Source: Herminiimonas fonticola (GTDB lineage Bacteria > Pseudomonadota > Gammaproteobacteria > Burkholderiales > Burkholderiaceae_D). Taken from it: a stretch of DNA of 64,000 nucleotides. The position numbers were made by a program, and so were the translations under genes. Positions within the stretch are counted from its first letter, which is position 1, and the number at the start of each line of letters is the position of its first letter. The stretch is taken from the NCBI RefSeq assembly GCF_003293745.1, contig NZ_PTLZ01000001.1, forward strand, positions 1,178,001 through 1,242,000, read 5' to 3'. The notes beneath the pieces were generated by a model that did not search any database, was not told where the DNA came from, and saw only the letters and a program-made list of their open reading frames with translations. Shown in pieces: positions 1-64,000 of the stretch.

Positions 1-1
1 G

Positions 2-316
2 CGCTTCAAATCGGTATCGGCCAATTATGAATACACCGAGCAGCGCGGTTATCCCTGCGTGAAGTATGTGGGTGTGACCGAGGACATGAAAGCGAAGACG
101 GCGACTTCTGCCACCATAAGTCTTTTGCTGCAGTTCAATTCGTTGTATTGCCAGCATCCTGGAGTGACAGGTGTTGGTTTCATGGTTGGCTTGTCTCATC
201 GTGGTGCTGTACTTGATGACAATCTGGCCAAGGATGCTGAGGCCTTCTTGGAAGGTGTGCAGATCGCAAAAACTGCAGCCAAACCAGTGACGCCTGAGCC
301 ATCTGAACCGCAGTAA
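2..316 (+). CDS. 3' end of an unidentified protein (5' truncated by window)
   Basis: The frame is open from the first bases of the window to a TAA at 314-316, so only the C-terminal ~104 residues are present. A GTG at 59 could start an 85-residue protein, but the upstream codons continue in the same frame and I see no good ribosome binding site, so I treat it as the end of a longer gene. The tail is Pro/Thr/Glu-rich (TPEPSEPQ), as in the disordered end of a secreted or surface protein. I do not recognise the family. It faces the LysR gene convergently, with 120 bases between them that contain a short CCAGC/GCTGG hairpin without a T run. Confidence 0.5.
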   Translation, partial: RFKSVSANYEYTEQRGYPCVKYVGVTEDMKAKTATSATISLLLQFNSLYCQHPGVTGVGFMVGLSHRGAVLDDNLAKDAEAFLEGVQIAKTAAKPVTPEPSEPQ

Positions 317-436
317 ATTCTGACTGGTTTTGACAACAGCACTGTGCGGTTTAAGGATGTGCGCAGGTCTTGAAGACTTCAGGGACTGTATAGCTCCAGC
401 ATGCTAGCTGGGGTTGATGATTTATAAACCCAACAT

Positions 437-1363
437 TCAAGCCCGAGGCGATTCAAGCTTCGTCAATTTCCTCGCCTCAATAATCATTCTTTCCACCGCG
501 CCTGATTGCGGCATGTCGCGATAAGCCAGATGCAAGGGCGCGCGCAGGCCGGGTGCTTGATCCACGTTCAAGTAAACGACTTCTTCCAGTTGCACATGCC
601 GCATCGAGGCCGGGACGATGGAGATGCCCAGACCGGCGGCGACCAAACTCAGCGTGGATAAATTCTTGCGCGCTTCCAGTTTTACTTTGGGGCTGAAGCC
701 TGCGACGCGACAGGCAGCGATCACGGTATCGTATAAACCGGGGCTGTTGGGACGGCGGTTCAGGATGAAGGATTCTTCTGCCAAAGCCGCGAGCGGCAAA
801 CTCTTGCGTCGCTTGTTTTGCGCCAGTGCATGTGTGGCCGGCAGCGCGACGATCATTTCCTCCACCAGCATCGTTTCCATTTTCAATCCAGCTGCATTGC
901 CTATCGGGGAGCGTATGAAGGCGACGTCGATACGATCCTGACGCAAGGCTTCGACCAGATCAGAGGTGTTGCTTTCTTCTACGGCCAGAGTAACGCCTGG
1001 CGATATTTGTCGGAATGCGCGTATGACGGATGGGATGAATGGATGCAGCGATGCCGATTCGGTAAAGCCAACTGCAATGCGGCCCAGCTCACCTTGCGAG
1101 ATGCGGCGCACGCCTTCTATGGTCGTGTTGACCTGATCCAGAATGATGCGGGCATCGACCAGCAGAGCTTGCCCGCTTTCAGTCAATTCCATGCCGCGCG
1201 GCAGGCGTCGGAATAGTGTGACGCCAAGCTCCTTTTCAAGCGCGCGAATTTGCTGGCTCAAGGGCGGTTGCTGTATGCCTATCCGTTGCGCAGCCTTGGT
1301 GAGATGACCTTCTTCGGCAACAACAACGAAGTAGCGCAGCAGGCGTAGATCTATGGATGACAT
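437..1363 (-). CDS. LysR-family transcriptional regulator
   Basis: 308 residues, the usual LysR length. Residues 1-60 carry the winged helix-turn-helix (DLRLLRYFVVVAEEGHLTKA, then QPPLSQQIRALEKELG). The rest is a periplasmic-binding-protein-like effector domain, including a GLGISIVPASM segment typical of LysR C-terminal domains. The gene is divergent from a two-gene chromate-type transporter with about 100 bases between starts, and an imperfect dyad lies in that gap. By analogy with other LysR/target pairs it probably regulates that transporter and itself. The effector is unknown. Family assignment is secure; the target is inferred from position. Confidence 0.9.
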   Translation of the reverse strand: MSSIDLRLLRYFVVVAEEGHLTKAAQRIGIQQPPLSQQIRALEKELGVTLFRRLPRGMELTESGQALLVDARIILDQVNTTIEGVRRISQGELGRIAVGFTESASLHPFIPSVIRAFRQISPGVTLAVEESNTSDLVEALRQDRIDVAFIRSPIGNAAGLKMETMLVEEMIVALPATHALAQNKRRKSLPLAALAEESFILNRRPNSPGLYDTVIAACRVAGFSPKVKLEARKNLSTLSLVAAGLGISIVPASMRHVQLEEVVYLNVDQAPGLRAPLHLAYRDMPQSGAVERMIIEARKLTKLESPRA

Positions 1364-1370
1364 ATATTTT

Positions 1371-1398
1371 ATGTATGGTTATTGTGTCTACCATATAT
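1371..1398. promoter_or_regulatory. Candidate LysR-regulator operator
   Basis: Inverted repeat with 9-base arms, ATGTATGGT at 1371-1379 and ACCATATAT at 1390-1398 (one mismatch), spaced by 10 bases. It lies in the AT-rich gap between the LysR start (1363) and the transporter start (1467). Position and size fit a LysR-type binding dyad. Binding is inferred. Confidence 0.4.
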
Positions 1399-1466
1399 TA
1401 GACAGAATAACGGTGCAAGCGTAACGTTCGTTCACAGCAACGTGATTGAGAACAGAGGTAAAGAAT

Positions 1467-2039
1467 ATGAGCAGCAATGTGAGCGATATGCAGGTAGAAG
1501 AGGTCGCTGCGATACCCACCTCTAAAGAATTGTTCCTGGGTTTTCTCGCGCTTGGCATGATGGCTTTTGGTGGCGCCTTGCCGCTGGCGCATCGAATGCT
1601 GGTTGAGCGGCGGCGCTGGTTGAATGAAACCGAATTTACGGAGTTGCTGGGGCTGTGCCAGTTTCTGCCGGGCGGCAATATGATTAATTTGTCGGTAGCG
1701 GTCGGCATGCGCTTTCGTGGCGTAAAGGGCGCGTTCGTTTCCATCATGGGACTGGTCGCGATGCCGTCGGTGGTGCTGATCATGCTGGGCATGTTGTATG
1801 AGCGTTTCCAGAACGATGCACAAGTAGCGCATGTATTTGCCGGTCTGGCCGCGGCTGCCGCTGGTTTGCTGGTGTCGATGGCGATCAAGATTGCGCTGCC
1901 CTTGCGCAAGAAGTTTTTGATGGCGCTGGTTGCAGTGATTTGTTTTGTCGCCATCGCTTTGCTGCGCTGGCCTTTGCTATGGGTCATGCTGGTGATGACG
2001 CCGCTTAGCATCTGGGTAACTGCGCGGAGCAAAAAATGA
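1467..2039 (+). CDS. Chromate-type transporter, N-terminal half subunit
   Basis: Membrane protein of the chromate ion transporter (CHR) family, short-chain type, in which two ~190-residue proteins replace the two halves of long ChrA. The N-terminus has the family hallmark FLALGMMAFGGALPLAHRML followed by WLNETEFTELLGLCQFLPGG. Several hydrophobic segments follow. I choose the ATG at 1467 because GAGGTAAAG lies just upstream; a TTG at 1446 would add 7 residues. The stop overlaps the start of the next gene by 4 bases (ATGA), so the two are translationally coupled and probably form a heteromeric transporter. The substrate may be chromate or another oxyanion; only the family is certain. Confidence 0.85.
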   Translation: MSSNVSDMQVEEVAAIPTSKELFLGFLALGMMAFGGALPLAHRMLVERRRWLNETEFTELLGLCQFLPGGNMINLSVAVGMRFRGVKGAFVSIMGLVAMPSVVLIMLGMLYERFQNDAQVAHVFAGLAAAAAGLLVSMAIKIALPLRKKFLMALVAVICFVAIALLRWPLLWVMLVMTPLSIWVTARSKK

Positions 2040-2566
2040 CGCAGACCTTGATTGCCTTATTCCTGATTTTTTCGCAGTTATCGCTGCTCGCATTTGGTGG
2101 TGGTAATGCGATCCTGCCGGAGATGCAGCGCCAGGTAGTGGAGGTGCACCAATGGATGTCGGCAAAAGAATTTAGTGCCTTGTTCGCCTTGAGCCAGGCG
2201 GCACCAGGACCAAACATGATGATAGTGAATCTGGTCGGCTGGCATGTCGCGGGATGGATGGGCATGCTGGTAACTGCCATCGCAAAATTCGGACCTTCAT
2301 CGCTACTGACGATCGTATCCTTGCACGCGTGGGAACGCTTCAAGGACAAACCTTGGCGCACTTATATTCAATCGGGCATGGTGCCCGTGACGGCTGGCAT
2401 CGTGGCTGCCAGTGCCGCGCTGATTGCGCATGCTTCGGATGGAAATTGGTTACTGACCGCGATTACGGTTTTTACTGCATTGATTGCCTGGAAAACGCGC
2501 ATACATCCGCTGTGGCTCTTGCTGGCGGGAAGCATGATCGGTTTGTTCGGTAATGGTCTGGTTTAA
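2036..2566 (+). CDS. Chromate-type transporter, C-terminal half subunit
   Basis: 176 residues, partner of the preceding gene and overlapping it by 4 bases. It repeats the CHR hallmark: FGGGNAILPEMQRQVVE followed by ALSQAAPGPNMMIVNLVGW (the PGPN element), then hydrophobic helices. CHR short-chain proteins normally occur as adjacent pairs, as here. A strong hairpin with a T run follows the stop codon. The ion transported is unproven. Confidence 0.85.
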   Translation: MTQTLIALFLIFSQLSLLAFGGGNAILPEMQRQVVEVHQWMSAKEFSALFALSQAAPGPNMMIVNLVGWHVAGWMGMLVTAIAKFGPSSLLTIVSLHAWERFKDKPWRTYIQSGMVPVTAGIVAASAALIAHASDGNWLLTAITVFTALIAWKTRIHPLWLLLAGSMIGLFGNGLV

Positions 2567-2607
2567 TTATTGAGGATGTTGCGAGGCGCCTCTTCAGATT
2601 GTCAGAG

Positions 2608-2643
2608 CGAAAAAGCACAATGCTTTTTCGTTTTGCATTGTGC
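2608..2643 (+). terminator. Terminator with two overlapping, mutually exclusive hairpins
   Basis: Stem 1 is CGAAAAAGC (2608-2616) with GCTTTTTCG (2622-2630), followed by TTTT. Stem 2 is GCACAATGC (2615-2623) with GCATTGTGC (2635-2643). The stems share bases and cannot form together. Stem 1 plus the T run is a plausible intrinsic terminator for the transporter pair. Confidence 0.6.
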
Positions 2644-2788
2644 GTTACGGCTTGGTGTTATCGGCTTTTCCGCAGTTTCTTTTTCAGCGTATGCATAGCA
2701 TCAACTTTTGCATGGAGCATTTCACAAAATTACGGCAGAATAAGCATCACTTGATTCACTGACAATCTCTCAGACGGGTAGGTGCTTC

Positions 2789-5722
2789 ATGAAGTTCAAG
2801 TTTCCTCTTCACATACACCTGTCCACCCTTTTTATTGTGATGACGCTCGTCATCAGCGGCGTGATTGCCGGTGTCGGTTATCAGATGTCTTACGACATGC
2901 TGGAAACCTCGGCACAGGATCTGACCCAACGCGCCAGCCGCGAAATTGCCGGCGAGATCAACGGCATTATCGGCCCTGCCAATACCACAGTTGAATTGTT
3001 GAGTTATCACAGGCTGGCCTACGCCGAGACGCTGGAAGAGCGTATGGCAAGTTTCAACGTCCTGCAGCCAACCCTGAACAACGCTTCAGGCATGACTTCC
3101 ATTTTTATCGGTTACGCTTCAGGTGATTATCTCTTTTTGCATCGCATCAGTAGTGAAGAGGAGCGCATCAGGTATCGCGCTCCGGCAGGCAGTTACTACC
3201 AGCTCCGCAGTATTGAACGCAGTAATGGAAATGGGGAAGCAAAATACATTTACCTGGATGCCGACATGCAGGTATTGGGGGAAGAAGTTCATCCTGAATA
3301 CGCGGCCGGATTCGATCCACGCCAGCGCGGCTGGTACCAGAGTGCGATGGCAGCAAACGGCACCGTTACTACCAAGCCCTATCTTTTCTTTTCAGTTGGT
3401 CAAGTCGGCCTGACGGTTGCGCAACGTTCGCAGGATGGTCACGCAGTGATTGCGGTTGATATTCCCTTGTTATCCCTGGGCGCTGTCTTGCAGCGGCAAA
3501 AAGTCACGCCATCAAGTCAATTAACCTTGGTGAGTGCCGACGGTAATGTCGTCGCATACGAGGATTTGAAAAGACTGATCGCGACGCCGACGACGGCGAA
3601 TACACCGCCCGCGCTCAAGAATTTGAAAGACTTTGGTATCCCGCCGCTGGCTGGATTGGCCGGCTCCATTACAAAAAACATGGACCCGGAAGGTATCTCC
3701 AGATCGGTCGAGATTGATGGTGAGGACTGGCGCGTATCGGTTCTGCCCATTCCACTTGAAGGTGCCGAGTCCTTGTACCTGATGACGGCGATTCCGAAGG
3801 GCGAGCTGTTTGCGACAGCGCTCAAAATTCGCTCCACATCCATCCTGGTTACCTTGCTGATTATTTTGATCGCGATCCCTCTGATCTGGCTTGTATCGCG
3901 GTTTATTTCAAAATCGATACGTGTTCTTGCCAATGAAGCAGAGTCGATACGCCGCTTTAAATTTGACGAGCCAATCCGGCTGCGGTCCAGCATCACTGAA
4001 GTCAATTCTCTGGCTGAAACGATGGACGTGATGAAGAACACGATCCGCAAGTTCATCAGCATTACGCATGCGGTAGCTGCGGAGACGGATTTTGAAAAAT
4101 TATTGCCGATGCTGTTGAATGAGACGATTGCTGCCGGCGGCGCGCAGTCGGGTGCGCTGTATCTGGTTGATGGCGACAAACTGCTGCCTTGCACTGCGGT
4201 TTCCTGCGTAGGAGAGGAGGTTAGCCGCAGCTTGCAGACCTTGCGTATGGATGCTTTGCCTGCGCTGCTGCGTACCGCACTGGACAGGCAGCAGGCGCAG
4301 GACGACATGATGAATGCAGATGAAATCGAAGCAGCAGGTTTGAACGCGCTTTGCGAAAAAGCAGATGCGGCGTGGATGGTCGCAGTGCCGCTTTTCAACC
4401 GTCAGCATGAATTGCTGGGGTTGATGCTATTGAAGCGTAAAACGCGCATCGATGCGACACAGCTGGCTTTCGTCGGTGCCTTGTCGGATTCCGCCAGCAG
4501 CTCGATGGAAACGCGCGGCTTGATCCACGAACAGAAGGCCTTGTTCGAAGCCTTTATTCAATTGATCGCTGGTGCCATTGATGCCAAGAGTCCCTATACC
4601 GGCGGCCATTGCGCACGCGTGCCTGAATTGACCAAGATGTTGGCGCGTGCCGCCTGTATTCAAGATAGCGGGCCGTACGCCGATTTCGATTTGAGCAAGG
4701 ATGAATGGGAAGCAGTGCACGTTGCTGCGTGGCTGCATGATTGCGGCAAGGTCACCACACCGGAGTACGTGGTTGATAAAGCCACCAAGCTGGAAACCAT
4801 CTACGACCGTATTCATGAAGTACGCATGCGTTTTGAAGTCCTCAAGCGCGATGCCGAGATTGATTGTTTGCGTGCAATTGCTTCGGGTGAGAACAAGGAT
4901 ATTGCAGAAGGAAAGCTGGCAGAAAAGCTACGTGAACTGGATGAGGAATTTGCCTTTATCGCGACATGCAATGAGGGTGGTGAATTCATGGCGCCGGAAA
5001 GAGTCGAGCGTCTGCAGAAGATTGCAGAGAGAACCTGGTTGCGTACGCTGGATGACGCGCTGGGAATTTCCTACGAAGAAAAGCGGCGCAAGTCCGGCAC
5101 GCCGGTTACACCCTTGCCAGTGACGGAATCGCTGCTGGCCGACAAGCCTGAGCATTTGTTTGAGCGTCGTGCGCAAGACAAGATTGCGGCAGACAATAAA
5201 TGGAACTTCCGCATGAAGGTGCCTGAGCTTCTCTACAACCGCGGCGAGGTTTACAACCTGTCTGTCAGTCGCGGCACCTTGTCGGAAGAGGAGCGCTACA
5301 AGATCAATGAACACATGATACAGACCGTCATCATGCTGTCGCAGCTGCCGTTTCCACGTCATCTGCGTCACGTCCCGGAGATCGCAGGCGGTCATCACGA
5401 AAAGATGAATGGCACCGGGTATCCGAAGATGTTGAAGAAGGAAGACATGAGCCCGGTTGCGCGCATGATGGCGATTGCCGATATCTTCGAGGCGCTGACC
5501 GCTGCCGACCGTCCTTACAAGAAGGGCAAGACCTTGTCCGAAGCATTGAAGATCATGTCATTCATGAGTAAGGATCAGCATATCGATGACGAACTGTTTG
5601 AGTTATTCCTGCGTTCTGGCGTCTATATGGAATACGCGCAGTGTTATATGGCAGCGGAGCAGATAGATGAAGTGGATATCAATACCTATCTGGATAAACC
5701 GGTTGTGGAAGCGGCCGCTTAA
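2789..5722 (+). CDS. Sensor cyclic-di-GMP phosphodiesterase: Cache-HAMP-GAF-HD-GYP
   Basis: 977 residues. An N-terminal membrane helix (~10-30), a large periplasmic sensor region of the double-Cache type (~35-330), a second membrane helix (~350-370, ILVTLLIILIAIPLIWLVSR) and a HAMP region are followed by a GAF-like region (~430-580) and an HD-GYP catalytic domain. The HD pair is in AAWLHDCGKV near residue 648, and the HHE..G.GYP signature (GGHHEKMNGTGYP) near residue 870. HD-GYP domains hydrolyse cyclic-di-GMP. These two motifs are usually 60-70 residues apart; here about 220 separate them, because of a charged, probably helical insertion. Metal ligands appear intact, so activity is likely. 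A VOC-fold gene follows closely. Confidence 0.9.
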   Translation: MKFKFPLHIHLSTLFIVMTLVISGVIAGVGYQMSYDMLETSAQDLTQRASREIAGEINGIIGPANTTVELLSYHRLAYAETLEERMASFNVLQPTLNNASGMTSIFIGYASGDYLFLHRISSEEERIRYRAPAGSYYQLRSIERSNGNGEAKYIYLDADMQVLGEEVHPEYAAGFDPRQRGWYQSAMAANGTVTTKPYLFFSVGQVGLTVAQRSQDGHAVIAVDIPLLSLGAVLQRQKVTPSSQLTLVSADGNVVAYEDLKRLIATPTTANTPPALKNLKDFGIPPLAGLAGSITKNMDPEGISRSVEIDGEDWRVSVLPIPLEGAESLYLMTAIPKGELFATALKIRSTSILVTLLIILIAIPLIWLVSRFISKSIRVLANEAESIRRFKFDEPIRLRSSITEVNSLAETMDVMKNTIRKFISITHAVAAETDFEKLLPMLLNETIAAGGAQSGALYLVDGDKLLPCTAVSCVGEEVSRSLQTLRMDALPALLRTALDRQQAQDDMMNADEIEAAGLNALCEKADAAWMVAVPLFNRQHELLGLMLLKRKTRIDATQLAFVGALSDSASSSMETRGLIHEQKALFEAFIQLIAGAIDAKSPYTGGHCARVPELTKMLARAACIQDSGPYADFDLSKDEWEAVHVAAWLHDCGKVTTPEYVVDKATKLETIYDRIHEVRMRFEVLKRDAEIDCLRAIASGENKDIAEGKLAEKLRELDEEFAFIATCNEGGEFMAPERVERLQKIAERTWLRTLDDALGISYEEKRRKSGTPVTPLPVTESLLADKPEHLFERRAQDKIAADNKWNFRMKVPELLYNRGEVYNLSVSRGTLSEEERYKINEHMIQTVIMLSQLPFPRHLRHVPEIAGGHHEKMNGTGYPKMLKKEDMSPVARMMAIADIFEALTAADRPYKKGKTLSEALKIMSFMSKDQHIDDELFELFLRSGVYMEYAQCYMAAEQIDEVDINTYLDKPVVEAAA

Positions 5723-5745
5723 GTTTGACAGTAAAACAGGAGAGC

Positions 5746-6135
5746 ATGATGACAGTGCATCTTGATCACCTTATGGTGCCATCCCGCAACAAGGTGGCTT
5801 CTGCCAAACTCTTGGCTGAAGTGTTAGGGGTGCCGTGGTCGGAAACAGGCATAGGGCCGTTCTCCCCTGTTTACGTGAACGATGGTTTGACGCTCGACTT
5901 TGATGAATGGAGCGATCCCTTTCCTTTGATGCATTACTGTTTTCGGGTGAGTCAGGATGACTTCAACGCCATCCTTGAACGTATCAAGGACGCTGGGATC
6001 GCATATCGCAGCAAGGTTCATGAACCGGTCGACTTTCGGATTGACACGCAGCATGGCGGCAGCATCGTCTACTGGAACGAACCGGATGGCCATCAATGGG
6101 AAATGTTGACGGTCAGCTATGCACGTCAGACGTAA
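5746..6135 (+). CDS. VOC-fold (glyoxalase/bleomycin-resistance-like) protein
   Basis: 129 residues. It begins with a VOC beta strand (VHLDHLMVPSRNK) and ends with the second module (HGGSIVYWNEPDGHQWEMLTV), where H and E match usual metal-ligand positions. The start at 5746 is preceded by CAGGAGAG; an upstream TTG at 5725 is less likely. It lies 23 bases after the HD-GYP gene and may be cotranscribed with it. The substrate cannot be told from sequence. Confidence 0.8.
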   Translation: MMTVHLDHLMVPSRNKVASAKLLAEVLGVPWSETGIGPFSPVYVNDGLTLDFDEWSDPFPLMHYCFRVSQDDFNAILERIKDAGIAYRSKVHEPVDFRIDTQHGGSIVYWNEPDGHQWEMLTVSYARQT

Positions 6136-6279
6136 TTCGACAGGACAGTCGTCGCTTGGGCTAATGCTGTATCGCCCCGGCATTCAAACTCGGATGTGGC
6201 TGGCAAAGCGATTCCATAAACTGAATGCTCATTACCTTCCACGCCGTCATTTATATTTCTGTTAAAGATGGGATGACGT

Positions 6280-6732
6280 TTAGTGTCGGCTATTCAATTT
6301 ATTCTTCAATGCCTTGATGGCATCTTTCTTCGCATCCATCCCGGCAATCGATGTCAGCAATTGCAAGGATTTATTGCGAAAGCGGAAGGCATCGACAGTA
6401 ACGAATGAGCCGCTGCCTACGTAGCGTATGGTGACGATGATTTCCGGCTTGCCGTCATGATCCAGATCGGCGAATTTGATTCCTTCTAGCGTGCCATTGC
6501 GCAGTCGCACAACACCGCTGATGAAATTGTCATACGGATAGGCCGGATCGTTTTTCGCATACAGACGCAAACTGTAACTGCCTATGCTGCGCGGTTCGAG
6601 ATCGCCTTCCGCTGCGACAAGCATGCCTTTGGTTTGCGGCAAAACTTCTGTCTTGACGATGCGTTCATGTCCGGCGGCGAGGGTGGCCGTAGACAGTACA
6701 GCGCTCAGAAAAAATAACACGAGCTTGTTCAT
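6280..6732 (-). CDS. Secreted protein, probable PliI-type lysozyme inhibitor
   Basis: 150 residues with a clear Sec signal peptide (MNKLVLFFLSAVLSTATLAA, cleavage near residue 20), so it should be periplasmic. The mature part contains VAAEGDLEPRSIGSYSLRLY, ISGVVRLRNGTLE and ADLDHDGKPEIIVTIRYVGS. From memory, this pattern of an SGSYxxRLY-like strand plus a DxDxDGxxE calcium-like loop resembles the periplasmic inhibitors of invertebrate-type lysozyme (PliI). I cannot run a search, so the family call is tentative; the signal peptide and acidic loop are directly visible. It is transcribed alone. Confidence 0.55.
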   Translation of the reverse strand: MNKLVLFFLSAVLSTATLAAGHERIVKTEVLPQTKGMLVAAEGDLEPRSIGSYSLRLYAKNDPAYPYDNFISGVVRLRNGTLEGIKFADLDHDGKPEIIVTIRYVGSGSFVTVDAFRFRNKSLQLLTSIAGMDAKKDAIKALKNKLNSRH

Positions 6733-6825
6733 TGATATCTCTTTTGTTCAGTTGATTTGATTCGAAAAATTTACATTCACCGTTGATGCGACGCACGCGA
6801 TGTGCGGCATTGCGAAATGATGGAT

Positions 6826-7212
6826 TTACGCGACTTTTGCACCTTTGTCGATTAACAGGCTGCGTAACACAGAGCGATGACAGTGCGCTTCGTCTTCGCA
6901 GTAGCATCCGACCGAGAAGTTGCTGTGATGCGAAAGTGCTGCGAGTAGTTCAATCGTGTGTGCATTCTCGGGTGTCGCCATTTCAGCACGATAGCGTTTG
7001 AAGAAGGTGTTCCACTCTTGCGTTGTGGTGGCGCTATGTGCGAGCTTGACGGTTGCGGCACTGGGAGCGAGGTTGGGGAACCAGACATCGAACCAGTTAT
7101 GCGAAGCAAAATCGGTTTTGGCTACGCCGCGTGGCGGGCGACGGACAGTGCCTATGCGTATGCCTTCGTCTGTGATGCGCTTGCTACCCAATCTGACGAT
7201 ACGTGCAACCAT
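6826..7212 (-). CDS. DUF488-family protein
   Basis: 128 residues with the DUF488 C-terminal signature: a Cys-containing strand followed by CHRS (VGCYCEDEAHCHRSVLRSLL). The N-terminus (IRIGTVRRPPRGV) and the WNTFFKRYRAEM segment also fit. Members are small cytosolic proteins of unknown function, often near stress or metabolic genes. The gene starts 30 bases downstream of the end of a VOC-fold gene on the same strand and may be read with it. Confidence 0.8.
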   Translation of the reverse strand: MVARIVRLGSKRITDEGIRIGTVRRPPRGVAKTDFASHNWFDVWFPNLAPSAATVKLAHSATTTQEWNTFFKRYRAEMATPENAHTIELLAALSHHSNFSVGCYCEDEAHCHRSVLRSLLIDKGAKVA

Positions 7213-7242
7213 GACGGCCTCTGATCATTGCGTTTATGCGTT

Positions 7243-7665
7243 TCAGTTTGGCGCATCCCAGGCGGGATTCCATACAACTTCCCATAGATGCTGATCGGGA
7301 TCCTGAAAATAGCCTGAGTAGCCACCCCAAAACGTATCGTGGGCCGGTTTGACGATGATTGCTCCGGCATTCTGTGCTTGCAGCATGACGGTATCAACTT
7401 CTTCTTTTGAAGATACGTTATGCCCGATGGTGAACTCGGTAGGACTGATGGATGCGACAGGAAGGCCGGTGTCTTGGGAAATACTCTTGCGTGGCCACAG
7501 TGCCAACTTCAATCCTGCCTGTAGATCGAAGAAGGCAACTGCACCATATTCAAATTCGGCACCGATGATGCCTGGTGTTTGCAGGCCGAGGCCATCCCGA
7601 TAAAACCGGAGTGCCTTCTCCAGATCATCGACACCTAGTGTGATGACGGTAATGCGAGGTTTCAT
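7243..7665 (-). CDS. VOC-family (glyoxalase-like) protein
   Basis: 140 residues. It opens with TVITLGVDDLEKALRFYRDG and closes with FWGGYSGYFQDPDQHLWEVV, the paired beta-alpha-beta-beta-beta modules of the VOC superfamily; the final E is the usual metal ligand. A start at the first Met fits the family. It lies between a decarboxylase gene and a DUF488 gene, all on the minus strand. Such proteins are often annotated as glyoxalase or extradiol-dioxygenase-like; substrate unknown. Confidence 0.8.
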   Translation of the reverse strand: MKPRITVITLGVDDLEKALRFYRDGLGLQTPGIIGAEFEYGAVAFFDLQAGLKLALWPRKSISQDTGLPVASISPTEFTIGHNVSSKEEVDTVMLQAQNAGAIIVKPAHDTFWGGYSGYFQDPDQHLWEVVWNPAWDAPN

Positions 7666-7693
7666 TTCACATTCCTTTCATCAACAAACTGAT

Positions 7694-9946
7694 TTACTGG
7701 CGTACGCAATCGACGAAGTAACCGCGCTTGCCATCGACTTCACGCGTGACCAGACCGTGGACATCGGTTTCGAAGCCAGGGAACTTCTCGTTGAAGTCAC
7801 GCGCAAAACGCAGGTAATCGACGATCGTTTTATTGAAGCGTTCACCCGGGATCAACAATGGAATGCCCGGTGGATAAGGCGTCAACAGAATCGATGTGAC
7901 ACGGCCTTCGAGTTCATCGATAGGTACGCGATCGATTTCTCTATGCGCCATTTTGGCGAACGCATCCGACGGTTTCATCGCTGGCTGCATATCTGACAGA
8001 TACATCTCTGTCGTCAAACGCGCCACATCATACGCTTTGTAGAAATCATGAATCGACTGGCACAGATCGCGCAGACCAACGCGTTCATAGCGCGGGTTTG
8101 CCGCCGCGAATTCCGGCAGGATGCGCCACATAGGCTGGTTCTTGTCGTAGTCGTCCTTGAACTGTTGCAGCGCGGTCAGCAGCGTGTTCCAGCGACCTTT
8201 GGTGATGCCGATCGTGAACATGATGAAGAACGAATACAAGCCGCATTTTTCAATGATGACGCCGTGCTCGGCCAGATATTTGGTGACGATCGATGCCGGA
8301 ATGCCCGAGTCGCCGAACTTGCCGTCCAGCGACAGACCCGGATTGACGATGGTGGCCTTGATCGGATCGAGCATGTTAAAGCCCGGAGCCAGATCGCCGA
8401 AGCCGTGCCAGGTATCTTCGGCGCGTATCATCCAGTCGTCTTGCGTACCTATGCCTTCTTCACTGAAAGTATCTGGTCCCCACACCTGGAACCACCAGTC
8501 CTGACCCCATTCCTGATCGATCTTCTTCATTGCGCGGCGGAAGTCGAGCGCTTCGAGAATACTTTCTTCTACCAGTGCAGTGCCGCCTGGTGCTTCCATC
8601 ATCGCAGCCGCGACGTCGCATGACGCAATGATCGAGTACTGCGGTGAAGTTGATGTGTGCATCAGGTACGCTTCATTGAAGGCGTCTTGATCGAGCTTCA
8701 CTTTCTCTGATTCACGCACCAGAATTTGCGAAGCCTGCGACAAGCCTGCCAGCAATTTGTGCGTCGATTGCGTAGAAAAAATCATCGACTCTTTGGCGCG
8801 CGGGCGGTCTTTGCCGATCGCGTGCATGTCTCTATAAAAATCGTGGAAAGTTGCGTGCGGCAGCCATGCTTCATCGAAATGCAGGGTGTCGATTTCGCCA
8901 TCCAGCATGTTCTTCAAGGTCTCGACGTTATAGATCACGCCGTCGTAAGTCGATTGCGTGATGGTCAGGATGCGCGGCTTCTTGTTGACGGCTTCACGCG
9001 CAAACGGATTGGCTTCGATTTTTTTGCGGATGTTTTCCATCGTGAATTCCGACAATGGAATCGGGCCGATGATGCCAAGGTGATTACGGGTAGGCATCAG
9101 GAATACTGGAATCGCGCCGCACATGATGATCGAGTGCAGGATCGATTTGTGGCAGTTGCGATCAACGACGACGATGTCGCCAGGCGCAACCGTCGAGTGC
9201 CAGACCATCTTGTTCGAGGTCGAGGTGCCGTTTGTTACAAAGTAGCAGTGATCGGCGTTGAAGATGCGTGCAGCATTGCGTTCCGAAGCGGCAACCGGGC
9301 CGGTGTGATCGAGCAACTGGCCAAGTTCTTCCACCGCGTTGCAGACGTCGGCGCGCAACATGTTTTCACCAAAGAATTGGTGGAACATCTGGCCGATAGG
9401 CGATTTCAAAAATGCGACGCCACCGGAGTGACCAGGGCAATGCCACGAGTACGAACCGTCCTGTGCGTAATGCACCAGCGCGCGGAAGAATGGCGGCGAC
9501 AAGCCATCCATATAGGACTTCGCTTCACGAATAATGTGGCGCGCGACGAATTCAGGCGTGTCTTCGAACATGTGAATGAAGCCGTGCAGTTCACGCAGGA
9601 TGTCATTCGGGATGTGGCGCGAGGTACGCGTTTCACCGTACAGATAAATCGGGATGTCGGCGTTCTTGTGGCGAATTTCTTCAACGAATGCGCGCAGAGA
9701 TTTCAGTGCGTAATCGGTTTCTTCAAAGGAGCCGGCACCGAACTCTTCATCATCGATAGACAGGATGAAAGCGGATGCGCGTGATTGTTGCTGCGCAAAT
9801 TGCGAGAGGTCACCGTAGCTGGTGACGCCCAGCACTTCCATGCCTTCTTTTTCCATTGCATCGGCGAGCGCGCGTATGCCAAGGCCCGAAGTGTTCTCGG
9901 AACGGAAATCTTCATCGATGATGACGATGGGGAAACGAAATTTCAT
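7694..9946 (-). CDS. PLP-dependent Orn/Lys/Arg decarboxylase
   Basis: 750 residues from the ATG at 9946, preceded by CTGGAG; the open frame continues upstream, but the conserved part begins MKFRFPIVIID. The N-terminal ~130 residues form the response-regulator-like wing domain of inducible basic amino acid decarboxylases. The large PLP-binding domain has the SxHK motif (STQSTHKLLAG, Lys ~397) that holds the cofactor, and THDFYRDMH-type flanks. A C-terminal domain follows. The length equals that of AdiA/LdcI/SpeF-type fold III enzymes. The product is a polyamine or diamine, and the reaction consumes protons. Whether the substrate is arginine, lysine or ornithine is not decidable here. Confidence 0.88.
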   Translation of the reverse strand: MKFRFPIVIIDEDFRSENTSGLGIRALADAMEKEGMEVLGVTSYGDLSQFAQQQSRASAFILSIDDEEFGAGSFEETDYALKSLRAFVEEIRHKNADIPIYLYGETRTSRHIPNDILRELHGFIHMFEDTPEFVARHIIREAKSYMDGLSPPFFRALVHYAQDGSYSWHCPGHSGGVAFLKSPIGQMFHQFFGENMLRADVCNAVEELGQLLDHTGPVAASERNAARIFNADHCYFVTNGTSTSNKMVWHSTVAPGDIVVVDRNCHKSILHSIIMCGAIPVFLMPTRNHLGIIGPIPLSEFTMENIRKKIEANPFAREAVNKKPRILTITQSTYDGVIYNVETLKNMLDGEIDTLHFDEAWLPHATFHDFYRDMHAIGKDRPRAKESMIFSTQSTHKLLAGLSQASQILVRESEKVKLDQDAFNEAYLMHTSTSPQYSIIASCDVAAAMMEAPGGTALVEESILEALDFRRAMKKIDQEWGQDWWFQVWGPDTFSEEGIGTQDDWMIRAEDTWHGFGDLAPGFNMLDPIKATIVNPGLSLDGKFGDSGIPASIVTKYLAEHGVIIEKCGLYSFFIMFTIGITKGRWNTLLTALQQFKDDYDKNQPMWRILPEFAAANPRYERVGLRDLCQSIHDFYKAYDVARLTTEMYLSDMQPAMKPSDAFAKMAHREIDRVPIDELEGRVTSILLTPYPPGIPLLIPGERFNKTIVDYLRFARDFNEKFPGFETDVHGLVTREVDGKRGYFVDCVRQ

Positions 9947-10042
9947 GCGGTCTCCAGCAGGACGGATAGTGCGGCGCGCAGGGTCTAGATGTGCGCCAGA
10001 AAAGGAAAGCGAATTTTCGCAGATATATACAGAATTTGGGAG

Positions 10043-10072
10043 AAAAAAGCCGCAGATCATCTGATCTACGGC
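10043..10072 (-). terminator. Intrinsic terminator after folA
   Basis: An 11-base-pair stem (10049-10059 with 10062-10072, one G-U) is followed, on the minus strand, by six T (10043-10048). It ends the thyA-folA transcript and lies just upstream of the decarboxylase promoter region. Confidence 0.85.
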
Positions 10073-10152
10073 CTCTTGTTACCAGAGTGATACGGCAGTA
10101 ATACCAGCTAGTGTCGCGCGTGGGCGTGACGGCTGTATGACAAAACCCTGGT

Positions 10153-10641
10153 TCAGCTTATCCGCTCATAGGTAATGTAGGCGTAATCGAAACCATTCGC
10201 CTCGGAATGATGTTCTTCACGCGCCGTTTCTTGCCATTTGGTGAGGTCGATTGCAGGGAAAAATGCATCGCAGTCGAAGGCTTTGTCTATCCTGGTCACG
10301 ATCAGACGGTCGCTGTCGGCTAGCGTGTCGGTAAAAATCTGCCCGCCGCCTATGATGAAGGCCTGCTGGTCGCCGACCAACTCCTTTGCCGCCGCGATCG
10401 AAGTGACCGCTTCTACACCAGCGTGTTGCCATTCTGCATTGCGGGTGATGACGATATTGCGGCGATTCGGCAAAGGTCTGCCTATGGAATCGAAAGTCTT
10501 GCGCCCCATGATGATGGGATGGCCGGAGGTCGTGCGCTTGAAGTGCGCCAAATCTTCGGGCAAATGCCAGGGCAGGGTGTTGTTGATGCCGATGCCGTTA
10601 TGGGTATCGATGGCGACGACGATGGTCAGGTGTGCAGGCAT
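10153..10641 (-). CDS. folA: Dihydrofolate reductase
   Basis: 162 residues, the normal chromosomal DHFR length. It reduces dihydrofolate to tetrahydrofolate with NADPH. Visible motifs are VAIDTHNGIGINNTLPWHLP (active-site loop, with the WHLPED acid near residue 28), GRKTFDSIG for NADPH binding, and IIGGGQIF. It lies 29 bases downstream of thyA on the same strand; the pair recycles the dihydrofolate made by thymidylate synthase. A short TACTC/GAGTA hairpin sits in the gap, and a strong terminator follows. Confidence 0.96.
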   Translation of the reverse strand: MPAHLTIVVAIDTHNGIGINNTLPWHLPEDLAHFKRTTSGHPIIMGRKTFDSIGRPLPNRRNIVITRNAEWQHAGVEAVTSIAAAKELVGDQQAFIIGGGQIFTDTLADSDRLIVTRIDKAFDCDAFFPAIDLTKWQETAREEHHSEANGFDYAYITYERIS

Positions 10642-10670
10642 AAGTATTACTCTAAGAGTATGGCTCCAGA

Positions 10671-11645
10671 TTAAACCGCCATCGGCGCACTCAATGGTGC
10701 GTGATGTTCGTAGTTTTCAAGACTGAAATCGCTGGGTTCGAGTTTCTCCAGCCATTCTGGTTCGTATTTGCCGGTGACGGCGTAATCCGGGATGCGATCC
10801 GACAACACCAGTTTCGGTGCCGCGTACGGTTCGCGCGTCATTTGTTCGTTCAGCATATCCAGATGATTTTCATAGATATGCGCATCGCCGATGAAGTAGG
10901 TAAACCACTTCGGCTTGTAGCCGGTCAGGCGTCCGACCACGTGCAGCAATGCTGCCGCTTCAGCCAGATTGAAAGGCGTACCGAGGCCGATATCGTTGCT
11001 GCGGATGTAGAGGCATAGCGAAATTTCTTTCGTGGTCTGGTTAGGCAGGAATTGATACAGCAGATGGCAAGCTGGCAGCGCAATCGCGTCGAGGTCGGCG
11101 CAGTTCCAGCCGTGGAACAGGATGCGGCGGCTGCCTGGATTATTGATGATGGTATCCAGGCAATCGCGCAACTGGTCGATCGCCTTGTACATCAACACCT
11201 TGTCGGTGCCGTCGTCGTTGACGGCCGAGATCAGGCGAAAGCCGCGCTTTTGCGCATCCTTAATTTGGTCTTTATTGTCGGCGTCCAGCAATTTGTAGGC
11301 TGGCCATTGACGCCATTGCACGCCATACACCGGGCCCAGATCGTCTTCACCGAGGCGATACGGATTGTTCAGCCATTCGGCGTTTTCATTCGCATTCTGA
11401 TCCCAAACCTTGCAGCCCAGCGCGCGGAATTCGGCTGCGCTGCGGGTCGCGCGCAAAAAGCCGATCAACTCGCCGATGACAGATTTGAAAGCCAGACGCT
11501 TGGTGGTGATTGCCGGGAAACCGTCTTTTTGCAGATCGAAACGCAACATTGCACCGGGAATACTGATGGTGCGAATGCCGGTACGATTTTCCTGCCAGGT
11601 TCCGGAATCGAGTACGGTCCGCACAAGGTCAAGATATTGTTTCAT
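10671..11645 (-). CDS. thyA: Thymidylate synthase
   Basis: 324 residues. It methylates dUMP to dTMP using methylene-tetrahydrofolate. The N-terminus ([20 protein letters not shown]), [11 protein letters not shown], the catalytic Cys in [31 protein letters not shown] and the C-terminal PMAV identify it. It is longer than the 264-residue E. coli enzyme. Between QWRQWP and SRR there are 56 residues instead of about 22, an acidic/basic insert rich in Asp and Lys. The catalytic loop has Ala where Pro is common (LPACH). It probably forms an operon with folA. Confidence 0.95.
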
Positions 11646-11684
11646 GCATAGTCCGTTTAAGATTAATGTGTGACGCGGGTAGGC

Positions 11685-11712
11685 GCGGAATACAGGAAGG
11701 CCTGAATTCCGC
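11685..11712. other. Hairpin upstream of thyA
   Basis: GCGGAAT (11685-11691) and CAGG (11693-11696) pair with CCTG (11701-11704) and ATTCCGC (11706-11712), with an A/A mismatch and a 4-base loop. There is no T run on either strand, so it is not a classical terminator. It would sit in the thyA 5' untranslated region. Confidence 0.5.
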
Positions 11713-11758
11713 AGTAAAGCGCTATTTTAACTGAACGGGCGGGCTGGTCAGTCTGCGC

Positions 11759-13546
11759 TTAATGCTGGCCGAATTGCAGCGCAGCGAGGCTGGCATACAG
11801 GCCGCCGGCAGCAACCAGCGACGCATGCGTGCCGGTTTCGACGATGTGGCCGTGTTCCATCACGATGATGCGATCAGCGCGTTGCACTGTCGCCAGTCTA
11901 TGGGCAATAACCAGCGTGGTACGACCGACCATTGCGGCTTCCAAAGCACTTTGTACCAGACGCTCCGATTCTGCATCCAGAGCACTGGTGGCTTCATCGA
12001 GCAAGAGCAAGGGCGGATTTTTCAACAAGGCGCGCGCAATGGCGATGCGCTGGCGCTGGCCGCCGGACAGGCGTACGCCGCGTTCGCCGAGGAAGGATAG
12101 ATAGCCTTCAGGCAAGCGTTCTATGAATTCGTGTGCGGCAGCCAATTTGGCGACGGCGATGACTTCTTCGTCTGTGGCACCGGGACGGCCGTAGCGTATG
12201 TTTTCCATCGCATTGGCAGAGAAAATCACGGTGTCTTGCGGCACGATGCCTATGGTGTTGCGCAAGTCATGCAGCTCGAGCTGGCGAATATCGACGCCAT
12301 CGAGTTCGATCACGCCTTCTTGCGGATCATAAAAGCGCAGCAGTAACTGGAACAAGGAAGTTTTCCCTGCACCCGACGGGCCGACTACGGCCACCGTTTC
12401 GCCTGCCTTGATGGCAACTGACATATTGGACAAGGCCGGTGTCAATGGGCGGGACGGGTAATGGAAGGTCACCAGATCCAGTGCCAGTGCTGCGCCATTG
12501 GCGCGACGCGGTGGTAACGCGATCGGTGTCGCTGGTGACGAGATCGGTGATTGCACGGCCAATAGTTCCAGCAGGCGCTCGGTCGCACCGGCTGCACGTT
12601 GTGCATCGCCGAGTACTTCTGACAGTGCGCCGATCGCACCGGCGACGATGGCGGAATACAAAATGAACTGGCCGAGTTCGCCAGCGCTCATGGTGCCGTT
12701 GATGACAGCATGCGCACCCAGCCACAAGACAAAAACGATGGCGCCAAAAATCAGCAGAATCGCGATCATCGTCAACATCGAACGCGCGCGTATACGGCGC
12801 ATCGCAGTTTTGAATGCTTCCTCTACAGTTTTGCCAAAACGGCTGGCTTCAATTTTTTCGTGCGTGAATGCCTGTACGGTCGGCATCGCATTCAGGATTT
12901 CGCCAGCCAGCGCCGACGAATCAGCAACACGATCTTGCGAGTCGCGCGACAGCGTACGCACGCGACGGCCGAACCAGACGATAGGTAGAACAGTGACGAT
13001 CAACATCACGAGAATGATGGATGACAACTTGATGCTGGTGACAAACAGCATCACCAGACCACCCATGAACAACAGGGCATTCCGCAAGGCCATCGATACG
13101 CTAGTACCGATCAGGGTTTGAATCAGTGTCGTATCAGTGGTGATGCGTGACAGAACTTCACCGCTTTGCGTGGTTTCAAAAAACTGCGGGCTTTGTGTGA
13201 CGACATGCGAATAGACGGCGCTGCGTACATCTGCAGTTACGCGTTCGCCCAGCCACGACACCATGTAGAAGCGCGCTGCAGTAGCGACCGCCAGTATGCA
13301 AGCCACGCCGAACAATGCAATGAAGTAGGTATTGATGCTGGCCGTGTCATGTATGCCGTTGGCGCCGAAGCCAAGATCGATCATTTGCCGGAAGGCATAC
13401 GGTATCGTCAGCGTCGCAGCGGCGGCAATGATCAGGGCGATGCCTGCCAGTGCAAACTGTTTTTTATAAGGCAGTAAAAATGTCAGCAAACCGCGCAAGG
13501 TGGCGATACTGCCTTTTTGTAATTCTCTGGACGTCTTCGGAATCAT
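11759..13546 (-). CDS. ABC exporter (transmembrane + ATPase fusion)
   Basis: 595 residues: a six-helix exporter-type membrane domain (~1-330) fused to an ATPase domain (~350-595). Walker A is GPSGAGKTSLFQLL, the signature is [16 protein letters not shown], and Walker B is PLLLLDEATSALDAESE. This is the MsbA/LmrA-type half-transporter layout, active as a homodimer. It carries no N-terminal peptidase. The substrate is unknown; lipid or drug export is possible. The next gene downstream on the same strand is thyA, 113 bases away. Confidence 0.9.
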   Translation of the reverse strand: MIPKTSRELQKGSIATLRGLLTFLLPYKKQFALAGIALIIAAAATLTIPYAFRQMIDLGFGANGIHDTASINTYFIALFGVACILAVATAARFYMVSWLGERVTADVRSAVYSHVVTQSPQFFETTQSGEVLSRITTDTTLIQTLIGTSVSMALRNALLFMGGLVMLFVTSIKLSSIILVMLIVTVLPIVWFGRRVRTLSRDSQDRVADSSALAGEILNAMPTVQAFTHEKIEASRFGKTVEEAFKTAMRRIRARSMLTMIAILLIFGAIVFVLWLGAHAVINGTMSAGELGQFILYSAIVAGAIGALSEVLGDAQRAAGATERLLELLAVQSPISSPATPIALPPRRANGAALALDLVTFHYPSRPLTPALSNMSVAIKAGETVAVVGPSGAGKTSLFQLLLRFYDPQEGVIELDGVDIRQLELHDLRNTIGIVPQDTVIFSANAMENIRYGRPGATDEEVIAVAKLAAAHEFIERLPEGYLSFLGERGVRLSGGQRQRIAIARALLKNPPLLLLDEATSALDAESERLVQSALEAAMVGRTTLVIAHRLATVQRADRIIVMEHGHIVETGTHASLVAAGGLYASLAALQFGQH

Positions 13547-13932
13547 GGGTTCACTAGCTTGCCTAAAATTGGAATGCGAATTCGATATGAGGAATGTAGA
13601 TCATTAAGCGGTCACGTTATGCGTGCAGGCTTTGCATGATAAGGTTGACGCTAAGTCATCGTTATTGAGTCGTATATTCAATCGTTCACGTAGCTTAGCA
13701 CCAGTCGCTGCGCGTCTTTGTAAGTCTTACAGGTAATGGCTGCAGGAATGACCTTGTTTCGCTTGCGTGCCCGGCGACTTTCGATGCCATATGGGGGCGG
13801 TATCGCTGGGAACAAGCTTTGCTTGCTTCAATTGAATTCTGCAGTCGTGTGACCAGGAGCGGATAAGTTCGAACATAGTCTGACCAGTATCGCTAACTCG
13901 ACCATCTGCAATACCACCAAGGAGCAGCCAGC
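13547..13932. other. Intergenic region between divergent ABC exporter and egtD
   Basis: 386 bases holding the promoters of the two divergent genes. I see no convincing open frame, RNA gene or perfect sigma-70 pair. A TTGACG at about 13648 has no well-spaced -10. The last bases before egtD carry its AAGGAG ribosome binding site. Confidence 0.5.
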
Positions 13933-14895
13933 TTGGCACAATTCATTCAACTCGTAGAGCAGCGCACGCAATGCATAGACGATGAGCTAGTGGCAGGTTT
14001 GACTGCCACTCAAGCGACGACGTCGCCAAAATATTTATACGATGCTTTGGGTTCCAAACTGTTTGAAGCGATTTGCGAACTGCCGGAATATTATCCAACC
14101 CGTACCGAGGCAAAAATTTTCGGCAAGCATGCGCAAGAGATGGCGCAGGCAATAGGTCTTGGAACGACCCTGATCGATCTTGGTGCCGGTAATTGTGCAA
14201 AGGCCGCAAATTTATTTCCCTGCTTGCAGCCTGCGCAGTATGTGCCGATCGATATCTCGGTCGAGTTTTTACGTGATTCTGTCAATAAATTGCAGCAGCA
14301 ATTTCCGGATATCGACATGGTGGGGGTCGGCATGGATTTTTCGGTGGATCTGCGGTTGCCGAAAAATGTGCGCAGCGAGAAGCGGCTGTTCTTTTATCCG
14401 GGTTCGTCGATAGGCAACTTTATGCCGGATGACGCGCTGGTATTTTTGCGGCAGATCAAATCGGCTTGCATGCAGGGCGATGTAGCTGACGGCGGTCTGT
14501 TGATCGGTGTGGATCTGGTCAAGGAAAATTCGATACTCGATGCGGCGTATGATGATGTTTTGGGCGTGACCGCATCCTTCAATCTGAATTTGTTGCTGCA
14601 TCTAAATCGCTTACTGGATGCCGATTTTGATTTGCGTGAATGGCGGCATCGCGGATTTTTCAATGACAAATTGAGTCGCATTGAAATGCATCTGGAAGCC
14701 TTGTCGGATCAGACCGTGCGCTGGCCGAACGGTGTACGCCGTTTTGAACGCGGCGAGCGGATACATACCGAGAACAGTTATAAATACACGCGCCAGAGTT
14801 TTATCAGTTTGCTGACAGAGGCCGGATTCGAGAATGTGACGACCTGGACCGATCCGCAACAGTGGTTTATGGTTTGCCATGCACGGGCAGCGTAA
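13933..14895 (+). CDS. egtD: L-histidine N-alpha-methyltransferase (ergothioneine biosynthesis EgtD)
   Basis: 320 residues, as for EgtD, which trimethylates histidine to hercynine. Visible are ICELPEYYPTRTEAKIF (the EgtD fingerprint, residues ~47-63), the SAM-binding LIDLGAGNCAKA (~80-91) and FFYPGSSIGNF (~150-160). The start is TTG at 13933, supported by a strong AAGGAG 8 bases upstream; no ATG fits better. It is followed 91 bases later by egtB, so the two make the core ergothioneine pathway. I see no egtA, egtC or egtE nearby. Confidence 0.93.
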   Translation: MAQFIQLVEQRTQCIDDELVAGLTATQATTSPKYLYDALGSKLFEAICELPEYYPTRTEAKIFGKHAQEMAQAIGLGTTLIDLGAGNCAKAANLFPCLQPAQYVPIDISVEFLRDSVNKLQQQFPDIDMVGVGMDFSVDLRLPKNVRSEKRLFFYPGSSIGNFMPDDALVFLRQIKSACMQGDVADGGLLIGVDLVKENSILDAAYDDVLGVTASFNLNLLLHLNRLLDADFDLREWRHRGFFNDKLSRIEMHLEALSDQTVRWPNGVRRFERGERIHTENSYKYTRQSFISLLTEAGFENVTTWTDPQQWFMVCHARAA

Positions 14896-14986
14896 TTGAT
14901 GGATGTGAACGCTGGAAAATATAAGTGGTCGAACCTAAGCTGAACCGTGAGAAAAAAGTATCTCTCCATCAAGATTGCGGAACATC

Positions 14987-16213
14987 ATGAACGTACAGAC
15001 AGAACGCATTTTCCTGAATGAGTTGCCCTTGCGCTATGAAGCTGTACGCGCACGTTCGATCGCACTGGCAGAACCATTGTCGGAAGAAGATTGTTGTGCG
15101 CAATCGATGCCGGATGCAAGTCCTGTCAAATGGCATTTGGCGCACACCACCTGGTTTTTCGAAACATTTGTTCTCGAACGTTTTGAACCTAATTTTCAAC
15201 CGCATCATCCAGCCTTCCGCGTCCTCTTCAATTCTTATTACAACGGTATCGGCGACAAGCATGCGCGTGCGCAGCGCGGCTTGCTGACGCGCCCGCCATT
15301 TGCAGATGTGTTGAGCTATAGACGTGATGTCGATGCGCGCATCATGACTTTGCTGGCACATCCGTTTGCGGACTATGCCTATACCGAGCTGAACAATTTG
15401 CTGGAACTGGGTTTGCAACACGAGCAGCAGCATCAGGAATTGATGATGACTGACGTCTTGCATCTGCTGTCATGCAATCCATTGAAGCCAGCCTATGCTG
15501 AAACGCCAAGACTGGTTGCAAAACCTGCAGCAGAAATGGAGTGGCTGTCTTTCGATGGCGGCGTGGTGCAGATCGGGCATGACGATCAGGAATTTTGTTT
15601 CGATAACGAGATGCCTGTGCACAGACAATTCCTTGAACCGTATGCGCTCGCATCGCGTTTGGTCACGAATCGTGAATACCTGAATTTCGTCGAATCCGGT
15701 GCGTATGAAAATCCGATTGTATGGTTGTCGGAAGGATGGGATTGGGTGCAGACACAGCAATGGATGCGTCCCTTGTATTGGCAAAGAAATGACGATGCGT
15801 GGCAGGTATTCACCTTGCATGGATTGCAGGCCTTGAACCTTGATGCTGCGGTAACGCAGATTTCCTACTTTGAGGCGGACGCTTATGCGCGCTGGGCTGG
15901 TGCGCGTTTGCCTACAGAAGCAGAGTGGGAAAATGCAGCAATACAGTCGCTGAATGCAACTGATAACCCGACAGACAGCATGCAGTTTTTCGGCCACTGC
16001 TGGCAATGGACGTCCAGTAGTTATTCGCCTTATCCCGGCTATGTAACTGCAGCCGGTGCATTGGGTGAATACAACGGCAAGTTCATGTCCAACCAGTATG
16101 TATTGCGCGGCTCATCCTGCGTGACGCCGGACGGACATAGTCGTACGACGTATCGCAACTTCTTCCCGGCAACCGCGCGCTGGCAGTTTTCCGGAATCAG
16201 ATTGGCACGATAA
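14987..16213 (+). CDS. egtB: Hercynine oxygenase / sulfoxide synthase EgtB
   Basis: 408 residues. The N-terminal DinB-like domain supplies the iron ligands: WHLAH (His50/His53) and HEQQHQE (His145, His149). The C-terminal half is a formylglycine-generating-enzyme-like domain (ARLPTEAEWE, CWQWTSS, then VLRGSSC and YRNFFP). EgtB joins hercynine to a thiol donor (cysteine or gamma-glutamylcysteine) using O2. I prefer the ATG at 14987; a TTG at 14975 adds four residues. Without egtC nearby, cysteine may be the direct donor, but that is inference. A bidirectional terminator follows. Confidence 0.92.
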   Translation: MNVQTERIFLNELPLRYEAVRARSIALAEPLSEEDCCAQSMPDASPVKWHLAHTTWFFETFVLERFEPNFQPHHPAFRVLFNSYYNGIGDKHARAQRGLLTRPPFADVLSYRRDVDARIMTLLAHPFADYAYTELNNLLELGLQHEQQHQELMMTDVLHLLSCNPLKPAYAETPRLVAKPAAEMEWLSFDGGVVQIGHDDQEFCFDNEMPVHRQFLEPYALASRLVTNREYLNFVESGAYENPIVWLSEGWDWVQTQQWMRPLYWQRNDDAWQVFTLHGLQALNLDAAVTQISYFEADAYARWAGARLPTEAEWENAAIQSLNATDNPTDSMQFFGHCWQWTSSSYSPYPGYVTAAGALGEYNGKFMSNQYVLRGSSCVTPDGHSRTTYRNFFPATARWQFSGIRLAR

Positions 16214-16232
16214 ATTTTTAACACTTAAAAAT

Positions 16233-16265
16233 AAAAAAGCCGCTGAATATTTCAGCGGCTTTTTT
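16233..16265. terminator. Bidirectional intrinsic terminator between egtB and leuA
   Basis: Stem GCCGCTGAA (16239-16247) with TTCAGCGGC (16251-16259), flanked by A6 on the left and T6 on the right. It serves the convergent genes egtB (+) and leuA (-). Confidence 0.92.
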
Positions 16266-16282
16266 CATGTAACGAGGAAAAA

Positions 16283-17944
16283 TTATTTCTCAGCCAAAGC
16301 CAGATCGCGATTGACTGCACTCAAGACCGCACGGAACGATGCGGTGACGATGTTGCCATCAATGCCGACGCCGAAACGTGTTGCGCCGTTGTTCACGCGC
16401 AGTTCGACATAGCTTGCCGCATTTGCGCTGGCGCCGGCACCGATCGCGTGTTCATGGAAATCCATCAGCTTGATGTCGAGTTCCAATGCATTGATGAATG
16501 CGTCGATAGGGCCATTGCCGGCACCTTGTACAGATACCGCCTTGCCATCTTTTTCAAGATCGACCTTGATCTGCACTTCGCCGCTTTTTGTATCGTCGAT
16601 GTGGTGGCCGCGATATTGATATGGCGTGACTGCATTCAGATATTCACTGTTGAAAATTTTGTGAATATCGTTGGCAGCCACTTCACCACCGGTTTCATCG
16701 GTGATGCGTTGTACTGCGCGACTGAATTCGATCTGCAGGCGACGCGGCAATACGAGGCCGTATTCCTGCTCCAGCAAATACGTCATGCCGCCTTTACCCG
16801 ACTGGCTATTGACGCGAATCACCGCATCGTAGCTGCGACCCAGATCTGCAGGGTCAACCGGCATGTAAGGGACTTCCCAGATGGCGTCCGGCTGCTGTTT
16901 CGCAAAACCCTTCTTGATCGCATCCTGATGCGAACCGGAGAATGCGGTGTACACCAGATCGCCGACATACGGATGACGCGGATGCACCGGAATTTGATTG
17001 CATTCTTCCACGCACTGACGCACTGCATCAATGTCCGAAAAATCCAGACCCGGATTGATACCTTGCGAATACAGATTGAGAGCAAGCGTCACCAGATCCA
17101 CATTGCCGGTACGTTCGCCATTGCCAAACAAGCAGCCTTCGACACGATCGGCGCCAGCCATCACAGCCAGTTCGGCTGCCGCTACTGCACAACCTCTGTC
17201 GTTGTGCGGGTGCACGCTGATGAGGATGGAATCGCGACGTGCGAGATTGCGATGCATCCATTCCACCTGATCGGCGTAAACGTTCGGTGTGCTGGCTTCC
17301 ACCGTGCCTGGCAAGTTGATGATCATCTTGCGCTCTGGCGTCGGTTGCCATGCTTCGGATACGGCGTCGCAGATTTCTTTCGCGAATTCGAGTTCTGTCA
17401 TGCTGAAGGCTTCCGGCGAATACTGGAATACCCATTCCGTTTCCGGATGCGCATCGGTCAATTCGCGAACCAGTTTGGTACCTTTGACTGCCAGTTCTTT
17501 CACTTCTTCCTTCGACATATTAAATACGATCCGACGGAATGATGGTGCCGTGGCGTTGTACATATGAACGATGGCGCGGCGTGAACCGATGACAGATTCG
17601 ACGGTGCGACGTATCAGGTCTTCGCGGGCTGGCGTCAATACTTCGATCGTGACGTCGTCCGGAATACGTTTCTCTTCGATCAGTTTGCGTACGAAATCGA
17701 AATCGGTTTGCGATGCGGAAGGGAAGGCGACTTCGATTTCTTTCAGACCGATGTTCAACAGCATGTCGAAGAAACGAAATTTCTTCTCGTGGTTCATCGG
17801 CTCGATCAGTGATTGATTGCCATCGCGCAGATCGGTACTCATCCAGATCGGTGCTTTGCTGATGATCTGGTTCGGCCACGTGCGGTCGGTGAGACGGACG
17901 GGCGGAAATGCGCGGTATTTTTGTTCTGGGTTAGACAACATCAT
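16283..17944 (-). CDS. leuA: 2-isopropylmalate synthase (long LeuA2 type)
   Basis: 553 residues, the long form of the enzyme that condenses acetyl-CoA with 2-oxoisovalerate in the first committed step of leucine synthesis. It carries the DLRDGNQSL metal/substrate motif near residue 40, [19 protein letters not shown], and a C-terminal regulatory domain ([17 protein letters not shown]) that in this family binds leucine for feedback inhibition. Two adjacent ATG codons (17944 and 17941) are possible; AAGGAAAA lies upstream. The gene stands alone and is preceded by a ~340-base leader with a Leu-rich leader peptide, so it is probably controlled by leucine supply as well. Confidence 0.95.
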
Positions 17945-18122
17945 GATGTATTTTCCTTGCTTTGCTGAATAGGGGAGATTCGGTATGGCAGTAGGCTACC
18001 TGACTTGCCACGCGACGCGAGGCCAGGTAACCGATCGGTAGTAATAGCAAAGCACGCGCACAGGACAACACGGCGAAAAGAGCGCCAGCGATGAACGATG
18101 CAGGAAGGGCCTTGATAGTCAT
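17931..18122 (-). CDS. Possible second leader frame overlapping the leuA start
   Basis: A 63-codon open frame beginning ATG at 18122 in the leuA leader. It contains the Leu codons TTG CTA TTA CTA in a row, then CCG (protein [16 protein letters not shown], residues ~22-37). A strong hairpin (17994-18032) starts right after the Leu run. The TAA stop at 17931 lies 14 bases inside leuA, so ribosomes reading this frame would end over the leuA start. I see no strong ribosome binding site. It could be a second sensing frame or chance; the protein itself matches nothing I know. Confidence 0.3.
17994..18032 (-). promoter_or_regulatory. Leader hairpin just upstream of leuA
   Basis: On the transcript, GGTTACCTG pairs with CAGGTAGCC (9 pairs, one G-U), extended inward by GCC/GGC after a small bulge. 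It begins 7 bases downstream of the four Leu codons of the 63-codon frame and ends about 50 bases before the leuA start. No T run follows, so it is not an intrinsic terminator. Confidence 0.5.
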
Positions 18123-18183
18123 TTTTTCGGGTGAAACCTTGGTGTTTGATAATGCACCGGGTGAACAGAACCGGCAGGAACAA

Positions 18184-18227
18184 CAGCGCGTACGATCAGT
18201 TTAATCGTAGCGATAGCAGTAGCGCTG
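18184..18227 (-). promoter_or_regulatory. Leader-peptide hairpin of the leuA leader
   Basis: On the transcript, CAGCGC pairs with GCGCTG (outer). Inside it CGCTACGAT pairs with ATCGTA-GCG (one bulged base) around a 7-base loop that includes the start of the leader stop region. The left arm is made of Leu codons, so a ribosome stalled at them would open this hairpin, as in classical attenuators. Confidence 0.5.
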
Positions 18228-18285
18228 CTAGCAGGGAGCTGGCAGCGTACGAGGTGGTGCGGGATTGAAAAGGTGTCGCGGACAT
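18196..18285 (-). CDS. Leu-rich leader peptide of leuA (attenuation)
   Basis: A 29-codon frame, ATG at 18285 and TGA at 18198-18196. The C-terminal half is SSLLAALLLSLRLN: 7 Leu in 11 residues, encoded by four CUA, two CUG and one UUA. CUA is normally rare in genomes of this kind, and runs of rare cognate codons are the hallmark of attenuator leader peptides. The codons lie within a hairpin-forming stretch. The frame has no ribosome binding site, but the predicted -10 (TAAAGT) ends 6 bases before its ATG, so it may be read from a leaderless transcript end. Function is inferred from composition and position upstream of leuA. Confidence 0.65.
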   Translation of the reverse strand: MSATPFQSRTTSYAASSLLAALLLSLRLN

Positions 18286-18291
18286 GTAGCC

Positions 18292-18321
18292 ACTTTAGGT
18301 GATCGCGGCAGCCCTTGTCAA
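18292..18321 (-). promoter_or_regulatory. Predicted sigma-70 promoter of the leuA leader
   Basis: A perfect TTGACA (18321-18316) and TAAAGT (18297-18292) with an 18-base spacer. The -35 contains the TGA stop codon of the upstream dioxygenase gene. Transcription would begin near 18285, at or next to the leader peptide ATG. Confidence 0.5.
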
Positions 18322-19130
18322 GTTTTGGCTATTTCTCCAAACGCGATTGCCGAGACGACAACATTTATTACGGTGTCCTGGAAGATCCGTTTCCCTTTGT
18401 CGGCACCTGCTGCGCCAGCCGCCACCATCAAGGGCAGCAAGTGATCCGGATGCGGCTGTACTTCGCGTGCATTTGGCGCATCTTGCCAGTGCTGCAACAA
18501 CGTATTGCGCTCAGCTTCGTCCTGCGTTGCCATGTTGGCCAGCCAGTCATCGAAATGTTCGGAGGCTTCCCTGAACGCAGGGCTGAAGCCTCGCATATTG
18601 TGAAAGCTCATGCCGCTGCCTATGATCAACACCCCTTCGCTGCGCAATGCCTGCAGAGCTTCACCCGCGCGTATGTGTGTGGCGGGATCGAGTCCTTTTT
18701 TCATCGACAACTGTACGAGTGGAATATCTGCATCCGGATTCATTACCTTCAAGGGAATGAAGACGCCGTGATCCCAACCGCGTTGCGCATCGAGGTGCGC
18801 CGGCAGTCCGGCTTCGACCAGCAGATTTTGCACGCGTGCGGCCAGTTCCGGTGCGCCTGGTGCAGGATGAGTCAGTGCATAAGTATGTGCCGGGAAGCCG
18901 TGATAATCGTAAATCAGTGACGGCTGCGGATTGGCTCCTACAGTAAATTCTTCCTCTTCCCAATGGCCGGAAATAATCAGTATCGCCTTCGGACGTACAC
19001 CTACCGCCTTGGTCAGATTGCGTAAAAAATCCGCCATGTGATCCCACATATGCGGATCCCCCGGCCACTCCATGAAAAAACAGGGGCCGCCGCCGTGCGG
19101 GATGAAGAGAGTGGGAAGTATCTTGTGCAT
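18318..19130 (-). CDS. DODA-type extradiol dioxygenase (YgiD-like)
   Basis: 270 residues from the ATG at 19130; the frame extends 15 codons further but the family begins at LPTLFIPHGGGPCFFMEWPG. Members are class III extradiol dioxygenases with a non-haem metal. Candidate ligands are His in FIPHGGG, HPAPGAPELA, and SFHNMRGF. Related bacterial proteins are annotated 4,5-DOPA dioxygenase; the physiological substrate here is unknown. Its TGA stop is embedded in the predicted leuA -35 element, so read-through into the leu leader is possible. Confidence 0.87.
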   Translation of the reverse strand: MHKILPTLFIPHGGGPCFFMEWPGDPHMWDHMADFLRNLTKAVGVRPKAILIISGHWEEEEFTVGANPQPSLIYDYHGFPAHTYALTHPAPGAPELAARVQNLLVEAGLPAHLDAQRGWDHGVFIPLKVMNPDADIPLVQLSMKKGLDPATHIRAGEALQALRSEGVLIIGSGMSFHNMRGFSPAFREASEHFDDWLANMATQDEAERNTLLQHWQDAPNAREVQPHPDHLLPLMVAAGAAGADKGKRIFQDTVINVVVSAIAFGEIAKT

Positions 19131-19225
19131 GATTTTTTTCGATGGGTATAGTGAATATTTGGAGCCGTATGGCATTTGATGATGCGAGATGGCATGCTGT
19201 GATGACGCATCATTATCCTTGCCTG

Positions 19226-19600
19226 TTAGCAGTTACCTTTCTTGGCTTGGCCGGGAGGGCAATGATCTTTCTTGTGATGCTTGTCTTTGCCTGGCTTCCA
19301 TCCACCTTTATTCAAATGCCACTGCCCATTGTCTTGCCGCCATTCTGAGTGTTCATAGATGTAGCCTGGGCGTGCGCGTTCCCAATGGCCGTCTGACCAT
19401 ACATGCGCATGGCCATTCCAGTTCCAGTAACCAGGCACCCATATATAGCCGCTACGTGGTGATGGCACAGGCTCATATCGTGGCGGCGGCGGTGCCGTGC
19501 CGATGTTAACGCTAATGCTTACTTGCGCCATTGCTTGAGTAGGCAAGATGGCAGTAGTACTGATAAGAATGGCGGCAGCGCTAATAAGTAGATGCTTCAT
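19226..19600 (-). CDS. Secreted YXWGXW-repeat protein
   Basis: 124 residues from the ATG at 19600, which has a strong AAGGAGAG upstream. Residues 1-25 form a Sec signal peptide (LLISAAAILISTTAILPTQAMA). The mature part has a Pro-rich stretch (APPPPRYEPVP), then aromatic repeats of the YxWxxGYW type (GYIWVPGYWNWNG, HVWSDGHWERARPGY), and a basic, His/Lys-rich tail ending GQAKKGNC. Such small proteins are common in the betaproteobacterial periplasm; their function is not known. A terminator separates it from the upstream helicase gene. Confidence 0.8.
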   Translation of the reverse strand: MKHLLISAAAILISTTAILPTQAMAQVSISVNIGTAPPPPRYEPVPSPRSGYIWVPGYWNWNGHAHVWSDGHWERARPGYIYEHSEWRQDNGQWHLNKGGWKPGKDKHHKKDHCPPGQAKKGNC

Positions 19601-19682
19601 GAATACTCTCCTTGTTGGGGATGCTGCCAATATAGCGCATATCCAGGCAGTGCTTCTAGCTGCTGCATTTGCTTGCGAATGT

Positions 19683-19715
19683 AAAAAAGCCGGGCCATTT
19701 CTGGCCCGGCTTTTT
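19683..19715 (-). terminator. Intrinsic terminator after rhlE-like gene
   Basis: Stem GCCGGGCCA (19689-19697) with TGGCCCGGC (19702-19710), A6 on one side and T5 on the other, so it can work on both strands. It ends the helicase transcript on the minus strand. Confidence 0.9.
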
Positions 19716-19741
19716 ATTTATGGTTCTGGCTTGATCAGTTA

Positions 19742-21151
19742 TTAACGTTCGCCGAAAGGACGACGTGTTGTACCGCCTGCATCGCTGGTACGTGGGCCTT
19801 TGTTGTAGCCGCCGCCATCGTTGCGTGGAGCATTTGGTTTGCTGAACGTGCGTTGACCTGGTTTAGCCGCGTTGCCACGGTTGTCGCCTGGTTTCCAGCC
19901 GCCTGGTTTGTGGTTCGAACGTGGTGCCGAAGCGGTACGCTTTGGTTCAAAACCTTCGATTACCGAGACAGGAATCAATTGCTTGATGAAACGCTCGATA
20001 CGTTTGACGTTCATGCCTTCTGCATGATTGACCAACGAAACCGCGATACCGTTACGACCAGCACGACCGGTACGACCGATACGGTGCACGTAGTCTTCCG
20101 GGAATTTTGGCAGATCGTAGTTGAACACGTGAGTGATCGCAGGTACGTCGATACCGCGTGCGGCAACGTCGGTTGCAACCAATACACGGATTTGACCGCG
20201 ACGCAGACCGTCGAGTGTACGGTTACGTGCACCTTGATGCATGTCGCCATGCAAGGCAGCAGCAGCGAAACCAGCGATGTTCAAACGATCAGCAATGGTG
20301 TCAGCATCGCGTTTGGTCGCGGTGAAGACAACTGCTTGATCCATGGTTTCATCACGCAGCAGATGATCGAGCAAGCGATTTTTGTGTGACAGATCGTCGA
20401 CAAAATGTACGCCTTGCTTGATGTTTTCATGCTTGGTAGCGGAACCGGCGATCTGGATGACCAGTGGATCTTTGGTGATGCGTTTAGCCATGGTGCCGAC
20501 GGTGCCGTCGAGCGTTGCCGAGAACAACATGGTTTGACGACCTTCTGGTGTTGCTGCAACGATTTTTTCGATGTCATCGATAAAACCCATGTCCAGCATG
20601 CGATCAGCTTCGTCCAGCACCAAAATCTGCAATTCCGAGAAATCGATCTTGCCCGATTCCATGTGGTCGATCAAACGACCTGGCGTAGCAACCAGGATCT
20701 CTGGGTTCTTCGCCAACAATTGCATTTGTTTTGGATAAGGCATGCCGCCCAGGATCGAAATAGCTTTAACACGTTTCATGAACGCGCCGTATTTGTCGGT
20801 CGAGGTGGTAACTTGCAAAGCCAGTTCGCGGGTTGGGGTCAACACCAGCATTTTTGGTTGAGCAGCTTTAAAGCGTGGGCGATCGCCGCGTGAGCGTGCC
20901 GATTGCGCTTCCTGATTTGGCGTTCTGCCACCTTCAGGTTGCTGTTGTTCGGATTGAACTGCAAACTTGTGCAGCGCAGGCAGCATGAATGCCGCTGTCT
21001 TGCCGGAACCTGTTTGCGACGAGACCATCATGTCACGGCCTTCGATCGCAGCAGGAATCGCTTGTGCTTGTACGCCGGTAGGGGCGGTATAGCCGGATTC
21101 AGTCAATGCCTTGATGATGGACGCGTGGAGGCCTAGTGATTCAAATGTCAT
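19742..21151 (-). CDS. rhlE: DEAD-box RNA helicase, RhlE-like
   Basis: 469 residues. It has an N-terminal Q motif (FESLGLHASIIKAL..GYTAPTGVQAQ), motif I SQTGSGKTAAF, motif II VLDEADRML, SAT (LFSATLDG) and motif VI HRIGRTGRAGR. The C-terminal ~90 residues are basic and Gly/Asn/Arg-rich, a usual RNA-binding tail. A linker near residue 75 (QPEGGRTPNQEAQ) is longer than in most RhlE proteins. Proteins of this type remodel structured RNA in ribosome assembly or RNA decay, often in the cold. It has a 5' region of over 300 bases. Confidence 0.9.
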   Translation of the reverse strand: MTFESLGLHASIIKALTESGYTAPTGVQAQAIPAAIEGRDMMVSSQTGSGKTAAFMLPALHKFAVQSEQQQPEGGRTPNQEAQSARSRGDRPRFKAAQPKMLVLTPTRELALQVTTSTDKYGAFMKRVKAISILGGMPYPKQMQLLAKNPEILVATPGRLIDHMESGKIDFSELQILVLDEADRMLDMGFIDDIEKIVAATPEGRQTMLFSATLDGTVGTMAKRITKDPLVIQIAGSATKHENIKQGVHFVDDLSHKNRLLDHLLRDETMDQAVVFTATKRDADTIADRLNIAGFAAAALHGDMHQGARNRTLDGLRRGQIRVLVATDVAARGIDVPAITHVFNYDLPKFPEDYVHRIGRTGRAGRNGIAVSLVNHAEGMNVKRIERFIKQLIPVSVIEGFEPKRTASAPRSNHKPGGWKPGDNRGNAAKPGQRTFSKPNAPRNDGGGYNKGPRTSDAGGTTRRPFGER

Positions 21152-21490
21152 TATTTTTCTTTCGTATAAAGCAAGCGCTGCAGAATCTAACCCGGATCGT
21201 GTCCAAGCAGAGACTGCGAAATGCGCAAAAATGCAAAGCCAACCAACGAAACAGAAACAGCTGTGAAAACTCTGAGAGATTTCGGCACAAAAGCTTTGCG
21301 CCGGGACGGTGTATAAACTTCAACACCTGAAGGCGGGAGGGCTTTATCGTTAATGCTAACGGTTCGCGATGCTACAAAGTGCAATGCCTGTTGCAAAGCA
21401 CAGCGCGCATTGTATTACAGATCGTGTGCGATGTCGAGTCATTCGCTGATTTGCACTGAAAACGAGCGTTGATGCACGCCCTTGAATAAT
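21152..21490. other. Long 5' region of the rhlE-like gene
   Basis: About 340 bases between the fabI terminator and the helicase start. It must hold the helicase promoter on the minus strand; a TATACA lies near 21310 without a clear -35. Several short self-complementary stretches occur (for example around AAAGCTTT at 21290), but I cannot support a specific RNA element. No credible gene is present. Confidence 0.4.
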
Positions 21491-21522
21491 AAAAAAGCGG
21501 CAGAATTTTCTGCCGCTTTTTT
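21491..21522 (-). terminator. Intrinsic terminator after fabI
   Basis: Stem AGCGGCAGAA (21496-21505) with TTCTGCCGCT (21508-21517), preceded by A and followed by T runs; it terminates fabI on the minus strand. Confidence 0.9.
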
Positions 21523-21579
21523 ACTAAATTACATGTTGTGGCTACTTGTTCTACCCACTGATGTAATTTGAATAAGAAC

Positions 21580-22368
21580 TTACTCCATGCCGCCCATACC
21601 ACCGACGACATGCGAGAAGCCACCATCGACATAAGTGATTTCGCCGGTAATGCCGCTGGATAGATCCGACAACAGGAATGCGGATGCATTGCCGATGTCT
21701 TCTTGTGTGACGTTGCGACGTAAGGGTGCGTGATCCTTGACGAAGTTGAGGATCTTGCCGAAGTCCTTGATGCCGCTGGCAGCCAAAGTCTTGATCGGGC
21801 CAGCGGAGATGCCGTTGACGCGTATGCCTTTAGGGCCCAGCGATTCAGCCATGTAGCGCACGCTGGCTTCCAGCGATGCCTTTGCCAGGCCCATGGTGTT
21901 GTAGTTAGGCAGGGCGCGGACGGCGCCGAGATAACTCAGGGTCAGCAACGCAGCATTCGGGCTCAACATCGGCAATGCAGCTTTTGCCATTGCAGGGAAG
22001 CTGTAGGCGGAGATGTCATGCGCAATTTTGAAGCCTTCGCGTGACAAACCTTCGAGGAAGTCGCCAGCAATTGCTTCGCGTGGTGCAAAGCCGATTGCGT
22101 GCACCAGGCCGTCGAGGCGGTCCCACGATTTGCCCAGATCGGCGAACAAAGCCGTGATCTGTTCGTCGCTGCCGACATCACAATCGAAAATCAGTGTGCT
22201 GTCGAATTCCTTGGCAAAATCGGTGATGCGATCCTTGAAGCGTTCACCAACGTAGGTGAATGCCAGTTCTGCACCTTCACGTTTGCAGGCTTCTGCAATG
22301 CCGTAAGCGATGGAACGGTTCGATAACAAACCGGTGATAAGAATTTTTTTGCCTTGCAAGAATGCCAT
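21580..22368 (-). CDS. fabI: Enoyl-[acyl-carrier-protein] reductase (NADH)
   Basis: 262 residues from the ATG at 22368 (CCGGAG upstream); the longer open frame is an N-terminal artefact. It reduces enoyl-ACP in the last step of each fatty-acid elongation cycle. The short-chain dehydrogenase fold is shown by [20 protein letters not shown], the FabI-type catalytic Tyr-x6-Lys in YNTMGLAK, and [16 protein letters not shown]. The C-terminal [14 protein letters not shown] is Gly/Met-rich. It is divergent from the yej-type operon. Confidence 0.95.
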
Positions 22369-22625
22369 GAACGACTCCGGTGGATTTTTGACATTAACTG
22401 CGCGTGAATAATTGCGCGGGAATAAATGCGGAATGGGCAAGATTGTAGGGGCTGACGGGAACAACAGCAACTTTTGTGACAAATCTATGGTTTTTCGTGA
22501 GGTCATCGCTGGCCGCGAGTGCGACGCGCTGTGGGCGTTTCTGTAGAATAGCTGGAACGACAACATGGGCAATCCTGTACCAACGCAGAATTGCTGGGCT
22601 GGCAAACATCATTCACGACAGGCGC

Positions 22626-24425
22626 ATGGTTAAATCAATTTACGCATTTTTGCTGCTCTGTTTCATGGCGCAAGGTAATGCTGCCTTTGCCGCCCACGCC
22701 TTCTCTCTCTACGACACGCCAAAGTATCCGGCTGGTTTTGCCCACTTCGATTACGTCAATCCCGGCGCGCCCAAAGGCGGTGAGCTATTTCTCGCCAATC
22801 CTGATCGTCGCAGCAGCTTCGACAAGTTCAATCCATATTCGCTGAAAGGCGTCGCTGCCGCAGGCGTTTCCAATCTGATGTTCGAGACGCTGGCCGTCAG
22901 TTCTGGCGATGAAGTGGCGACCATGTACGGTTTGCTGGCGGATGACATGGTGCTGGCACCCGACAGGTTGGCGATGACTTTTCATATCAATCCGAAAGCG
23001 CGTTTCAACAACGGCGATCCGGTGCTGGCGGCAGACGTCAAATACTCGTTCGACACGCTGATGGCAAAAGGCGCGCCGCAATTCAAGTCCATCTTTGCCG
23101 AAGTCAAACGTTGTGTCGTCGTCGATGAACGCACAGTGCGCTTTGAATTCAAATCGCTGAATCATGAATTGCCGCTGATTGTCGGTAGCGTGCCGGTGTT
23201 CTCACGCAAATGGGCGGCGGGTACCGAGTTCGATCAGATTCAGTTGGTAGCGCCTATCGTCAGTGGCCCATACCTGATTGATCGTTACGATACTGGCCGC
23301 TCTATCAGCTATAAATTGAATCCGGATTACTGGGGTGCGAATGTGCCGACACGAAAAGGAACATTCAATTTCGGACGCATCAACTATCGATTTTACAAGG
23401 ATGATGTCGCCAAGCTGGAAGCCTTCAAGGCGGGTGAATTTGATCTGGTCGTCGAGTACAGCGCAAAGAACTGGGCGCGTAGTTATAAAGGTCCGAAATT
23501 TACCAGCGGCGAAATCATCAAGCGCGAACTGACACATTCCAACGGTGCCGGCATGCAGGGCTTTGTGATGAACTTGCGCAGGCCGCAGTTCCAGGACGTG
23601 CGTGTGCGTCGTGCTCTTGATCTGGCGCTGGATTACGAATGGATGAACCGGCAGTTGTTCTTCGGTTCTTACAAGCGAATTTATTCCTTCTTCAATAACA
23701 GCCCGATGGCGGCGACCGGTTTGCCCTCAGCGGATGAATTGAAGTTGCTGGAGCCCTTGCGCGACAAACTCGATCCTGTCGTGTTTGGCCCCGCGCCTAT
23801 CCCGCCGAATACAGACGCGCCGCGTTCCTTGCGCGCGAACTTGCTGGAAGCGGTGGAACTGTTCCGCCAGGCTGGCTGGACTTATAGAGACGGCGCTTTG
23901 CGTAATGCCAAGGGCGAGCCGTTTGCGTTTGAAATCATCGACGATCAGTCTGCACTCTCGCGCGTGATCAGCGTCTATGTTCGCAATCTGGAAAAGTTGG
24001 GCATTCAAGTGACGCAGCGCACCGCCGATTTTGCATTGGTGCAAAAGCGCATGGATGAATTCGATTTCGACATGACCAGCATCCGCTTCCCGGATGTCAG
24101 CAGTCCGGGTAATGAAATGTTCGACATGTTCGGCTCCAAGGCAGCGGATGAAAAAGGTTCGAACAATGCATGGGGTTTGAAAGATCCTGCAGTCGATCGC
24201 TTGGTTGAGAAACTGGTGGCTGCCGACAGTCGCCAGCAGTTGGTTGCCGCTGCACGTGCCCTGGATCGAGTGCTGCTGCATAAACACATCGTCGTGACGC
24301 ACTGGTATTCGTCCACACATCGTGTTGCGTATCGCGATCGCTTCGGCATCCCTGCGACCGCGCCGCTTTACTATCAGGCCGATCCGTATGTGATTTCAAC
24401 ATGGTGGCAACAGAAAGCAAGATGA
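22626..24425 (+). CDS. yejA: Peptide ABC transporter substrate-binding protein (YejA-like)
   Basis: 599 residues from the ATG at 22626, with a Sec signal peptide (residues 1-24, AFLLLCFMAQGNAAFAA). The mature domain is a family 5 solute-binding protein (HAFSLYDTPKYPAGFAHFDY, then FNPYSLKG). It lies in a four-gene set with overlapping starts and matches the yejABEF layout, which in E. coli imports oligopeptides and microcin C. Binding of peptides is inferred from the family. Confidence 0.88.
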   Translation: MVKSIYAFLLLCFMAQGNAAFAAHAFSLYDTPKYPAGFAHFDYVNPGAPKGGELFLANPDRRSSFDKFNPYSLKGVAAAGVSNLMFETLAVSSGDEVATMYGLLADDMVLAPDRLAMTFHINPKARFNNGDPVLAADVKYSFDTLMAKGAPQFKSIFAEVKRCVVVDERTVRFEFKSLNHELPLIVGSVPVFSRKWAAGTEFDQIQLVAPIVSGPYLIDRYDTGRSISYKLNPDYWGANVPTRKGTFNFGRINYRFYKDDVAKLEAFKAGEFDLVVEYSAKNWARSYKGPKFTSGEIIKRELTHSNGAGMQGFVMNLRRPQFQDVRVRRALDLALDYEWMNRQLFFGSYKRIYSFFNNSPMAATGLPSADELKLLEPLRDKLDPVVFGPAPIPPNTDAPRSLRANLLEAVELFRQAGWTYRDGALRNAKGEPFAFEIIDDQSALSRVISVYVRNLEKLGIQVTQRTADFALVQKRMDEFDFDMTSIRFPDVSSPGNEMFDMFGSKAADEKGSNNAWGLKDPAVDRLVEKLVAADSRQQLVAAARALDRVLLHKHIVVTHWYSSTHRVAYRDRFGIPATAPLYYQADPYVISTWWQQKAR

Positions 24426-24435
24426 GGATGCTGCG

Positions 24436-25494
24436 ATGAATATCTGGTCTTACATAATCAAGCGCGTGTTGTTGATGCTGCCCACCTTGCTGGGTGTGAT
24501 CGCGATTACATTCGCGGTGATTCAGTTTGTGCCTGGCGGCCCGGTGGAGCAGGCGCTGATCGAATTGAAAGGGCAGGTCGGTGCAGGTGAGGCAACTGGT
24601 GGTGGTGCTTCGCAATATCGTGGACGACAAGGCATAGATGCCGAGCGTGTCGCAGAGATCAAGGCGTTGTACGGTTTCGACAAGCCTGCGACTGAACGTT
24701 TCTGGCAAATGCTGAAAGGCTTCGCCACTTTTGATTTGGGTAAGAGTTTTTACCATCACAAGGATGTGTGGGAGTTGGTCGTATCGAAGCTTCCGGTTTC
24801 CATCACCCTCGGTTTGTGGACCTTCTTCTTGACCTACTTTATTTCGGTGCCGCTCGGGATTGCGAAGGCCGTGCGTGAAGGCAGTCGCTTTGATTCAATT
24901 ACCAGCATGGTGGTCCTGGTCGGTTATTCGATTCCCGGTTTTATTCTCGGCGTGTTCCTGCTGGTGATGTTCGGTGGCGGTAGCTTTGTGCAATGGTTTC
25001 CGTTACGCGGCTTGACCTCGGATGACTGGGAGCAAATGACAGTGATAGGCAAGGTGCTTGATTACCTGTGGCACATCACCTTGCCGGTGACGGCATCGGT
25101 GGCGGGCTCTTTTGCCGTAATGACGATGTTGACCAAGAACACCTTTCTCGAAGAGATACGCAAGCAATATGTACTGACCGCGCGCGCCAAGGGTTTGAGT
25201 GAAAACGCTGTGCTGTACAAGCATGTGTTTCGTAATGCATTGATCCCGCTGGTGACTGGTTTTCCTGCTGCGTTCATAGGCGCGTTCTTCGCCGGCAGTC
25301 TATTGATCGAAACCTTGTTCTCGCTGGATGGTCTCGGCTTGTTGTCTTACGAATCGGTGATACGTCGCGATTATCCGGTTGTGATGGGGACGCTGTATTT
25401 ATTCACGTTGATCGGTTTGCTGGTCAAGTTGCTGGGCGACTTGTGCTACGTCTGGGCCGATCCGCGCCTGCAGTTTGAAAGTTTGAATCGATGA
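24436..25494 (+). CDS. yejB: Peptide ABC transporter permease (YejB-like)
   Basis: 352 residues. The N-terminal helix (IKRVLLMLPTLLGVIAITF) is typical of DppB/OppB-type permeases. The EAA-like loop that contacts the ATPase is visible as YVLTARAKGLSENAVLYKHVFRNALIP (in parts). A periplasmic segment at ~45-100 is longer than in DppB, a feature of YejB. It begins 10 bases after yejA and overlaps yejE by 4 bases. Confidence 0.88.
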   Translation: MNIWSYIIKRVLLMLPTLLGVIAITFAVIQFVPGGPVEQALIELKGQVGAGEATGGGASQYRGRQGIDAERVAEIKALYGFDKPATERFWQMLKGFATFDLGKSFYHHKDVWELVVSKLPVSITLGLWTFFLTYFISVPLGIAKAVREGSRFDSITSMVVLVGYSIPGFILGVFLLVMFGGGSFVQWFPLRGLTSDDWEQMTVIGKVLDYLWHITLPVTASVAGSFAVMTMLTKNTFLEEIRKQYVLTARAKGLSENAVLYKHVFRNALIPLVTGFPAAFIGAFFAGSLLIETLFSLDGLGLLSYESVIRRDYPVVMGTLYLFTLIGLLVKLLGDLCYVWADPRLQFESLNR

Positions 25495-26552
25495 ACGCAT
25501 CTGTCATTCCACAAGAAGCATCTGCGACGAAATCGGTTTCGCCGGGACGACGTGTCTGGTTGCGTTTCAAGAGAAATCGTCGTGGTTACTGGAGCCTGAT
25601 TCTGTTCAGTGTATTGGTCGCCATCAGTTTGCTGGCTGAACTGGTTTCGAACGACAAGCCATTGATTGCGAGTTACAAGGGCGAGATTGTTTTCCCACTG
25701 TTGAAGACATATTCGGAAAAGAAATTTGGTGGCGATTTTGAATCGCAAGCCGATTATCTCGATCCCTTCATACGTGATCAATTCAAGAAGGATGGTAATT
25801 GGGCGATTTATCCGCTCAATCATTACCACTTCGATACGCTGAATTATTTTGCGAAATCGCCGAATCCTGCACCGCCTTCAGCCGAAAACTGGCTGGGGAC
25901 CGACGACCGTGGCCGCGACGTTTTTGCGCGTTTGCTTTATGGTTTTCGCGTGTCCGTCTTGTTTGGTCTGGCACTGACTTTTACCGGCGTATTGCTTGGT
26001 TTGGTCACTGGCGCGATCCAAGGTTACTTCGCGGGTAAAACGGATTTGTTCTTCCAGCGGTTTATGGAGATCTGGGGCTCGATGCCGGAGTTGTACTTAT
26101 TGATCATCTTCGCATCGATTTTTCAGCCTAGCGTTGGATTGTTATTGCTGCTGCTTTCCTTGTTTGGCTGGATGGGCTTGTCGGATTATGTGCGCGCTGA
26201 TTTCCTGCGTAATCGCAATCTTGAATATGTGCAGGCTGCGCGCGCACTTGGATTGTCGAATGGGCAGATCATCTGGCGCCATGTGCTGCCGAATAGTTTG
26301 ACTCCGGTGGTGACCTTTCTTCCGTTCCGCATGAGCGGCGCAATCCTGGCGCTGACCAGTCTGGATTTTCTCGGTCTGGGTGTGCCGGCATCAACCGCCA
26401 GTCTGGGTGAATTACTGGCGCAGGGTAAGAACAATCTGGATGCATGGTGGATCGCGGTATCGACATTTGTCGTGCTGACGGTGATGTTATTGCTGCTGAC
26501 GAATATTGGTGATGCCTTGCGCAATTCCCTGGATGTGCGGAGGAAGGCATGA
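25491..26552 (+). CDS. yejE: Peptide ABC transporter permease (YejE-like)
   Basis: 353 residues, DppC/OppC-type second permease. It has a first helix at ~35-50 (YWSLILFSVLVAISLLAEL), a large loop before ENWLGTDDRGRDVFARLLYG (the DppC fingerprint), and an EAA loop (YVQAARALGLSNGQIIWRH). It overlaps yejB and yejF by 4 bases (ATGA), so translation of the three is coupled. Confidence 0.88.
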   Translation: MNASVIPQEASATKSVSPGRRVWLRFKRNRRGYWSLILFSVLVAISLLAELVSNDKPLIASYKGEIVFPLLKTYSEKKFGGDFESQADYLDPFIRDQFKKDGNWAIYPLNHYHFDTLNYFAKSPNPAPPSAENWLGTDDRGRDVFARLLYGFRVSVLFGLALTFTGVLLGLVTGAIQGYFAGKTDLFFQRFMEIWGSMPELYLLIIFASIFQPSVGLLLLLLSLFGWMGLSDYVRADFLRNRNLEYVQAARALGLSNGQIIWRHVLPNSLTPVVTFLPFRMSGAILALTSLDFLGLGVPASTASLGELLAQGKNNLDAWWIAVSTFVVLTVMLLLLTNIGDALRNSLDVRRKA

Positions 26553-28150
26553 GTTTGCTGGATGTTCAAAATCTGCAGGTAGCCTTTGGTACGGCCAAGG
26601 TCGTGGATGACGTCAGTTTCAGCATTGCGGCGGGTGAAAAATTTGCATTGGTGGGCGAGTCCGGATCGGGCAAGACGGTTACCGCCTTGTCCATCCTGCG
26701 CTTGAATCAGGACGTAAACTACGGCGGAAAAATCCTGTTTGAAGGTCAGGATATTTTGCAGCGTACGGAAGCGTCGATGCGCGCAGTGCGTGGCAATGAC
26801 ATCGCGATGATCTTTCAGGAGCCGATGACTGCGCTCAATCCGCTGTTCACGATTGGTAACCAGATTGCCGAAGTATTGATGCTGCATGAAGGCATCAGCG
26901 CCAAGGTCGCTGCACTGCGGGCTATCGAGTTGCTGGACAAGACCGGCATTCCAGAACCGCAGCGTCGTGCCTTGTCGTATCCGCATCAGCTGTCCGGCGG
27001 TCAGCGCCAGCGCGCGATGATTGCGATGGCGCTCGCTTGCAAACCTAAATTGTTGATCGCCGATGAACCGACCACTGCGCTGGATGTAACGATACAAGTG
27101 CAAATCGTTGAATTGCTGAATCAGTTGCAGCGTGAAGAAAACATGGCCGTGCTGATGATTACGCACGATTTGAATCTGGTGCGACATTTCGCCGATCGCG
27201 TCGGCGTGATGGAAAAAGGGCGTCTGCTTGAAGTCGCCACCACGCAAGACTTATTCGCGGCGCCACGCGAAGCCTATACACGCAAATTGCTGGCCAGCCA
27301 GCCGCATAAATTGGTGAATACAGTTGATTCGACCGCACAAGCTTTGATGAATGCCGAGCATCTGCGCTGCACCTTCGATATCAAGCAAGGCTGGTTCAAG
27401 AAGACGCAATTTGTGGCGGTTGACGAGGTCAGCCTGCAGGTACGGCCAGGCGAAACTGTGGGCATAGTCGGTGAATCCGGTTCAGGGAAGTCGACGCTGG
27501 GTTTGGCCTTGTTGCGTCTATCCAGCGCCCAGGTCAGCGGTGAGATTGCATTCGCTGGTAATACTATCGGTGCAATGCAGAGCTATGCCTTGCGGCCTTT
27601 GCGTGCGCGTATGCAAGTTGTGTTTCAGGATCCGTTTGCTTCCTTGTCGCCACGACGCACGATAGAACAAATCGTCGGTGAAGGTTTGGCTTTGCATCAA
27701 CCGCAATTGGGCGCTGAGGGAATACGTAAAGCCGTCGCCGATGGCTTATTGGAAGTTGGTCTGCCTGCGGAAATCATGTCGCGTTATCCGCATGAGTTTT
27801 CCGGTGGGCAGCGTCAGCGCATAGCGATTGCACGTGTACTGGTGTTGAAGCCTGATCTGATTTTGCTGGATGAGCCGACCTCGTCGCTGGATGTGTCGGT
27901 ACAGCAGCAAGTGTTGTCCTTGCTGGCAGAGCTGCAGCAGAAATACGGGATGGCTTATATTTTCATCAGCCACGATCTGGCAGTGATACGCGCAATGGCG
28001 CATCGTGTATTGGTGATGAAAGACGGCAAGGTGGTTGAGAGCGGTGCGACGGATGTCGTGCTGTCGCAACCAGCGCAGGCTTATACGAAACGTTTGCTGG
28101 CGGCTGCGGTGTATGCCGGGACCAAAGACGGCGCAGCAAATACCCAGTGA
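26549..28150 (+). CDS. yejF: Peptide ABC transporter ATPase, duplicated (YejF-like)
   Basis: 533 residues with two complete ATPase halves, as in YejF. Walker A motifs are [15 protein letters not shown] (~35) and [15 protein letters not shown] (~310). Signatures are [15 protein letters not shown] and [15 protein letters not shown], with Walker B DEPTTALD and DEPTSSLD. Both look catalytically intact. It is the last gene of the operon; a terminator follows within 45 bases. Confidence 0.92.
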
Positions 28151-28156
28151 AGTCTT

Positions 28157-28193
28157 AAGTTACACCGCTTAAAACAGAGACGGCGTAACTTTT
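28157..28193 (+). terminator. Intrinsic terminator of the yej-type operon
   Basis: AAGTTAC-A-CCG (28157-28167) pairs with CGG-C-GTAACTT (28181-28191), followed by more T. It lies between convergent yejF and mltD. Confidence 0.75.
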
Positions 28194-28198
28194 CTCGA

Positions 28199-29770
28199 TT
28201 ACTTGATTGCGACGCGAGTGGATTGCGCAGAAACGATGACTTTGCTGGAACGGCTGTTGTTAGATTTGGCTGCAACTGTTTTTGTTGATTTGGTATTGCG
28301 ACTTGCTTGTCGAGTCACGACTGCGCTGGATTTTGATTTGCTGGCCGTGCGGGTAGTGCTGGCAGTACGGAAAGGCACATGCAGTTCCAGTTTTTGGCCA
28401 CTCGCCAGTTTGTCGCCACGCAAATTGTTCCAGTTCTTGATCTGTGCAGTCGTGACCTTGTAACGGTTGGCGATACTGTTGATCGTGTCGCTCTTCTTGG
28501 CAGTCACATTGATTTTCTTGGAATCCGGCACATCAGGTGCCATTGCCATCGTCGCGTTATCTGCAACGTCTTGCGTAATATCTTTTTGTCCCGTCTCATC
28601 CGTACGCGGCACCAATATCGTCGAACCAGCCTTCAACACCATTTTCGGCGGAATATTGTTGACCTCACGGATGACTTGCGGCGTGGTGTGAAATCTGGCG
28701 GCGATTACTTCAATTTTTTCGCGGGCGTTGGTGACCTTGTGCGCAGTCCATGACGACAATGCATGTCCCCATTTGGCCAGATTGGTCTTGAATTTCTCTG
28801 CGTTGCTTTGCGGCAGAAGAATCTGCGTAGTGCTGCTGCCGGTGATAACAGGGCGATTGAATTGCGGATTCAGTGCCTTGAATTCTTCCATAGGCAACTC
28901 TGCCAACTGCGCGGCGAGCTTGACGTCGATATCGCGCGTTTTTGCCACGCTGACAAAGTAAGGTTGATTGTCTACCTTCAATAAAGTGATGCCATACGCA
29001 TCCGGTGTGGCAATGATGTTTTTGACCGCTTGCAACTTGGGAACGTAGTTCTTCGTTTCTGCAGGCATGTAGGCCGACAGGCTGTTGAAATCGGTGCCTA
29101 CGCCTGCCGCTTCGGCTTTCTTTATTGCCCGTTGCACCGAACCTTCGCCCCAATTATAGGCGGCTAATGCAAGTTGCCAGTCGCCGAACATGCCATACAG
29201 GCGTTGCAGGTAAGTCAGTGCAGCATCGGTTGAAGCCAGCACACTGCGGCGCTCATCCTTGAACATGTTTTGTTTCAGGTTGAAGTCGCGACCTGTCGAT
29301 GGAATGAATTGCCACATGCCGGCTGCTTTGGCGGTCGAATAAGCTTGCGGATTGAATGCCGATTCGATGAATGGCAATAGTGCCAGTTCTGTCGGCATGC
29401 CGCGTTTTTCCAGTTCTTCGACCACGTGATACAGATATAGCGACGCACGCTTGGTAGTGCGACCGATATAGTCGGGCCGCGAGCTGTACCAGACTGTCTG
29501 ATTGATCACCAGTTGATTGTCGACCAGGTCCGGAATTGCAAAACCCTTGCGTATACGCGCCCACACATCGACATCGCTGGCGACGACAAATTCGCTGAGC
29601 GGATCATTGGCGAGGTTGGGGTTGTCTTGCAGAGCGGCATCTTGTGCCCAGCTACTGTATGAGTAAGGTAGAGAAAGATCGCTGGCGGCGTGGGAGGCGG
29701 TGGTGGCACCGAGTAGAAAAACGGTAGCGGAAATAACTTTAAGAGATACTTTTAAATCGGATCTAGGCAT
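28199..29770 (-). CDS. mltD: Membrane-bound lytic murein transglycosylase D-like, LysM protein
   Basis: 523 residues. An N-terminal signal peptide (KVSLKVISATVFLLGATTASHA) has no lipobox Cys, so it is probably periplasmic rather than a lipoprotein. The SLT catalytic domain is at ~110-240 with the Glu in LALLPFIESAFNPQAYS and AAGMWQFIPSTGRDFNL. LysM modules follow (EVNNIPPKMVLKAGSTILVP and SIANRYKVTTAQIKNWNN). The C-terminus is Ser/Lys/Arg-rich and disordered. It cleaves peptidoglycan glycan strands, forming anhydro-muropeptides. It is upstream of nothing obvious in an operon; gloB lies 180 bases further upstream on the same strand. Confidence 0.9.
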   Translation of the reverse strand: MPRSDLKVSLKVISATVFLLGATTASHAASDLSLPYSYSSWAQDAALQDNPNLANDPLSEFVVASDVDVWARIRKGFAIPDLVDNQLVINQTVWYSSRPDYIGRTTKRASLYLYHVVEELEKRGMPTELALLPFIESAFNPQAYSTAKAAGMWQFIPSTGRDFNLKQNMFKDERRSVLASTDAALTYLQRLYGMFGDWQLALAAYNWGEGSVQRAIKKAEAAGVGTDFNSLSAYMPAETKNYVPKLQAVKNIIATPDAYGITLLKVDNQPYFVSVAKTRDIDVKLAAQLAELPMEEFKALNPQFNRPVITGSSTTQILLPQSNAEKFKTNLAKWGHALSSWTAHKVTNAREKIEVIAARFHTTPQVIREVNNIPPKMVLKAGSTILVPRTDETGQKDITQDVADNATMAMAPDVPDSKKINVTAKKSDTINSIANRYKVTTAQIKNWNNLRGDKLASGQKLELHVPFRTASTTRTASKSKSSAVVTRQASRNTKSTKTVAAKSNNSRSSKVIVSAQSTRVAIK

Positions 29771-29950
29771 GGGGTCTCACAAAATACCGACCCATGATCA
29801 GCCGGTTGAAAAGAATAATCGTCGAGTGTAAGTAATGCGCATTTTGCGCGTCAAGACAATTTACATAACTGATAGTGATTAAAGTTGATAATTGACTATT
29901 GGTATCTGTTAGTAAAATAGCATTGAAGTGCGGAAATGCAAGGAAAAATA

Positions 29951-30724
29951 TTAGCGGAAGCCGTTTTTCCATTCGCGCAAGGCGGCGAATACCATCACCG
30001 GGTCGTCATTATTTACTCGATCTTCGGCAATCAATTGCTGCGCAATGGCCGGTTCGCGAACGCGCAGGAAGGGATTTGTTGTTTTCTCCAGGCCAATATT
30101 GGATGGAACCGTGGGTATGCCCTGTTCGCGTTTGGCTTGTTCAAGCTTGAAACGTGCTGACAGCGCGGCATTGCCCGGTTCTGCGGCCAGTGCAAAGCGC
30201 AGGTTCGAGATGGTGTATTCATGCGCGCAATAGACTTTAGTGTCATCCGGCAAGGCTGCCAGCTTGTCCAGCGACGACAGCATTTGTTTGGGTGTGCCTT
30301 CAAACAAACGCCCGCAACCGCCTGCAAACAGCGTATCGCCGCAAAATAGCCAACCTTGTTCGGCTGCCACATAGGCAATATGACCCAGCGTATGGCCAGG
30401 CACTTCCAGTACGGATAGCTTCAAATCGAGTTCAGGAATGTTGACAATATCGCCTTCATCCAGCGGCTGCGTCACATTGGCAATCGGATCATGACGTGGG
30501 GCAAACACCGGCACTTTGAAGTGTTGCAAGAGTTTTACGACGCCGCCGACGTGGTCACTATGATGATGTGTCAGTAGAATAGCGACTAAGGACAACTTGT
30601 GTTGTTTCAAGGCATCCAGAATCGGCGCAGCATCACCCGGATCGACCACGGCAGCATGGACGCCATCGTGGATAATCCATAGATAATTGTCGTTAAAAGC
30701 GGGAACGGTTAATACACTTAACAT
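29951..30724 (-). CDS. gloB: Hydroxyacylglutathione hydrolase (glyoxalase II)
   Basis: 257 residues from ATG 30724 (another in-frame ATG at 30730). It hydrolyses S-lactoylglutathione in methylglyoxal detoxification. The metallo-beta-lactamase metal motif is [10 protein letters not shown] (~53-62), with further ligands in [22 protein letters not shown] and CAHEYT. The start codon lies in a 10-base palindrome that also holds the start of the divergent methyltransferase gene, so the two genes have no spacer. The order gloB | methyltransferase-rnhA-dnaQ matches that of E. coli (gloB/yafS/rnhA/dnaQ). Confidence 0.94.
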
Positions 30725-30731
30725 GCGCATG
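30722..30731. repeat. Palindrome containing both divergent start codons
   Basis: CATGCGCATG is a perfect 10-base palindrome. It contains ATG codons at 30723 and 30729 (+) and at 30724 and 30730 (-), the only reasonable starts of the methyltransferase and gloB. Confidence 0.85.
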
Positions 30732-31499
30732 GAAACATTTTCATCTGAAAAATCCATTATATCTCTCGGCTCCTGGCTAGAGACGCCGGCCGGCAATTAT
30801 GTGCGGGATTGGGAGCATGCGCGTCTCGATGAGTTGACTGCGGATATTTTCGGTTTTAATGCGACGCAGATAGGTTTGCCGCAAATTCAGGCTTTGCGTG
30901 CAAACCGTATGCCGCATAAGTGGCTGACCGATACGCTCATTCCCGCAAGCGGTTATGACAATGTCGCCAAGCCGCTGGTGGTGGTACAGGATTTCGAGGA
31001 ATTACCATTTGCTTCCAATAGCATCGACCTGATCGTGTTGCCACACGTGCTTGAATTTGCAAAAGAACCGCATCAGGTTTTGCGCGAAGTAGAGCGCGTA
31101 TTGATTCCGGAAGGGCAGGTCATTATCTCTGGTTTTAATCCCTTCAGCTTATGGGGCGCACGTCAGATCGCTGGGCGTTTGAGCGAAAGCTATTTCCTGC
31201 CGCAGGAAGGTGAATTCATCAGTCTGTCGCGCCTGAAGGATTGGTTGAAATTACTGAATATGGAAGTCAGCGGTGGTCACCTCGGTTGTTATGCGCCACC
31301 GTGCGAAACAGAGAAATGCTTGAAAAGGTTTTCCTTTATGGAAAAGGCCGGCGATCAATGGTGGCCTTATCTGGGTGCGGTCTATGTGGTGCAAGCGATC
31401 AAGCGTGTTAAAGGCATGCGTTTGATCGGGCTTGCATGGAAAGCGCAAAAAGCTGCAGCTCCACAAGGTGTGCCGGCAACGAACAAGATTCATCGATAG
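30723..31499 (+). CDS. SAM-dependent methyltransferase (YafS-like)
   Basis: 258 residues from ATG 30723 (or 30729). A class I methyltransferase: residues around [34 protein letters not shown] are the usual post-II/motif IV region (quoted in part), and [19 protein letters not shown] follows. The N-terminal glycine motif is weak. In E. coli the equivalent position holds yafS. The target is unknown. It reads toward rnhA and dnaQ and is probably cotranscribed with rnhA, 42 bases downstream. Promoters for it must lie within gloB. Confidence 0.8.
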
Positions 31500-31541
31500 A
31501 TAAACAAGAATAAAAAAGTAAAACGAAAGCAGAACGAAGCA

Positions 31542-31979
31542 ATGGAAAAGATAGATATTTTTACCGATGGCGCATGCAAGGGAAATCCCGGTCGTGGCGG
31601 TTGGGGTGCGTTGCTCGTCATGGGCGAGCGCGAGAAGGAATTGTTTGGCGGTGAACCTGGTACGACCAATAACCGGATGGAATTGAAGGCCGTGATCGAG
31701 GCGCTGAATGCGTTGACACGGCCATGCGAAGTCGTTGTGCATACCGATAGCCAGTACGTGCAAAAAGGTATCAGCGAATGGATACACGGCTGGAAGGCCC
31801 GTGGCTGGAAAACCGCAGCAAAGGTACCGGTCAAGAATGTAGACTTGTGGCAGGCGTTGGATGCTGCACAGGAACGACATAAAATTGAATGGCGCTGGGT
31901 GCGCGGTCATAACGGTCACGTTGGTAATGAACGCGCTGATGCATTGGCTAATCGCGGTGTGGAAACAATCGCATCCTGA
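31542..31979 (+). CDS. rnhA: Ribonuclease HI
   Basis: 145 residues. It cleaves RNA in RNA-DNA hybrids. The catalytic carboxylates are visible in [15 protein letters not shown] (Asp near 8), [13 protein letters not shown] (Glu near 46), [10 protein letters not shown] (Asp near 68) and [11 protein letters not shown] (final Asp). A typical E. coli-sized enzyme. It is followed by dnaQ, a pairing that is conserved, here with 157 bases between that hold an AGGCC/GGCCT hairpin without a T run. Confidence 0.96.
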
Positions 31980-32136
31980 GCAATGTTATAAAAATCTTGT
32001 GCAGTTGAAAGGCCTTCGGCCTGCGCTTCGCAAGCAATTTCAGGTAATGACAGCTGCCAGTCGTATGTTGCGCATCTTGTTTTCTCAGCGTGTTAATCCG
32101 CGCGGAAATAACCATTTATTTTTAAGTACTTAAATC

Positions 32137-32844
32137 ATGCGCCAAATTGTTCTCGATACAGAAACCACGGGACTGAACCCGCGCTCCGGCGATCGCATCA
32201 TTGAAATCGGTTGCGTCGAATTGATAGACCGTCGTTTGACGGGCAATAACTTTCATCACTACATCAATCCGGAACGTGATTCGGAAGAGGGTGCGCTGGC
32301 AGTCCACGGATTGACGACGGAATTCCTCAGCGACAAACCAAAGTTTGCCGAAATCGTGAATGAATTTCGCGATTACATCAGCGGCGCTGACGTAATCATT
32401 CATAACGCACCGTTCGACGTCGGTTTTCTGGATGCGGAACTCAAGCGCGTCGATATGCCTAACTTCAAAGAACAAGTAGGCGAGGTCATCGATACGCTGG
32501 TGCAGGCAAAGGAAATGCATCCAGGCAAGCGCAACTCGCTGGATGCATTGTGTGATCGTTACGGCGTATCGAATGCACACCGTGCATTGCATGGCGCTTT
32601 GCTCGATGCAGAATTGCTGGCAGAAGTTTATCTAGCCATGACGCGTGGCCAGAACAGCTTGTCTATGGATCTCGGCGGTCAGGATGTCGACAGCGATGGC
32701 GTGATGCTGGAAGTAGTGGCGATCGCCGATGTTTTGCTGCAGCAGGCAAGCGAGGATGAACTTGCCGAGCATGAACTGGTAATGAAAAGCCTGGACAAGG
32801 AAGTCAGAGGCCAATGTCTTTGGCGTGCAGCGTTGGCAAATTGA
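32137..32844 (+). CDS. dnaQ: DNA polymerase III epsilon subunit (proofreading 3'-5' exonuclease)
   Basis: 235 residues. ExoI is VLDTETTGLNPRSGDRIIEIG (in part; catalytic Asp/Glu near residues 6 and 8), ExoII is in VIIHNAPFDVGFLD, and ExoIII epsilon is HRALHGALLDAELLAEVYL. The C-terminal ~50 residues bind the alpha subunit in this family. It is just upstream of a tRNA-Val gene. Confidence 0.96.
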   Translation: MRQIVLDTETTGLNPRSGDRIIEIGCVELIDRRLTGNNFHHYINPERDSEEGALAVHGLTTEFLSDKPKFAEIVNEFRDYISGADVIIHNAPFDVGFLDAELKRVDMPNFKEQVGEVIDTLVQAKEMHPGKRNSLDALCDRYGVSNAHRALHGALLDAELLAEVYLAMTRGQNSLSMDLGGQDVDSDGVMLEVVAIADVLLQQASEDELAEHELVMKSLDKEVRGQCLWRAALAN

Positions 32845-32881
32845 TGGGCGCAAGCTTTTATGAGATAATTTGCGCCGCTTC

Positions 32882-32956
32882 GGGAGGTTAGCTCAGGGGT
32901 AGAGCGATCGCCTCACACGCGATAGGTCACAAGTTCGAAACTTGTACTTCCCACCA
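32882..32956 (+). tRNA. tRNA-Val (anticodon CAC)
   Basis: A complete cloverleaf: acceptor stem GGGAGGT with ACTTCCC, D arm, anticodon stem ATCGC/GCGAT with loop CTCACAC, and T arm ACAAG.TTCGAAA.CTTGT. CCA is encoded. The anticodon CAC reads valine codon GUG. It lies 37 bases after dnaQ. Confidence 0.93.
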
Positions 32957-32981
32957 AGAATTCTTCAAATTTGTCTGTAAT

Positions 32982-33017
32982 AAAAAAAGCCTGTCGATTT
33001 CTCGGCAGGCTTTTTTT
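32982..33017. terminator. Bidirectional intrinsic terminator between tRNA-Val and thiD
   Basis: Nine-pair stem GCCTGTCGA (32989-32997) with TCGGCAGGC (33002-33010), A7 on the left and T7 on the right; it serves both convergent units. Confidence 0.92.
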
Positions 33018-33047
33018 ATTTATACAGCCATGTCGACTGCGAAACGG

Positions 33048-33839
33048 TCAAGCGCAGAAATCCAGAGGCAAGCGACGTGGGAAGTGCTGTCCCTTGCCAG
33101 GATGATCCGCATCGCGCAGGGTGCGCCAAGTATAAGTCAGTGCCGTTTCCACAGCGGTCAGCGTATCTTCACCCAATGCCAAACGGCCCGCCAATGCGCT
33201 GGCAAGCGTGCAACCCGAGCCGTGATAACTTCCCGGCAGGCGTGCGCAGGTGAAGGTGCTGGAGCTGCCATCGCGCGAATACAGGCGGTTGTGAACTTCG
33301 TGCTCGTCGCCGTGGCCGCCTGTGATCAGTAAGTGCTTGCAGAAAGGAAGTAATTTCTCTGCGCATTCATCCGGCGTGCCATTCGGCAGTTCGGCCAGAA
33401 TACGTGCTTCCGGCAAGTTCGGTGTCGCGATAGTGGCGAGCGGCAGCAAGCGTTCGCGCATGGCGTAGCCGACTTCATCCTTGCCCAGTGCGCCACCACC
33501 ACCGGCACGCAACACCGGGTCGCAGACAATCGGTACATGCGGCAGGCGCTGCAAAATTTGTACGACGGTATCCACCATCTTGACTGAACCCAGCATGCCG
33601 AGCTTGATGCCGGCTACGGACAAATCGGTGATGACTGCATCTGCCTGTGCCAGTACCCATTCAGAATCCAGTACGCGGAAATCGGATACATCAACCGAGT
33701 TCTGTACGGTCAATGCCGTGACTGTTGGGGCGGCATGGCAGCCTTGTGCCATCAAGGCTTCGATATCTGCTTGCAGGCCTGCGCCACCGCTTGGATCGTG
33801 GCCGGAGAGACAGAGGACGATAGGACGTGAATTGTTCAT
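33048..33839 (-). CDS. thiD: Hydroxymethylpyrimidine/phosphomethylpyrimidine kinase
   Basis: 263 residues. It phosphorylates HMP and HMP-P in thiamine synthesis and salvage. Ribokinase-like motifs are LSGHDPSGGAGLQADIEAL (N-terminus), DPVLRAGGGGAL, and the ATP/catalytic GSGCTLASALAGRLALG near the C-terminus. No TPP riboswitch is apparent upstream. It stands alone, convergent with tRNA-Val. Confidence 0.93.
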   Translation of the reverse strand: MNNSRPIVLCLSGHDPSGGAGLQADIEALMAQGCHAAPTVTALTVQNSVDVSDFRVLDSEWVLAQADAVITDLSVAGIKLGMLGSVKMVDTVVQILQRLPHVPIVCDPVLRAGGGGALGKDEVGYAMRERLLPLATIATPNLPEARILAELPNGTPDECAEKLLPFCKHLLITGGHGDEHEVHNRLYSRDGSSSTFTCARLPGSYHGSGCTLASALAGRLALGEDTLTAVETALTYTWRTLRDADHPGKGQHFPRRLPLDFCA

Positions 33840-34201
33840 GGTGCAGCTTATTCTTTAACAAGAGCGCATCGCTTGCGAAAAATGCAGGAGAAGCAGGTGA
33901 AAAATGGTAAGGCTTGCTACGACCGACATTATAACTGCGGAGGCATTCAGATTGGAGGGTGGGGGGTAATTTTGAGAGGGAAACGATACTAATGCCCTTT
34001 GTCCGAGCTTCTCAAAATAGCGTGTTGGGGAAATCAAAAAATCTCTTGCCGGGAAACGCACATTGTTAATATATTGACTGGATGCTTTATTTTGTTCGGC
34101 CTGTATCCGGCTTGTTGATCAATAGTTCTGTTCTTGCTGCGAATTCGCAGGGCGCGTACCATGGGGGCGGAAAAGTCGGCCATTCTTTTACGGAGAGATT
34201 G
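33840..34201. other. Intergenic region, AT-richer, between thiD and an unknown gene
   Basis: About 360 bases between divergent genes. A TTGACTGG around 34074 and TTTATT are weak promoter-like elements. No RNA gene, long repeat or supported open frame is visible apart from an upstream extension of the next gene's frame, which I do not accept. Confidence 0.4.
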
Positions 34202-34516
34202 ATGTCAGTTCATTTGATTGAAGCAGTGCGATTTAACGATGCGGGTGACCGAGTGGAAATGGTGCGATGGGGACGTGGACATCGTAAAGCTGATGGCTCG
34301 CCAGGCTGGGATGCAGTTACGGCTGAGCAAGATGTTAACTTGGTAGTAGATGCATTGCACTTCGGCGATGAAGTAGCTACAGCATTCAAGGTCGGCAGCG
34401 ATATGGTGCTGGGTCCGCGAGTGCACATCGTCATACATCAACACGGTATTGAAGATATCGATACGATAGATCACGATGTACCTGGTCGTACTTTGGCCGA
34501 TTTGCCACGATTTTAA
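34202..34516 (+). CDS. Hypothetical protein (104 aa)
   Basis: I do not recognise the family. The start at 34202 is supported by GGAGAG 5 bases before ATG; an open stretch upstream is unlikely to be coding. The protein is acidic and His-containing (HIVIHQHGIEDIDTIDHDV) and has no signal peptide or membrane helix. The N-terminus (VHLIEAVRF) and the following VEMVRWGRGHR suggest a small beta-rich protein. It precedes another unknown gene by 45 bases on the same strand, possibly an operon. Confidence 0.6.
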   Translation: MSVHLIEAVRFNDAGDRVEMVRWGRGHRKADGSPGWDAVTAEQDVNLVVDALHFGDEVATAFKVGSDMVLGPRVHIVIHQHGIEDIDTIDHDVPGRTLADLPRF

Positions 34517-34561
34517 ACGCCGCCATTTGGCTGCGGGAATCATAGATATTAAAGATGGGAA

Positions 34562-34933
34562 ATGTGTATGGGTGGGGATTTAACGACAGATGAATTTGAC
34601 GCGTTACAGCAGATAGTCGCAGGTATCAAGCATGCGCGGCCATCTGCCTGTGTGGCGCGTAATACCAAGCGTCTGACGGGTTTGAAATATATTGCCTATG
34701 CAAAAGATGGCAGTCTGGGTTTGACCGATAAGGGCAAGCAGACATTGTTTATCAAGAGTTGCATTGAAGGTTTGCGTGCAATTGAAAGTGATTCACACAC
34801 TGTGCTCAAGTCCGATGTCGCCACCTTCCTTGGTAAAAAAGGACACATCGTGGCGCAAGAAGGCGCCAGTGGTTTTGATATCACGCCCAAAGGCCGTGAA
34901 TGCCTGGCCGATATAGACAGTAACAGCAAGTAA
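34562..34933 (+). CDS. Hypothetical protein (123 aa)
   Basis: Unrecognised. It starts at ATG 34562 (GATGGGA upstream) or at ATG 34568. The sequence has two similar-looking segments of the form xRLTGLKYIAYAKDGSLGLTDKGKQTLF and KGHIVAQEGASGFDITPKGRECL (quoted in part). Each is a helix followed by a beta hairpin and LT/T.KG, which resembles the wing of winged-helix DNA-binding proteins. A duplicated winged-helix fold is a guess. It is soluble. It may be cotranscribed with the preceding unknown gene. Confidence 0.6.
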   Translation: MCMGGDLTTDEFDALQQIVAGIKHARPSACVARNTKRLTGLKYIAYAKDGSLGLTDKGKQTLFIKSCIEGLRAIESDSHTVLKSDVATFLGKKGHIVAQEGASGFDITPKGRECLADIDSNSK

Positions 34934-34947
34934 TTCTGTCTTCTTAC

Positions 34948-34996
34948 AAAAAACATGGTGATACACATATACCTTGTGTAGTTGTATCATCATGTT
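34948..34996 (-). terminator. Strong hairpin with T run on the minus strand
   Basis: AACATGGTGATAC (34952-34964) pairs with GTATCATCATGTT (34984-34996) with one G-U-type mismatch; ACA/TGT may extend it. On the minus strand it is followed by T6 (34948-34953). No minus-strand gene leads into it, so its role is unclear; for the plus strand it would be a T-less hairpin after the 123-residue gene. Confidence 0.4.
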
Positions 34997-35091
34997 CGGA
35001 TGTCTGAGTTGCTCTAGTATTCTCGTAAAAAATCAAGTCGGTCTAGATGGGCGTAACGTTTTTTTCTGCTTTTAAGTAAGAGGAAAATTAC

Positions 35092-35202
35092 ATGCAATCT
35101 GATTCGCATTTTCATCAAGCTCTTGTCCGTGCATTGCAGATGCATAGATCGTTGTCGTCATGCATAAGGACGCAACTGCAGCCTAATTTCATTTATAGAT
35201 AA
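35092..35202 (+). CDS. Possible small protein (36 aa)
   Basis: ATG at 35092 is preceded by AGAGG with a good 8-base spacing; the frame ends at TAA 35202. The peptide is His/Gln/Arg-rich (QSDSHFHQALVRALQMHRSL) with no hydrophobic segment. It lies in the 390-base gap upstream of cfa. The ribosome binding site is the only support. Confidence 0.25.
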   Translation: MQSDSHFHQALVRALQMHRSLSSCIRTQLQPNFIYR

Positions 35203-35319
35203 TTTTTCTGATACTTCGAATGTGAGTATCCGGTTGTTGTTGTGCGCAGAATTTACTTTTGCCCTATCGATTTTCTTGCATGGGCAACCCGTCAGAATTT
35301 TTCAGATAGGGCTTCAGCA

Positions 35320-36660
35320 ATGAATGATCGAAACAATAATGTGATTAGCAGTTCCTATGCGATTGAGGCGGGGCAGGCGGATGCTGCATTGCGGATATTG
35401 ACTCATTTGTTGCGGGACTTTCCCGGTGCGACAGCGCTACGTTTGTTGAACGACCAACTGCACCATATTGAAATCACCACACCCAAATTTACTCTCTTGT
35501 TAAAAGATACCGTGGTCTTGCGCAAACTGATATTCGGACACAGCCCATTGCCGCTAGCCGATGCCTACATTAATGGCTTGATTGATGTTGAGGGCGATCT
35601 GTATGCGGCGCTTGGATTGAAGCAGTATTTTCAAACTTTCAATTTTTCGCTAGGCGTGCGTTGGGCGTTGGTGCGCGATGCCTGGCGCTTGCCGGCAAAA
35701 CCAAAAAATCTCGCCAACATTCCATTTGATGCCGGTGGTTTTTCGCATCGACATTCAAAAGTCAGTGATCAGGCCGCCATCGCATTTCACTACGATGTAT
35801 CGAATCTGTTTTATAAATTATGGCTAGACAAGGAGATGGTGTATTCCTGCGCCTATTTTGAATCCGAGGATGACACGCTAGAGCACGCACAGGAACATAA
35901 ACTCGACCATATCTGCCGCAAGCTGCGGCTGGCACCGGGAGAGCGCTTGCTTGACGTTGGTTGCGGTTGGGGCGCGATGGTGTGCTGGGCTGCGCGTCAT
36001 TACGGCGTGCGTGCGCATGGCATCACACTGAGTCAAAAGCAGTACGAGTATGCGCAGGCACGTATCGCAGCGGAAGGATTGAATGAGCTGGTGACCGTCG
36101 AGTTGCGTGATTATCGCGATCTGGAAGGTGAGGCCGTTTACGACAAGGTTTCCAGCATCGGCATGTTTGAACATGTAGGTTTGGCGAATCAGCCTATGTA
36201 TAACGCGGCCATCAAGCGCGTGCTGCGTCCTGGCGGTCTATTCCTTAATCACGGTATTACGCACGACGAAGAAGGCTGGCAACGCACGATCGATACCGAG
36301 TTCATCAATCGCTATGTATTTCCCGATGGCGAGCTGGATACGGTCAGTAATGTCCAACGCAGGATGGAGCAAACCGGTTTTGAAATCCATGATGTAGAAG
36401 CGCTACGCCCGCACTATGCGCTGACGCTCAGGCATTGGGTCAGCCGTCTGGAAGCGCGACGTGAAGAGGTATTGGAATATGTCAGCGAATCGGCTTATCG
36501 CGTCTGGCGTCTCTATATGGCTGCGTGTGCACTGGAGTTTGAATCTGGCGGCACCGGCATTTATCAGATACTCGCGTCCAAACCGGGGGGCGATAAACCT
36601 GCGGTTCCACTGACGCGTAGCGATATTTATCGCAGCGCTCGTGGCTGTGATACAGCGTGA
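35320..36660 (+). CDS. cfa: Cyclopropane-fatty-acyl-phospholipid synthase family
   Basis: 446 residues from the ATG at 35320. It methylenates unsaturated acyl chains of membrane phospholipids using SAM. The N-terminal lipid-binding domain (FTLLLKDTVVLRKLIFGHSP) precedes the methyltransferase core: HYDVSNLFYKLWLDKEMVYSCA (in part), the SAM motif LLDVGCGWGAMVCWAARHYG and GITLSQKQYEYAQ. RVLRPGGLFLNHGI follows. It is a typical Cfa in length and order. A degraded ompW lies downstream on the same strand. Confidence 0.9.
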   Translation: MNDRNNNVISSSYAIEAGQADAALRILTHLLRDFPGATALRLLNDQLHHIEITTPKFTLLLKDTVVLRKLIFGHSPLPLADAYINGLIDVEGDLYAALGLKQYFQTFNFSLGVRWALVRDAWRLPAKPKNLANIPFDAGGFSHRHSKVSDQAAIAFHYDVSNLFYKLWLDKEMVYSCAYFESEDDTLEHAQEHKLDHICRKLRLAPGERLLDVGCGWGAMVCWAARHYGVRAHGITLSQKQYEYAQARIAAEGLNELVTVELRDYRDLEGEAVYDKVSSIGMFEHVGLANQPMYNAAIKRVLRPGGLFLNHGITHDEEGWQRTIDTEFINRYVFPDGELDTVSNVQRRMEQTGFEIHDVEALRPHYALTLRHWVSRLEARREEVLEYVSESAYRVWRLYMAACALEFESGGTGIYQILASKPGGDKPAVPLTRSDIYRSARGCDTA

Positions 36661-36726
36661 GTCATGATGTATCACAGCGCAGATACTTCTATGCCCGGCC
36701 ATATTTTTCATTAGTTTGCGACATAT

Positions 36727-36740
36727 TTGATCAAGATCAA
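36727..36740. promoter_or_regulatory. FNR/Anr-type box
   Basis: TTGATCAAGATCAA matches the FNR consensus TTGAT-N4-ATCAA in every fixed position. It lies 72 bases upstream of the GTG that would start the decayed ompW, consistent with a former anaerobically controlled promoter. Confidence 0.65.
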
Positions 36741-36798
36741 GCTCTGAGAATGTTGGTGCGATACCTTGGTATTCGTTCCCATCAACGCCGGAGTTATC

Positions 36799-37175
36799 GT
36801 GAAAAGTCAGTCTTGGCAGCGCATTAGTTTCTCTAGCCAGTATTTTTTACAACGAATTGGACAGCCGAGTTGGTGCTGATTTATCCGCAAACGCAGAAAG
36901 CTTCCCTCGACGGTACTGAGATTGGCACCTTTAAACATCGGCCGCCAACACTCATAGTGCAATATCACTCCACACCTGGAAAAACGATCAGCCCGTATGT
37001 TGGAGCCGGTATCAATTACACGCAGATTTCCAGCGTCAAGTTGCTCACCGGTGCATGGCTCTGGAGAGTCGAAGCGATGTAAGCACCGTAGTGGGACAAC
37101 TGAGCGCTGCCAAAATTGATCCTTGGCTGCTAGGAGTTGGGCTTGCTTATTCTGCTAAAGGTTACGCGAGGCAGA
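36799..37175 (+). pseudogene. ompW: Degraded ompW-like outer-membrane protein gene
   Basis: Two frames carry OmpW signatures. Frame A (36870-37081) encodes GTEIGTFKHRPPTLIVQYHS and ISPYVGAGINYTQIS, matching the OmpW pattern G..KHLPPT...QYHF.P...PYVGAGINYT. Frame B (around 37082-37160) encodes AAKIDPWLLGVGLAYSAKG, like the C-terminal strands (KIDP..F.VG.GYRF). A GTG with a short remnant at 36799 may be the old N-terminus. Signal peptide, first strands and the region between A and B are missing or out of frame, so the gene is dead. OmpW proteins are 8-strand barrels. Confidence 0.65.
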
Positions 37176-37468
37176 GTTTTGATTTGACAGTTGCCAAACT
37201 TAATGCGCGTCACTCTCAAGTCAAATTCAGGGATTCAAGGCTTTGATTTGAGTGCGCCACGCTTGCTTGTAGCAACAGAAGAAAATGAAAGCGACGCATT
37301 CGCAATACTATGGCTGCTCAATATTTAGTCAGCACTGGCATTATCGATTCTGTTGTTTGTTTTTTGTTGCGGCATGCGGCATTTCGGATATATATTGATT
37401 TGACAATAATCGAATTTAGCAAAGCGGTTTTATTGAGCTACTTAATTCTTATCGGGAAATAGCAATTT

Positions 37469-37957
37469 ATGAATACAGATTCAGACAAAATCATTAGTGA
37501 CAGGCTGACGCGATTAGAGTCGGATTTCTCTTCTCTCCGGGATGGCTATCTGATCGTTAATAAGCGCTATGCAGAAACACTTCAAACGATGAAGGGGCTT
37601 ACCGAAAATGCCTTGGAGTGTGCATTGCGATCGGCTGCCGCCGCTGAAAAAGCAGCCATGGCTTGCAAGAGTGCTACGGTCGCTGCGATGGCCTCTGCTT
37701 CAGCGCAATTGGTTGAGGCCACATCTGCTGCCGCAGAGGCGGCGGGTCAAGCTGCTTTGGCCGCATCTGAAGCGGCCGCCGCCGCATCTGCTGCCGCCGC
37801 CGCCGCCGCATCTGCTGCTGCTGCTCAAGCAGAAGAAATGGCAGTGCAAGCTTCGGCTGAGGCTGCACATGCCACAGTAAGAGCAACTTCAGCCGCGGCA
37901 GAGGCTGCCAAAATGGCAAACCGTGCTTCTGATGTTGCGAAATCATTAGCGAAATAA
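37469..37957 (+). CDS. Extremely Ala-rich helical protein (162 aa)
   Basis: The N-terminal ~60 residues are ordinary and helical (ISDRLTRLESDFSSLRDGYL). Residues ~60-155 are about half alanine, with long Ala runs broken by Glu, Ser, Gln and Lys. No signal peptide or membrane segment is visible, although the Ala-rich part could form a long helix or coiled coil. It resembles phasin-like, histone-like or TolA-type Ala-rich segments in composition only; I cannot name a family. It sits alone, between the ompW relic and a cyclic-di-GMP gene. Confidence 0.65.
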   Translation: MNTDSDKIISDRLTRLESDFSSLRDGYLIVNKRYAETLQTMKGLTENALECALRSAAAAEKAAMACKSATVAAMASASAQLVEATSAAAEAAGQAALAASEAAAAASAAAAAAASAAAAQAEEMAVQASAEAAHATVRATSAAAEAAKMANRASDVAKSLAK

Positions 37958-38095
37958 ATTATTTAATTCCCGTTTTGCAAATAAAACCGGAATGGTGTCT
38001 TTTTTAAATCTGATTCTTGGTATAGCAATAGCTGCATCATTATTTTTTATAAATTTGTGTAGCTGATTCGGTGCTTATTTTCTGAAGGTGGCGAA

Positions 38096-39397
38096 ATGTA
38101 CAGTTGCCGATTCAAAAAGGAAAAAGCCCTTTTTATAGAAAAGATTGAGAAGCTTGAAGCTGAAGTTGCCCTTCTGTATGACCAAATGCCGTTTGGCAGT
38201 TACAGCCTTGCTGCCGACGGTACTTTCTTCAGTGTTGACTCGCATGTAGTGCGCTGGCTGGCCTCCACCTCAGAAGAATTAATAGGTAAAAAGAAATTCA
38301 GTGACTTCTTGACGAGCAATAGTCAGGAAAAACTATGGGCAGAATCCGTACTAGCCACTCAATCTGAGTTCTCAGGTCTTGAGCTGGATCTGCTATCAAA
38401 AGACGGTGCCGCACGTCACATCTCCCTAAGTACGAGTGGCCTGAGAGATACAGCCGGCCAGTTGTTACCTTGCAGATACCTCATGTTTGACATGACTTCG
38501 CAGAAGAAGGGGCAAGAAAAGCTTCGGATCGCTGCTAGCGCACTTGAATCTGTTGCTGGAGTTTGCATCACAGATCCCGACGGAATAATTCTGCATGTCA
38601 ATAAAACCTTTACCAAGCTAACGGGTTATACAGGGCAAGAGCTGCGAGGTAAGAGCGTGCAGCTACTCAGTTCGGAAAGTCCAGAACAAGAAACGTATAA
38701 ATTGATATTTGACTCCATCCTGGCGCATGGTCATTGGCAGGGTGAAATACACGAACGACGCAAGGATGGGCATCCTTTTGTCGGGTGGCTCAACATCTCA
38801 TCGATCAAGCCAGATCAGGGGACAGTTTCATCTTACGTCGGTTTTCTGTATGACATAACTCACAGTAACGCTCATGAAGAAATCAAGCGATTGGCATTTT
38901 ATGATTCGCTGACACAACTTCCTAATCGTTTGCATCTAGAGAATAGACTCACCAGGATATTGGCCAAATTGCCACAAGGTGGTTTGCGCGGCGCGCTATT
39001 ATTCCTTGATCTGGATAACTTCAAAACAATTAACGACACCAAGGGGCATGCTGCGGGAGACCAATTGCTGATTGAAATTGGCGAGCGTCTGCGTCATTCC
39101 GTGCGGTATGAAGATACTGTCGCCAGGCTGGGTGGTGACGAATTTGTTGTATTAGTGAGCGACTTAAACGCGAGCGAAGTGGAGGCGGCACGGCAGGCAA
39201 TGACAATAGGCAGGGAAATTCTGACTTCTTTAGCCAAGCCATATCAATTTCTTGATTGTGAATTTACTTGCACTGCCAGCATTGGGGTCTGTATGTTTGA
39301 GGGAGGCGAATCTCCCAAGGCGCTGTTACAGAATGCAGATATGGCGATGTATCAAGCTAAAAAAGAGGGGGGGGAACTCCTTATGTTTTTTCAATGA
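38096..39397 (+). CDS. PAS-PAS-GGDEF part of a split GGDEF-EAL cyclic-di-GMP protein
   Basis: 433 residues. Two PAS-type sensor domains lie at ~30-140 and ~150-270 (FTKLTGYTGQELRGKSVQLL is a standard PAS stretch), followed by a diguanylate cyclase domain with an intact RLGGDEFVVL active-site loop (~350). The GGDEF domain ends ADMAMYQAKKEGG, then the frame reads into a run of eight G and stops at TGA 39395-39397. The natural continuation, NSLCFFNEEMQ, is in the other frame. A good GAAGGTGG precedes the start. With seven G the protein would be a ~701-residue fusion. Confidence 0.85.
   Translation: MYSCRFKKEKALFIEKIEKLEAEVALLYDQMPFGSYSLAADGTFFSVDSHVVRWLASTSEELIGKKKFSDFLTSNSQEKLWAESVLATQSEFSGLELDLLSKDGAARHISLSTSGLRDTAGQLLPCRYLMFDMTSQKKGQEKLRIAASALESVAGVCITDPDGIILHVNKTFTKLTGYTGQELRGKSVQLLSSESPEQETYKLIFDSILAHGHWQGEIHERRKDGHPFVGWLNISSIKPDQGTVSSYVGFLYDITHSNAHEEIKRLAFYDSLTQLPNRLHLENRLTRILAKLPQGGLRGALLFLDLDNFKTINDTKGHAAGDQLLIEIGERLRHSVRYEDTVARLGGDEFVVLVSDLNASEVEAARQAMTIGREILTSLAKPYQFLDCEFTCTASIGVCMFEGGESPKALLQNADMAMYQAKKEGGELLMFFQ
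39367..39374. repeat. G8 tract causing the GGDEF/EAL frame break
   Basis: Eight consecutive G, after AAAAAAGA. Removing one G would restore a single frame. Long G runs slip readily during replication, so this could be a phase-variable site, a fixed mutation or a sequencing error. Confidence 0.8.
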
Positions 39398-39401
39398 GGA
39401 G

Positions 39402-40202
39402 ATGCAAGCCACTGTAGCAGCTTACTTAAAGCTCGCACAGGAGTTGCGATATGCACTGAGAGAACACCACCTGGAAGTTTATTTCGAGCCGCAATTAAAC
39501 TCTGACGGAAAAATTATCGCAGCGGAGGCTTTGGTGAGGTGGCGAAATCCCGAACGGGGACTGATATTGCCGAATGATTTCATCAAGATCGCCGAAGATA
39601 CCGGATTGATTATCGGCATTGGACTTTTTGTACTGCAAACAGCCTGTGAGCAGATCAAGACTTGGGAAAAAGACCCGCGTACCAGTGATCTTCAGATCGC
39701 CGTGAATGTTAGCGCACGCCAGTTTTTGCAGGAGGACTTTGTATCTTTGTTAATCGATGTGATTACGGCGAGTGGAATCAATCCAGCGCGCCTGAAACTC
39801 GAATTGACGGAAAGCATGATGCACGACGTCGAAGCTACTTCCATAAAGATGGAAAGTATAAAAAAATTGGGCGTTAGTTTCTCCATGGATGATTTTGGAA
39901 CCGGCTATTCATCACTTTCAGGCTTGACCAGGTTACCGTTAAATCAGCTCAAAATAGACCAGTCTTTCGTGCATAACATGCTGCTCAAGGCATCTGACGC
40001 GATTGTCGTGCAGACCATTATCGCCATGGCACATAGTTTGAATTTGGAGGTGATAGCTGAAGGCGTGGAAACTGAAGAGCAAAGAAATTTTCTATTAGCA
40101 AATGGCTGTGGATTGTTTCAGGGTTATTTTTTCAGCGGGCCTTTATCTATTGGAGAGTTCGAAGCTCTTTTGTTCCGACAGAAAAGCCCACACAGTTGTT
40201 AA
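39402..40202 (+). CDS. EAL-domain part of the split GGDEF-EAL protein
   Basis: 266 residues from ATG 39402, which lies 4 bases after the TGA of the preceding frame and right behind GAGGAG, so re-initiation is possible. The EAL phosphodiesterase domain starts with LAQELRYALREHHLEVYFEP and has the catalytic AAEALVRWRNPERG, MDDFGTGYSSLSGLTRLPLN (in part) with DDFG metal ligands, and KIDQSFVHN. It looks catalytically intact. In its ancestral form it was the C-terminal half of the PAS-GGDEF protein; the frame also continues 5' beyond this ATG. Confidence 0.75.
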   Translation: MQATVAAYLKLAQELRYALREHHLEVYFEPQLNSDGKIIAAEALVRWRNPERGLILPNDFIKIAEDTGLIIGIGLFVLQTACEQIKTWEKDPRTSDLQIAVNVSARQFLQEDFVSLLIDVITASGINPARLKLELTESMMHDVEATSIKMESIKKLGVSFSMDDFGTGYSSLSGLTRLPLNQLKIDQSFVHNMLLKASDAIVVQTIIAMAHSLNLEVIAEGVETEEQRNFLLANGCGLFQGYFFSGPLSIGEFEALLFRQKSPHSC

Positions 40203-40589
40203 TTGTTTTGCGGAACTCGGCTCATCCAACTGATCTTGTGTTTACTGCCTTGCAAAGGCGGACATCCGATCATGTACTTTTTCAAATCTCAATGGATATT
40301 AAATCGCGCGCATCTGTTTAGCGTCTGCCCTTGCTTCTATGGCTGCGCTACATAATTGTTGTAGCAGACTAAGAACTTGATCGCGTATTTATGGAGTGGA
40401 AGTCGGGAGTATTTATTTGCGTAGGTATGCTCGATGGTTGCCACATGCAAGCTCCTAAATTTAAAACTGAATTCAAGATGACTCGAAAGAATGCCAAGCG
40501 CATATTTCAGCATCTAAAAATCCTCGTCATGCGGAGATTTTTCTATCCGCTTCTACGGATCATCGTTGGCTCTATCTCCAACTGGATTG
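40203..40589. other. Intergenic region before tRNA-Asn
   Basis: About 390 bases. A 72-codon frame (40391-40609, MEWKSGVFICVGMLDGCHMQ) has no ribosome binding site and runs into the tRNA terminator, so I doubt it. No RNA gene or repeat is visible. Confidence 0.4.
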
Positions 40590-40627
40590 GACAAAAGAAA
40601 AGGGCCTAGTTTTTCAACTAGGCCCTT
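40590..40627 (-). terminator. Intrinsic terminator of tRNA-Asn
   Basis: A perfect 12-pair stem, AAGGGCCTAGTT (40600-40611) with AACTAGGCCCTT (40616-40627), with a T-rich tail on the minus strand (TTTCTTTTG). Confidence 0.88.
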
Positions 40628-40636
40628 CATATTCTG

Positions 40637-40712
40637 TGGCTCCCCGACCTGGACTCGAACCAGGGACCTGCGGATTAACAGTCCGTCGCTCTACCAACTG
40701 AGCTATCAGGGA
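40637..40712 (-). tRNA. tRNA-Asn (anticodon GTT)
   Basis: On the minus strand, acceptor stem TCCCTGA with TCGGGGA, D arm AGCTCAGTTGGTAGAGC, anticodon loop CTGTTAA (GTT, asparagine) and T loop TTCGAGT. CCA is encoded. A strong terminator follows. Confidence 0.95.
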
Positions 40713-40817
40713 ACAGAAGCGAGATTATAAGATGTTTCTTGCTCGCTTGTCAAAGCTTGTGCAATAAATTTCTTTGCTTCGTTTACTTGACGCAGAAATT
40801 TATTGCAGGCGCGAATA

Positions 40818-42032
40818 TTAAAGAACTTTTGCGATTGCTGCAATAACGTAATCGATGTTTTTTGTATTCAGCGCAGCGACGCAGATACGGCCGGTGTCGA
40901 CAGCGTAAATCGAGAACTCATCACGCAGGCGATCTACTTGTGGTTTGGTCAAGCCTGAGTACGAGAACATGCCGCGTTGTGCGATAACGAAATCGAAATT
41001 GTGGCCAGGTGCCTGTTCTTTCAATTTTTGCACAAACGCTTGACGCATTTCACGAATGCGTACGCGCATGCCCGCCAGTTCTTCTTCCCACAGTGCGCGC
41101 AGTTCTGGTGATGCCAGAGCTGTTGCAACGACTTGGCCGCCGTGGATAGGTGGGTTGGAGTAGTTGGTGCGGATGACGCGTTTCAATTGCGACAGGACGC
41201 GTGCTGCTTCTTCTGCGTTACTGGAAACGATGCTCAATGCACCAACGCGTTCGCCGTACAACGAGAACGATTTGGAGAATGAGTTGGAGACGAATACAGC
41301 GCCGCCTGCTTCAGCGAACTGGCGTACGACTTTGCCGTCCGATTCAATGCCGTCGCCAAAACCTTGATAGGCCATGTCGAGGAATGGAATCAAGCCGCGT
41401 GTTGTCACAACGTTCAGAACTTCCAACCATTGCGCGTCGCTCAGATCGGCACCGGTTGGGTTGTGGCAGCAAGCGTGCAACAGAACGATGGAGCCGCTAG
41501 GAATCGATTTAAGTGTATCCAGCATGCCGGCGAAATTTACGCCACGGGTTGCTGCATCGTAGTATGGATAATTGTTGACGACGAAGCCAGCCGACTCAAA
41601 CAGAGCGCGGTGGTTTTCCCAGCTTGGATCGCTGATCCAGACTTGCGCGTTTGGCGCAAAGCGTTTCAGGAAATCTGCGCCGAGTTTCAATGCGCCTGTG
41701 CCGCCGATTGCTTGTGCGGTCACTGCACGTTTGTCCTTGACTACCGAGCTATCGGCACCAAATACGAGTTCTTGTACTGCCTTGTCGTAAGCGGCCAGGC
41801 CGTCGATCGGCAGGTAGCCGCGCGGCGACAGTTTTTCCATCAATTGCAATTCGGCTTTACGCACGCATTCCAGCAGCGGCAATTTGCCGTTGTCGTCGTT
41901 ATAAACGCCGACGCCAAGATTGATCTTATTCGGATTCTTGTCGGCGTTAAACGCCTCGGTAATGCCAAGAATCGGGTCACGGGGCGCCATTTCAATGGCG
42001 TTGAGGAGCGAAGCAGGAAGAGGTGCGTTCAT
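40818..42032 (-). CDS. tyrB: Aromatic-amino-acid / aspartate aminotransferase
   Basis: 404 residues from ATG 42032. A class I PLP aminotransferase of the TyrB/AspC group. It has PRDPILGITEAFNADKNPNK, PTGADLSDAQW, and the PLP lysine in SNSFSKSFSLYGERVGAL (SxSKxxxxYxxRxG). NYSNPPIHGG and the C-terminal arm RICVAAL fit. It transfers the amino group between aromatic or dicarboxylic amino acids and 2-oxoglutarate. TyrB versus AspC cannot be settled by eye. It is divergent from uvrB (117-base gap). Confidence 0.88.
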   Translation of the reverse strand: MNAPLPASLLNAIEMAPRDPILGITEAFNADKNPNKINLGVGVYNDDNGKLPLLECVRKAELQLMEKLSPRGYLPIDGLAAYDKAVQELVFGADSSVVKDKRAVTAQAIGGTGALKLGADFLKRFAPNAQVWISDPSWENHRALFESAGFVVNNYPYYDAATRGVNFAGMLDTLKSIPSGSIVLLHACCHNPTGADLSDAQWLEVLNVVTTRGLIPFLDMAYQGFGDGIESDGKVVRQFAEAGGAVFVSNSFSKSFSLYGERVGALSIVSSNAEEAARVLSQLKRVIRTNYSNPPIHGGQVVATALASPELRALWEEELAGMRVRIREMRQAFVQKLKEQAPGHNFDFVIAQRGMFSYSGLTKPQVDRLRDEFSIYAVDTGRICVAALNTKNIDYVIAAIAKVL

Positions 42033-42149
42033 CGTGATAACATCAAAAGTTAGCTGCAAACGGTCGTTTTGCAGTGGGGTTGTATAGAGCGCAAGACCAT
42101 AAGTCTTGCGGAAAATGCGACTCACTATTTTACCAAAGGTCGGATTTAA

Positions 42150-44243
42150 ATGGCTGATTTATCCCAAGTTACCGATTCCGTTGACGAATCGAAAATTGTT
42201 ACCTTCCCGAATTCCCCGTTCCGTCTGCACCAGCCATTTCCTCCGGCCGGCGATCAGCCGACCGCGATTGCAAAGCTGGTGGAAGGCATAGACGATGGCT
42301 TGTTTTACCAAACCTTGCTTGGCGTCACGGGTTCGGGCAAGACGTATACCGTCGCTAACGTGATTGCGCGCATGGGGCGCCCGGCGATTGTGTTTGCGCC
42401 GAACAAGACTTTGGCGGCGCAGCTTTACAGCGAATTCCGCGAGTTTTTTCCGCAGAATGCGGTGGAATATTTCGTCAGTTATTACGATTATTACCAGCCT
42501 GAAGCTTATGTGCCGCAGCGCGATTTGTTTATTGAGAAAGATTCGTCTATCAATGAACATATTGAGCAGATGCGTCTGTCCTGCACCAAATCGCTGATGG
42601 AGCGTCGCGATGTGGTGATCATTGCAACGGTCTCGGCGATTTACGGTATTGGTAACCCGACCGAATACCATCAGATGATCCTGACCTTGCGTGCCAAGGA
42701 CAAAGTCAGCCAGCGCGATGTGATTGCGCGCTTGATCGCGATGCAATACACACGTAATGAAGTCGATTTCGGCCGCGGGACTTTCCGCGTGCGTGGCGAC
42801 ACCATCGATATCTTCCCGGCGGAACATGCCGAGCTGGCAATTCGCATTGAAATGTTCGATGACGAAATTGAAAGTCTGCAGCTATTCGATCCATTAACCG
42901 GCCGCGTACGGCAAAAAATTCCACGTTTTACCGTTTATCCGGGTTCGCATTATGTGACGCCGCGTGCGACCGTGTTGCGTGCGATAGAAACCATCAAGGA
43001 TGAATTGCGAGATCGCCTGGAATTTTTCCGCAAGGAAAACAGATTGATCGAAGAACAAAGGCTGGAGCAGCGTACGAGGTTCGATCTGGAGATGATGCAG
43101 GAAATCGGTTTTACCAAAGGCATCGAAAACTATTCACGTCACTTGAGTGGTGCCAAGGCAGGCGATCCGCCGCCAACACTGGTCGATTATCTGCCTCAAG
43201 ACGCCCTGATGTTCATGGATGAGTCGCACGTGCTGATGGGACAGCTCAATGGCATGTACAACGGCGATAGGGCGCGCAAAACCAATCTGGTTGATTACGG
43301 TTTCCGCCTGCCTTCAGCGCTGGATAATCGGCCACTGCGCTTTGATGAGTTCGAAGGAAAAATGCGGCAAATGGTATTTGTTTCCGCCACGCCAGCTGAT
43401 TATGAAAACACGCATGCCGATCAGGTAGTAGAGCAGGTTGTGCGTCCGACCGGCCTGGTCGATCCCTTGATCAGCGTGCGTCCGGCTTTGACTCAGGTCG
43501 ATGACCTGATGTCGGAAATTACCGAGCGCGTGAAAAAACATGAGCGTGTGTTGGTGACGACGCTGACCAAGCGCATGTCTGAGCAGTTAACCGAATTTTT
43601 GAGCGATAACGGTATCAAGGTGCGTTACCTGCACAGCGATATTGATACCGTTGAGCGCGTGGAAATCCTCAGGGATTTACGTCTGGGTACTTTCGATGTG
43701 CTGGTGGGTATTAACTTGTTGCGCGAGGGTCTGGATTTGCCTGAGGTTTCATTGGTGGCGATTCTGGATGCGGACAAGGAAGGCTTCCTGCGCTCCGAGC
43801 GCAGTCTGATTCAAACCATAGGCCGTGCTGCGCGTAATTTAAGTGGTATGGCTATCCTCTATGGCGACAAGGTAACTGATTCGATGCGACGCGCGATTGA
43901 CGAGACTGAACGCCGTCGCGCCAAGCAGATCGCGTTTAATACTGCGAATAACATCACACCGATGGGTATCAAGAAAAATATTCGGGAATTGATCGATGGT
44001 GTGTACAGCCCGCAGGAAGCGCGCGAAGAGTTGAATGCCGCACAAGAGCATGCGAAGTATGAAGCGATGAGCGAGAAGCAGGTCAGCAAGGAAATCAAAC
44101 GTCTGGAAAAACAGATGCTTGGCCATGCAAAAAACCTGGAGTTCGAAAAAGCCGCGCAAGTGCGTGATCAGTTGCGAATATTGAAGGAGCAATTGTTTGG
44201 CGCATCCGGGACGGACACTATCGAATCCTTGGCTGGCGCATAA
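42150..44243 (+). CDS. uvrB: Excinuclease ABC subunit B
   Basis: 697 residues, the usual UvrB length. The helicase motifs are [16 protein letters not shown] (Walker A, ~50), the beta hairpin [20 protein letters not shown] (in part), [10 protein letters not shown] (motif II) and [13 protein letters not shown] plus [11 protein letters not shown]-terminal UVR motif ([24 protein letters not shown], in part) binds UvrC. It verifies DNA damage in nucleotide excision repair. The next gene is a UDG-like protein, perhaps also repair-related. Confidence 0.97.
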
Positions 44244-44365
44244 TTTTTAGCGCTTATGCTGGATTGAAATGAAGGTTGTGACGAACAGCAATTCGACTTG
44301 TGTCTGTATCTTGCGGCTACAATCGCTGCTTTCGTCGGCCTGTATGAAACTCAGGCTGTAAACCT

Positions 44366-45172
44366 TTGGCTTTAAACTGCATGCAAGCTATTCCATCATC
44401 TTTCCTCGCTATGCTGGACGTCGCCGACGCATCGTGGCGCCCGATACTATTGGCCGGCCTGAACGCAGTTCACAAGGCATTTCCCGATTATTTACCTGCG
44501 CTGGCCGAAGATAATTACTTGCCGAATGGCGGCAGATTGTTTGCTGCATTCGCCCAGCCTTTGGACGCAGTGCGTTATGTATTGGTTGGTGAAGGACCTT
44601 ATCCGCGGGCCGACAGTGCGACTGGCGTTTGCTTCATGGATGGTGCAGTTGGCTCCCTGTGGTCGGAGAAAGGCTTGTCTAAACAAGTCAATCGCGCGAC
44701 CTCATTACGCAATTTCATGAAGATGTTGCTGGTGACGGATGGTCAATTGGCCATAGCGCAAACCACAGGCGATGCGCTGGCGGGTGTATCTGCAAAGGCG
44801 CAGGCGCCAGCGTCAAACGTGATTCAAACCTTGCCGGAATTGCAGGCTAATCTGATCGCGCACGGCTTTTTATTACTGAATGCGGCGCTGGTTTTCCGTT
44901 CACATGTGCCGCCGGTGAAGGAAGCCAAGCCGTGGATACCGTTTTTGCAAACGGTGCTGGCAGCCTTGGCAGATCACGCAGATCGGGGGGCAGAGCAGCC
45001 ACCAAGCTTGGTGTTGTGGGGGAAAATTGCCGTACAGTTGGAGGCTTTACCTGAGAGTGCTCGCTTTCCGAAAAAAGTCTCCGAGCATCCATACAACCTG
45101 AGCTTTATTGCCAATCCGGTGATGCAGGAGCTTTTCGGCGCCATGCATCTGCTGAAAAAGAATTCGGTTTAA
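44366..45172 (+). CDS. Uracil-DNA glycosylase-like protein with altered active site
   Basis: 268 residues (TTG at 44366; ATG 44381 would give 263). It aligns along its length with family 1 uracil-DNA glycosylase: [22 protein letters not shown] corresponds to [34 protein letters not shown] to [21 protein letters not shown] to the LLWG strand, and SEHPYNLSF to HPSPLS. But the catalytic GQDPYH reads GEGPYP: the Asp that activates water is Gly (residue 77) and the His is Pro. The second His (HPY) is kept. Classical activity is doubtful; it may bind without cutting or use another residue. Its stop overlaps the end of the convergent TetR gene by 4 bases. Confidence 0.75.
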   Translation: [268 protein letters not shown]

Positions 45173-45897
45173 ATCAGACTGAGCTGGCGCAGATCTTCCG
45201 ACTCTGCGCGCTTCTTCAATTCTTCGGCAAACAATGAGTTCTCGATGGGTGGCGTCGTCAATGGCTTGCCACTGACCTTGTTATCCTTTGCCAGCAGTCG
45301 CGCAATCATGGTTTCAAAGAAATTCGGCAGCGCCTGCGGATCTTCATGCGCATGAAAATGCTGGCGTATCACCATCCCATCCCACATGCCGGTCAGGAAC
45401 AAGGCTGTTTGCGCGGCATCAAGCGACGCGTCTATCTGCCCACGCGCCTGTGCAATGCGCAACAGATTGGTCAATCCCATGATCCATTCCGCTTCTATCT
45501 TGCGTAAAACGGCGCCCACCCGTTTGCTACGCATGCCTTCGGCATAAACCTCGGTCATCAGGCTGGCATCGCCGCCAGCGCGATAGCGTTCGGCAAACTG
45601 GCGTGTGATGGCGCTCAAGGCAGCCTGTATGGATTCGGCATCGCGCATTTGCAGCAACATGGCGCGCGCCTGGCGACGCTCGTCTTCAACCATCGCTTCG
45701 ATGATGGCTTCCTTGCCAGTGAAATAACGATAAACCGCGCCAGGACCCAAGCCGGTTTCGGCGCAAATCTGCTGCATGGAGGTTTGGTGGAAGCCGGTTT
45801 TGCGGAAACATTTGCCGGCAGCCTTCAGGACCTCGACTCGTTTTTTGTCGGCTTTTTGAGTGGGGGATTGCGGGGTCTTGGTAATGCGTGTGGCCAT
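45169..45897 (-). CDS. TetR-family transcriptional regulator
   Basis: 242 residues. The N-terminal helix-turn-helix is KRVEVLKAAGKCFRKTGFHQ followed by SMQQICAETGLGPGAVYRYFTGKEAII, a textbook TetR pattern. The remainder is an all-helical ligand/dimer domain. The extended N-terminus (KTPQSPTQKADK) is basic. The target may be itself: two related dyads lie in the 500-base upstream gap. The ligand is unknown. Confidence 0.88.
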   Translation of the reverse strand: MATRITKTPQSPTQKADKKRVEVLKAAGKCFRKTGFHQTSMQQICAETGLGPGAVYRYFTGKEAIIEAMVEDERRQARAMLLQMRDAESIQAALSAITRQFAERYRAGGDASLMTEVYAEGMRSKRVGAVLRKIEAEWIMGLTNLLRIAQARGQIDASLDAAQTALFLTGMWDGMVIRQHFHAHEDPQALPNFFETMIARLLAKDNKVSGKPLTTPPIENSLFAEELKKRAESEDLRQLSLI

Positions 45898-45949
45898 TGC
45901 GGATATCGAAACGAAGTTTCAGTCAATTAATATGGCACTCATTATAAAT

Positions 45950-45963
45950 TGAATATTCGCTCA
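45950..45963. promoter_or_regulatory. Candidate TetR operator, copy 1
   Basis: TGAATATTCGCTCA, 53 bases upstream of the TetR start. It shares 11 of 14 bases with the second copy at 46061. Confidence 0.3.
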
Positions 45964-46060
45964 AAATATAAAGTATCCGCAAGACATGTGTTGATGCCCC
46001 TCGGAATATCGATTTTTGTTCTATTTTTTGTGCGGGATTTGTATTTGTTAATCAAGTAAC

Positions 46061-46074
46061 TGAATGATCGTTCA
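46061..46074. promoter_or_regulatory. Candidate TetR operator, copy 2
   Basis: TGAATGATCGTTCA is nearly its own reverse complement (two pairs off), the usual size and form of a TetR-type operator. It is 164 bases upstream of the TetR start, in the gap shared with iscR. The rest of the 520-base gap shows only the isc promoter. Confidence 0.35.
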
Positions 46075-46330
46075 AAGTTTTTATTTTGGTTCATTTTGCT
46101 GGTACTTGACTGCGGTTTCTGGGTTGAGATGATGAGAGGTTAAGTGAGCTCATGAAGACATCAGTTATGGGTGTTTGCCGAGGGAAATTTTTGAATATGC
46201 GCATATAGCAAAATCTCCGCTTAGTGACGCCGGTCAATGTCGAGCGGATGGTTAGGGAATAAAATTGATGTGTGGAAATCGGATGTCCTTATACCCATCC
46301 AAGCTGGGCGGATTGGGAAAAAGCGAGTAC

Positions 46331-46359
46331 CTGACAGATTCAGTCAAGTTTGTTATACT
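46331..46359 (+). promoter_or_regulatory. Sigma-70 promoter of the isc operon
   Basis: CTGACA (46331-46336) and TATACT (46354-46359) with a 17-base spacer, 61 bases upstream of iscR. The -10 overlaps the IscR box. Confidence 0.6.
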
Positions 46360-46379
46360 TGACCAAATCGATCAACAAC
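46355..46379 (+). promoter_or_regulatory. IscR type 1 binding site
   Basis: ATACTTGAC followed after a short AT-rich centre by TCAAC, matching the left half of the IscR type 1 consensus fully and the right half in part. It overlaps the -10 and start point, the position for repression by [2Fe-2S]-IscR. Confidence 0.55.
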
Positions 46380-46420
46380 TCGGGTGATTACACTCAGGTT
46401 GATTCTAGAGGCGGTATTTA

Positions 46421-46894
46421 ATGCGTTTGACGACTAAAGGACGTTTTGCTGTAACAGCAATGATTGACTTGGCATTGCGTCAGGACAATGGTCCCGTGAC
46501 GCTCGCCGGTATTAGCCAGCGGCAAGAAATTTCTCTGTCGTATCTGGAGCAATTGTTTGGCAAATTGCGTCGCCATGAAATCGTGGAGTCGGTACGCGGG
46601 CCGGGTGGTGGTTACAACCTGGCGCGACGTGCAGAGGATGTAACGGTCGCCGATATCATCATTGCAGTTGATGAGCCGCTGGATGCAACACAATGCGGCG
46701 GCAAGGAAAATTGCCACAGCCCCGAGCATGAACATGGTGGACGTTGCATGACACATGACCTGTGGGCAACGCTGAATGCAAAAATGGTGGATTATCTCGA
46801 TTCTGTGTCTTTGAAAGACTTGGTCGATCAGCAAAAACAAAAGATTTCTGAACAATGCGTGGTGGTGGTGCACCGTAACCACGCAGCCGTTTGA
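46421..46894 (+). CDS. iscR: Fe-S cluster regulator IscR (Rrf2 family)
   Basis: 157 residues. The Rrf2 winged helix (MRLTTKGRFAVTAMIDLALR) is followed by a cluster-binding loop with three Cys at ~92, 98 and 104 (QCGGKENCHSPEHEHGGRC). IscR senses Fe-S status and represses the isc operon. It heads the operon here, 18 bases before iscS. Confidence 0.95.
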   Translation: MRLTTKGRFAVTAMIDLALRQDNGPVTLAGISQRQEISLSYLEQLFGKLRRHEIVESVRGPGGGYNLARRAEDVTVADIIIAVDEPLDATQCGGKENCHSPEHEHGGRCMTHDLWATLNAKMVDYLDSVSLKDLVDQQKQKISEQCVVVVHRNHAAV

Positions 46895-46912
46895 TTATTG
46901 GAGCTATAAAAG

Positions 46913-48166
46913 ATGAATGCCCCGTTAGATAAAAGCTTGATAGATACGATCAAGGCGCCGCACTTTCCGATTTATATGGATTACTCGGCGACGACGCCTA
47001 TCGATCCACGTGTAGCCGACAAGATGATTCCTTATCTGCGCGAGCAGTTCGGTAATCCGGCTTCGCGCAGCCATATGTACGGCTGGACGGCAGAAAAAGC
47101 GGTGGAAGATGCGCGTGAACAAGTCGCCAAACTGGTGAATGCGGATACGCGCGAAATCATCTGGACTTCGGGTGCAACGGAGGGCAACAACCTGGCGCTC
47201 AAAGGCGCAGCACAATTCTATAAAACCAAGGGTAAGCACATCATCACGGTGAAGACCGAGCACAAAGCTGTGCTGGATACCGTGCGTGAATTGGAGCGCC
47301 AGGGTTTTGAAGCAACTTATTTGCAACCACAAGACAATGGCTTGATCACGATTGAGCAGTTGGCTGAAGCGATTCGCCCAGACACGATCCTGGTATCGGT
47401 CATGCTGGTCAACAATGAAATCGGCGTGATTCAGCCTATCGATGAAATCGGTGAACTTTGCCGCAGCAAGGGCATCATTTTCCATTGCGACGCTGCGCAG
47501 GCAACCGGCAAAGTCAAAATCGACCTGGAAAAAACCAAAGTCGACCTGATGACATTTACCGCGCACAAAACCTACGGCCCTAAAGGCATAGGCGCCTTGT
47601 ATGTGCGTCGCAAACCGCGTGTGCGTATCGAAGCACAAATGCACGGTGGCGGTCATGAGCGCGGCTTGCGTTCGGGCACGCTGGCAACGCATCAGATCGT
47701 CGGCATGGGTGAGGCTTTCCGTATCGCCCGCGAAGAAATGGATGAAGAAATCGTCCGTATCAAGGGTTTGCGCGATCGTCTGGCCAAAGGCTTGATGGAT
47801 ATGGAGGAGGTCTATATCAATGGCGATATGGATCACCGCGTACCGCACAACCTGAACGTCAGTTTCAACTACGTTGAAGGTGAGTCGCTGATCATGGCAA
47901 TCAAGGATTTGGCTGTTTCTTCAGGTTCGGCTTGTACTTCGGCCAGTCTGGAACCATCTTATGTATTGAGAGCGCTAGGTCGTAGCGACGAACTGGCACA
48001 TAGCTCGATTCGTTTTACTTTCGGTCGTTTTACTACCGAAGAAGACGTGGATTTCACGATCAATCTGATCAAGGAAAAAGTCACCAAGCTGCGTGAATTG
48101 TCGCCGCTGTGGGATATGTACAAAGACGGGATCGACATCAGCACGATTCAATGGGCGGCACACTAA
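46913..48166 (+). CDS. iscS: Cysteine desulfurase IscS
   Basis: 417 residues. PLP enzyme that takes sulfur from cysteine for cluster assembly. It has the N-terminal [16 protein letters not shown], the PLP lysine in [18 protein letters not shown], and the active-site Cys loop in [20 protein letters not shown]. It begins a few residues later than E. coli IscS, with an N-terminal extension [17 protein letters not shown]. Confidence 0.96.
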
Positions 48167-48220
48167 TCGTTTTTGTTTCTGCAAATAAAGCAGAAGCAAG
48201 GTTTAACTAGGAGCATCAAA

Positions 48221-48625
48221 ATGGCTTACTCAGACAAAGTTCTCGATCATTACGAAAATCCACGCAACGTTGGTGCGTTCGATAAAGGTGATGACACTAT
48301 CGGTACCGGCATGGTTGGTGCGCCGGCTTGCGGCGACGTCATGAAACTGCAGATCAAGGTCGGTGCAGACGGCTTGATCGAAGATGCAAAATTCAAAACC
48401 TACGGTTGCGGTTCGGCGATTGCATCGTCGTCGCTGGTGACCGAATGGGTCAAAGGCAAGACGCTGGATCAAGCGCTGGCGATCAAGAACACGCAAATCG
48501 CCGAAGAGCTGGCATTGCCACCAGTGAAAATTCACTGCTCGATTCTGGCTGAAGATGCGATCAAGGCTGCAGTGCTGGATTACAAAACCAAGCATGGCGT
48601 CGTAGAAACGGAAAAAGCGGCTTAA
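48221..48625 (+). CDS. iscU: Fe-S scaffold protein IscU
   Basis: 134 residues; ATG at 48221 follows AGGAG. The three scaffold Cys are in [13 protein letters not shown] (Asp next to it), [14 protein letters not shown] and [13 protein letters not shown]. The HscA-recognition LPPVK is present just before the last Cys. It is 55 bases after iscS. Confidence 0.96.
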
Positions 48626-48687
48626 GTTTGTTGGTTCGCGCAGCATTTTCTGCGCGCTTCAACGACAATCTTTTTGAGCGAAGAATC

Positions 48688-49011
48688 ATGGCTATTACAT
48701 TGACTGAAAAAGCAGCGAAACACATCAATCGCTACATGGAACGGCGCGGAAAAGGTATCGGCCTTCGTTTCGGCGTGCGCACGACCGGGTGCTCCGGCCT
48801 CGCGTACAAGCTGGAATACGTGGACGAAAGCGCGACCGAAGATAGCGTATTTGAATCGCATGGCGTGAAGGTCTTTGTTGATCCTAAAAGCTTGCCGTAT
48901 ATCGATGGCACAGAGCTGGATTTTGCGCGAGAAGGTTTGAACGAAGGCTTTAAATTCCATAACCCGAACGTCAAGGATGAATGCGGTTGTGGCGAAAGCT
49001 TCCGTATTTGA
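48688..49011 (+). CDS. iscA: A-type Fe-S carrier IscA
   Basis: 107 residues from ATG 48688. The three conserved Cys are in TTGCSGLAY (one) and the C-terminal DECGCGESF (two). It transfers clusters to client proteins. It is followed by an apparent terminator before hscB. Confidence 0.96.
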
Positions 49012-49069
49012 TACGTGACGACTGTACGGCGAAAATTGCCGCAGATGTCAACAGATGTTTTGTTCCGAT

Positions 49070-49100
49070 AGAGCCTGTAGAACGTGTGCAGGCTCTTTTA
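49070..49100 (+). terminator. Apparent internal terminator between iscA and hscB
   Basis: AGAGCCTG (49070-49077) pairs with CAGGCTCT (49089-49096), 11-base loop, followed by TTTTATTT. It should stop part of the transcription between the iscRSUA and hscBA-fdx-iscX segments. Confidence 0.65.
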
Positions 49101-49174
49101 TTTGATGCATCAATCATTCGGCAGCGATAGCGCTGCATCGCAAGATAAGCCAGCCGACCGCCAGCGCACAAGAA

Positions 49175-49690
49175 ATGCAAAACCACTTCGACCTTTTTCA
49201 TCTGCCGCAACGTTTCACGATTGATGCCAGCGCACTCGATAGCGCTTATCACAGCGTGCAGAATCAGGTCCATCCAGACAAGTTCGCAAATGCCTCCGAT
49301 GCTGAAAAGCGTGTTGCGATGCAATGGGCTACGCGCGCGAACGAAGCGTACAAGACATTAAAAAGTCCATTCAAGCGCGCAGCATATTTGTGCGAGTTGA
49401 ATGGCGTCGATCTGCAGACAGAATCGAATACGGCGATGCCGGTCGAGTTCCTGATGCAACAAATGGAATGGCGTGAAGCGCTCAGTGAAGCGCGCGCGCA
49501 AAAGAATAGAGCTGAGCTGGAAACGCTGGATGACGACATTCGCAGCGCACGCAAGATAGAGTTGTTAGAGATCGCCCAATTGCTGGACGCCAACGATTTT
49601 ACGCAGGCGGCCGGTTTGGTGCGGCAGTTGATGTTCCTCGAAAAATTTGCAGATGAAGTATCCATCGCGCTGGATACGTTACCGGACTAG
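49175..49690 (+). CDS. hscB: Fe-S co-chaperone HscB
   Basis: 171 residues. A J-domain protein with HPD in VHPDKFANAS (~30) and the C-terminal three-helix domain that binds IscU. It stimulates HscA ATPase. HscA follows after 65 bases. Confidence 0.94.
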   Translation: MQNHFDLFHLPQRFTIDASALDSAYHSVQNQVHPDKFANASDAEKRVAMQWATRANEAYKTLKSPFKRAAYLCELNGVDLQTESNTAMPVEFLMQQMEWREALSEARAQKNRAELETLDDDIRSARKIELLEIAQLLDANDFTQAAGLVRQLMFLEKFADEVSIALDTLPD

Positions 49691-49755
49691 CATTGTTGTC
49701 CGCTGTCGTCGATTAACGATGGCAGCGACTTACCTGAGATAAGTTACAAACGAAT

Positions 49756-51618
49756 ATGGCTCTACTTCAAATCGCCGAACCCGGCATGTCTACCGCACCG
49801 CATCAGCACAGGCTGGCCGTTGGTATCGATCTCGGTACGACTAATTCGCTGGTTGCCACTGTGCGCAACAGCATTCCAGAAGTATTGACCGATGAAGAAG
49901 GGCGCTCATTGCTGCCGTCGGTTGTGCATTACCTGAAAAATGGTAATGCGCATATCGGCTACAAGGCGCAAGCGGCGCAGAATGCCGATCCGAAGAACAC
50001 GATCGTTTCCGTCAAGCGCTTCATGGGGCGCGGCTTGAAAGACATCGCGTACGCTGAAAATCTGCCTTACGATTTTCTCGATACGCCGGGTATGGTGCAA
50101 TTGAAAACCGTTGCCGGCGTTAAGAGCCCGGTTGAAGTATCGGCAGAGATTCTCGCGACCTTGCGCCAGCAAGCTGAAGACGCATTGGGCGATGAGCTGG
50201 TGGGGGCAGTGATTACCGTGCCTGCATATTTCGACGATGCGCAACGCCAGGCGACGAAAGACGCAGCCAAATTGGCTGGTCTGAACGTATTACGTTTGCT
50301 GAATGAGCCGACTGCAGCAGCGATTGCCTATGGACTCGACAACGCGTCGGAAGGCGTGTTCGCCGTCTACGATCTGGGCGGCGGCACCTTCGACGTATCT
50401 ATTCTGAAATTGACTAAAGGCGTGTTTGAAGTGCTGTCTACCGGCGGCGATTCTGCGCTGGGCGGTGACGATTTCGATCATCGTTTGTTTTGCTGGATTA
50501 TCGAGCAATCCAATCTGGCACCTTTATCGGATATCGATACCAGCATCCTGATGGTCAAGTCACGCGAAGCGAAAGAACTGTTGTCGTCGAAATCGGAAAC
50601 GCATATCGACGCTGTGCTGACGTCCGGCGAAGAAGTACATGTCACAGTAACCGCGGCAGATTTTATCCAGATCACGCAGCATCTGGTCGCGAAGACGATT
50701 ACGCCAACCAAGAAGGCTTTGCGCGATGCAGACCTGACTGTGGATGATGTTGATGGTGTGGTGATGGTTGGCGGTGCAACACGCATGCCGCATATACGAA
50801 AAGCTGTTGGCGATTTTTTCCAGACCACGCCTTTGGCGAACATCGATCCCGATAAAGTAGTGGCGCTGGGTGCTGCAATTCAGGCGAATCTGCTGGCTGG
50901 CAATCGTGCTGCTGGAGATGACTGGTTGTTGCTGGATGTGATTCCACTGTCGCTGGGTATCGAAACCATGGGCGGCCTGGTAGAAAAAGTTATCCCGCGT
51001 AATTCGACGATTCCATGCGCGCGTGCCCAAGAATTCACGACCTTCAAGGATGGCCAGACGGCGCTCGCCGTGCATATCGTGCAGGGCGAACGCGAGTTGG
51101 TAACGGATTGCCGTTCATTGGCAAAGTTTGAATTGCGCGGCATTCCGCCTATGGCGGCTGGTGCGGCGCGCATACGCGTAACTTATCAAGTGGACGCCGA
51201 TGGTTTGCTGTCGGTTTCTGCACGCGAGTTGCGTTCAGGCGTAGAAGCATCGATCAGTGTCAAACCTTCATACGGTTTGGCCGACGATCAGATCTCGCAA
51301 ATGCTGCAGGATTCATTCAAATCGGCAGATGTGGATATGGCTTTGCGTGCCTTGCGCGAAGAGCAGGTGGAAGCAGAACGTATTGTATTGGCGACGCAAT
51401 CGGCGCTGGATGCCGATGCGAACTTGCTATCGGATGATGAGCAAAAAGATGTCATCGCTTTGCTTGAAAAGGTCCGGCAGACTGGTGACGGCACTGATCA
51501 CGTAGCGATCAAGGCGGCGGTCGATGCACTGGCGCACGGGACAGAAGAATTTGCCGCGCGTAGAATGGATAGAAGCGTACGCACTGCCTTGTCGGGCAAG
51601 AAACTGGACGAGATTTGA
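49756..51618 (+). CDS. hscA: Fe-S chaperone HscA (Hsp70 family)
   Basis: 620 residues. Hsp70 signatures: [31 protein letters not shown] and [14 protein letters not shown]. It uses ATP to help IscU deliver clusters. Length and sequence fit HscA rather than DnaK (no C-terminal Gly/Met-rich tail). Confidence 0.96.
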
Positions 51619-51730
51619 TTGATCATTTGCCCTTGTTTAGCTGGGCAAAAAAGCAGCATGGCGTTGAGGAAATCGGCAAAGTAGATGCCGTTTTTCAACG
51701 TAATAACATTTAACTTTCGAGGTAAACCAA

Positions 51731-52069
51731 GTGCCGCAAATTGTTGTTCTTCCCCACCATGCCTTGTGCCCTGACGGCGCCGTGATTGAAGCGCCAGCCG
51801 GAAAATCGATATGCGATGCCTTGCTTGAAAACGATATCGATATCGAACATGCATGTGAGAAATCCTGTGCCTGCACGACCTGTCACGTGATCGTGCGCGA
51901 AGGCTTCAATTCGCTGAACGAAGCGGGTGAGACCGAAGAAGATTTGCTCGATAAAGCGTGGGGCCTGGAAGCGGCATCGCGCCTGTCGTGTCAGGCTATT
52001 GTGGCAAACGAAGATCTGGTGGTGGAAATCCCGCGTTACACGATCAACCACGCTAGCGAAAATCACTAA
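51731..52069 (+). CDS. fdx: [2Fe-2S] ferredoxin of the Isc system
   Basis: 112 residues with GTG start at 51731, preceded by GAGGT. Cluster ligands are in [15 protein letters not shown] (C-x5-C-x2-C, with an extra Cys) and RLSCQAIV. It supplies electrons for cluster assembly. Confidence 0.95.
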
Positions 52070-52089
52070 AAAGAACTGAGGAGCTTGCG

Positions 52090-52284
52090 ATGAAATGGAC
52101 AGATACCATCCGTATTGCGGAAGAGTTGAGGGATAAATTTCCTGATATTGACCCGCTGACTGTGCGCTTTACCGATTTGCATAAATGGGTCTGTGAGCTG
52201 GAAGACTTTGATGACGCACCTGATCGTTCCGGTGAGAAAATTCTGGAAGCAATTCAACAGGCCTGGATAGAAGAAGCGGAATAA
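52090..52284 (+). CDS. iscX: IscX (small acidic Isc protein)
   Basis: 64 residues, acidic, with the IscX pattern [24 protein letters not shown] and AIQQAWIEE. It interacts with IscS and iron in other bacteria. It is the last gene of the operon, 20 bases after fdx. Confidence 0.95.
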
Positions 52285-52342
52285 AGCCTGGAATAATTGC
52301 GGCAACAGACTGATCTGAGTTCAGTAGGGAATCGCAGGACAT

Positions 52343-52373
52343 AAAAAAGAGCGGCAATTTGCCGCTCTTTTTT
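52343..52373. terminator. Bidirectional terminator after iscX
   Basis: GAGCGGCAA (52349-52357) with TTGCCGCTC (52359-52367), A6 before and T6 after. It closes the isc operon and the glycine-zipper gene on the other strand. Confidence 0.9.
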
Positions 52374-52388
52374 GTTTCCGCTTACAGA

Positions 52389-53033
52389 TTAACGCGCGCG
52401 CAAATAACCATCTACTACGCGAACACGATCACCTGTGTTCCAGTTTGGCTGATGATCGTAAGGGAAGGTGCGGATCTTGCCATCTTCCATGCGTACACGT
52501 ACTTCATATGTTGTCGCGGTGCGCGTACGTTTTTCAATTTCGTTACCGGCATAGCCGCCACCTACTGCACCAGCAACCGTTGCCAGACTGCGACCATTGC
52601 CGTTACCGATCTGATTGCCCAGCAAGCCGCCCACTACTGCGCCGCCAACGATACCAACACCGCTCGGTTTAGCCTGGGTTTGTACTGAACGTATCGATTC
52701 GATACGACCGCAGTCGTAGCAAATTTGTGCTTGTGCAACCTTGGTAGAGGAGCTGGATTTGGCTTGATTGGCTGTCTTGCTTGCTGCAGCCTGGCGTTCG
52801 TCCGCTTCTTTACGTGCTTGATATGCTTTATCTTCAGCAGCTTGTGCTGCTGCCGCTTTATCTGCAGCGTCTTTTTCCAAGGCAGCGATGGCTTCTTTTT
52901 GCGAGCCCTCGCTATTTGAATTTGGGAGCATACCGGTCATTGCAGCAACGCCGACCAGACTGACGAGCAATACGCCGACGGCAGCGGCAGCAACGAGGGG
53001 ATGAATACGTTTTGAATTATTGTTGGTTTCCAT
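52389..53033 (-). CDS. Glycine-zipper outer-membrane-type protein
   Basis: 214 residues from ATG 53033 (GGAGG upstream). An N-terminal membrane anchor (VAAAAVGVLLVSLVGVAAMTG, in part) with no lipobox is followed by an Ala/Lys/Glu coiled segment (~35-95). A SlyB/17-kDa-antigen-like glycine zipper comes next (GIVGGAVVGGLLGNQIGNGN and GAVGGGYAGNEIEKR), then a C-terminal strand domain (YEVRVRMEDGKIRTFPYD). Glycine-zipper proteins act in the envelope; the exact role is unknown. Confidence 0.82.
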   Translation of the reverse strand: METNNNSKRIHPLVAAAAVGVLLVSLVGVAAMTGMLPNSNSEGSQKEAIAALEKDAADKAAAAQAAEDKAYQARKEADERQAAASKTANQAKSSSSTKVAQAQICYDCGRIESIRSVQTQAKPSGVGIVGGAVVGGLLGNQIGNGNGRSLATVAGAVGGGYAGNEIEKRTRTATTYEVRVRMEDGKIRTFPYDHQPNWNTGDRVRVVDGYLRAR

Positions 53034-53174
53034 AAATCCTCCGGATGTGGGCATTTCCACGATTTGTTAATGTGAACAAAGTATTGCTCCGCTTGAAGCA
53101 AATAGAAAGCTTAAACCTGTGTCAGATGTAAGTTGATGTAACCATGAAGGGGTAGCAATCATTAGTTGCCGTAA

Positions 53175-53206
53175 TAAAAAAGGACTGCCGTAGCAGTCCT
53201 TTTTTC
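53175..53206 (-). terminator. Intrinsic terminator after lysS
   Basis: AGGACTGC (53181-53188) with GCAGTCCT (53193-53200), A and T runs on both sides. It ends lysS on the minus strand. Confidence 0.9.
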
Positions 53207-53224
53207 TGGTTTCCTTGCGGGAAC

Positions 53225-54760
53225 TTAATCTTCGCGGCGCAGATGCGGGAACAGCAATACGTCGCGGATATTAGGCGAATCGGTGATGATCATCATCAGC
53301 CTATCAATGCCGATGCCGCAACCGCCGGCTGGTGGCATGCCGTATTCCAGCGCGCGTATATAGTCAGCGTCGTAAAACATTGCTTCTTCGTCGCCCGCAT
53401 CTTTCGCGGCGACTTGCGCCTGGAAGCGCGCTGCCTGATCTTCTGCATCGTTCAATTCGGAGAAGCCGTTGGCGATTTCGCGACCAACCATGAACAACTC
53501 AAAGCGCTCGGTAATGCCGGTGACGGTGTCCGATGCGCGTGCCAGTGGTGACACTTCAACCGGATAATCGATGATGTAGGTTGGTTCCCACAGTTGCGCT
53601 TCCGCAGTTTCTTCAAACAGTGCGAGTTGCAAGGCACCGAGGCCGGAATGTGCATGCGGTTTGACGCCGAATTTCAGCAGTTCTTTCTTGATGAATTCTG
53701 CATCGTTGAGTTGTTCAGCACTATAGCCAGGTGCGTACTTGTTGATCGCTTCAACAATCGTCAAACGATGGAAGGGTTTAGCCAGATCCAGCTCGCGACC
53801 ACCGTAAGTCAGTGTCGCTGTGCCATGCGCATCGATTGCCGCCTGGCGAATTACTGCTTCGGTGAAATCCATCAACCATTTGTAATCGGTGTAGGCCGCA
53901 TAGAATTCCATCATCGTGAATTCAGGATTGTGACGGATCGATACACCTTCGTTACGAAAGTTGCGGTTGATCTCGAACACGCGATCGAAACCGCCGACGA
54001 CCAGCCGTTTCAGGTACAGCTCAGGCGCGATACGCAAAAACATTTGCATGTCGAGTGCATTGTGATGAGTCGTGAAAGGCTTGGCCGCTGCGCCACCGGG
54101 AATCGTGTGCAGCATCGGCGTTTCCACTTCCATGAACTCGTTCTTTTCCATGAAGCGACGAATCGATGAGATCGCAGCAGTACGCGCCTTGAAGGTACGA
54201 CGCGTGTCTTCATTCATGATCAGATCAACGTAACGCTGACGATATTTGGTTTCCTGATCGGCCAGGCCATGGAATTTGTCCGGCAGCGGACGCAGCGATT
54301 TGGTGATCAGGCGCAGTTCGGACACCTTGATCGTCAATTCGTCGGTCTTGGTTTTGAACAGTGTGCCGCTGACACCCAGGATATCGCCGAGGTCATAGTG
54401 ATGCAGCGCAGCCATCGCCGCTTCGCCGGTCAGATCCAGTGTCGCGTAGATCTGGATGCGGCCATCGGCTTTCGGGCCGGATGCATCCTGCAAAGTTGCG
54501 AATGCAGCTTTCTTGCCCGCTTCACGTTTCAGCATCATGCGACCTGCCAGCACGACGGTGACAGATTCTGCTTCCAGTTCTTCGCGTGTCTTGCCGGCAT
54601 ACTTTTCCTGCAGATCAGCCGCCTTGTGCTGCGGGCGGAAGTCATTAGGGAAGGCAATGCCTTGCTCGCGCAAGGCGCTCAGCTTGGCGCGGCGCTCGGC
54701 GATGATTTTGTTTTCGTCTATCGGTAGCGATGCTGCAGCGTCGTCGTTATGCGTAGTCAT
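53225..54760 (-). CDS. lysS: Lysyl-tRNA synthetase (class II)
   Basis: 511 residues. An N-terminal OB-fold anticodon-binding domain (~60-160) precedes the class II core. Motif 2 is [22 protein letters not shown] (in part) and motif 3 [14 protein letters not shown] near the C-terminus. It charges tRNA-Lys. It lies downstream of prfB on the same strand with 76 bases between, as in E. coli. Confidence 0.97.
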
Positions 54761-54836
54761 GGGGACAATCTGTTAAGTGAATGCGATTAAAAATGAAGCA
54801 GTGACAAGCGTGTTGATGCAGGTGAATAAAGGTGAA

Positions 54837-55941
54837 TTAAACGCCTTGCTTCAGCGATGCGGCGATAAAGTCGTCCAGATCGCCATCCAGCACTGCCTTG
54901 GTATTACCGGTTTCAAAGCCGGTGCGCAAATCCTTGATGCGCGACTGATCCAGCACGTAAGAGCGGATCTGATGACCCCAGCCGACATCGGTTTTGGAGT
55001 CTTCCAGTTTTTGCTGTTCGCTCATGCGGTTGCGCATTTCCAGTTCAAACAGCTTGGCTTTCAGCATGTCCCATGCTTCGGCCTTGTTACGGTGCTGTGA
55101 TCTATCGTTCTGGCACTGCACGACGATACCGGATGGACCATGCGTTAGACGCACAGCAGAATCGGTTTTGTTGATGTGCTGGCCACCGGCGCCGGACGCG
55201 CGATAGGTATCAATGCGCACGTCGGCTGGGTTGATGTCGATCTCGATCGAATCATCGACTTCGGGATACACGAACAGGCTGGAGAAAGACGTGTGGCGAC
55301 CGTTGGCAGAATCGAATGGGGATTTGCGTACCAGGCGATGCACGCCGGTTTCGGTGCGCAGCAGGCCGTAGGCGTATTCGCCTTCGACTTTCAGTGTGGC
55401 AGTTTTAATACCCGCAACCTCGCCATCGGATTGTTCCAGGACTTCAACCTTGAAGCCTTTGCGTTCGCAATAGCGCAGATACTGGCGCAACAGCATCGAT
55501 GCCCAATCCTGTGCCTCGGTACCGCCGGCACCGGCCTGGATATCGATGAAGCAATTATTCGCATCCATGGGGCCGCTGAACATGCGGCGAAATTCCATGC
55601 CTTCGACGATCTTCAGCAGTTCTTGTGTATCCGCTTCAATCGCGACGATGGTGTCTTCGTCTTTTTCTTCACGTGCCATCGCGAACAGGTCGTGCGCGTC
55701 TTTCAGCTCGGCATCGACCTTGATGAGGGTATGCACGATCGCTTCCAGCGATTTCTTTTCTTTGCCCAGTTCCTGGGCGCGTTTTGGGTCATCCCAGACT
55801 TTAGGATCTTCCAGTTCGCCGTTGACTTGGTCTAGTTTCTCTGACTTGATATCGAAGTCAAAGATACCTCCGAAGTTCGGTCGCGCGAGTCGTGAGATCG
55901 GCGAGCAGGGATTCGAGGGAATTGAGGCGTTCGGCTTCCAT
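54837..55941 (-). CDS. prfB: Peptide chain release factor 2, with programmed +1 frameshift
   Basis: The gene starts at ATG 55941 with [19 protein letters not shown] and reaches an in-frame UGA at codon 28. A +1 shift there continues with [11 protein letters not shown] and gives a ~367-residue RF2. The GGQ catalytic loop ([15 protein letters not shown]) and the SPF-type stop-reading element ([10 protein letters not shown]) are present. RF2 recognises UGA and UAA. The shift makes RF2 regulate its own synthesis. Confidence 0.96.
55857..55872 (-). promoter_or_regulatory. RF2 autoregulatory +1 frameshift site
   Basis: CGG AGG TAT CTT TGA C on the minus strand: a Shine-Dalgarno-like CGGAGG three bases before the slippery CTT, then UGA-C. 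This is the standard prfB arrangement. Confidence 0.95.
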
Positions 55942-56084
55942 AGTATTTTCTTTTGCGGTAAAACCGGACATTATACGCGAGCCACACTGTGTTTTAAGCC
56001 TGTCCTGGATACAGTCTTGCGGATTGAATTGTTTTCAGTTTTTACGGTCCTTTTTTTATAAAAATTAATAAGGGAGTAACAAAT

Positions 56085-56810
56085 ATGGAAGGATCGCGCC
56101 GCGCTTGCTGGCTGTTGTGCATGTGTGCCGTATTGGCGGGTTGCACGGCAACGCCGGCACCGCGCGGGGAAGTCAAGGGCGCGTCTACCAGTGGCAAGGA
56201 AATGGGGCAGTCCGATACCAATCGTATCGCCACCATCGCCATGCGCGACAATCTGGACAGCCTCTATCTGTTAATGGACAAGCTGTACCGGCGCAATCCA
56301 GCCGAATGGAAAAAGACTGCTGCCACCCGCGAAGATGCGGTCAAACGCGTACGTAACGCGATAGAGCAAAGACAGGTATGGCCGGGGCTGCAGGGGCAGC
56401 GTGATATCAAGGCTCTATCGCTGGCCTTGACGCCTGATTTCAGCGGTGATCGGGTGGCCGCATTCATCTATGCGTCCACCGACATGATCATCACCGCGCA
56501 TGATGGCAAGACTGAATTCTTTTTGATCGACGGCCTGGATGCACAACATCTTTACAACGCGGCACGCAATATCGAAATCGCCATCTGGTTGATGGGCAGT
56601 CGCCGCGATGCGACAGGGAAGATATTGCTGCTGTCCGACGATATCAGCGAGAGCGGGCGTAATTTAAGCTTCGAGCGCGAATTCGGCAAGATCGTCGGAC
56701 GCCTCGATCTGTTGGCCGAATTCGTGACTGAAAAATACCGGCGGGTTGGTATTAACTATGTGCAAAATTTGTTTGGCGGGTCCTTGCTGCAATTCCTGCC
56801 AGTGCGTTGA
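56085..56810 (+). CDS. Hypothetical lipoprotein (241 aa)
   Basis: A lipoprotein signal (residues 1-20) with lipobox VLAGC, Cys at 20. The mature protein is helical and soluble (DTNRIATIAMRDNLDSLYLL, MDKLYRRNPAEWKK), with a later hydrophobic patch. Membrane anchoring is supported; I do not recognise the family. It is convergent with recJ, and a GTAAGAAG/CTTCTTAC hairpin at the junction (56811-56837) includes the recJ stop. Confidence 0.75.
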   Translation: MEGSRRACWLLCMCAVLAGCTATPAPRGEVKGASTSGKEMGQSDTNRIATIAMRDNLDSLYLLMDKLYRRNPAEWKKTAATREDAVKRVRNAIEQRQVWPGLQGQRDIKALSLALTPDFSGDRVAAFIYASTDMIITAHDGKTEFFLIDGLDAQHLYNAARNIEIAIWLMGSRRDATGKILLLSDDISESGRNLSFEREFGKIVGRLDLLAEFVTEKYRRVGINYVQNLFGGSLLQFLPVR

Positions 56811-56837
56811 GTAAGAAGACAGTACCTTACTTCTTAC
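56811..56837. other. Hairpin at the lipoprotein/recJ junction
   Basis: GTAAGAAG (56811-56818) with CTTCTTAC (56830-56837), right after the lipoprotein stop and overlapping the recJ TAA. No T run; it may slow convergent transcription. Confidence 0.45.
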
Positions 56838-58531
56838 TCGGTGGCTTCCGCGTGCTCGACCAGCAATTGCACGCGCGTTCTGCCATTGAACTCATTGGCG
56901 TCCAAGCGGTACGCGACTCTAGCTCGATTGGGTAAAGAATCGATGTGGCCAAACCAGATCGCATCGTAGTTCACACCGTCTTTTTCCAGAGTCAATTTCA
57001 GATGACGTTCTTTAAGGATGCGTTGATTGATGACGCGGAACTCATCGCAAAACAGTGGCGGCGCAAAACCCTGTCCCCACACTTGTGCTTCCATCAATTC
57101 AATGAATTGCGTGGTGAAATAGGCTGATTCGAGCGGGCCGTCGGTTTCGATTACGCGTTCCAGCTGATTCTGATTCAGCCAATCCTTGCCAACTGCTTCA
57201 AACGCTTGTGTGAAAGCGTCCAGCGCATCAGCACGTATCGTCAAACCAGCCGCCATCGCATGACCACCGAATTTATCGATCAAGGTCGGCGCATGCTTGG
57301 AAACCAGATCCAGTGCATCGCGCAAATGGAAACCTGCAATCGAACGTCCCGAACCCTTGATCCAGCCATCGCCTGCATCGGCAAAGGTAATGGTCGGGCG
57401 ATAAAACTTGTCTTTCAAACGGGATGCAACAATCCCGATTACGCCTTGATGCCAGCTGGCATCGAAGACGCTGATGGTGGTCTTGTTTTGCGGATCGAAA
57501 CTGTCGAGCAGGAGCAGGGCGGTTTCCTGCATGTCGGCTTCTATGGTGCGGCGTTCACGATTGATTTCATCGAGTTGTTGCGCAATCGCCCAGGCACGAC
57601 CTTCGTCGTCGGTTGTCAGGCATTCAATACCGAGCGACATATCCGATAGACGTCCGGCTGCATTCAGGCGCGGCCCAAGTGCAAAGCCAAGATCGAAGGG
57701 GGACGCACGCCGCGCTTCGCGACCGGCTGCACGGAACAACGCAGCAATGCCGGCATGCATGCGACCTGCGCGCATGCGCTTCAAGCCTTGTGCGACCAGG
57801 ATGCGATTGTTGGCGTCGAGCTTGACTACGTCAGCCACGGTGCCGAGCGCTACCAGATCGAGCAATGTGTCCAGTTTTGGTTGGGTTTGCGCATCGAAGA
57901 TGCCGCGCTTGCGCATTTCTGCACGCAAGGCCAGTAATACGTAAAACATAACGCCGACGCCAGCCAGATTTTTGCTGGGGAAGCCGCAGTCAGGCTGATT
58001 CGGATTGACGATCACGCGTGCCGCCGGCAAGGTATCTGCCGGCAAATGATGATCGGTGACCACGACATCAATGCCGCGTCGATTTGCTTCTGCCACACCG
58101 TCTATGCTGGCGATACCGTTATCGACGGTGACGATGATGTCTGGCGATTTTTCGCGTACGGCGAGTGCGACGATTTCCGGCGTCAGTCCATAGCCGTATT
58201 CAAAACGGTTCGGCACAATGAAATCGACAATCGCGCCCATGGCGCGCAAACCGCGCAAGGCGATGGCGCAAGCGGTCGCGCCGTCGCAATCGTAGTCGGC
58301 GACGATGACCAGTTTCCTTTTTTCTGCAATCGCATCCGCCAGAAATACTGCAGCGACATCGATATGCAGCAAGCCGGGAGGAGGGATCAGTGCAGTCAGG
58401 TCGCTGGTCAGTTCTTTCAAGTCAAGCAGGCCGCGCGCTGCATACAGGCGCGCCATGACAGGATGTACGCCGCCTTGGTGCATGCGTTCGGCATCGCGAA
58501 ACGGATAGGGTCTGGTGACAATACGGGTCAT
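56834..58531 (-). CDS. recJ: Single-strand DNA 5'-3' exonuclease RecJ
   Basis: 565 residues from ATG 58531. The DHH phosphoesterase motifs are IVADYDCDGATACAIAL and VTDHHLPAD, with ITVDNGIAS and GGHAMAAGLTI (DHHA1). It digests single-stranded DNA in recombination and mismatch repair. Its ATG overlaps the end of the upstream gene by 4 bases, so the two are translationally coupled. Confidence 0.95.
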   Translation of the reverse strand: MTRIVTRPYPFRDAERMHQGGVHPVMARLYAARGLLDLKELTSDLTALIPPPGLLHIDVAAVFLADAIAEKRKLVIVADYDCDGATACAIALRGLRAMGAIVDFIVPNRFEYGYGLTPEIVALAVREKSPDIIVTVDNGIASIDGVAEANRRGIDVVVTDHHLPADTLPAARVIVNPNQPDCGFPSKNLAGVGVMFYVLLALRAEMRKRGIFDAQTQPKLDTLLDLVALGTVADVVKLDANNRILVAQGLKRMRAGRMHAGIAALFRAAGREARRASPFDLGFALGPRLNAAGRLSDMSLGIECLTTDDEGRAWAIAQQLDEINRERRTIEADMQETALLLLDSFDPQNKTTISVFDASWHQGVIGIVASRLKDKFYRPTITFADAGDGWIKGSGRSIAGFHLRDALDLVSKHAPTLIDKFGGHAMAAGLTIRADALDAFTQAFEAVGKDWLNQNQLERVIETDGPLESAYFTTQFIELMEAQVWGQGFAPPLFCDEFRVINQRILKERHLKLTLEKDGVNYDAIWFGHIDSLPNRARVAYRLDANEFNGRTRVQLLVEHAEATE

Positions 58532-59565
58532 GATGCAAGACGTGCCAGCGCAGGTTTGCACCAGAATTTACGTAGTGAAGATTTGCTGATGGCGAAGGTG
58601 GAATAGACCGTGTTGTGGCTGATCGTAATCGCGAGTTTGTCGAGTCGCCCATCCTGCAAGGCTTGCAGCAATGGCGCAAACCATCGTTCTTCCATGGACT
58701 GAAAACACATCAGCCATTCTGACCAATCGCCTGCCAACGCAGGTCCTATCAGATTGTCCAAAACCAGCAAGCCGTGCTGTGGTTTTGCATCGAAAATATC
58801 TGCCGAGGACGTAATGGGAATCTGTTTTTTTGTCAGGGCTGTAAAAGAATTCCGCTCATTTAAAAAAATGAATGCTTCTTCAAATTTTGTATTTGCTTCC
58901 GAAGTTTTTTCTGCTTCTGCGCCACCTGATAACCAGACTGAATTAATCGGCTTCAGTCCGCGTGTTTCTCGTTGTTCGTTGATTGCGTGTGCATGCCAAT
59001 GCATCTGGATTTCATTTTGCAGACGGCGCCAGTCGCGCTCACGCGGTCCCTTCGGCATCCAGATATCGATGTTGTGGCCGCAGGCGGCATCGGATGTGGA
59101 TGTGCGCAGTGCGTGCCAGTCATCGGCGCGCATGAACCAGGTTTGCGCATCGCCGTATACCAAGGTCTTGCCGATTTCTTCAAACAAGGGCTGCACGATA
59201 TCGAACAAGGCGCGTGCATCGGATTCTGCAAGTTGTAATTGGCGAGTATCAGTCAAGACCAGATGATCGCGCGAAATGTGCAGATGTACCGGTTGCAAAA
59301 TGAACCATACGCCGGTTTCAGCAGGCAGGTTAAAGCTGCGCATGGCGCTAGTCGCCAGGGCTGGGCTGTTGTCGGAGTCGAACTGGCGAGTCAGCCAGTA
59401 TTCATGCGGCAAAGCGCGCGAAAATCCATCGAAAACCTGATGTGCCGAACGGCTGGAGCGGGCCAGCAGCATGGCGAGCGACGGCATTTTCAGTTCACGC
59501 AGCAGGTCACGCGCCATTTCGGCAGGCGGCATTGCGAAAGGTAAAAGAAGTTCAAGTTGAGTCAT
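58528..59565 (-). CDS. Conserved hypothetical protein coupled to recJ
   Basis: 345 residues from ATG 59565. No signal peptide; composition is that of a soluble protein with many Trp. N-terminal LELLLPFAMPPAEMARDLLR and later GHNIDIWMPKGPRERDWRRL suggest a conserved betaproteobacterial protein. From memory, relatives beside recJ are annotated as phosphoglycerate-mutase-like, but no catalytic pattern convinces me. It overlaps recJ by 4 bases and is divergent from lolC/E. Confidence 0.65.
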   Translation of the reverse strand: MTQLELLLPFAMPPAEMARDLLRELKMPSLAMLLARSSRSAHQVFDGFSRALPHEYWLTRQFDSDNSPALATSAMRSFNLPAETGVWFILQPVHLHISRDHLVLTDTRQLQLAESDARALFDIVQPLFEEIGKTLVYGDAQTWFMRADDWHALRTSTSDAACGHNIDIWMPKGPRERDWRRLQNEIQMHWHAHAINEQRETRGLKPINSVWLSGGAEAEKTSEANTKFEEAFIFLNERNSFTALTKKQIPITSSADIFDAKPQHGLLVLDNLIGPALAGDWSEWLMCFQSMEERWFAPLLQALQDGRLDKLAITISHNTVYSTFAISKSSLRKFWCKPALARLAS

Positions 59566-59800
59566 GCCGCGATTGTAGGGCAATTGCGACTACTTCTGGC
59601 GGCGATATCGCTGTTCTTCTGGTGTATGCGCGACGATTCGGCAAGCTACTATTTGCTGGATGCATGGAACGTTCGGCGTACGTCGCCACTCAATAGATGG
59701 CGCAAGCACGCTAATAAATGGGATTGCCGATTTTCGTTTCTGCACTTTGCTGGTAGTCGAAAATGTATGGCAAACTGCGTGCTGCATTCAGGAGCCTTCA

Positions 59801-61066
59801 TTGAGCATCATAAAAAATCTATCTTTCGAGTGGCTGGTTGGCATACGGTATACACGTGCCGGCAAACGCAGTGGCCGCAACAGCTTCATTTCATTCATTT
59901 CACTGATTTCCATGGCTGGTATTGCGCTGGGCGTGGCGGCGTTGATAGTCGTACTGTCAGTGATGAACGGTTTTCAAAAAGAAGTGCGCGATCGCATGTT
60001 GTCGGTGCTGTCGCATATAGAAATCTTCGAGCCGCAAGGTGCTTTGCCGGATTGGCAAAACACTGCACGCGAGGCATTCACCAACAAGGAAGTACTTGGC
60101 GCAGCGCCGTATGTCGATGCGCAAGCAATGATGACGCGCGACGAAACGCTGCGCGGCGTCGCCGTGCGCGGGGTGTTGCCGGATCAGGAGCCCAAGGTTT
60201 CGGATGTGGCTTCGCAAGTCAAATGGGGTAGCCTGAATGATTTGCGCGGTGGCGAATTTAATATCGTCCTTGGCAATGAACTGGCGCGCAGCATGAATGC
60301 GCAACTCGGCGACAAGGTCACGATGATCGCGCCGCAAGGGCAGGTTACGCCGGCCGGTGTGATTCCGCGACTCAAGCAATTCACGGTGGTTGGCATCTTC
60401 GATTCGGGACATTTCGAATACGACTCGACGCTGGCGTTTATCCATATCGACGACGCGATGAAGATGTTCAAGCTGGGCGCGCCGTCCGGCCTGCGTTTGA
60501 AAATCGAAGACATGCAACGTGCACCGCAAGTCGCACTGGATTTGTCACGGACCTTGAGCGGCGATGTGTTGATACGTGACTGGTCGCGTCAGAATCGCAA
60601 CTGGTTCGCTGCCGTGCAGACTGAAAAACGCATGATGTTCATCATCCTGACTTTGATCATTGCGGTTGCTGCATTCAACCTGGTATCGACGCTGGTGATG
60701 ACGGTGACCGACAAGCAGGCGGATATTGCAATTTTGCGTACGCTGGGTGCATCTCCGGGTTCCATCATGAAGATCTTCATGATCCAGGGCGCGCTGGTGG
60801 GCTTGGCCGGTACGGCAATCGGTGTCGGTGGCGGTGTATTGATCGCGTCCAATATCGATGTCATCGTGCCGTTTATCGAAAGACTCTTGCACGTGCAATT
60901 CCTGCCTAAAGATATTTACCTGATCAGTTCATTGCCGTCCGACTTGCGTTGGCCAGATGTGTGGACTATTGGCGGTGTGGCGGTTGTACTGGCATTCCTG
61001 GCGACGATTTACCCAAGCTGGTGGGCCGCCCGTGTAAAACCTGCAGAGGCATTGCGTTATGAGTGA
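59801..61066 (+). CDS. lolC: Lipoprotein-releasing system permease LolC/LolE
   Basis: 421 residues from TTG 59801, with AGGAG 7 bases upstream; no suitable ATG exists. The N-terminal helix and IGIRYTRAG-like start ([36 protein letters not shown]) are characteristic, followed by a large periplasmic domain (~50-270) and three C-terminal helices ([18 protein letters not shown]). One permease is seen, so it may act as a homodimer, LolF-style, rather than as LolC+LolE. It extracts lipoproteins from the inner membrane. It overlaps lolD by 8 bases. Confidence 0.9.
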
Positions 61067-61760
61067 ACATGTATTGGCTTGCCGCGATCTTGCGAAGACA
61101 TTTACGCAAGGGAAATACGCGGTCGATGTATTGAAGGGTATCAATCTCGATATCGTCAAAGGCGAACGCGTGGCGATCGTCGGTGCGTCCGGTTCGGGCA
61201 AATCGACTTTGCTGCATTTGCTGGGCGGACTGGATACGCCGACTACTGGTTCGGTGACTTTGCTGAATCAGGATTTTGCGAGTCTGGACGAAAAGACCCG
61301 TGGCAACTTGCGCAATCGCTCGTTGGGTTTCGTTTATCAATTCCATCATCTGTTGCCTGAGTTTTCGGCACTGGATAATGTCGCCATGCCGCTGATGATA
61401 CGTCGCGTACCGCGTGCGGAAGCACATGAAGCAGCACGTGCGATTCTGGCACGCGTCGGCCTCGAACATCGCGTCACACACGTACCGGGTGAATTGTCGG
61501 GCGGCGAACGTCAGCGTGTTGCACTGGCGCGTGCTCTGGTGACGCAACCTGCATGCGTGCTGGCCGATGAGCCTACCGGCAATCTGGATAGGCACACCGC
61601 GCACAAAACCTTCGACCTGATGCTGGAGTTATCGCATACGCTGGGCACTGCATTTGTCATCGTTACGCATGACGTTGAGCTTGCGACGCATTGCGATCGC
61701 ATTTTGCGTCTGTCTGACGACGGTTTGCAAACCTACAGTGATGAGTTGCACCATAGCTAA
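61059..61760 (+). CDS. lolD: Lipoprotein-releasing system ATPase LolD
   Basis: 233 residues. Walker [19 protein letters not shown], signature [15 protein letters not shown], and Walker [13 protein letters not shown]. Typical of the LolD/MacB ATPase group; its overlap with the permease gene assigns it to the Lol system. Confidence 0.93.
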
Positions 61761-61842
61761 TTAGCGATCAACTAGTTTGGAGCCGGAGTCGACATGATGG
61801 ATGCCTGCATACGGTTTAACTGTTCGACGGTGATCGACTGAT

Positions 61843-62640
61843 ATGTGGATAGATACCCATTGCCATCTGGATGCGGCGGAGTTTGCGTCTGAAGAAGATG
61901 CGGTCGCTGCGCGTGCACAGCAGCAGGCTGTGACGATGATCGTCATCCCTGCAGTTGCGCGCGATAACTTCGCCACAGTGGAGTCGCTGGCACACAGAAA
62001 TTCCAATTGCACTTACGCGCTGGGTATACATCCGATCTTTGTACCGCAGGCCAGGGAAGAAGACCTTGCCGCGATGCGCGTCGCTGTCGAAGCTGCAATG
62101 ACCGATACACGCTTTGTAGCAATTGGCGAAATCGGTCTGGATTTTTTTATTCCGATCTTGACGACGCCCGAGATGCGCGAGAAGCAGGAATTTTTCTACA
62201 CCGAACAACTGAAGATCGCGCGCGATTTTGGCTTGCCTGTATTACTGCATGTACGTAAATCACAGGACAGTATTCTGAAATATCTGCGCCGCATCAACGT
62301 TATCGGTGGCATTGCGCATGCGTTCAATGGCAGCTTTCAACAGGCCGAGATTTTTATCGAGCTTGGATTCAAGCTCGGCTTTGGCGGCGCAATGACCTTT
62401 ACACGTGCATTGCAGTTGCGTCGTCTTGCAACTACGCTACCCATTGATTCCATCGTGTTGGAAACCGATGCACCCGATATTTCTCCCGCATGGGTACATC
62501 CAGAACGCAATAGCCCCGAGCAATTGCCACGCATAGGTCAGGTATTGGCTGAATTGCGCGACATGCCAGTTGCTGCCATTGCGCAAATCACGTCTGCGAA
62601 CGCGCTAGTCGCGATGCCGCGACTCGGTGTCGTGATCTAG
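61843..62640 (+). CDS. tatD: TatD-family metal-dependent DNase
   Basis: 265 residues. The metal ligands appear in WIDTHCHLDAAEF (HxH), IGEIGLDFF, LLHVRKSQD, HAFNGS and LETDAPDI. Members are 3'-5' exonucleases implicated in DNA repair and apoptosis-like DNA degradation. It lies between lolD and comEC, a common betaproteobacterial order. Confidence 0.92.
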   Translation: MWIDTHCHLDAAEFASEEDAVAARAQQQAVTMIVIPAVARDNFATVESLAHRNSNCTYALGIHPIFVPQAREEDLAAMRVAVEAAMTDTRFVAIGEIGLDFFIPILTTPEMREKQEFFYTEQLKIARDFGLPVLLHVRKSQDSILKYLRRINVIGGIAHAFNGSFQQAEIFIELGFKLGFGGAMTFTRALQLRRLATTLPIDSIVLETDAPDISPAWVHPERNSPEQLPRIGQVLAELRDMPVAAIAQITSANALVAMPRLGVVI

Positions 62641-62647
62641 CTGCCGT

Positions 62648-64000
62648 ATGCGCAGCGCGATCGTCGGCTTCGTCGTCGGTGCTGCCTGGCTGCAGATGCA
62701 GGCGACGCTGCCTCAGTACTTCCTTCTCATCTTCCTGTTCATTCTTGCTTGCGCGCTTTTTGCGCTGAGTCGTCACGCTCCTCCATCTCAATTCAAAATT
62801 CTTTTACGTGCAGTGATGGGCGTGCTGCTGGGCTTTGTCTGGGCGGCGCTGTTTGCGCATTATTATTTATCGCATGAACTGTCGAAAGAACTGGAAGGGC
62901 AAGATATAACGATAGTTGGCACGATAAATAGCATGCCCAGTTATTTCGAGCGTGGTGTGCGATTTAATTTTGCGGTTGAAAAGGTGTTGCCGCTGGAAGG
63001 CTTGGCACCTGTTATTCCAGGCAAGCTGGCCTTGTCCTGGTATACCGATTACGACTACAGCAATATCAAAGCGGACGCAAAACAAAAAATCACTGAAGTA
63101 CAGCCCGGCGAACGCTGGCAATTCACAGTGCGTTTGCGCAAGCCGCACGGCAACGCGAACCCATCGGGCTTTGATTACGAAATGTGGCTGCTGGAGCAAA
63201 ACATCAGGGCGACCGGTTATATCCGTCCCGAGCCATCCATTGAGCAAAAGAATGTGCGACTCGACGACTTTGTTTTCAGTTTCAATCATGTTGTCGAACG
63301 CTGTCGCAGCTGGTTGCGCGAACGTGTGCAACACGCATTGCAGGATAAACCTTATGCCGGTGTGATCGTAGCGCTGGTAGTCGGAGATCAGCGCGCGATC
63401 AGTCAATCGGATTGGACAGTGTTCAATCGAACTGGCATTTCTCACCTGGTGTCGATTTCAGGTTTGCACATTACGATGGTTGCAGCCTTGTTTGCCGGTT
63501 TGATTTTTGCGCTATGGCGCCGATCATTTTTTACTTCTGCCCGTTTGCCCCTGATCTTGCCAGCACAAAAAGCCGCCGCGTTGGCTGGTGCATTGGCCGC
63601 TTTAATTTATGTACTCCTCGCCGGTTCCGGATTGCCGGCGCAGCGTACCTTGATCATGCTGGGTGTGGTGGCGACGGCTTTGTGGTGTGGCCGCATTACC
63701 AGTATTTCGCACGTGTTATGTCTGGCTTTGGGTCTGGTAGTTCTGCTGGATCCGTGGGCGGTGTTGGGGCCGGGGTTCTGGCTGTCGTTTGCTGCAGTCG
63801 CCGTGATTTTGTACGTCAGCGTCGGACGTGCGACAGCGAATGCTGTTGATGGGCAATCACATTGGCGCACGGTTTTGAAGAGCGCGACCTTGACGCAATA
63901 TGCAGTGACCTTGGGTTTGGTGCCACTTACAGTTCTGTTGTTCGGGCAAACTTCTCTGGTGAGTCCTGTCGCCAATGCAATCGCAATTCCGCTGGTCAGT
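62648..64000 (+). CDS. comEC: ComEC/Rec2 DNA-uptake channel protein (5' part)
   Basis: Starts at ATG 62648 (8 bases after tatD) and runs off the end of the window, so it is partial. N-terminal membrane helices, a soluble domain with PGERWQFTVRLRKPHG and FDYEMWLLEQNIRATGY, and the competence domain with HLVSISGLHITMVAALFAGL are visible; the last is the ComEC fingerprint. The C-terminal metallo-beta-lactamase-like domain is beyond the window. ComEC transports single-stranded DNA into the cell during transformation. Confidence 0.92.
   Translation, partial: MRSAIVGFVVGAAWLQMQATLPQYFLLIFLFILACALFALSRHAPPSQFKILLRAVMGVLLGFVWAALFAHYYLSHELSKELEGQDITIVGTINSMPSYFERGVRFNFAVEKVLPLEGLAPVIPGKLALSWYTDYDYSNIKADAKQKITEVQPGERWQFTVRLRKPHGNANPSGFDYEMWLLEQNIRATGYIRPEPSIEQKNVRLDDFVFSFNHVVERCRSWLRERVQHALQDKPYAGVIVALVVGDQRAISQSDWTVFNRTGISHLVSISGLHITMVAALFAGLIFALWRRSFFTSARLPLILPAQKAAALAGALAALIYVLLAGSGLPAQRTLIMLGVVATALWCGRITSISHVLCLALGLVVLLDPWAVLGPGFWLSFAAVAVILYVSVGRATANAVDGQSHWRTVLKSATLTQYAVTLGLVPLTVLLFGQTSLVSPVANAIAIPLVS

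Follow-up and report, generated by a model that had tools for sequence, protein, structure and literature searches.

Gene organization at the leuA2 locus

The leader described here lies on the minus strand, upstream of a leuA gene for a type-2 2-isopropylmalate synthase, within a stretch of 64 kb that was analysed as a whole (hereafter designated the window). Since a leuA gene of the TIGR00973 type is present in the same genome, on another contig about 4 kb downstream of ilvB, the gene in the window is a second leuA of the genome and is named leuA2. Its nearest titled records, among which those of the genome itself may be absent, are from Herminiimonas, Janthinobacterium, Herbaspirillum, Duganella, and Noviherbaspirillum, and fit the Oxalobacteraceae named by the initial annotation of this DNA. 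The gene, the two short frames upstream of it, and the promoter are located as follows.

16283–17944, minus strand: leuA2, type-2 (TIGR00970) 2-isopropylmalate synthase (TIGR00970 score, 805.7 bits; cut-off, 697.4)
17954–17958, minus strand: AAGGA, likely Shine-Dalgarno sequence of leuA (by eye)
17931–18122, minus strand: leader 2, second Leu-run frame, which in the window runs past the leuA start (open reading frame list, relatives)
18187–18212, minus strand: hairpin at the end of leader 1, covering its last Leu codons and its stop (folding of genus members)
18196–18285, minus strand: leader 1, a Leu-rich frame with 29 codons and a stop, apparently leaderless (sequence, conservation, promoter geometry)
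18292–18297, minus strand: TAAAGT, -10 hexamer ending 6 nt upstream of the ATG of leader 1 (promoter scan, conserved)
18316–18321, minus strand: -35 hexamer TTGACA (promoter scan; near-fixed distance from the leader-1 ATG in relatives)

Beside leuA2, the plus strand of the window carries a histidine-specific methyltransferase (PF10017; 13933–14895) and a DinB_2/FGE-sulfatase protein (14975–16213), a pair that resembles EgtD and EgtB of ergothioneine synthesis.

A Leu-rich frame at the predicted start of the transcript

The frame at 18285–18196 (minus strand), which the initial annotation had put forward as a leucine attenuation leader peptide, begins with ATG, comprises 29 codons, and ends with TGA (peptide, MSATPFQSRTTSYAASSLLAALLLSLRLN); as stated there, seven of its last 12 codons encode Leu, and four of these are CTA, the others being two CTG and one TTA. 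The 64-kb window contains 616 ATG frames of 12–60 codons on its two strands, and no other among them reaches 6 Leu in the last 12 codons or has as many as 4 CTA. When the 387-nt leader was subjected to 5000 dinucleotide shuffles, a frame with at least 6 Leu arose in 14, and one with at least 6 Leu together with at least 4 CTA in a single shuffle. Of 60 genomes (own included), 37 carry leuA2, and most of the 30 loci fetched from these contain a short Leu-rich frame about 280–450 nt upstream of the gene; the frame and its Leu codons, on whose conservation the annotation had made its proposal depend, are thus kept in relatives. Moreover, CTA accounts for 46.5% of the 331 Leu codons of leader 1 in the first set of loci and for 57% of 365 in a further set, as compared with a background of 3.6% of the Leu codons in long open reading frames of the window (38 ATG frames of at least 250 residues, mechanically chosen). 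CUA codons are also used by the leu leader peptide of Escherichia coli.

An excess of third-position changes, sought in both leaders within the genus, was not found, the codon positions being no more variable at the third; purifying selection on the leader peptides was rejected on this ground, and conserved peptides are not claimed. Because this excess is absent, the conservation of the frames rests on Leu codons, starts, stops, and gaps in multiples of three, as judged by eye.

The hairpin that the annotation had recognized at the Leu codons does exist in the window, its arms running from 18212 to 18187 with one bulged C, and it recurs at the same spot in 10 of 10 genus members folded, where some bases have changed yet still pair (by eye). 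Outside the genus, structure at this place is weaker and exceeds shuffles only mildly (mean z, -0.82 over 37 loci, genus included), and the entire 371-nt leader folds no better than its shuffles (z, -0.85). The hairpin is clear only in the genus, and the role of best-supported RNA structure belongs not to it but to stem S1 in leader 2, nearer to leuA.

The good -35 that the annotation had noted upstream (TTGACA, 18321–18316) is paired with the -10 TAAAGT at a spacing of 18 nt, and this is the sole promoter-like site in a scan of 17900–18500. Transcription usually starts about 7 nt downstream of a -10, and because this -10 ends 6 nt before the ATG of leader 1, the start is predicted at the A of that codon (18285) or beside it. 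A start downstream of 18196 had been named as contrary to the proposal; the conserved promoter predicts one at the leader-1 ATG. In terms of sequence, the promoter is predicted to set +1 on or next to the leader AUG, the arrangement of a leaderless leader peptide, and leaderless transcripts are reported to occur in Burkholderia.

This geometry was found throughout the relatives. A promoter with at least 5 of 6 matches in the -35 and TAnnnT ending 5–9 nt before the leader-1 ATG is present at 41 of the 43 loci where leader 1 could be placed, a result favoured by the use of an inner ATG with a promoter before it at L013, L016, L023, L027, L039, and L066; the -10 lies exactly 6 nt before the ATG in 22 of those 41, whereas 0 of 151 other ATGs of the same stretches reach even 4 of 6 -35 matches. 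The two loci without it are one Leptolyngbya and one Hydrocarboniphaga locus. Outside the 43 are loci at which no leader 1 was placed (L017, L020, L022, L026, L029, and Alcaligenaceae- and Cupriavidus-type loci, among others) and two skipped by the script (L011 and L030). The same rule was re-run over every ATG, with no choice among ATGs, on 57 loci of one family, all related, from genomes new to the earlier sets. Among the 55 that hold leuA2, 50 have a single promoter-ATG, with the exact 18/6 spacing in 44 of the 50, and 46 of the 50 open a frame of 10–60 codons with at least 4 Leu in the last 13 (Fisher p, 3e-14 versus other ATGs); when two stretches already used are removed, the counts become 48 and 44 of 53. 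Another 94 ATGs without a promoter also open Leu-rich short frames in this set (leader 2 and nested ATGs).

A second Leu-run frame and a conserved RNA element

Absent from the initial annotation were the second Leu frame (18122–17931) and a conserved element that spans 18050–17982, the parts of which are as follows.

18039–18050, minus strand: Leu run of leader 2, TTG CTA TTA CTA (sequence; relatives compared)
18022–18032, minus strand: stem S1, 5' strand, GGTTACCTGGC (RNAalifold, covariation)
18007–18011, minus strand: pairing S2, 5' strand, GTGGC, in the S1 loop (covariation)
17994–18004, minus strand: stem S1, 3' strand, GTCAGGTAGCC (RNAalifold, covariation)
17985–17989, minus strand: pairing S2, 3' strand, GCCAT, in most relatives GCCAC (covariation)

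Leader 2 starts after a gap of 73 nt from leader 1, and the DNA is strongly conserved from its Leu run onwards, the peptides of relatives reading LLPLPIGCLASR, LLLKLPTGCRA, and the like. In the 8 codons before S1, the mean number of Leu is 3.6, with at least 3 in 63 of 73 loci, counts inflated by taking at each locus the frame with the most Leu codons; 51% of the Leu codons among these 8 are CTA. An in-frame ATG is found within 160 nt at 71 of the 73 loci, the two without it being of the Herbaspirillum type. By eye, a purine-rich ribosome site (AGGAAAG, GGAG) precedes this ATG in many loci, and no clear Shine-Dalgarno sequence is seen for leader 2 of the window itself or of its genus. At 47 of the 73 loci, the stop codon of the frame lies in the S1 loop, at 35 of them directly after the 5' strand of S1; the remaining 26 stops lie beyond the loop (24, window included) or before it (2). 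Relatives of leader 2 were sought in viral contigs and none was found. A sub-threshold Pfam match of the frame (17931–18122) to Caveolin (20.4 bits; cut-off, 25) is probably an artefact of its hydrophobic stretch.

RNAalifold gave the 11-bp stem S1 and two further pairs in its loop. In an alignment of 73 loci that had been fitted to S1, 97.4% of the cells are paired, with two-sided changes at 8 of 11 pairs and 76 two-sided cells versus 17.5 in shuffles, cells that, with the sequences chosen for matching or showing the motif and near relatives included, are not independent events; slid controls pair at 16–52%. In 23 sequences aligned beforehand without the model, S1 pairs in 97.6% of cells, with two-sided changes at 5 of 11 pairs and 22 two-sided cells versus 5.7. 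Pairing S2, between GUGGC in the S1 loop and the downstream GCCAC, was not part of the alignment model and is 95.2% paired over the same 73 loci, with two-sided changes at 3 of 5 pairs (11 two-sided cells versus 1.7 in shuffles); on the first 23 sequences it had found little support (87.0% versus 86.1%, a slid version scoring higher covariation). The 73 sequences take in 25 of the first 30 loci, the near-duplicates L004 and L006 being left out together with L025, L026, and L029, in which no motif was seen. The sequence around S1 is unusually conserved (CUACCGAUCGG, GUGGC, and GCCAC). The two pairings, S1 and S2, could be combined into a pseudoknot or could be alternatives to each other.

Rfam contains a leucine operon leader entry. 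In the 64-kb window, Rfam gave two tRNAs only and no leader family; for 17900–18400 with E values up to 10, only two snoRNA-type chance matches appeared, and 19 related loci gave none. A known Rfam element was rejected because neither the leader in the window nor these loci matched a family.

Distribution of the element and its link to leuA2

In 399 genomes of the order, a scan with R1, a model built on the element, gave 31 matches that fall in 30 genomes (own included), and 30 of the 31 lie before a type-2 leuA, 29 of these being among the 30 loci fetched and the exception being L060 (E, 0.006); the 31st is a second match in the genome of L046, likewise before leuA2. One genome (L239, L046) has two type-2 leuA genes, each preceded by the element. 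A wider model (R2) matched in 13 of 369 genomes of the class; apart from the window, this set has 12 loci, and leuA2 lies downstream in all but the three weakest matches (9 of 12). Within the family, 83 of 145 genomes match, and the two of the 57 further loci that have no leuA2 are L238, a weak second match, and L232. At L232/L240 (L240:1500–2000), both leaders and S1/S2 are present with no leuA2 in the next 3.6 kb, a cassette that perhaps lost its gene.

Among 80 titled leuA2 loci, 24 match the element at E ≤ 0.01, including Herbaspirillum, Duganella, Massilia, Cupriavidus, Pandoraea, Achromobacter, Castellaniella, Zoogloea, and Chitinimonas. Weak matches also lie before three cyanobacterial leuA2 genes (L097, L113, and L132), with E values of 0.0091 for Leptolyngbyaceae, 0.03 for Calothrix, and 0.4 for Chlorogloeopsis, and a fourth cyanobacterial locus (L111) has none. 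The cyanobacterial second frames read LLRLxxGCQ, resembling LRLRPGCQ of Zoogloea; these sequences are suggestive of a transfer of the leader together with the type-2 leuA gene. No plasmid copies of the leader were found. A search for a similar leader before ilvB (ATG frame of 10–60 codons with at least 6 Ile, Leu, or Val in 12) found none in 15 loci, those fetched from among 32 matches in 30 genomes; the ilvB of the window genome itself lies outside this set.

Proposed mechanism and read-out

The leuA2 upstream region contains what marks a leader-peptide attenuator, that is, a short upstream frame rich in codons for the end product of the pathway (Leu), and it contains two such short frames in series within one leader. 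On account of these frames, their codon bias, the promoter geometry, the S1/S2 covariation, and the link to leuA2, we consider the region to be probably (roughly 75%) a tandem, ribosome-sensing, leucine-responsive leader with two Leu-rich frames. Hence the idea of a leucine leader peptide for leuA, advanced in the initial annotation, is well supported, but its classical form with a single leader is not, as there are two in tandem and the first is apparently leaderless. A more detailed version has, in our estimate, slightly less than an even chance of being right: the frames would be two serial leucine sensors, frame 1 leaderless and frame 2, in many lineages, led by a Shine-Dalgarno sequence; frame 2 would switch a pseudoknot-capable element that has no intrinsic terminator; and the whole would represent an RNA family not included in Rfam, one that accompanies type-2 leuA in the Burkholderiales, in further beta- and gammaproteobacteria, and even in some cyanobacteria.

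In the proposed mechanism, transcription would start at the A of the leader-1 ATG, and a ribosome would load directly on the 5' end and read the CUA-rich Leu run of leader 1; in leader 2, it would meet another Leu run immediately before the 11-bp stem S1. With charged tRNA-Leu plentiful, ribosomes would pass through both frames, and in most relatives the second ribosome would end in the S1 loop, so that S1 would be blocked and GUGGC would be free to pair with GCCAC in S2. With Leu short, ribosomes would stall on the Leu codons just upstream, S1 would form, and transcription would reach leuA2. The positions of the frames would allow this, as a ribosome at the stop in the loop would cover S1 and one stalled on the Leu run would leave most of S1 free. 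Leaderless translation, stalling, the direction of the switch, and the exclusivity of S1 and S2 are what we infer here.

As to the read-out, premature and probably Rho-dependent termination of transcription is proposed tentatively, with a chance somewhat short of even. The initial annotation had remarked that no U-tailed terminator follows the leader, and indeed a scan of 17900–18500 found none, nor is one common to the relatives. Terminator-like sites occur in 9 of 34, 5 of 19, and 6 of 15 loci versus 4.8, 5.6, and 2.4 in shuffles, on the basis of which an intrinsic terminator was rejected as a common feature; since two of the three groups exceed the shuffles about twofold, such a terminator may still exist in individual lineages. 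Attenuators of a Rho-dependent or translational type can dispense with one. Rho-dependent termination is favoured because such sites are not common to the loci and because the RNA has much C and little G: the fractions are 0.38–0.39 for C and 0.21–0.24 for G in the 40 nt directly downstream of leader 1, and 0.36 for C and 0.15 for G in the 15 nt directly downstream of S2, both trends weakening further on, as compared with C at 0.31 and G at 0.26 at the leuA start. This composition, together with a distance from S2 to leuA that ranges from 25 to 172 nt across loci, favours a transcriptional read-out over masking of the leuA ribosome site.

The same variable distance bears on an unlikely, though not negligible, alternative, in which the read-out is translational, leader 2 being coupled to leuA2 such that the position of the ribosome opens or closes the leuA2 start with no premature termination. 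In the window, leader 2 indeed overlaps the leuA start (stop at 17931), as do the leader-2 frames of Zoogloea and Chitinimonas, which also run into it. Moreover, the Leu-run stretch GCUUUGCU (18053–18046) is complementary to AGCAAAGC (17966–17959) beside the leuA ribosome site, and the two segments are paired in the minimum-energy fold of the window. Beyond the window, however, this base stem was recognized by eye in a single locus, that of the closest relative, L002, and it was not retained as a general feature; leader 2 ends within the S1 loop at 47 of the 73 loci, and a spacing of 25 to 172 nt between S2 and leuA likewise speaks against such coupling. The window is itself a variant, its leader 2 running past the loop to 17931 over the leuA start, so that coupling may add to the control.

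It is improbable that S1/S2 acts as a pseudoknot with a protein or small-molecule ligand, the Leu codons being secondary. Such a role would suit the unusual sequence conservation around S1 and the possibility that S1 and S2 form jointly, but it leaves aside the 63 of 73 loci with at least 3 Leu in the 8 codons before S1, half of them CTA, the 35 of 73 in which the frame stops directly after the 5' strand of S1, and leader 1, which has the same codon bias with no S1. We regard as highly improbable a classical single attenuator at leader 1 with leader 2 incidental: leader 1 and its hairpin are conserved in the genus, but the best-supported structure lies in leader 2, and loci of the Alcaligenaceae type seem to retain both leader 2 and the element, while no leader 1 was seen in the 450–500 nt covered. 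That the Leu-rich frames are due to chance, or encode peptides acting in trans, is hardly credible: the missing third-position excess does deny support to selection on the peptide sequences, but only 1 of 616 short window frames is so Leu-rich, the promoter-ATG geometry, accompanied by CTA bias, recurs in both sets of loci (41 of 43 and 50 of 55), and the peptides differ between relatives save for their Leu runs (by eye).

Relation to known leaders

Leader-peptide attenuation at leu, leaderless leader peptides, tandem attenuators, and an actinobacterial leuA element are already in print. The attenuator of the E. coli leu operon (leuABCD) has a 28-residue leader peptide with 4 Leu before leuA (PMC6123439). 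It has in common with the present locus the leader peptide before leuA and, as proposed here, the stalling logic, whereas two leaders, the first apparently leaderless, the lack of a U-tailed terminator and of an Rfam match, and a type-2 leuA situated apart from the ilv cluster distinguish the latter. The LEU element of Actinobacteria (Seliverstov 2005, PMC1262725) consists of an upstream open reading frame with a Leu run before leuA, for which no terminator is described; the Leu run pairs with the Shine-Dalgarno box of leuA, and a protein was proposed as binder (PMC1262725). A Leu-run frame before leuA and the lack of a terminator are shared, as may be a pseudoknot, which S1 and S2, each supported by covariation, could form. 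There are two leaders here, and the stem between Leu run and Shine-Dalgarno sequence was recognized, by eye, in no locus besides the window and L002.

In Sinorhizobium meliloti, the trpL attenuator transcript (rnTrpL) begins with the AUG of the leader peptide (PMC7298713, PMC10117765), and hence offers a leaderless leader peptide in a proteobacterium, there with one leader for tryptophan, here with two for leucine. Two short frames in series in one leader mRNA are known from the tandem attenuators of the Salmonella virulence operon mgtCBR, in which they sense different signals, ATP and proline (PMC3641672). Unlike these, both frames of the present leader are Leu-rich and the gene is biosynthetic; the shared Leu richness argues against an mgtCBR-type response to different signals. 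Leader peptides at branched-chain genes are also reported for ilvBNC and leuA of Corynebacterium, and at ilvBNC a cited title reports formation of the leader peptide without a ribosome binding site (PMC4046766, PMC3890552, PMC10272879); those leaders differ in being single, in belonging to another phylum, and, at ilvB, in having a terminator.

In the open-access literature searched, as judged by titles and the beginnings of abstracts, no description was found of the cassette or of a leuA leader of a named betaproteobacterium, and the word leuA is absent from the main text of PMC2965389, PMC8632094, PMC3460626, and PMC4603805. If the reading is correct, a large bacterial group would possess a widespread amino-acid leader of which the open literature searched gave no description, one sensor would join apparently leaderless and ordinary initiation and provide a natural test of the coupling of leaderless translation with transcription, and the type-2 isopropylmalate synthase would have its own regulation, separate from that of the ilv-linked leuA.

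Variants in other lineages

Upstream of leuA2 in other lineages, several different arrangements were observed. The Alcaligenaceae-type loci, which seem to keep leader 2 and the element, have a promoter-like sequence close before the leader-2 ATG (by eye). The Pseudomonas-type leuA2 has one leader, MKTSHTLIQLRQHRSLCLVSARLPG and relatives, preceded in 17 of 20 loci by TTGCCA-17-TAnnnT ending 6–7 nt before the ATG; upstream of these genes, model R1 gave nothing at E ≤ 1. This leader peptide, encoded by an apparently leaderless frame, has a common stretch, RQHRSLCLVSARL, within it (L081, L083, L084, L088–L095, L098–L100, L104, L107, and L131), and its apparent conservation beyond a mere Leu run could mean that it functions as an arrest peptide. 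In Comamonadaceae and relatives (L106, L119–L121, and L125–L128), a 17–19-codon frame with an LALLL-like run is found (e.g., MNRISLALLLSPDGRRR); its ATG is immediately preceded by a TACATT-like -10, in most cases without a good -35, and the promoter rule is passed by 1 of 10. Finally, U-rich stretches follow the GCCAC of S2 in Achromobacter- and Cupriavidus-type loci (L042, L044, L046, L068, L069, and L073), which by eye come closer to a terminator than the corresponding sequences of Oxalobacteraceae.
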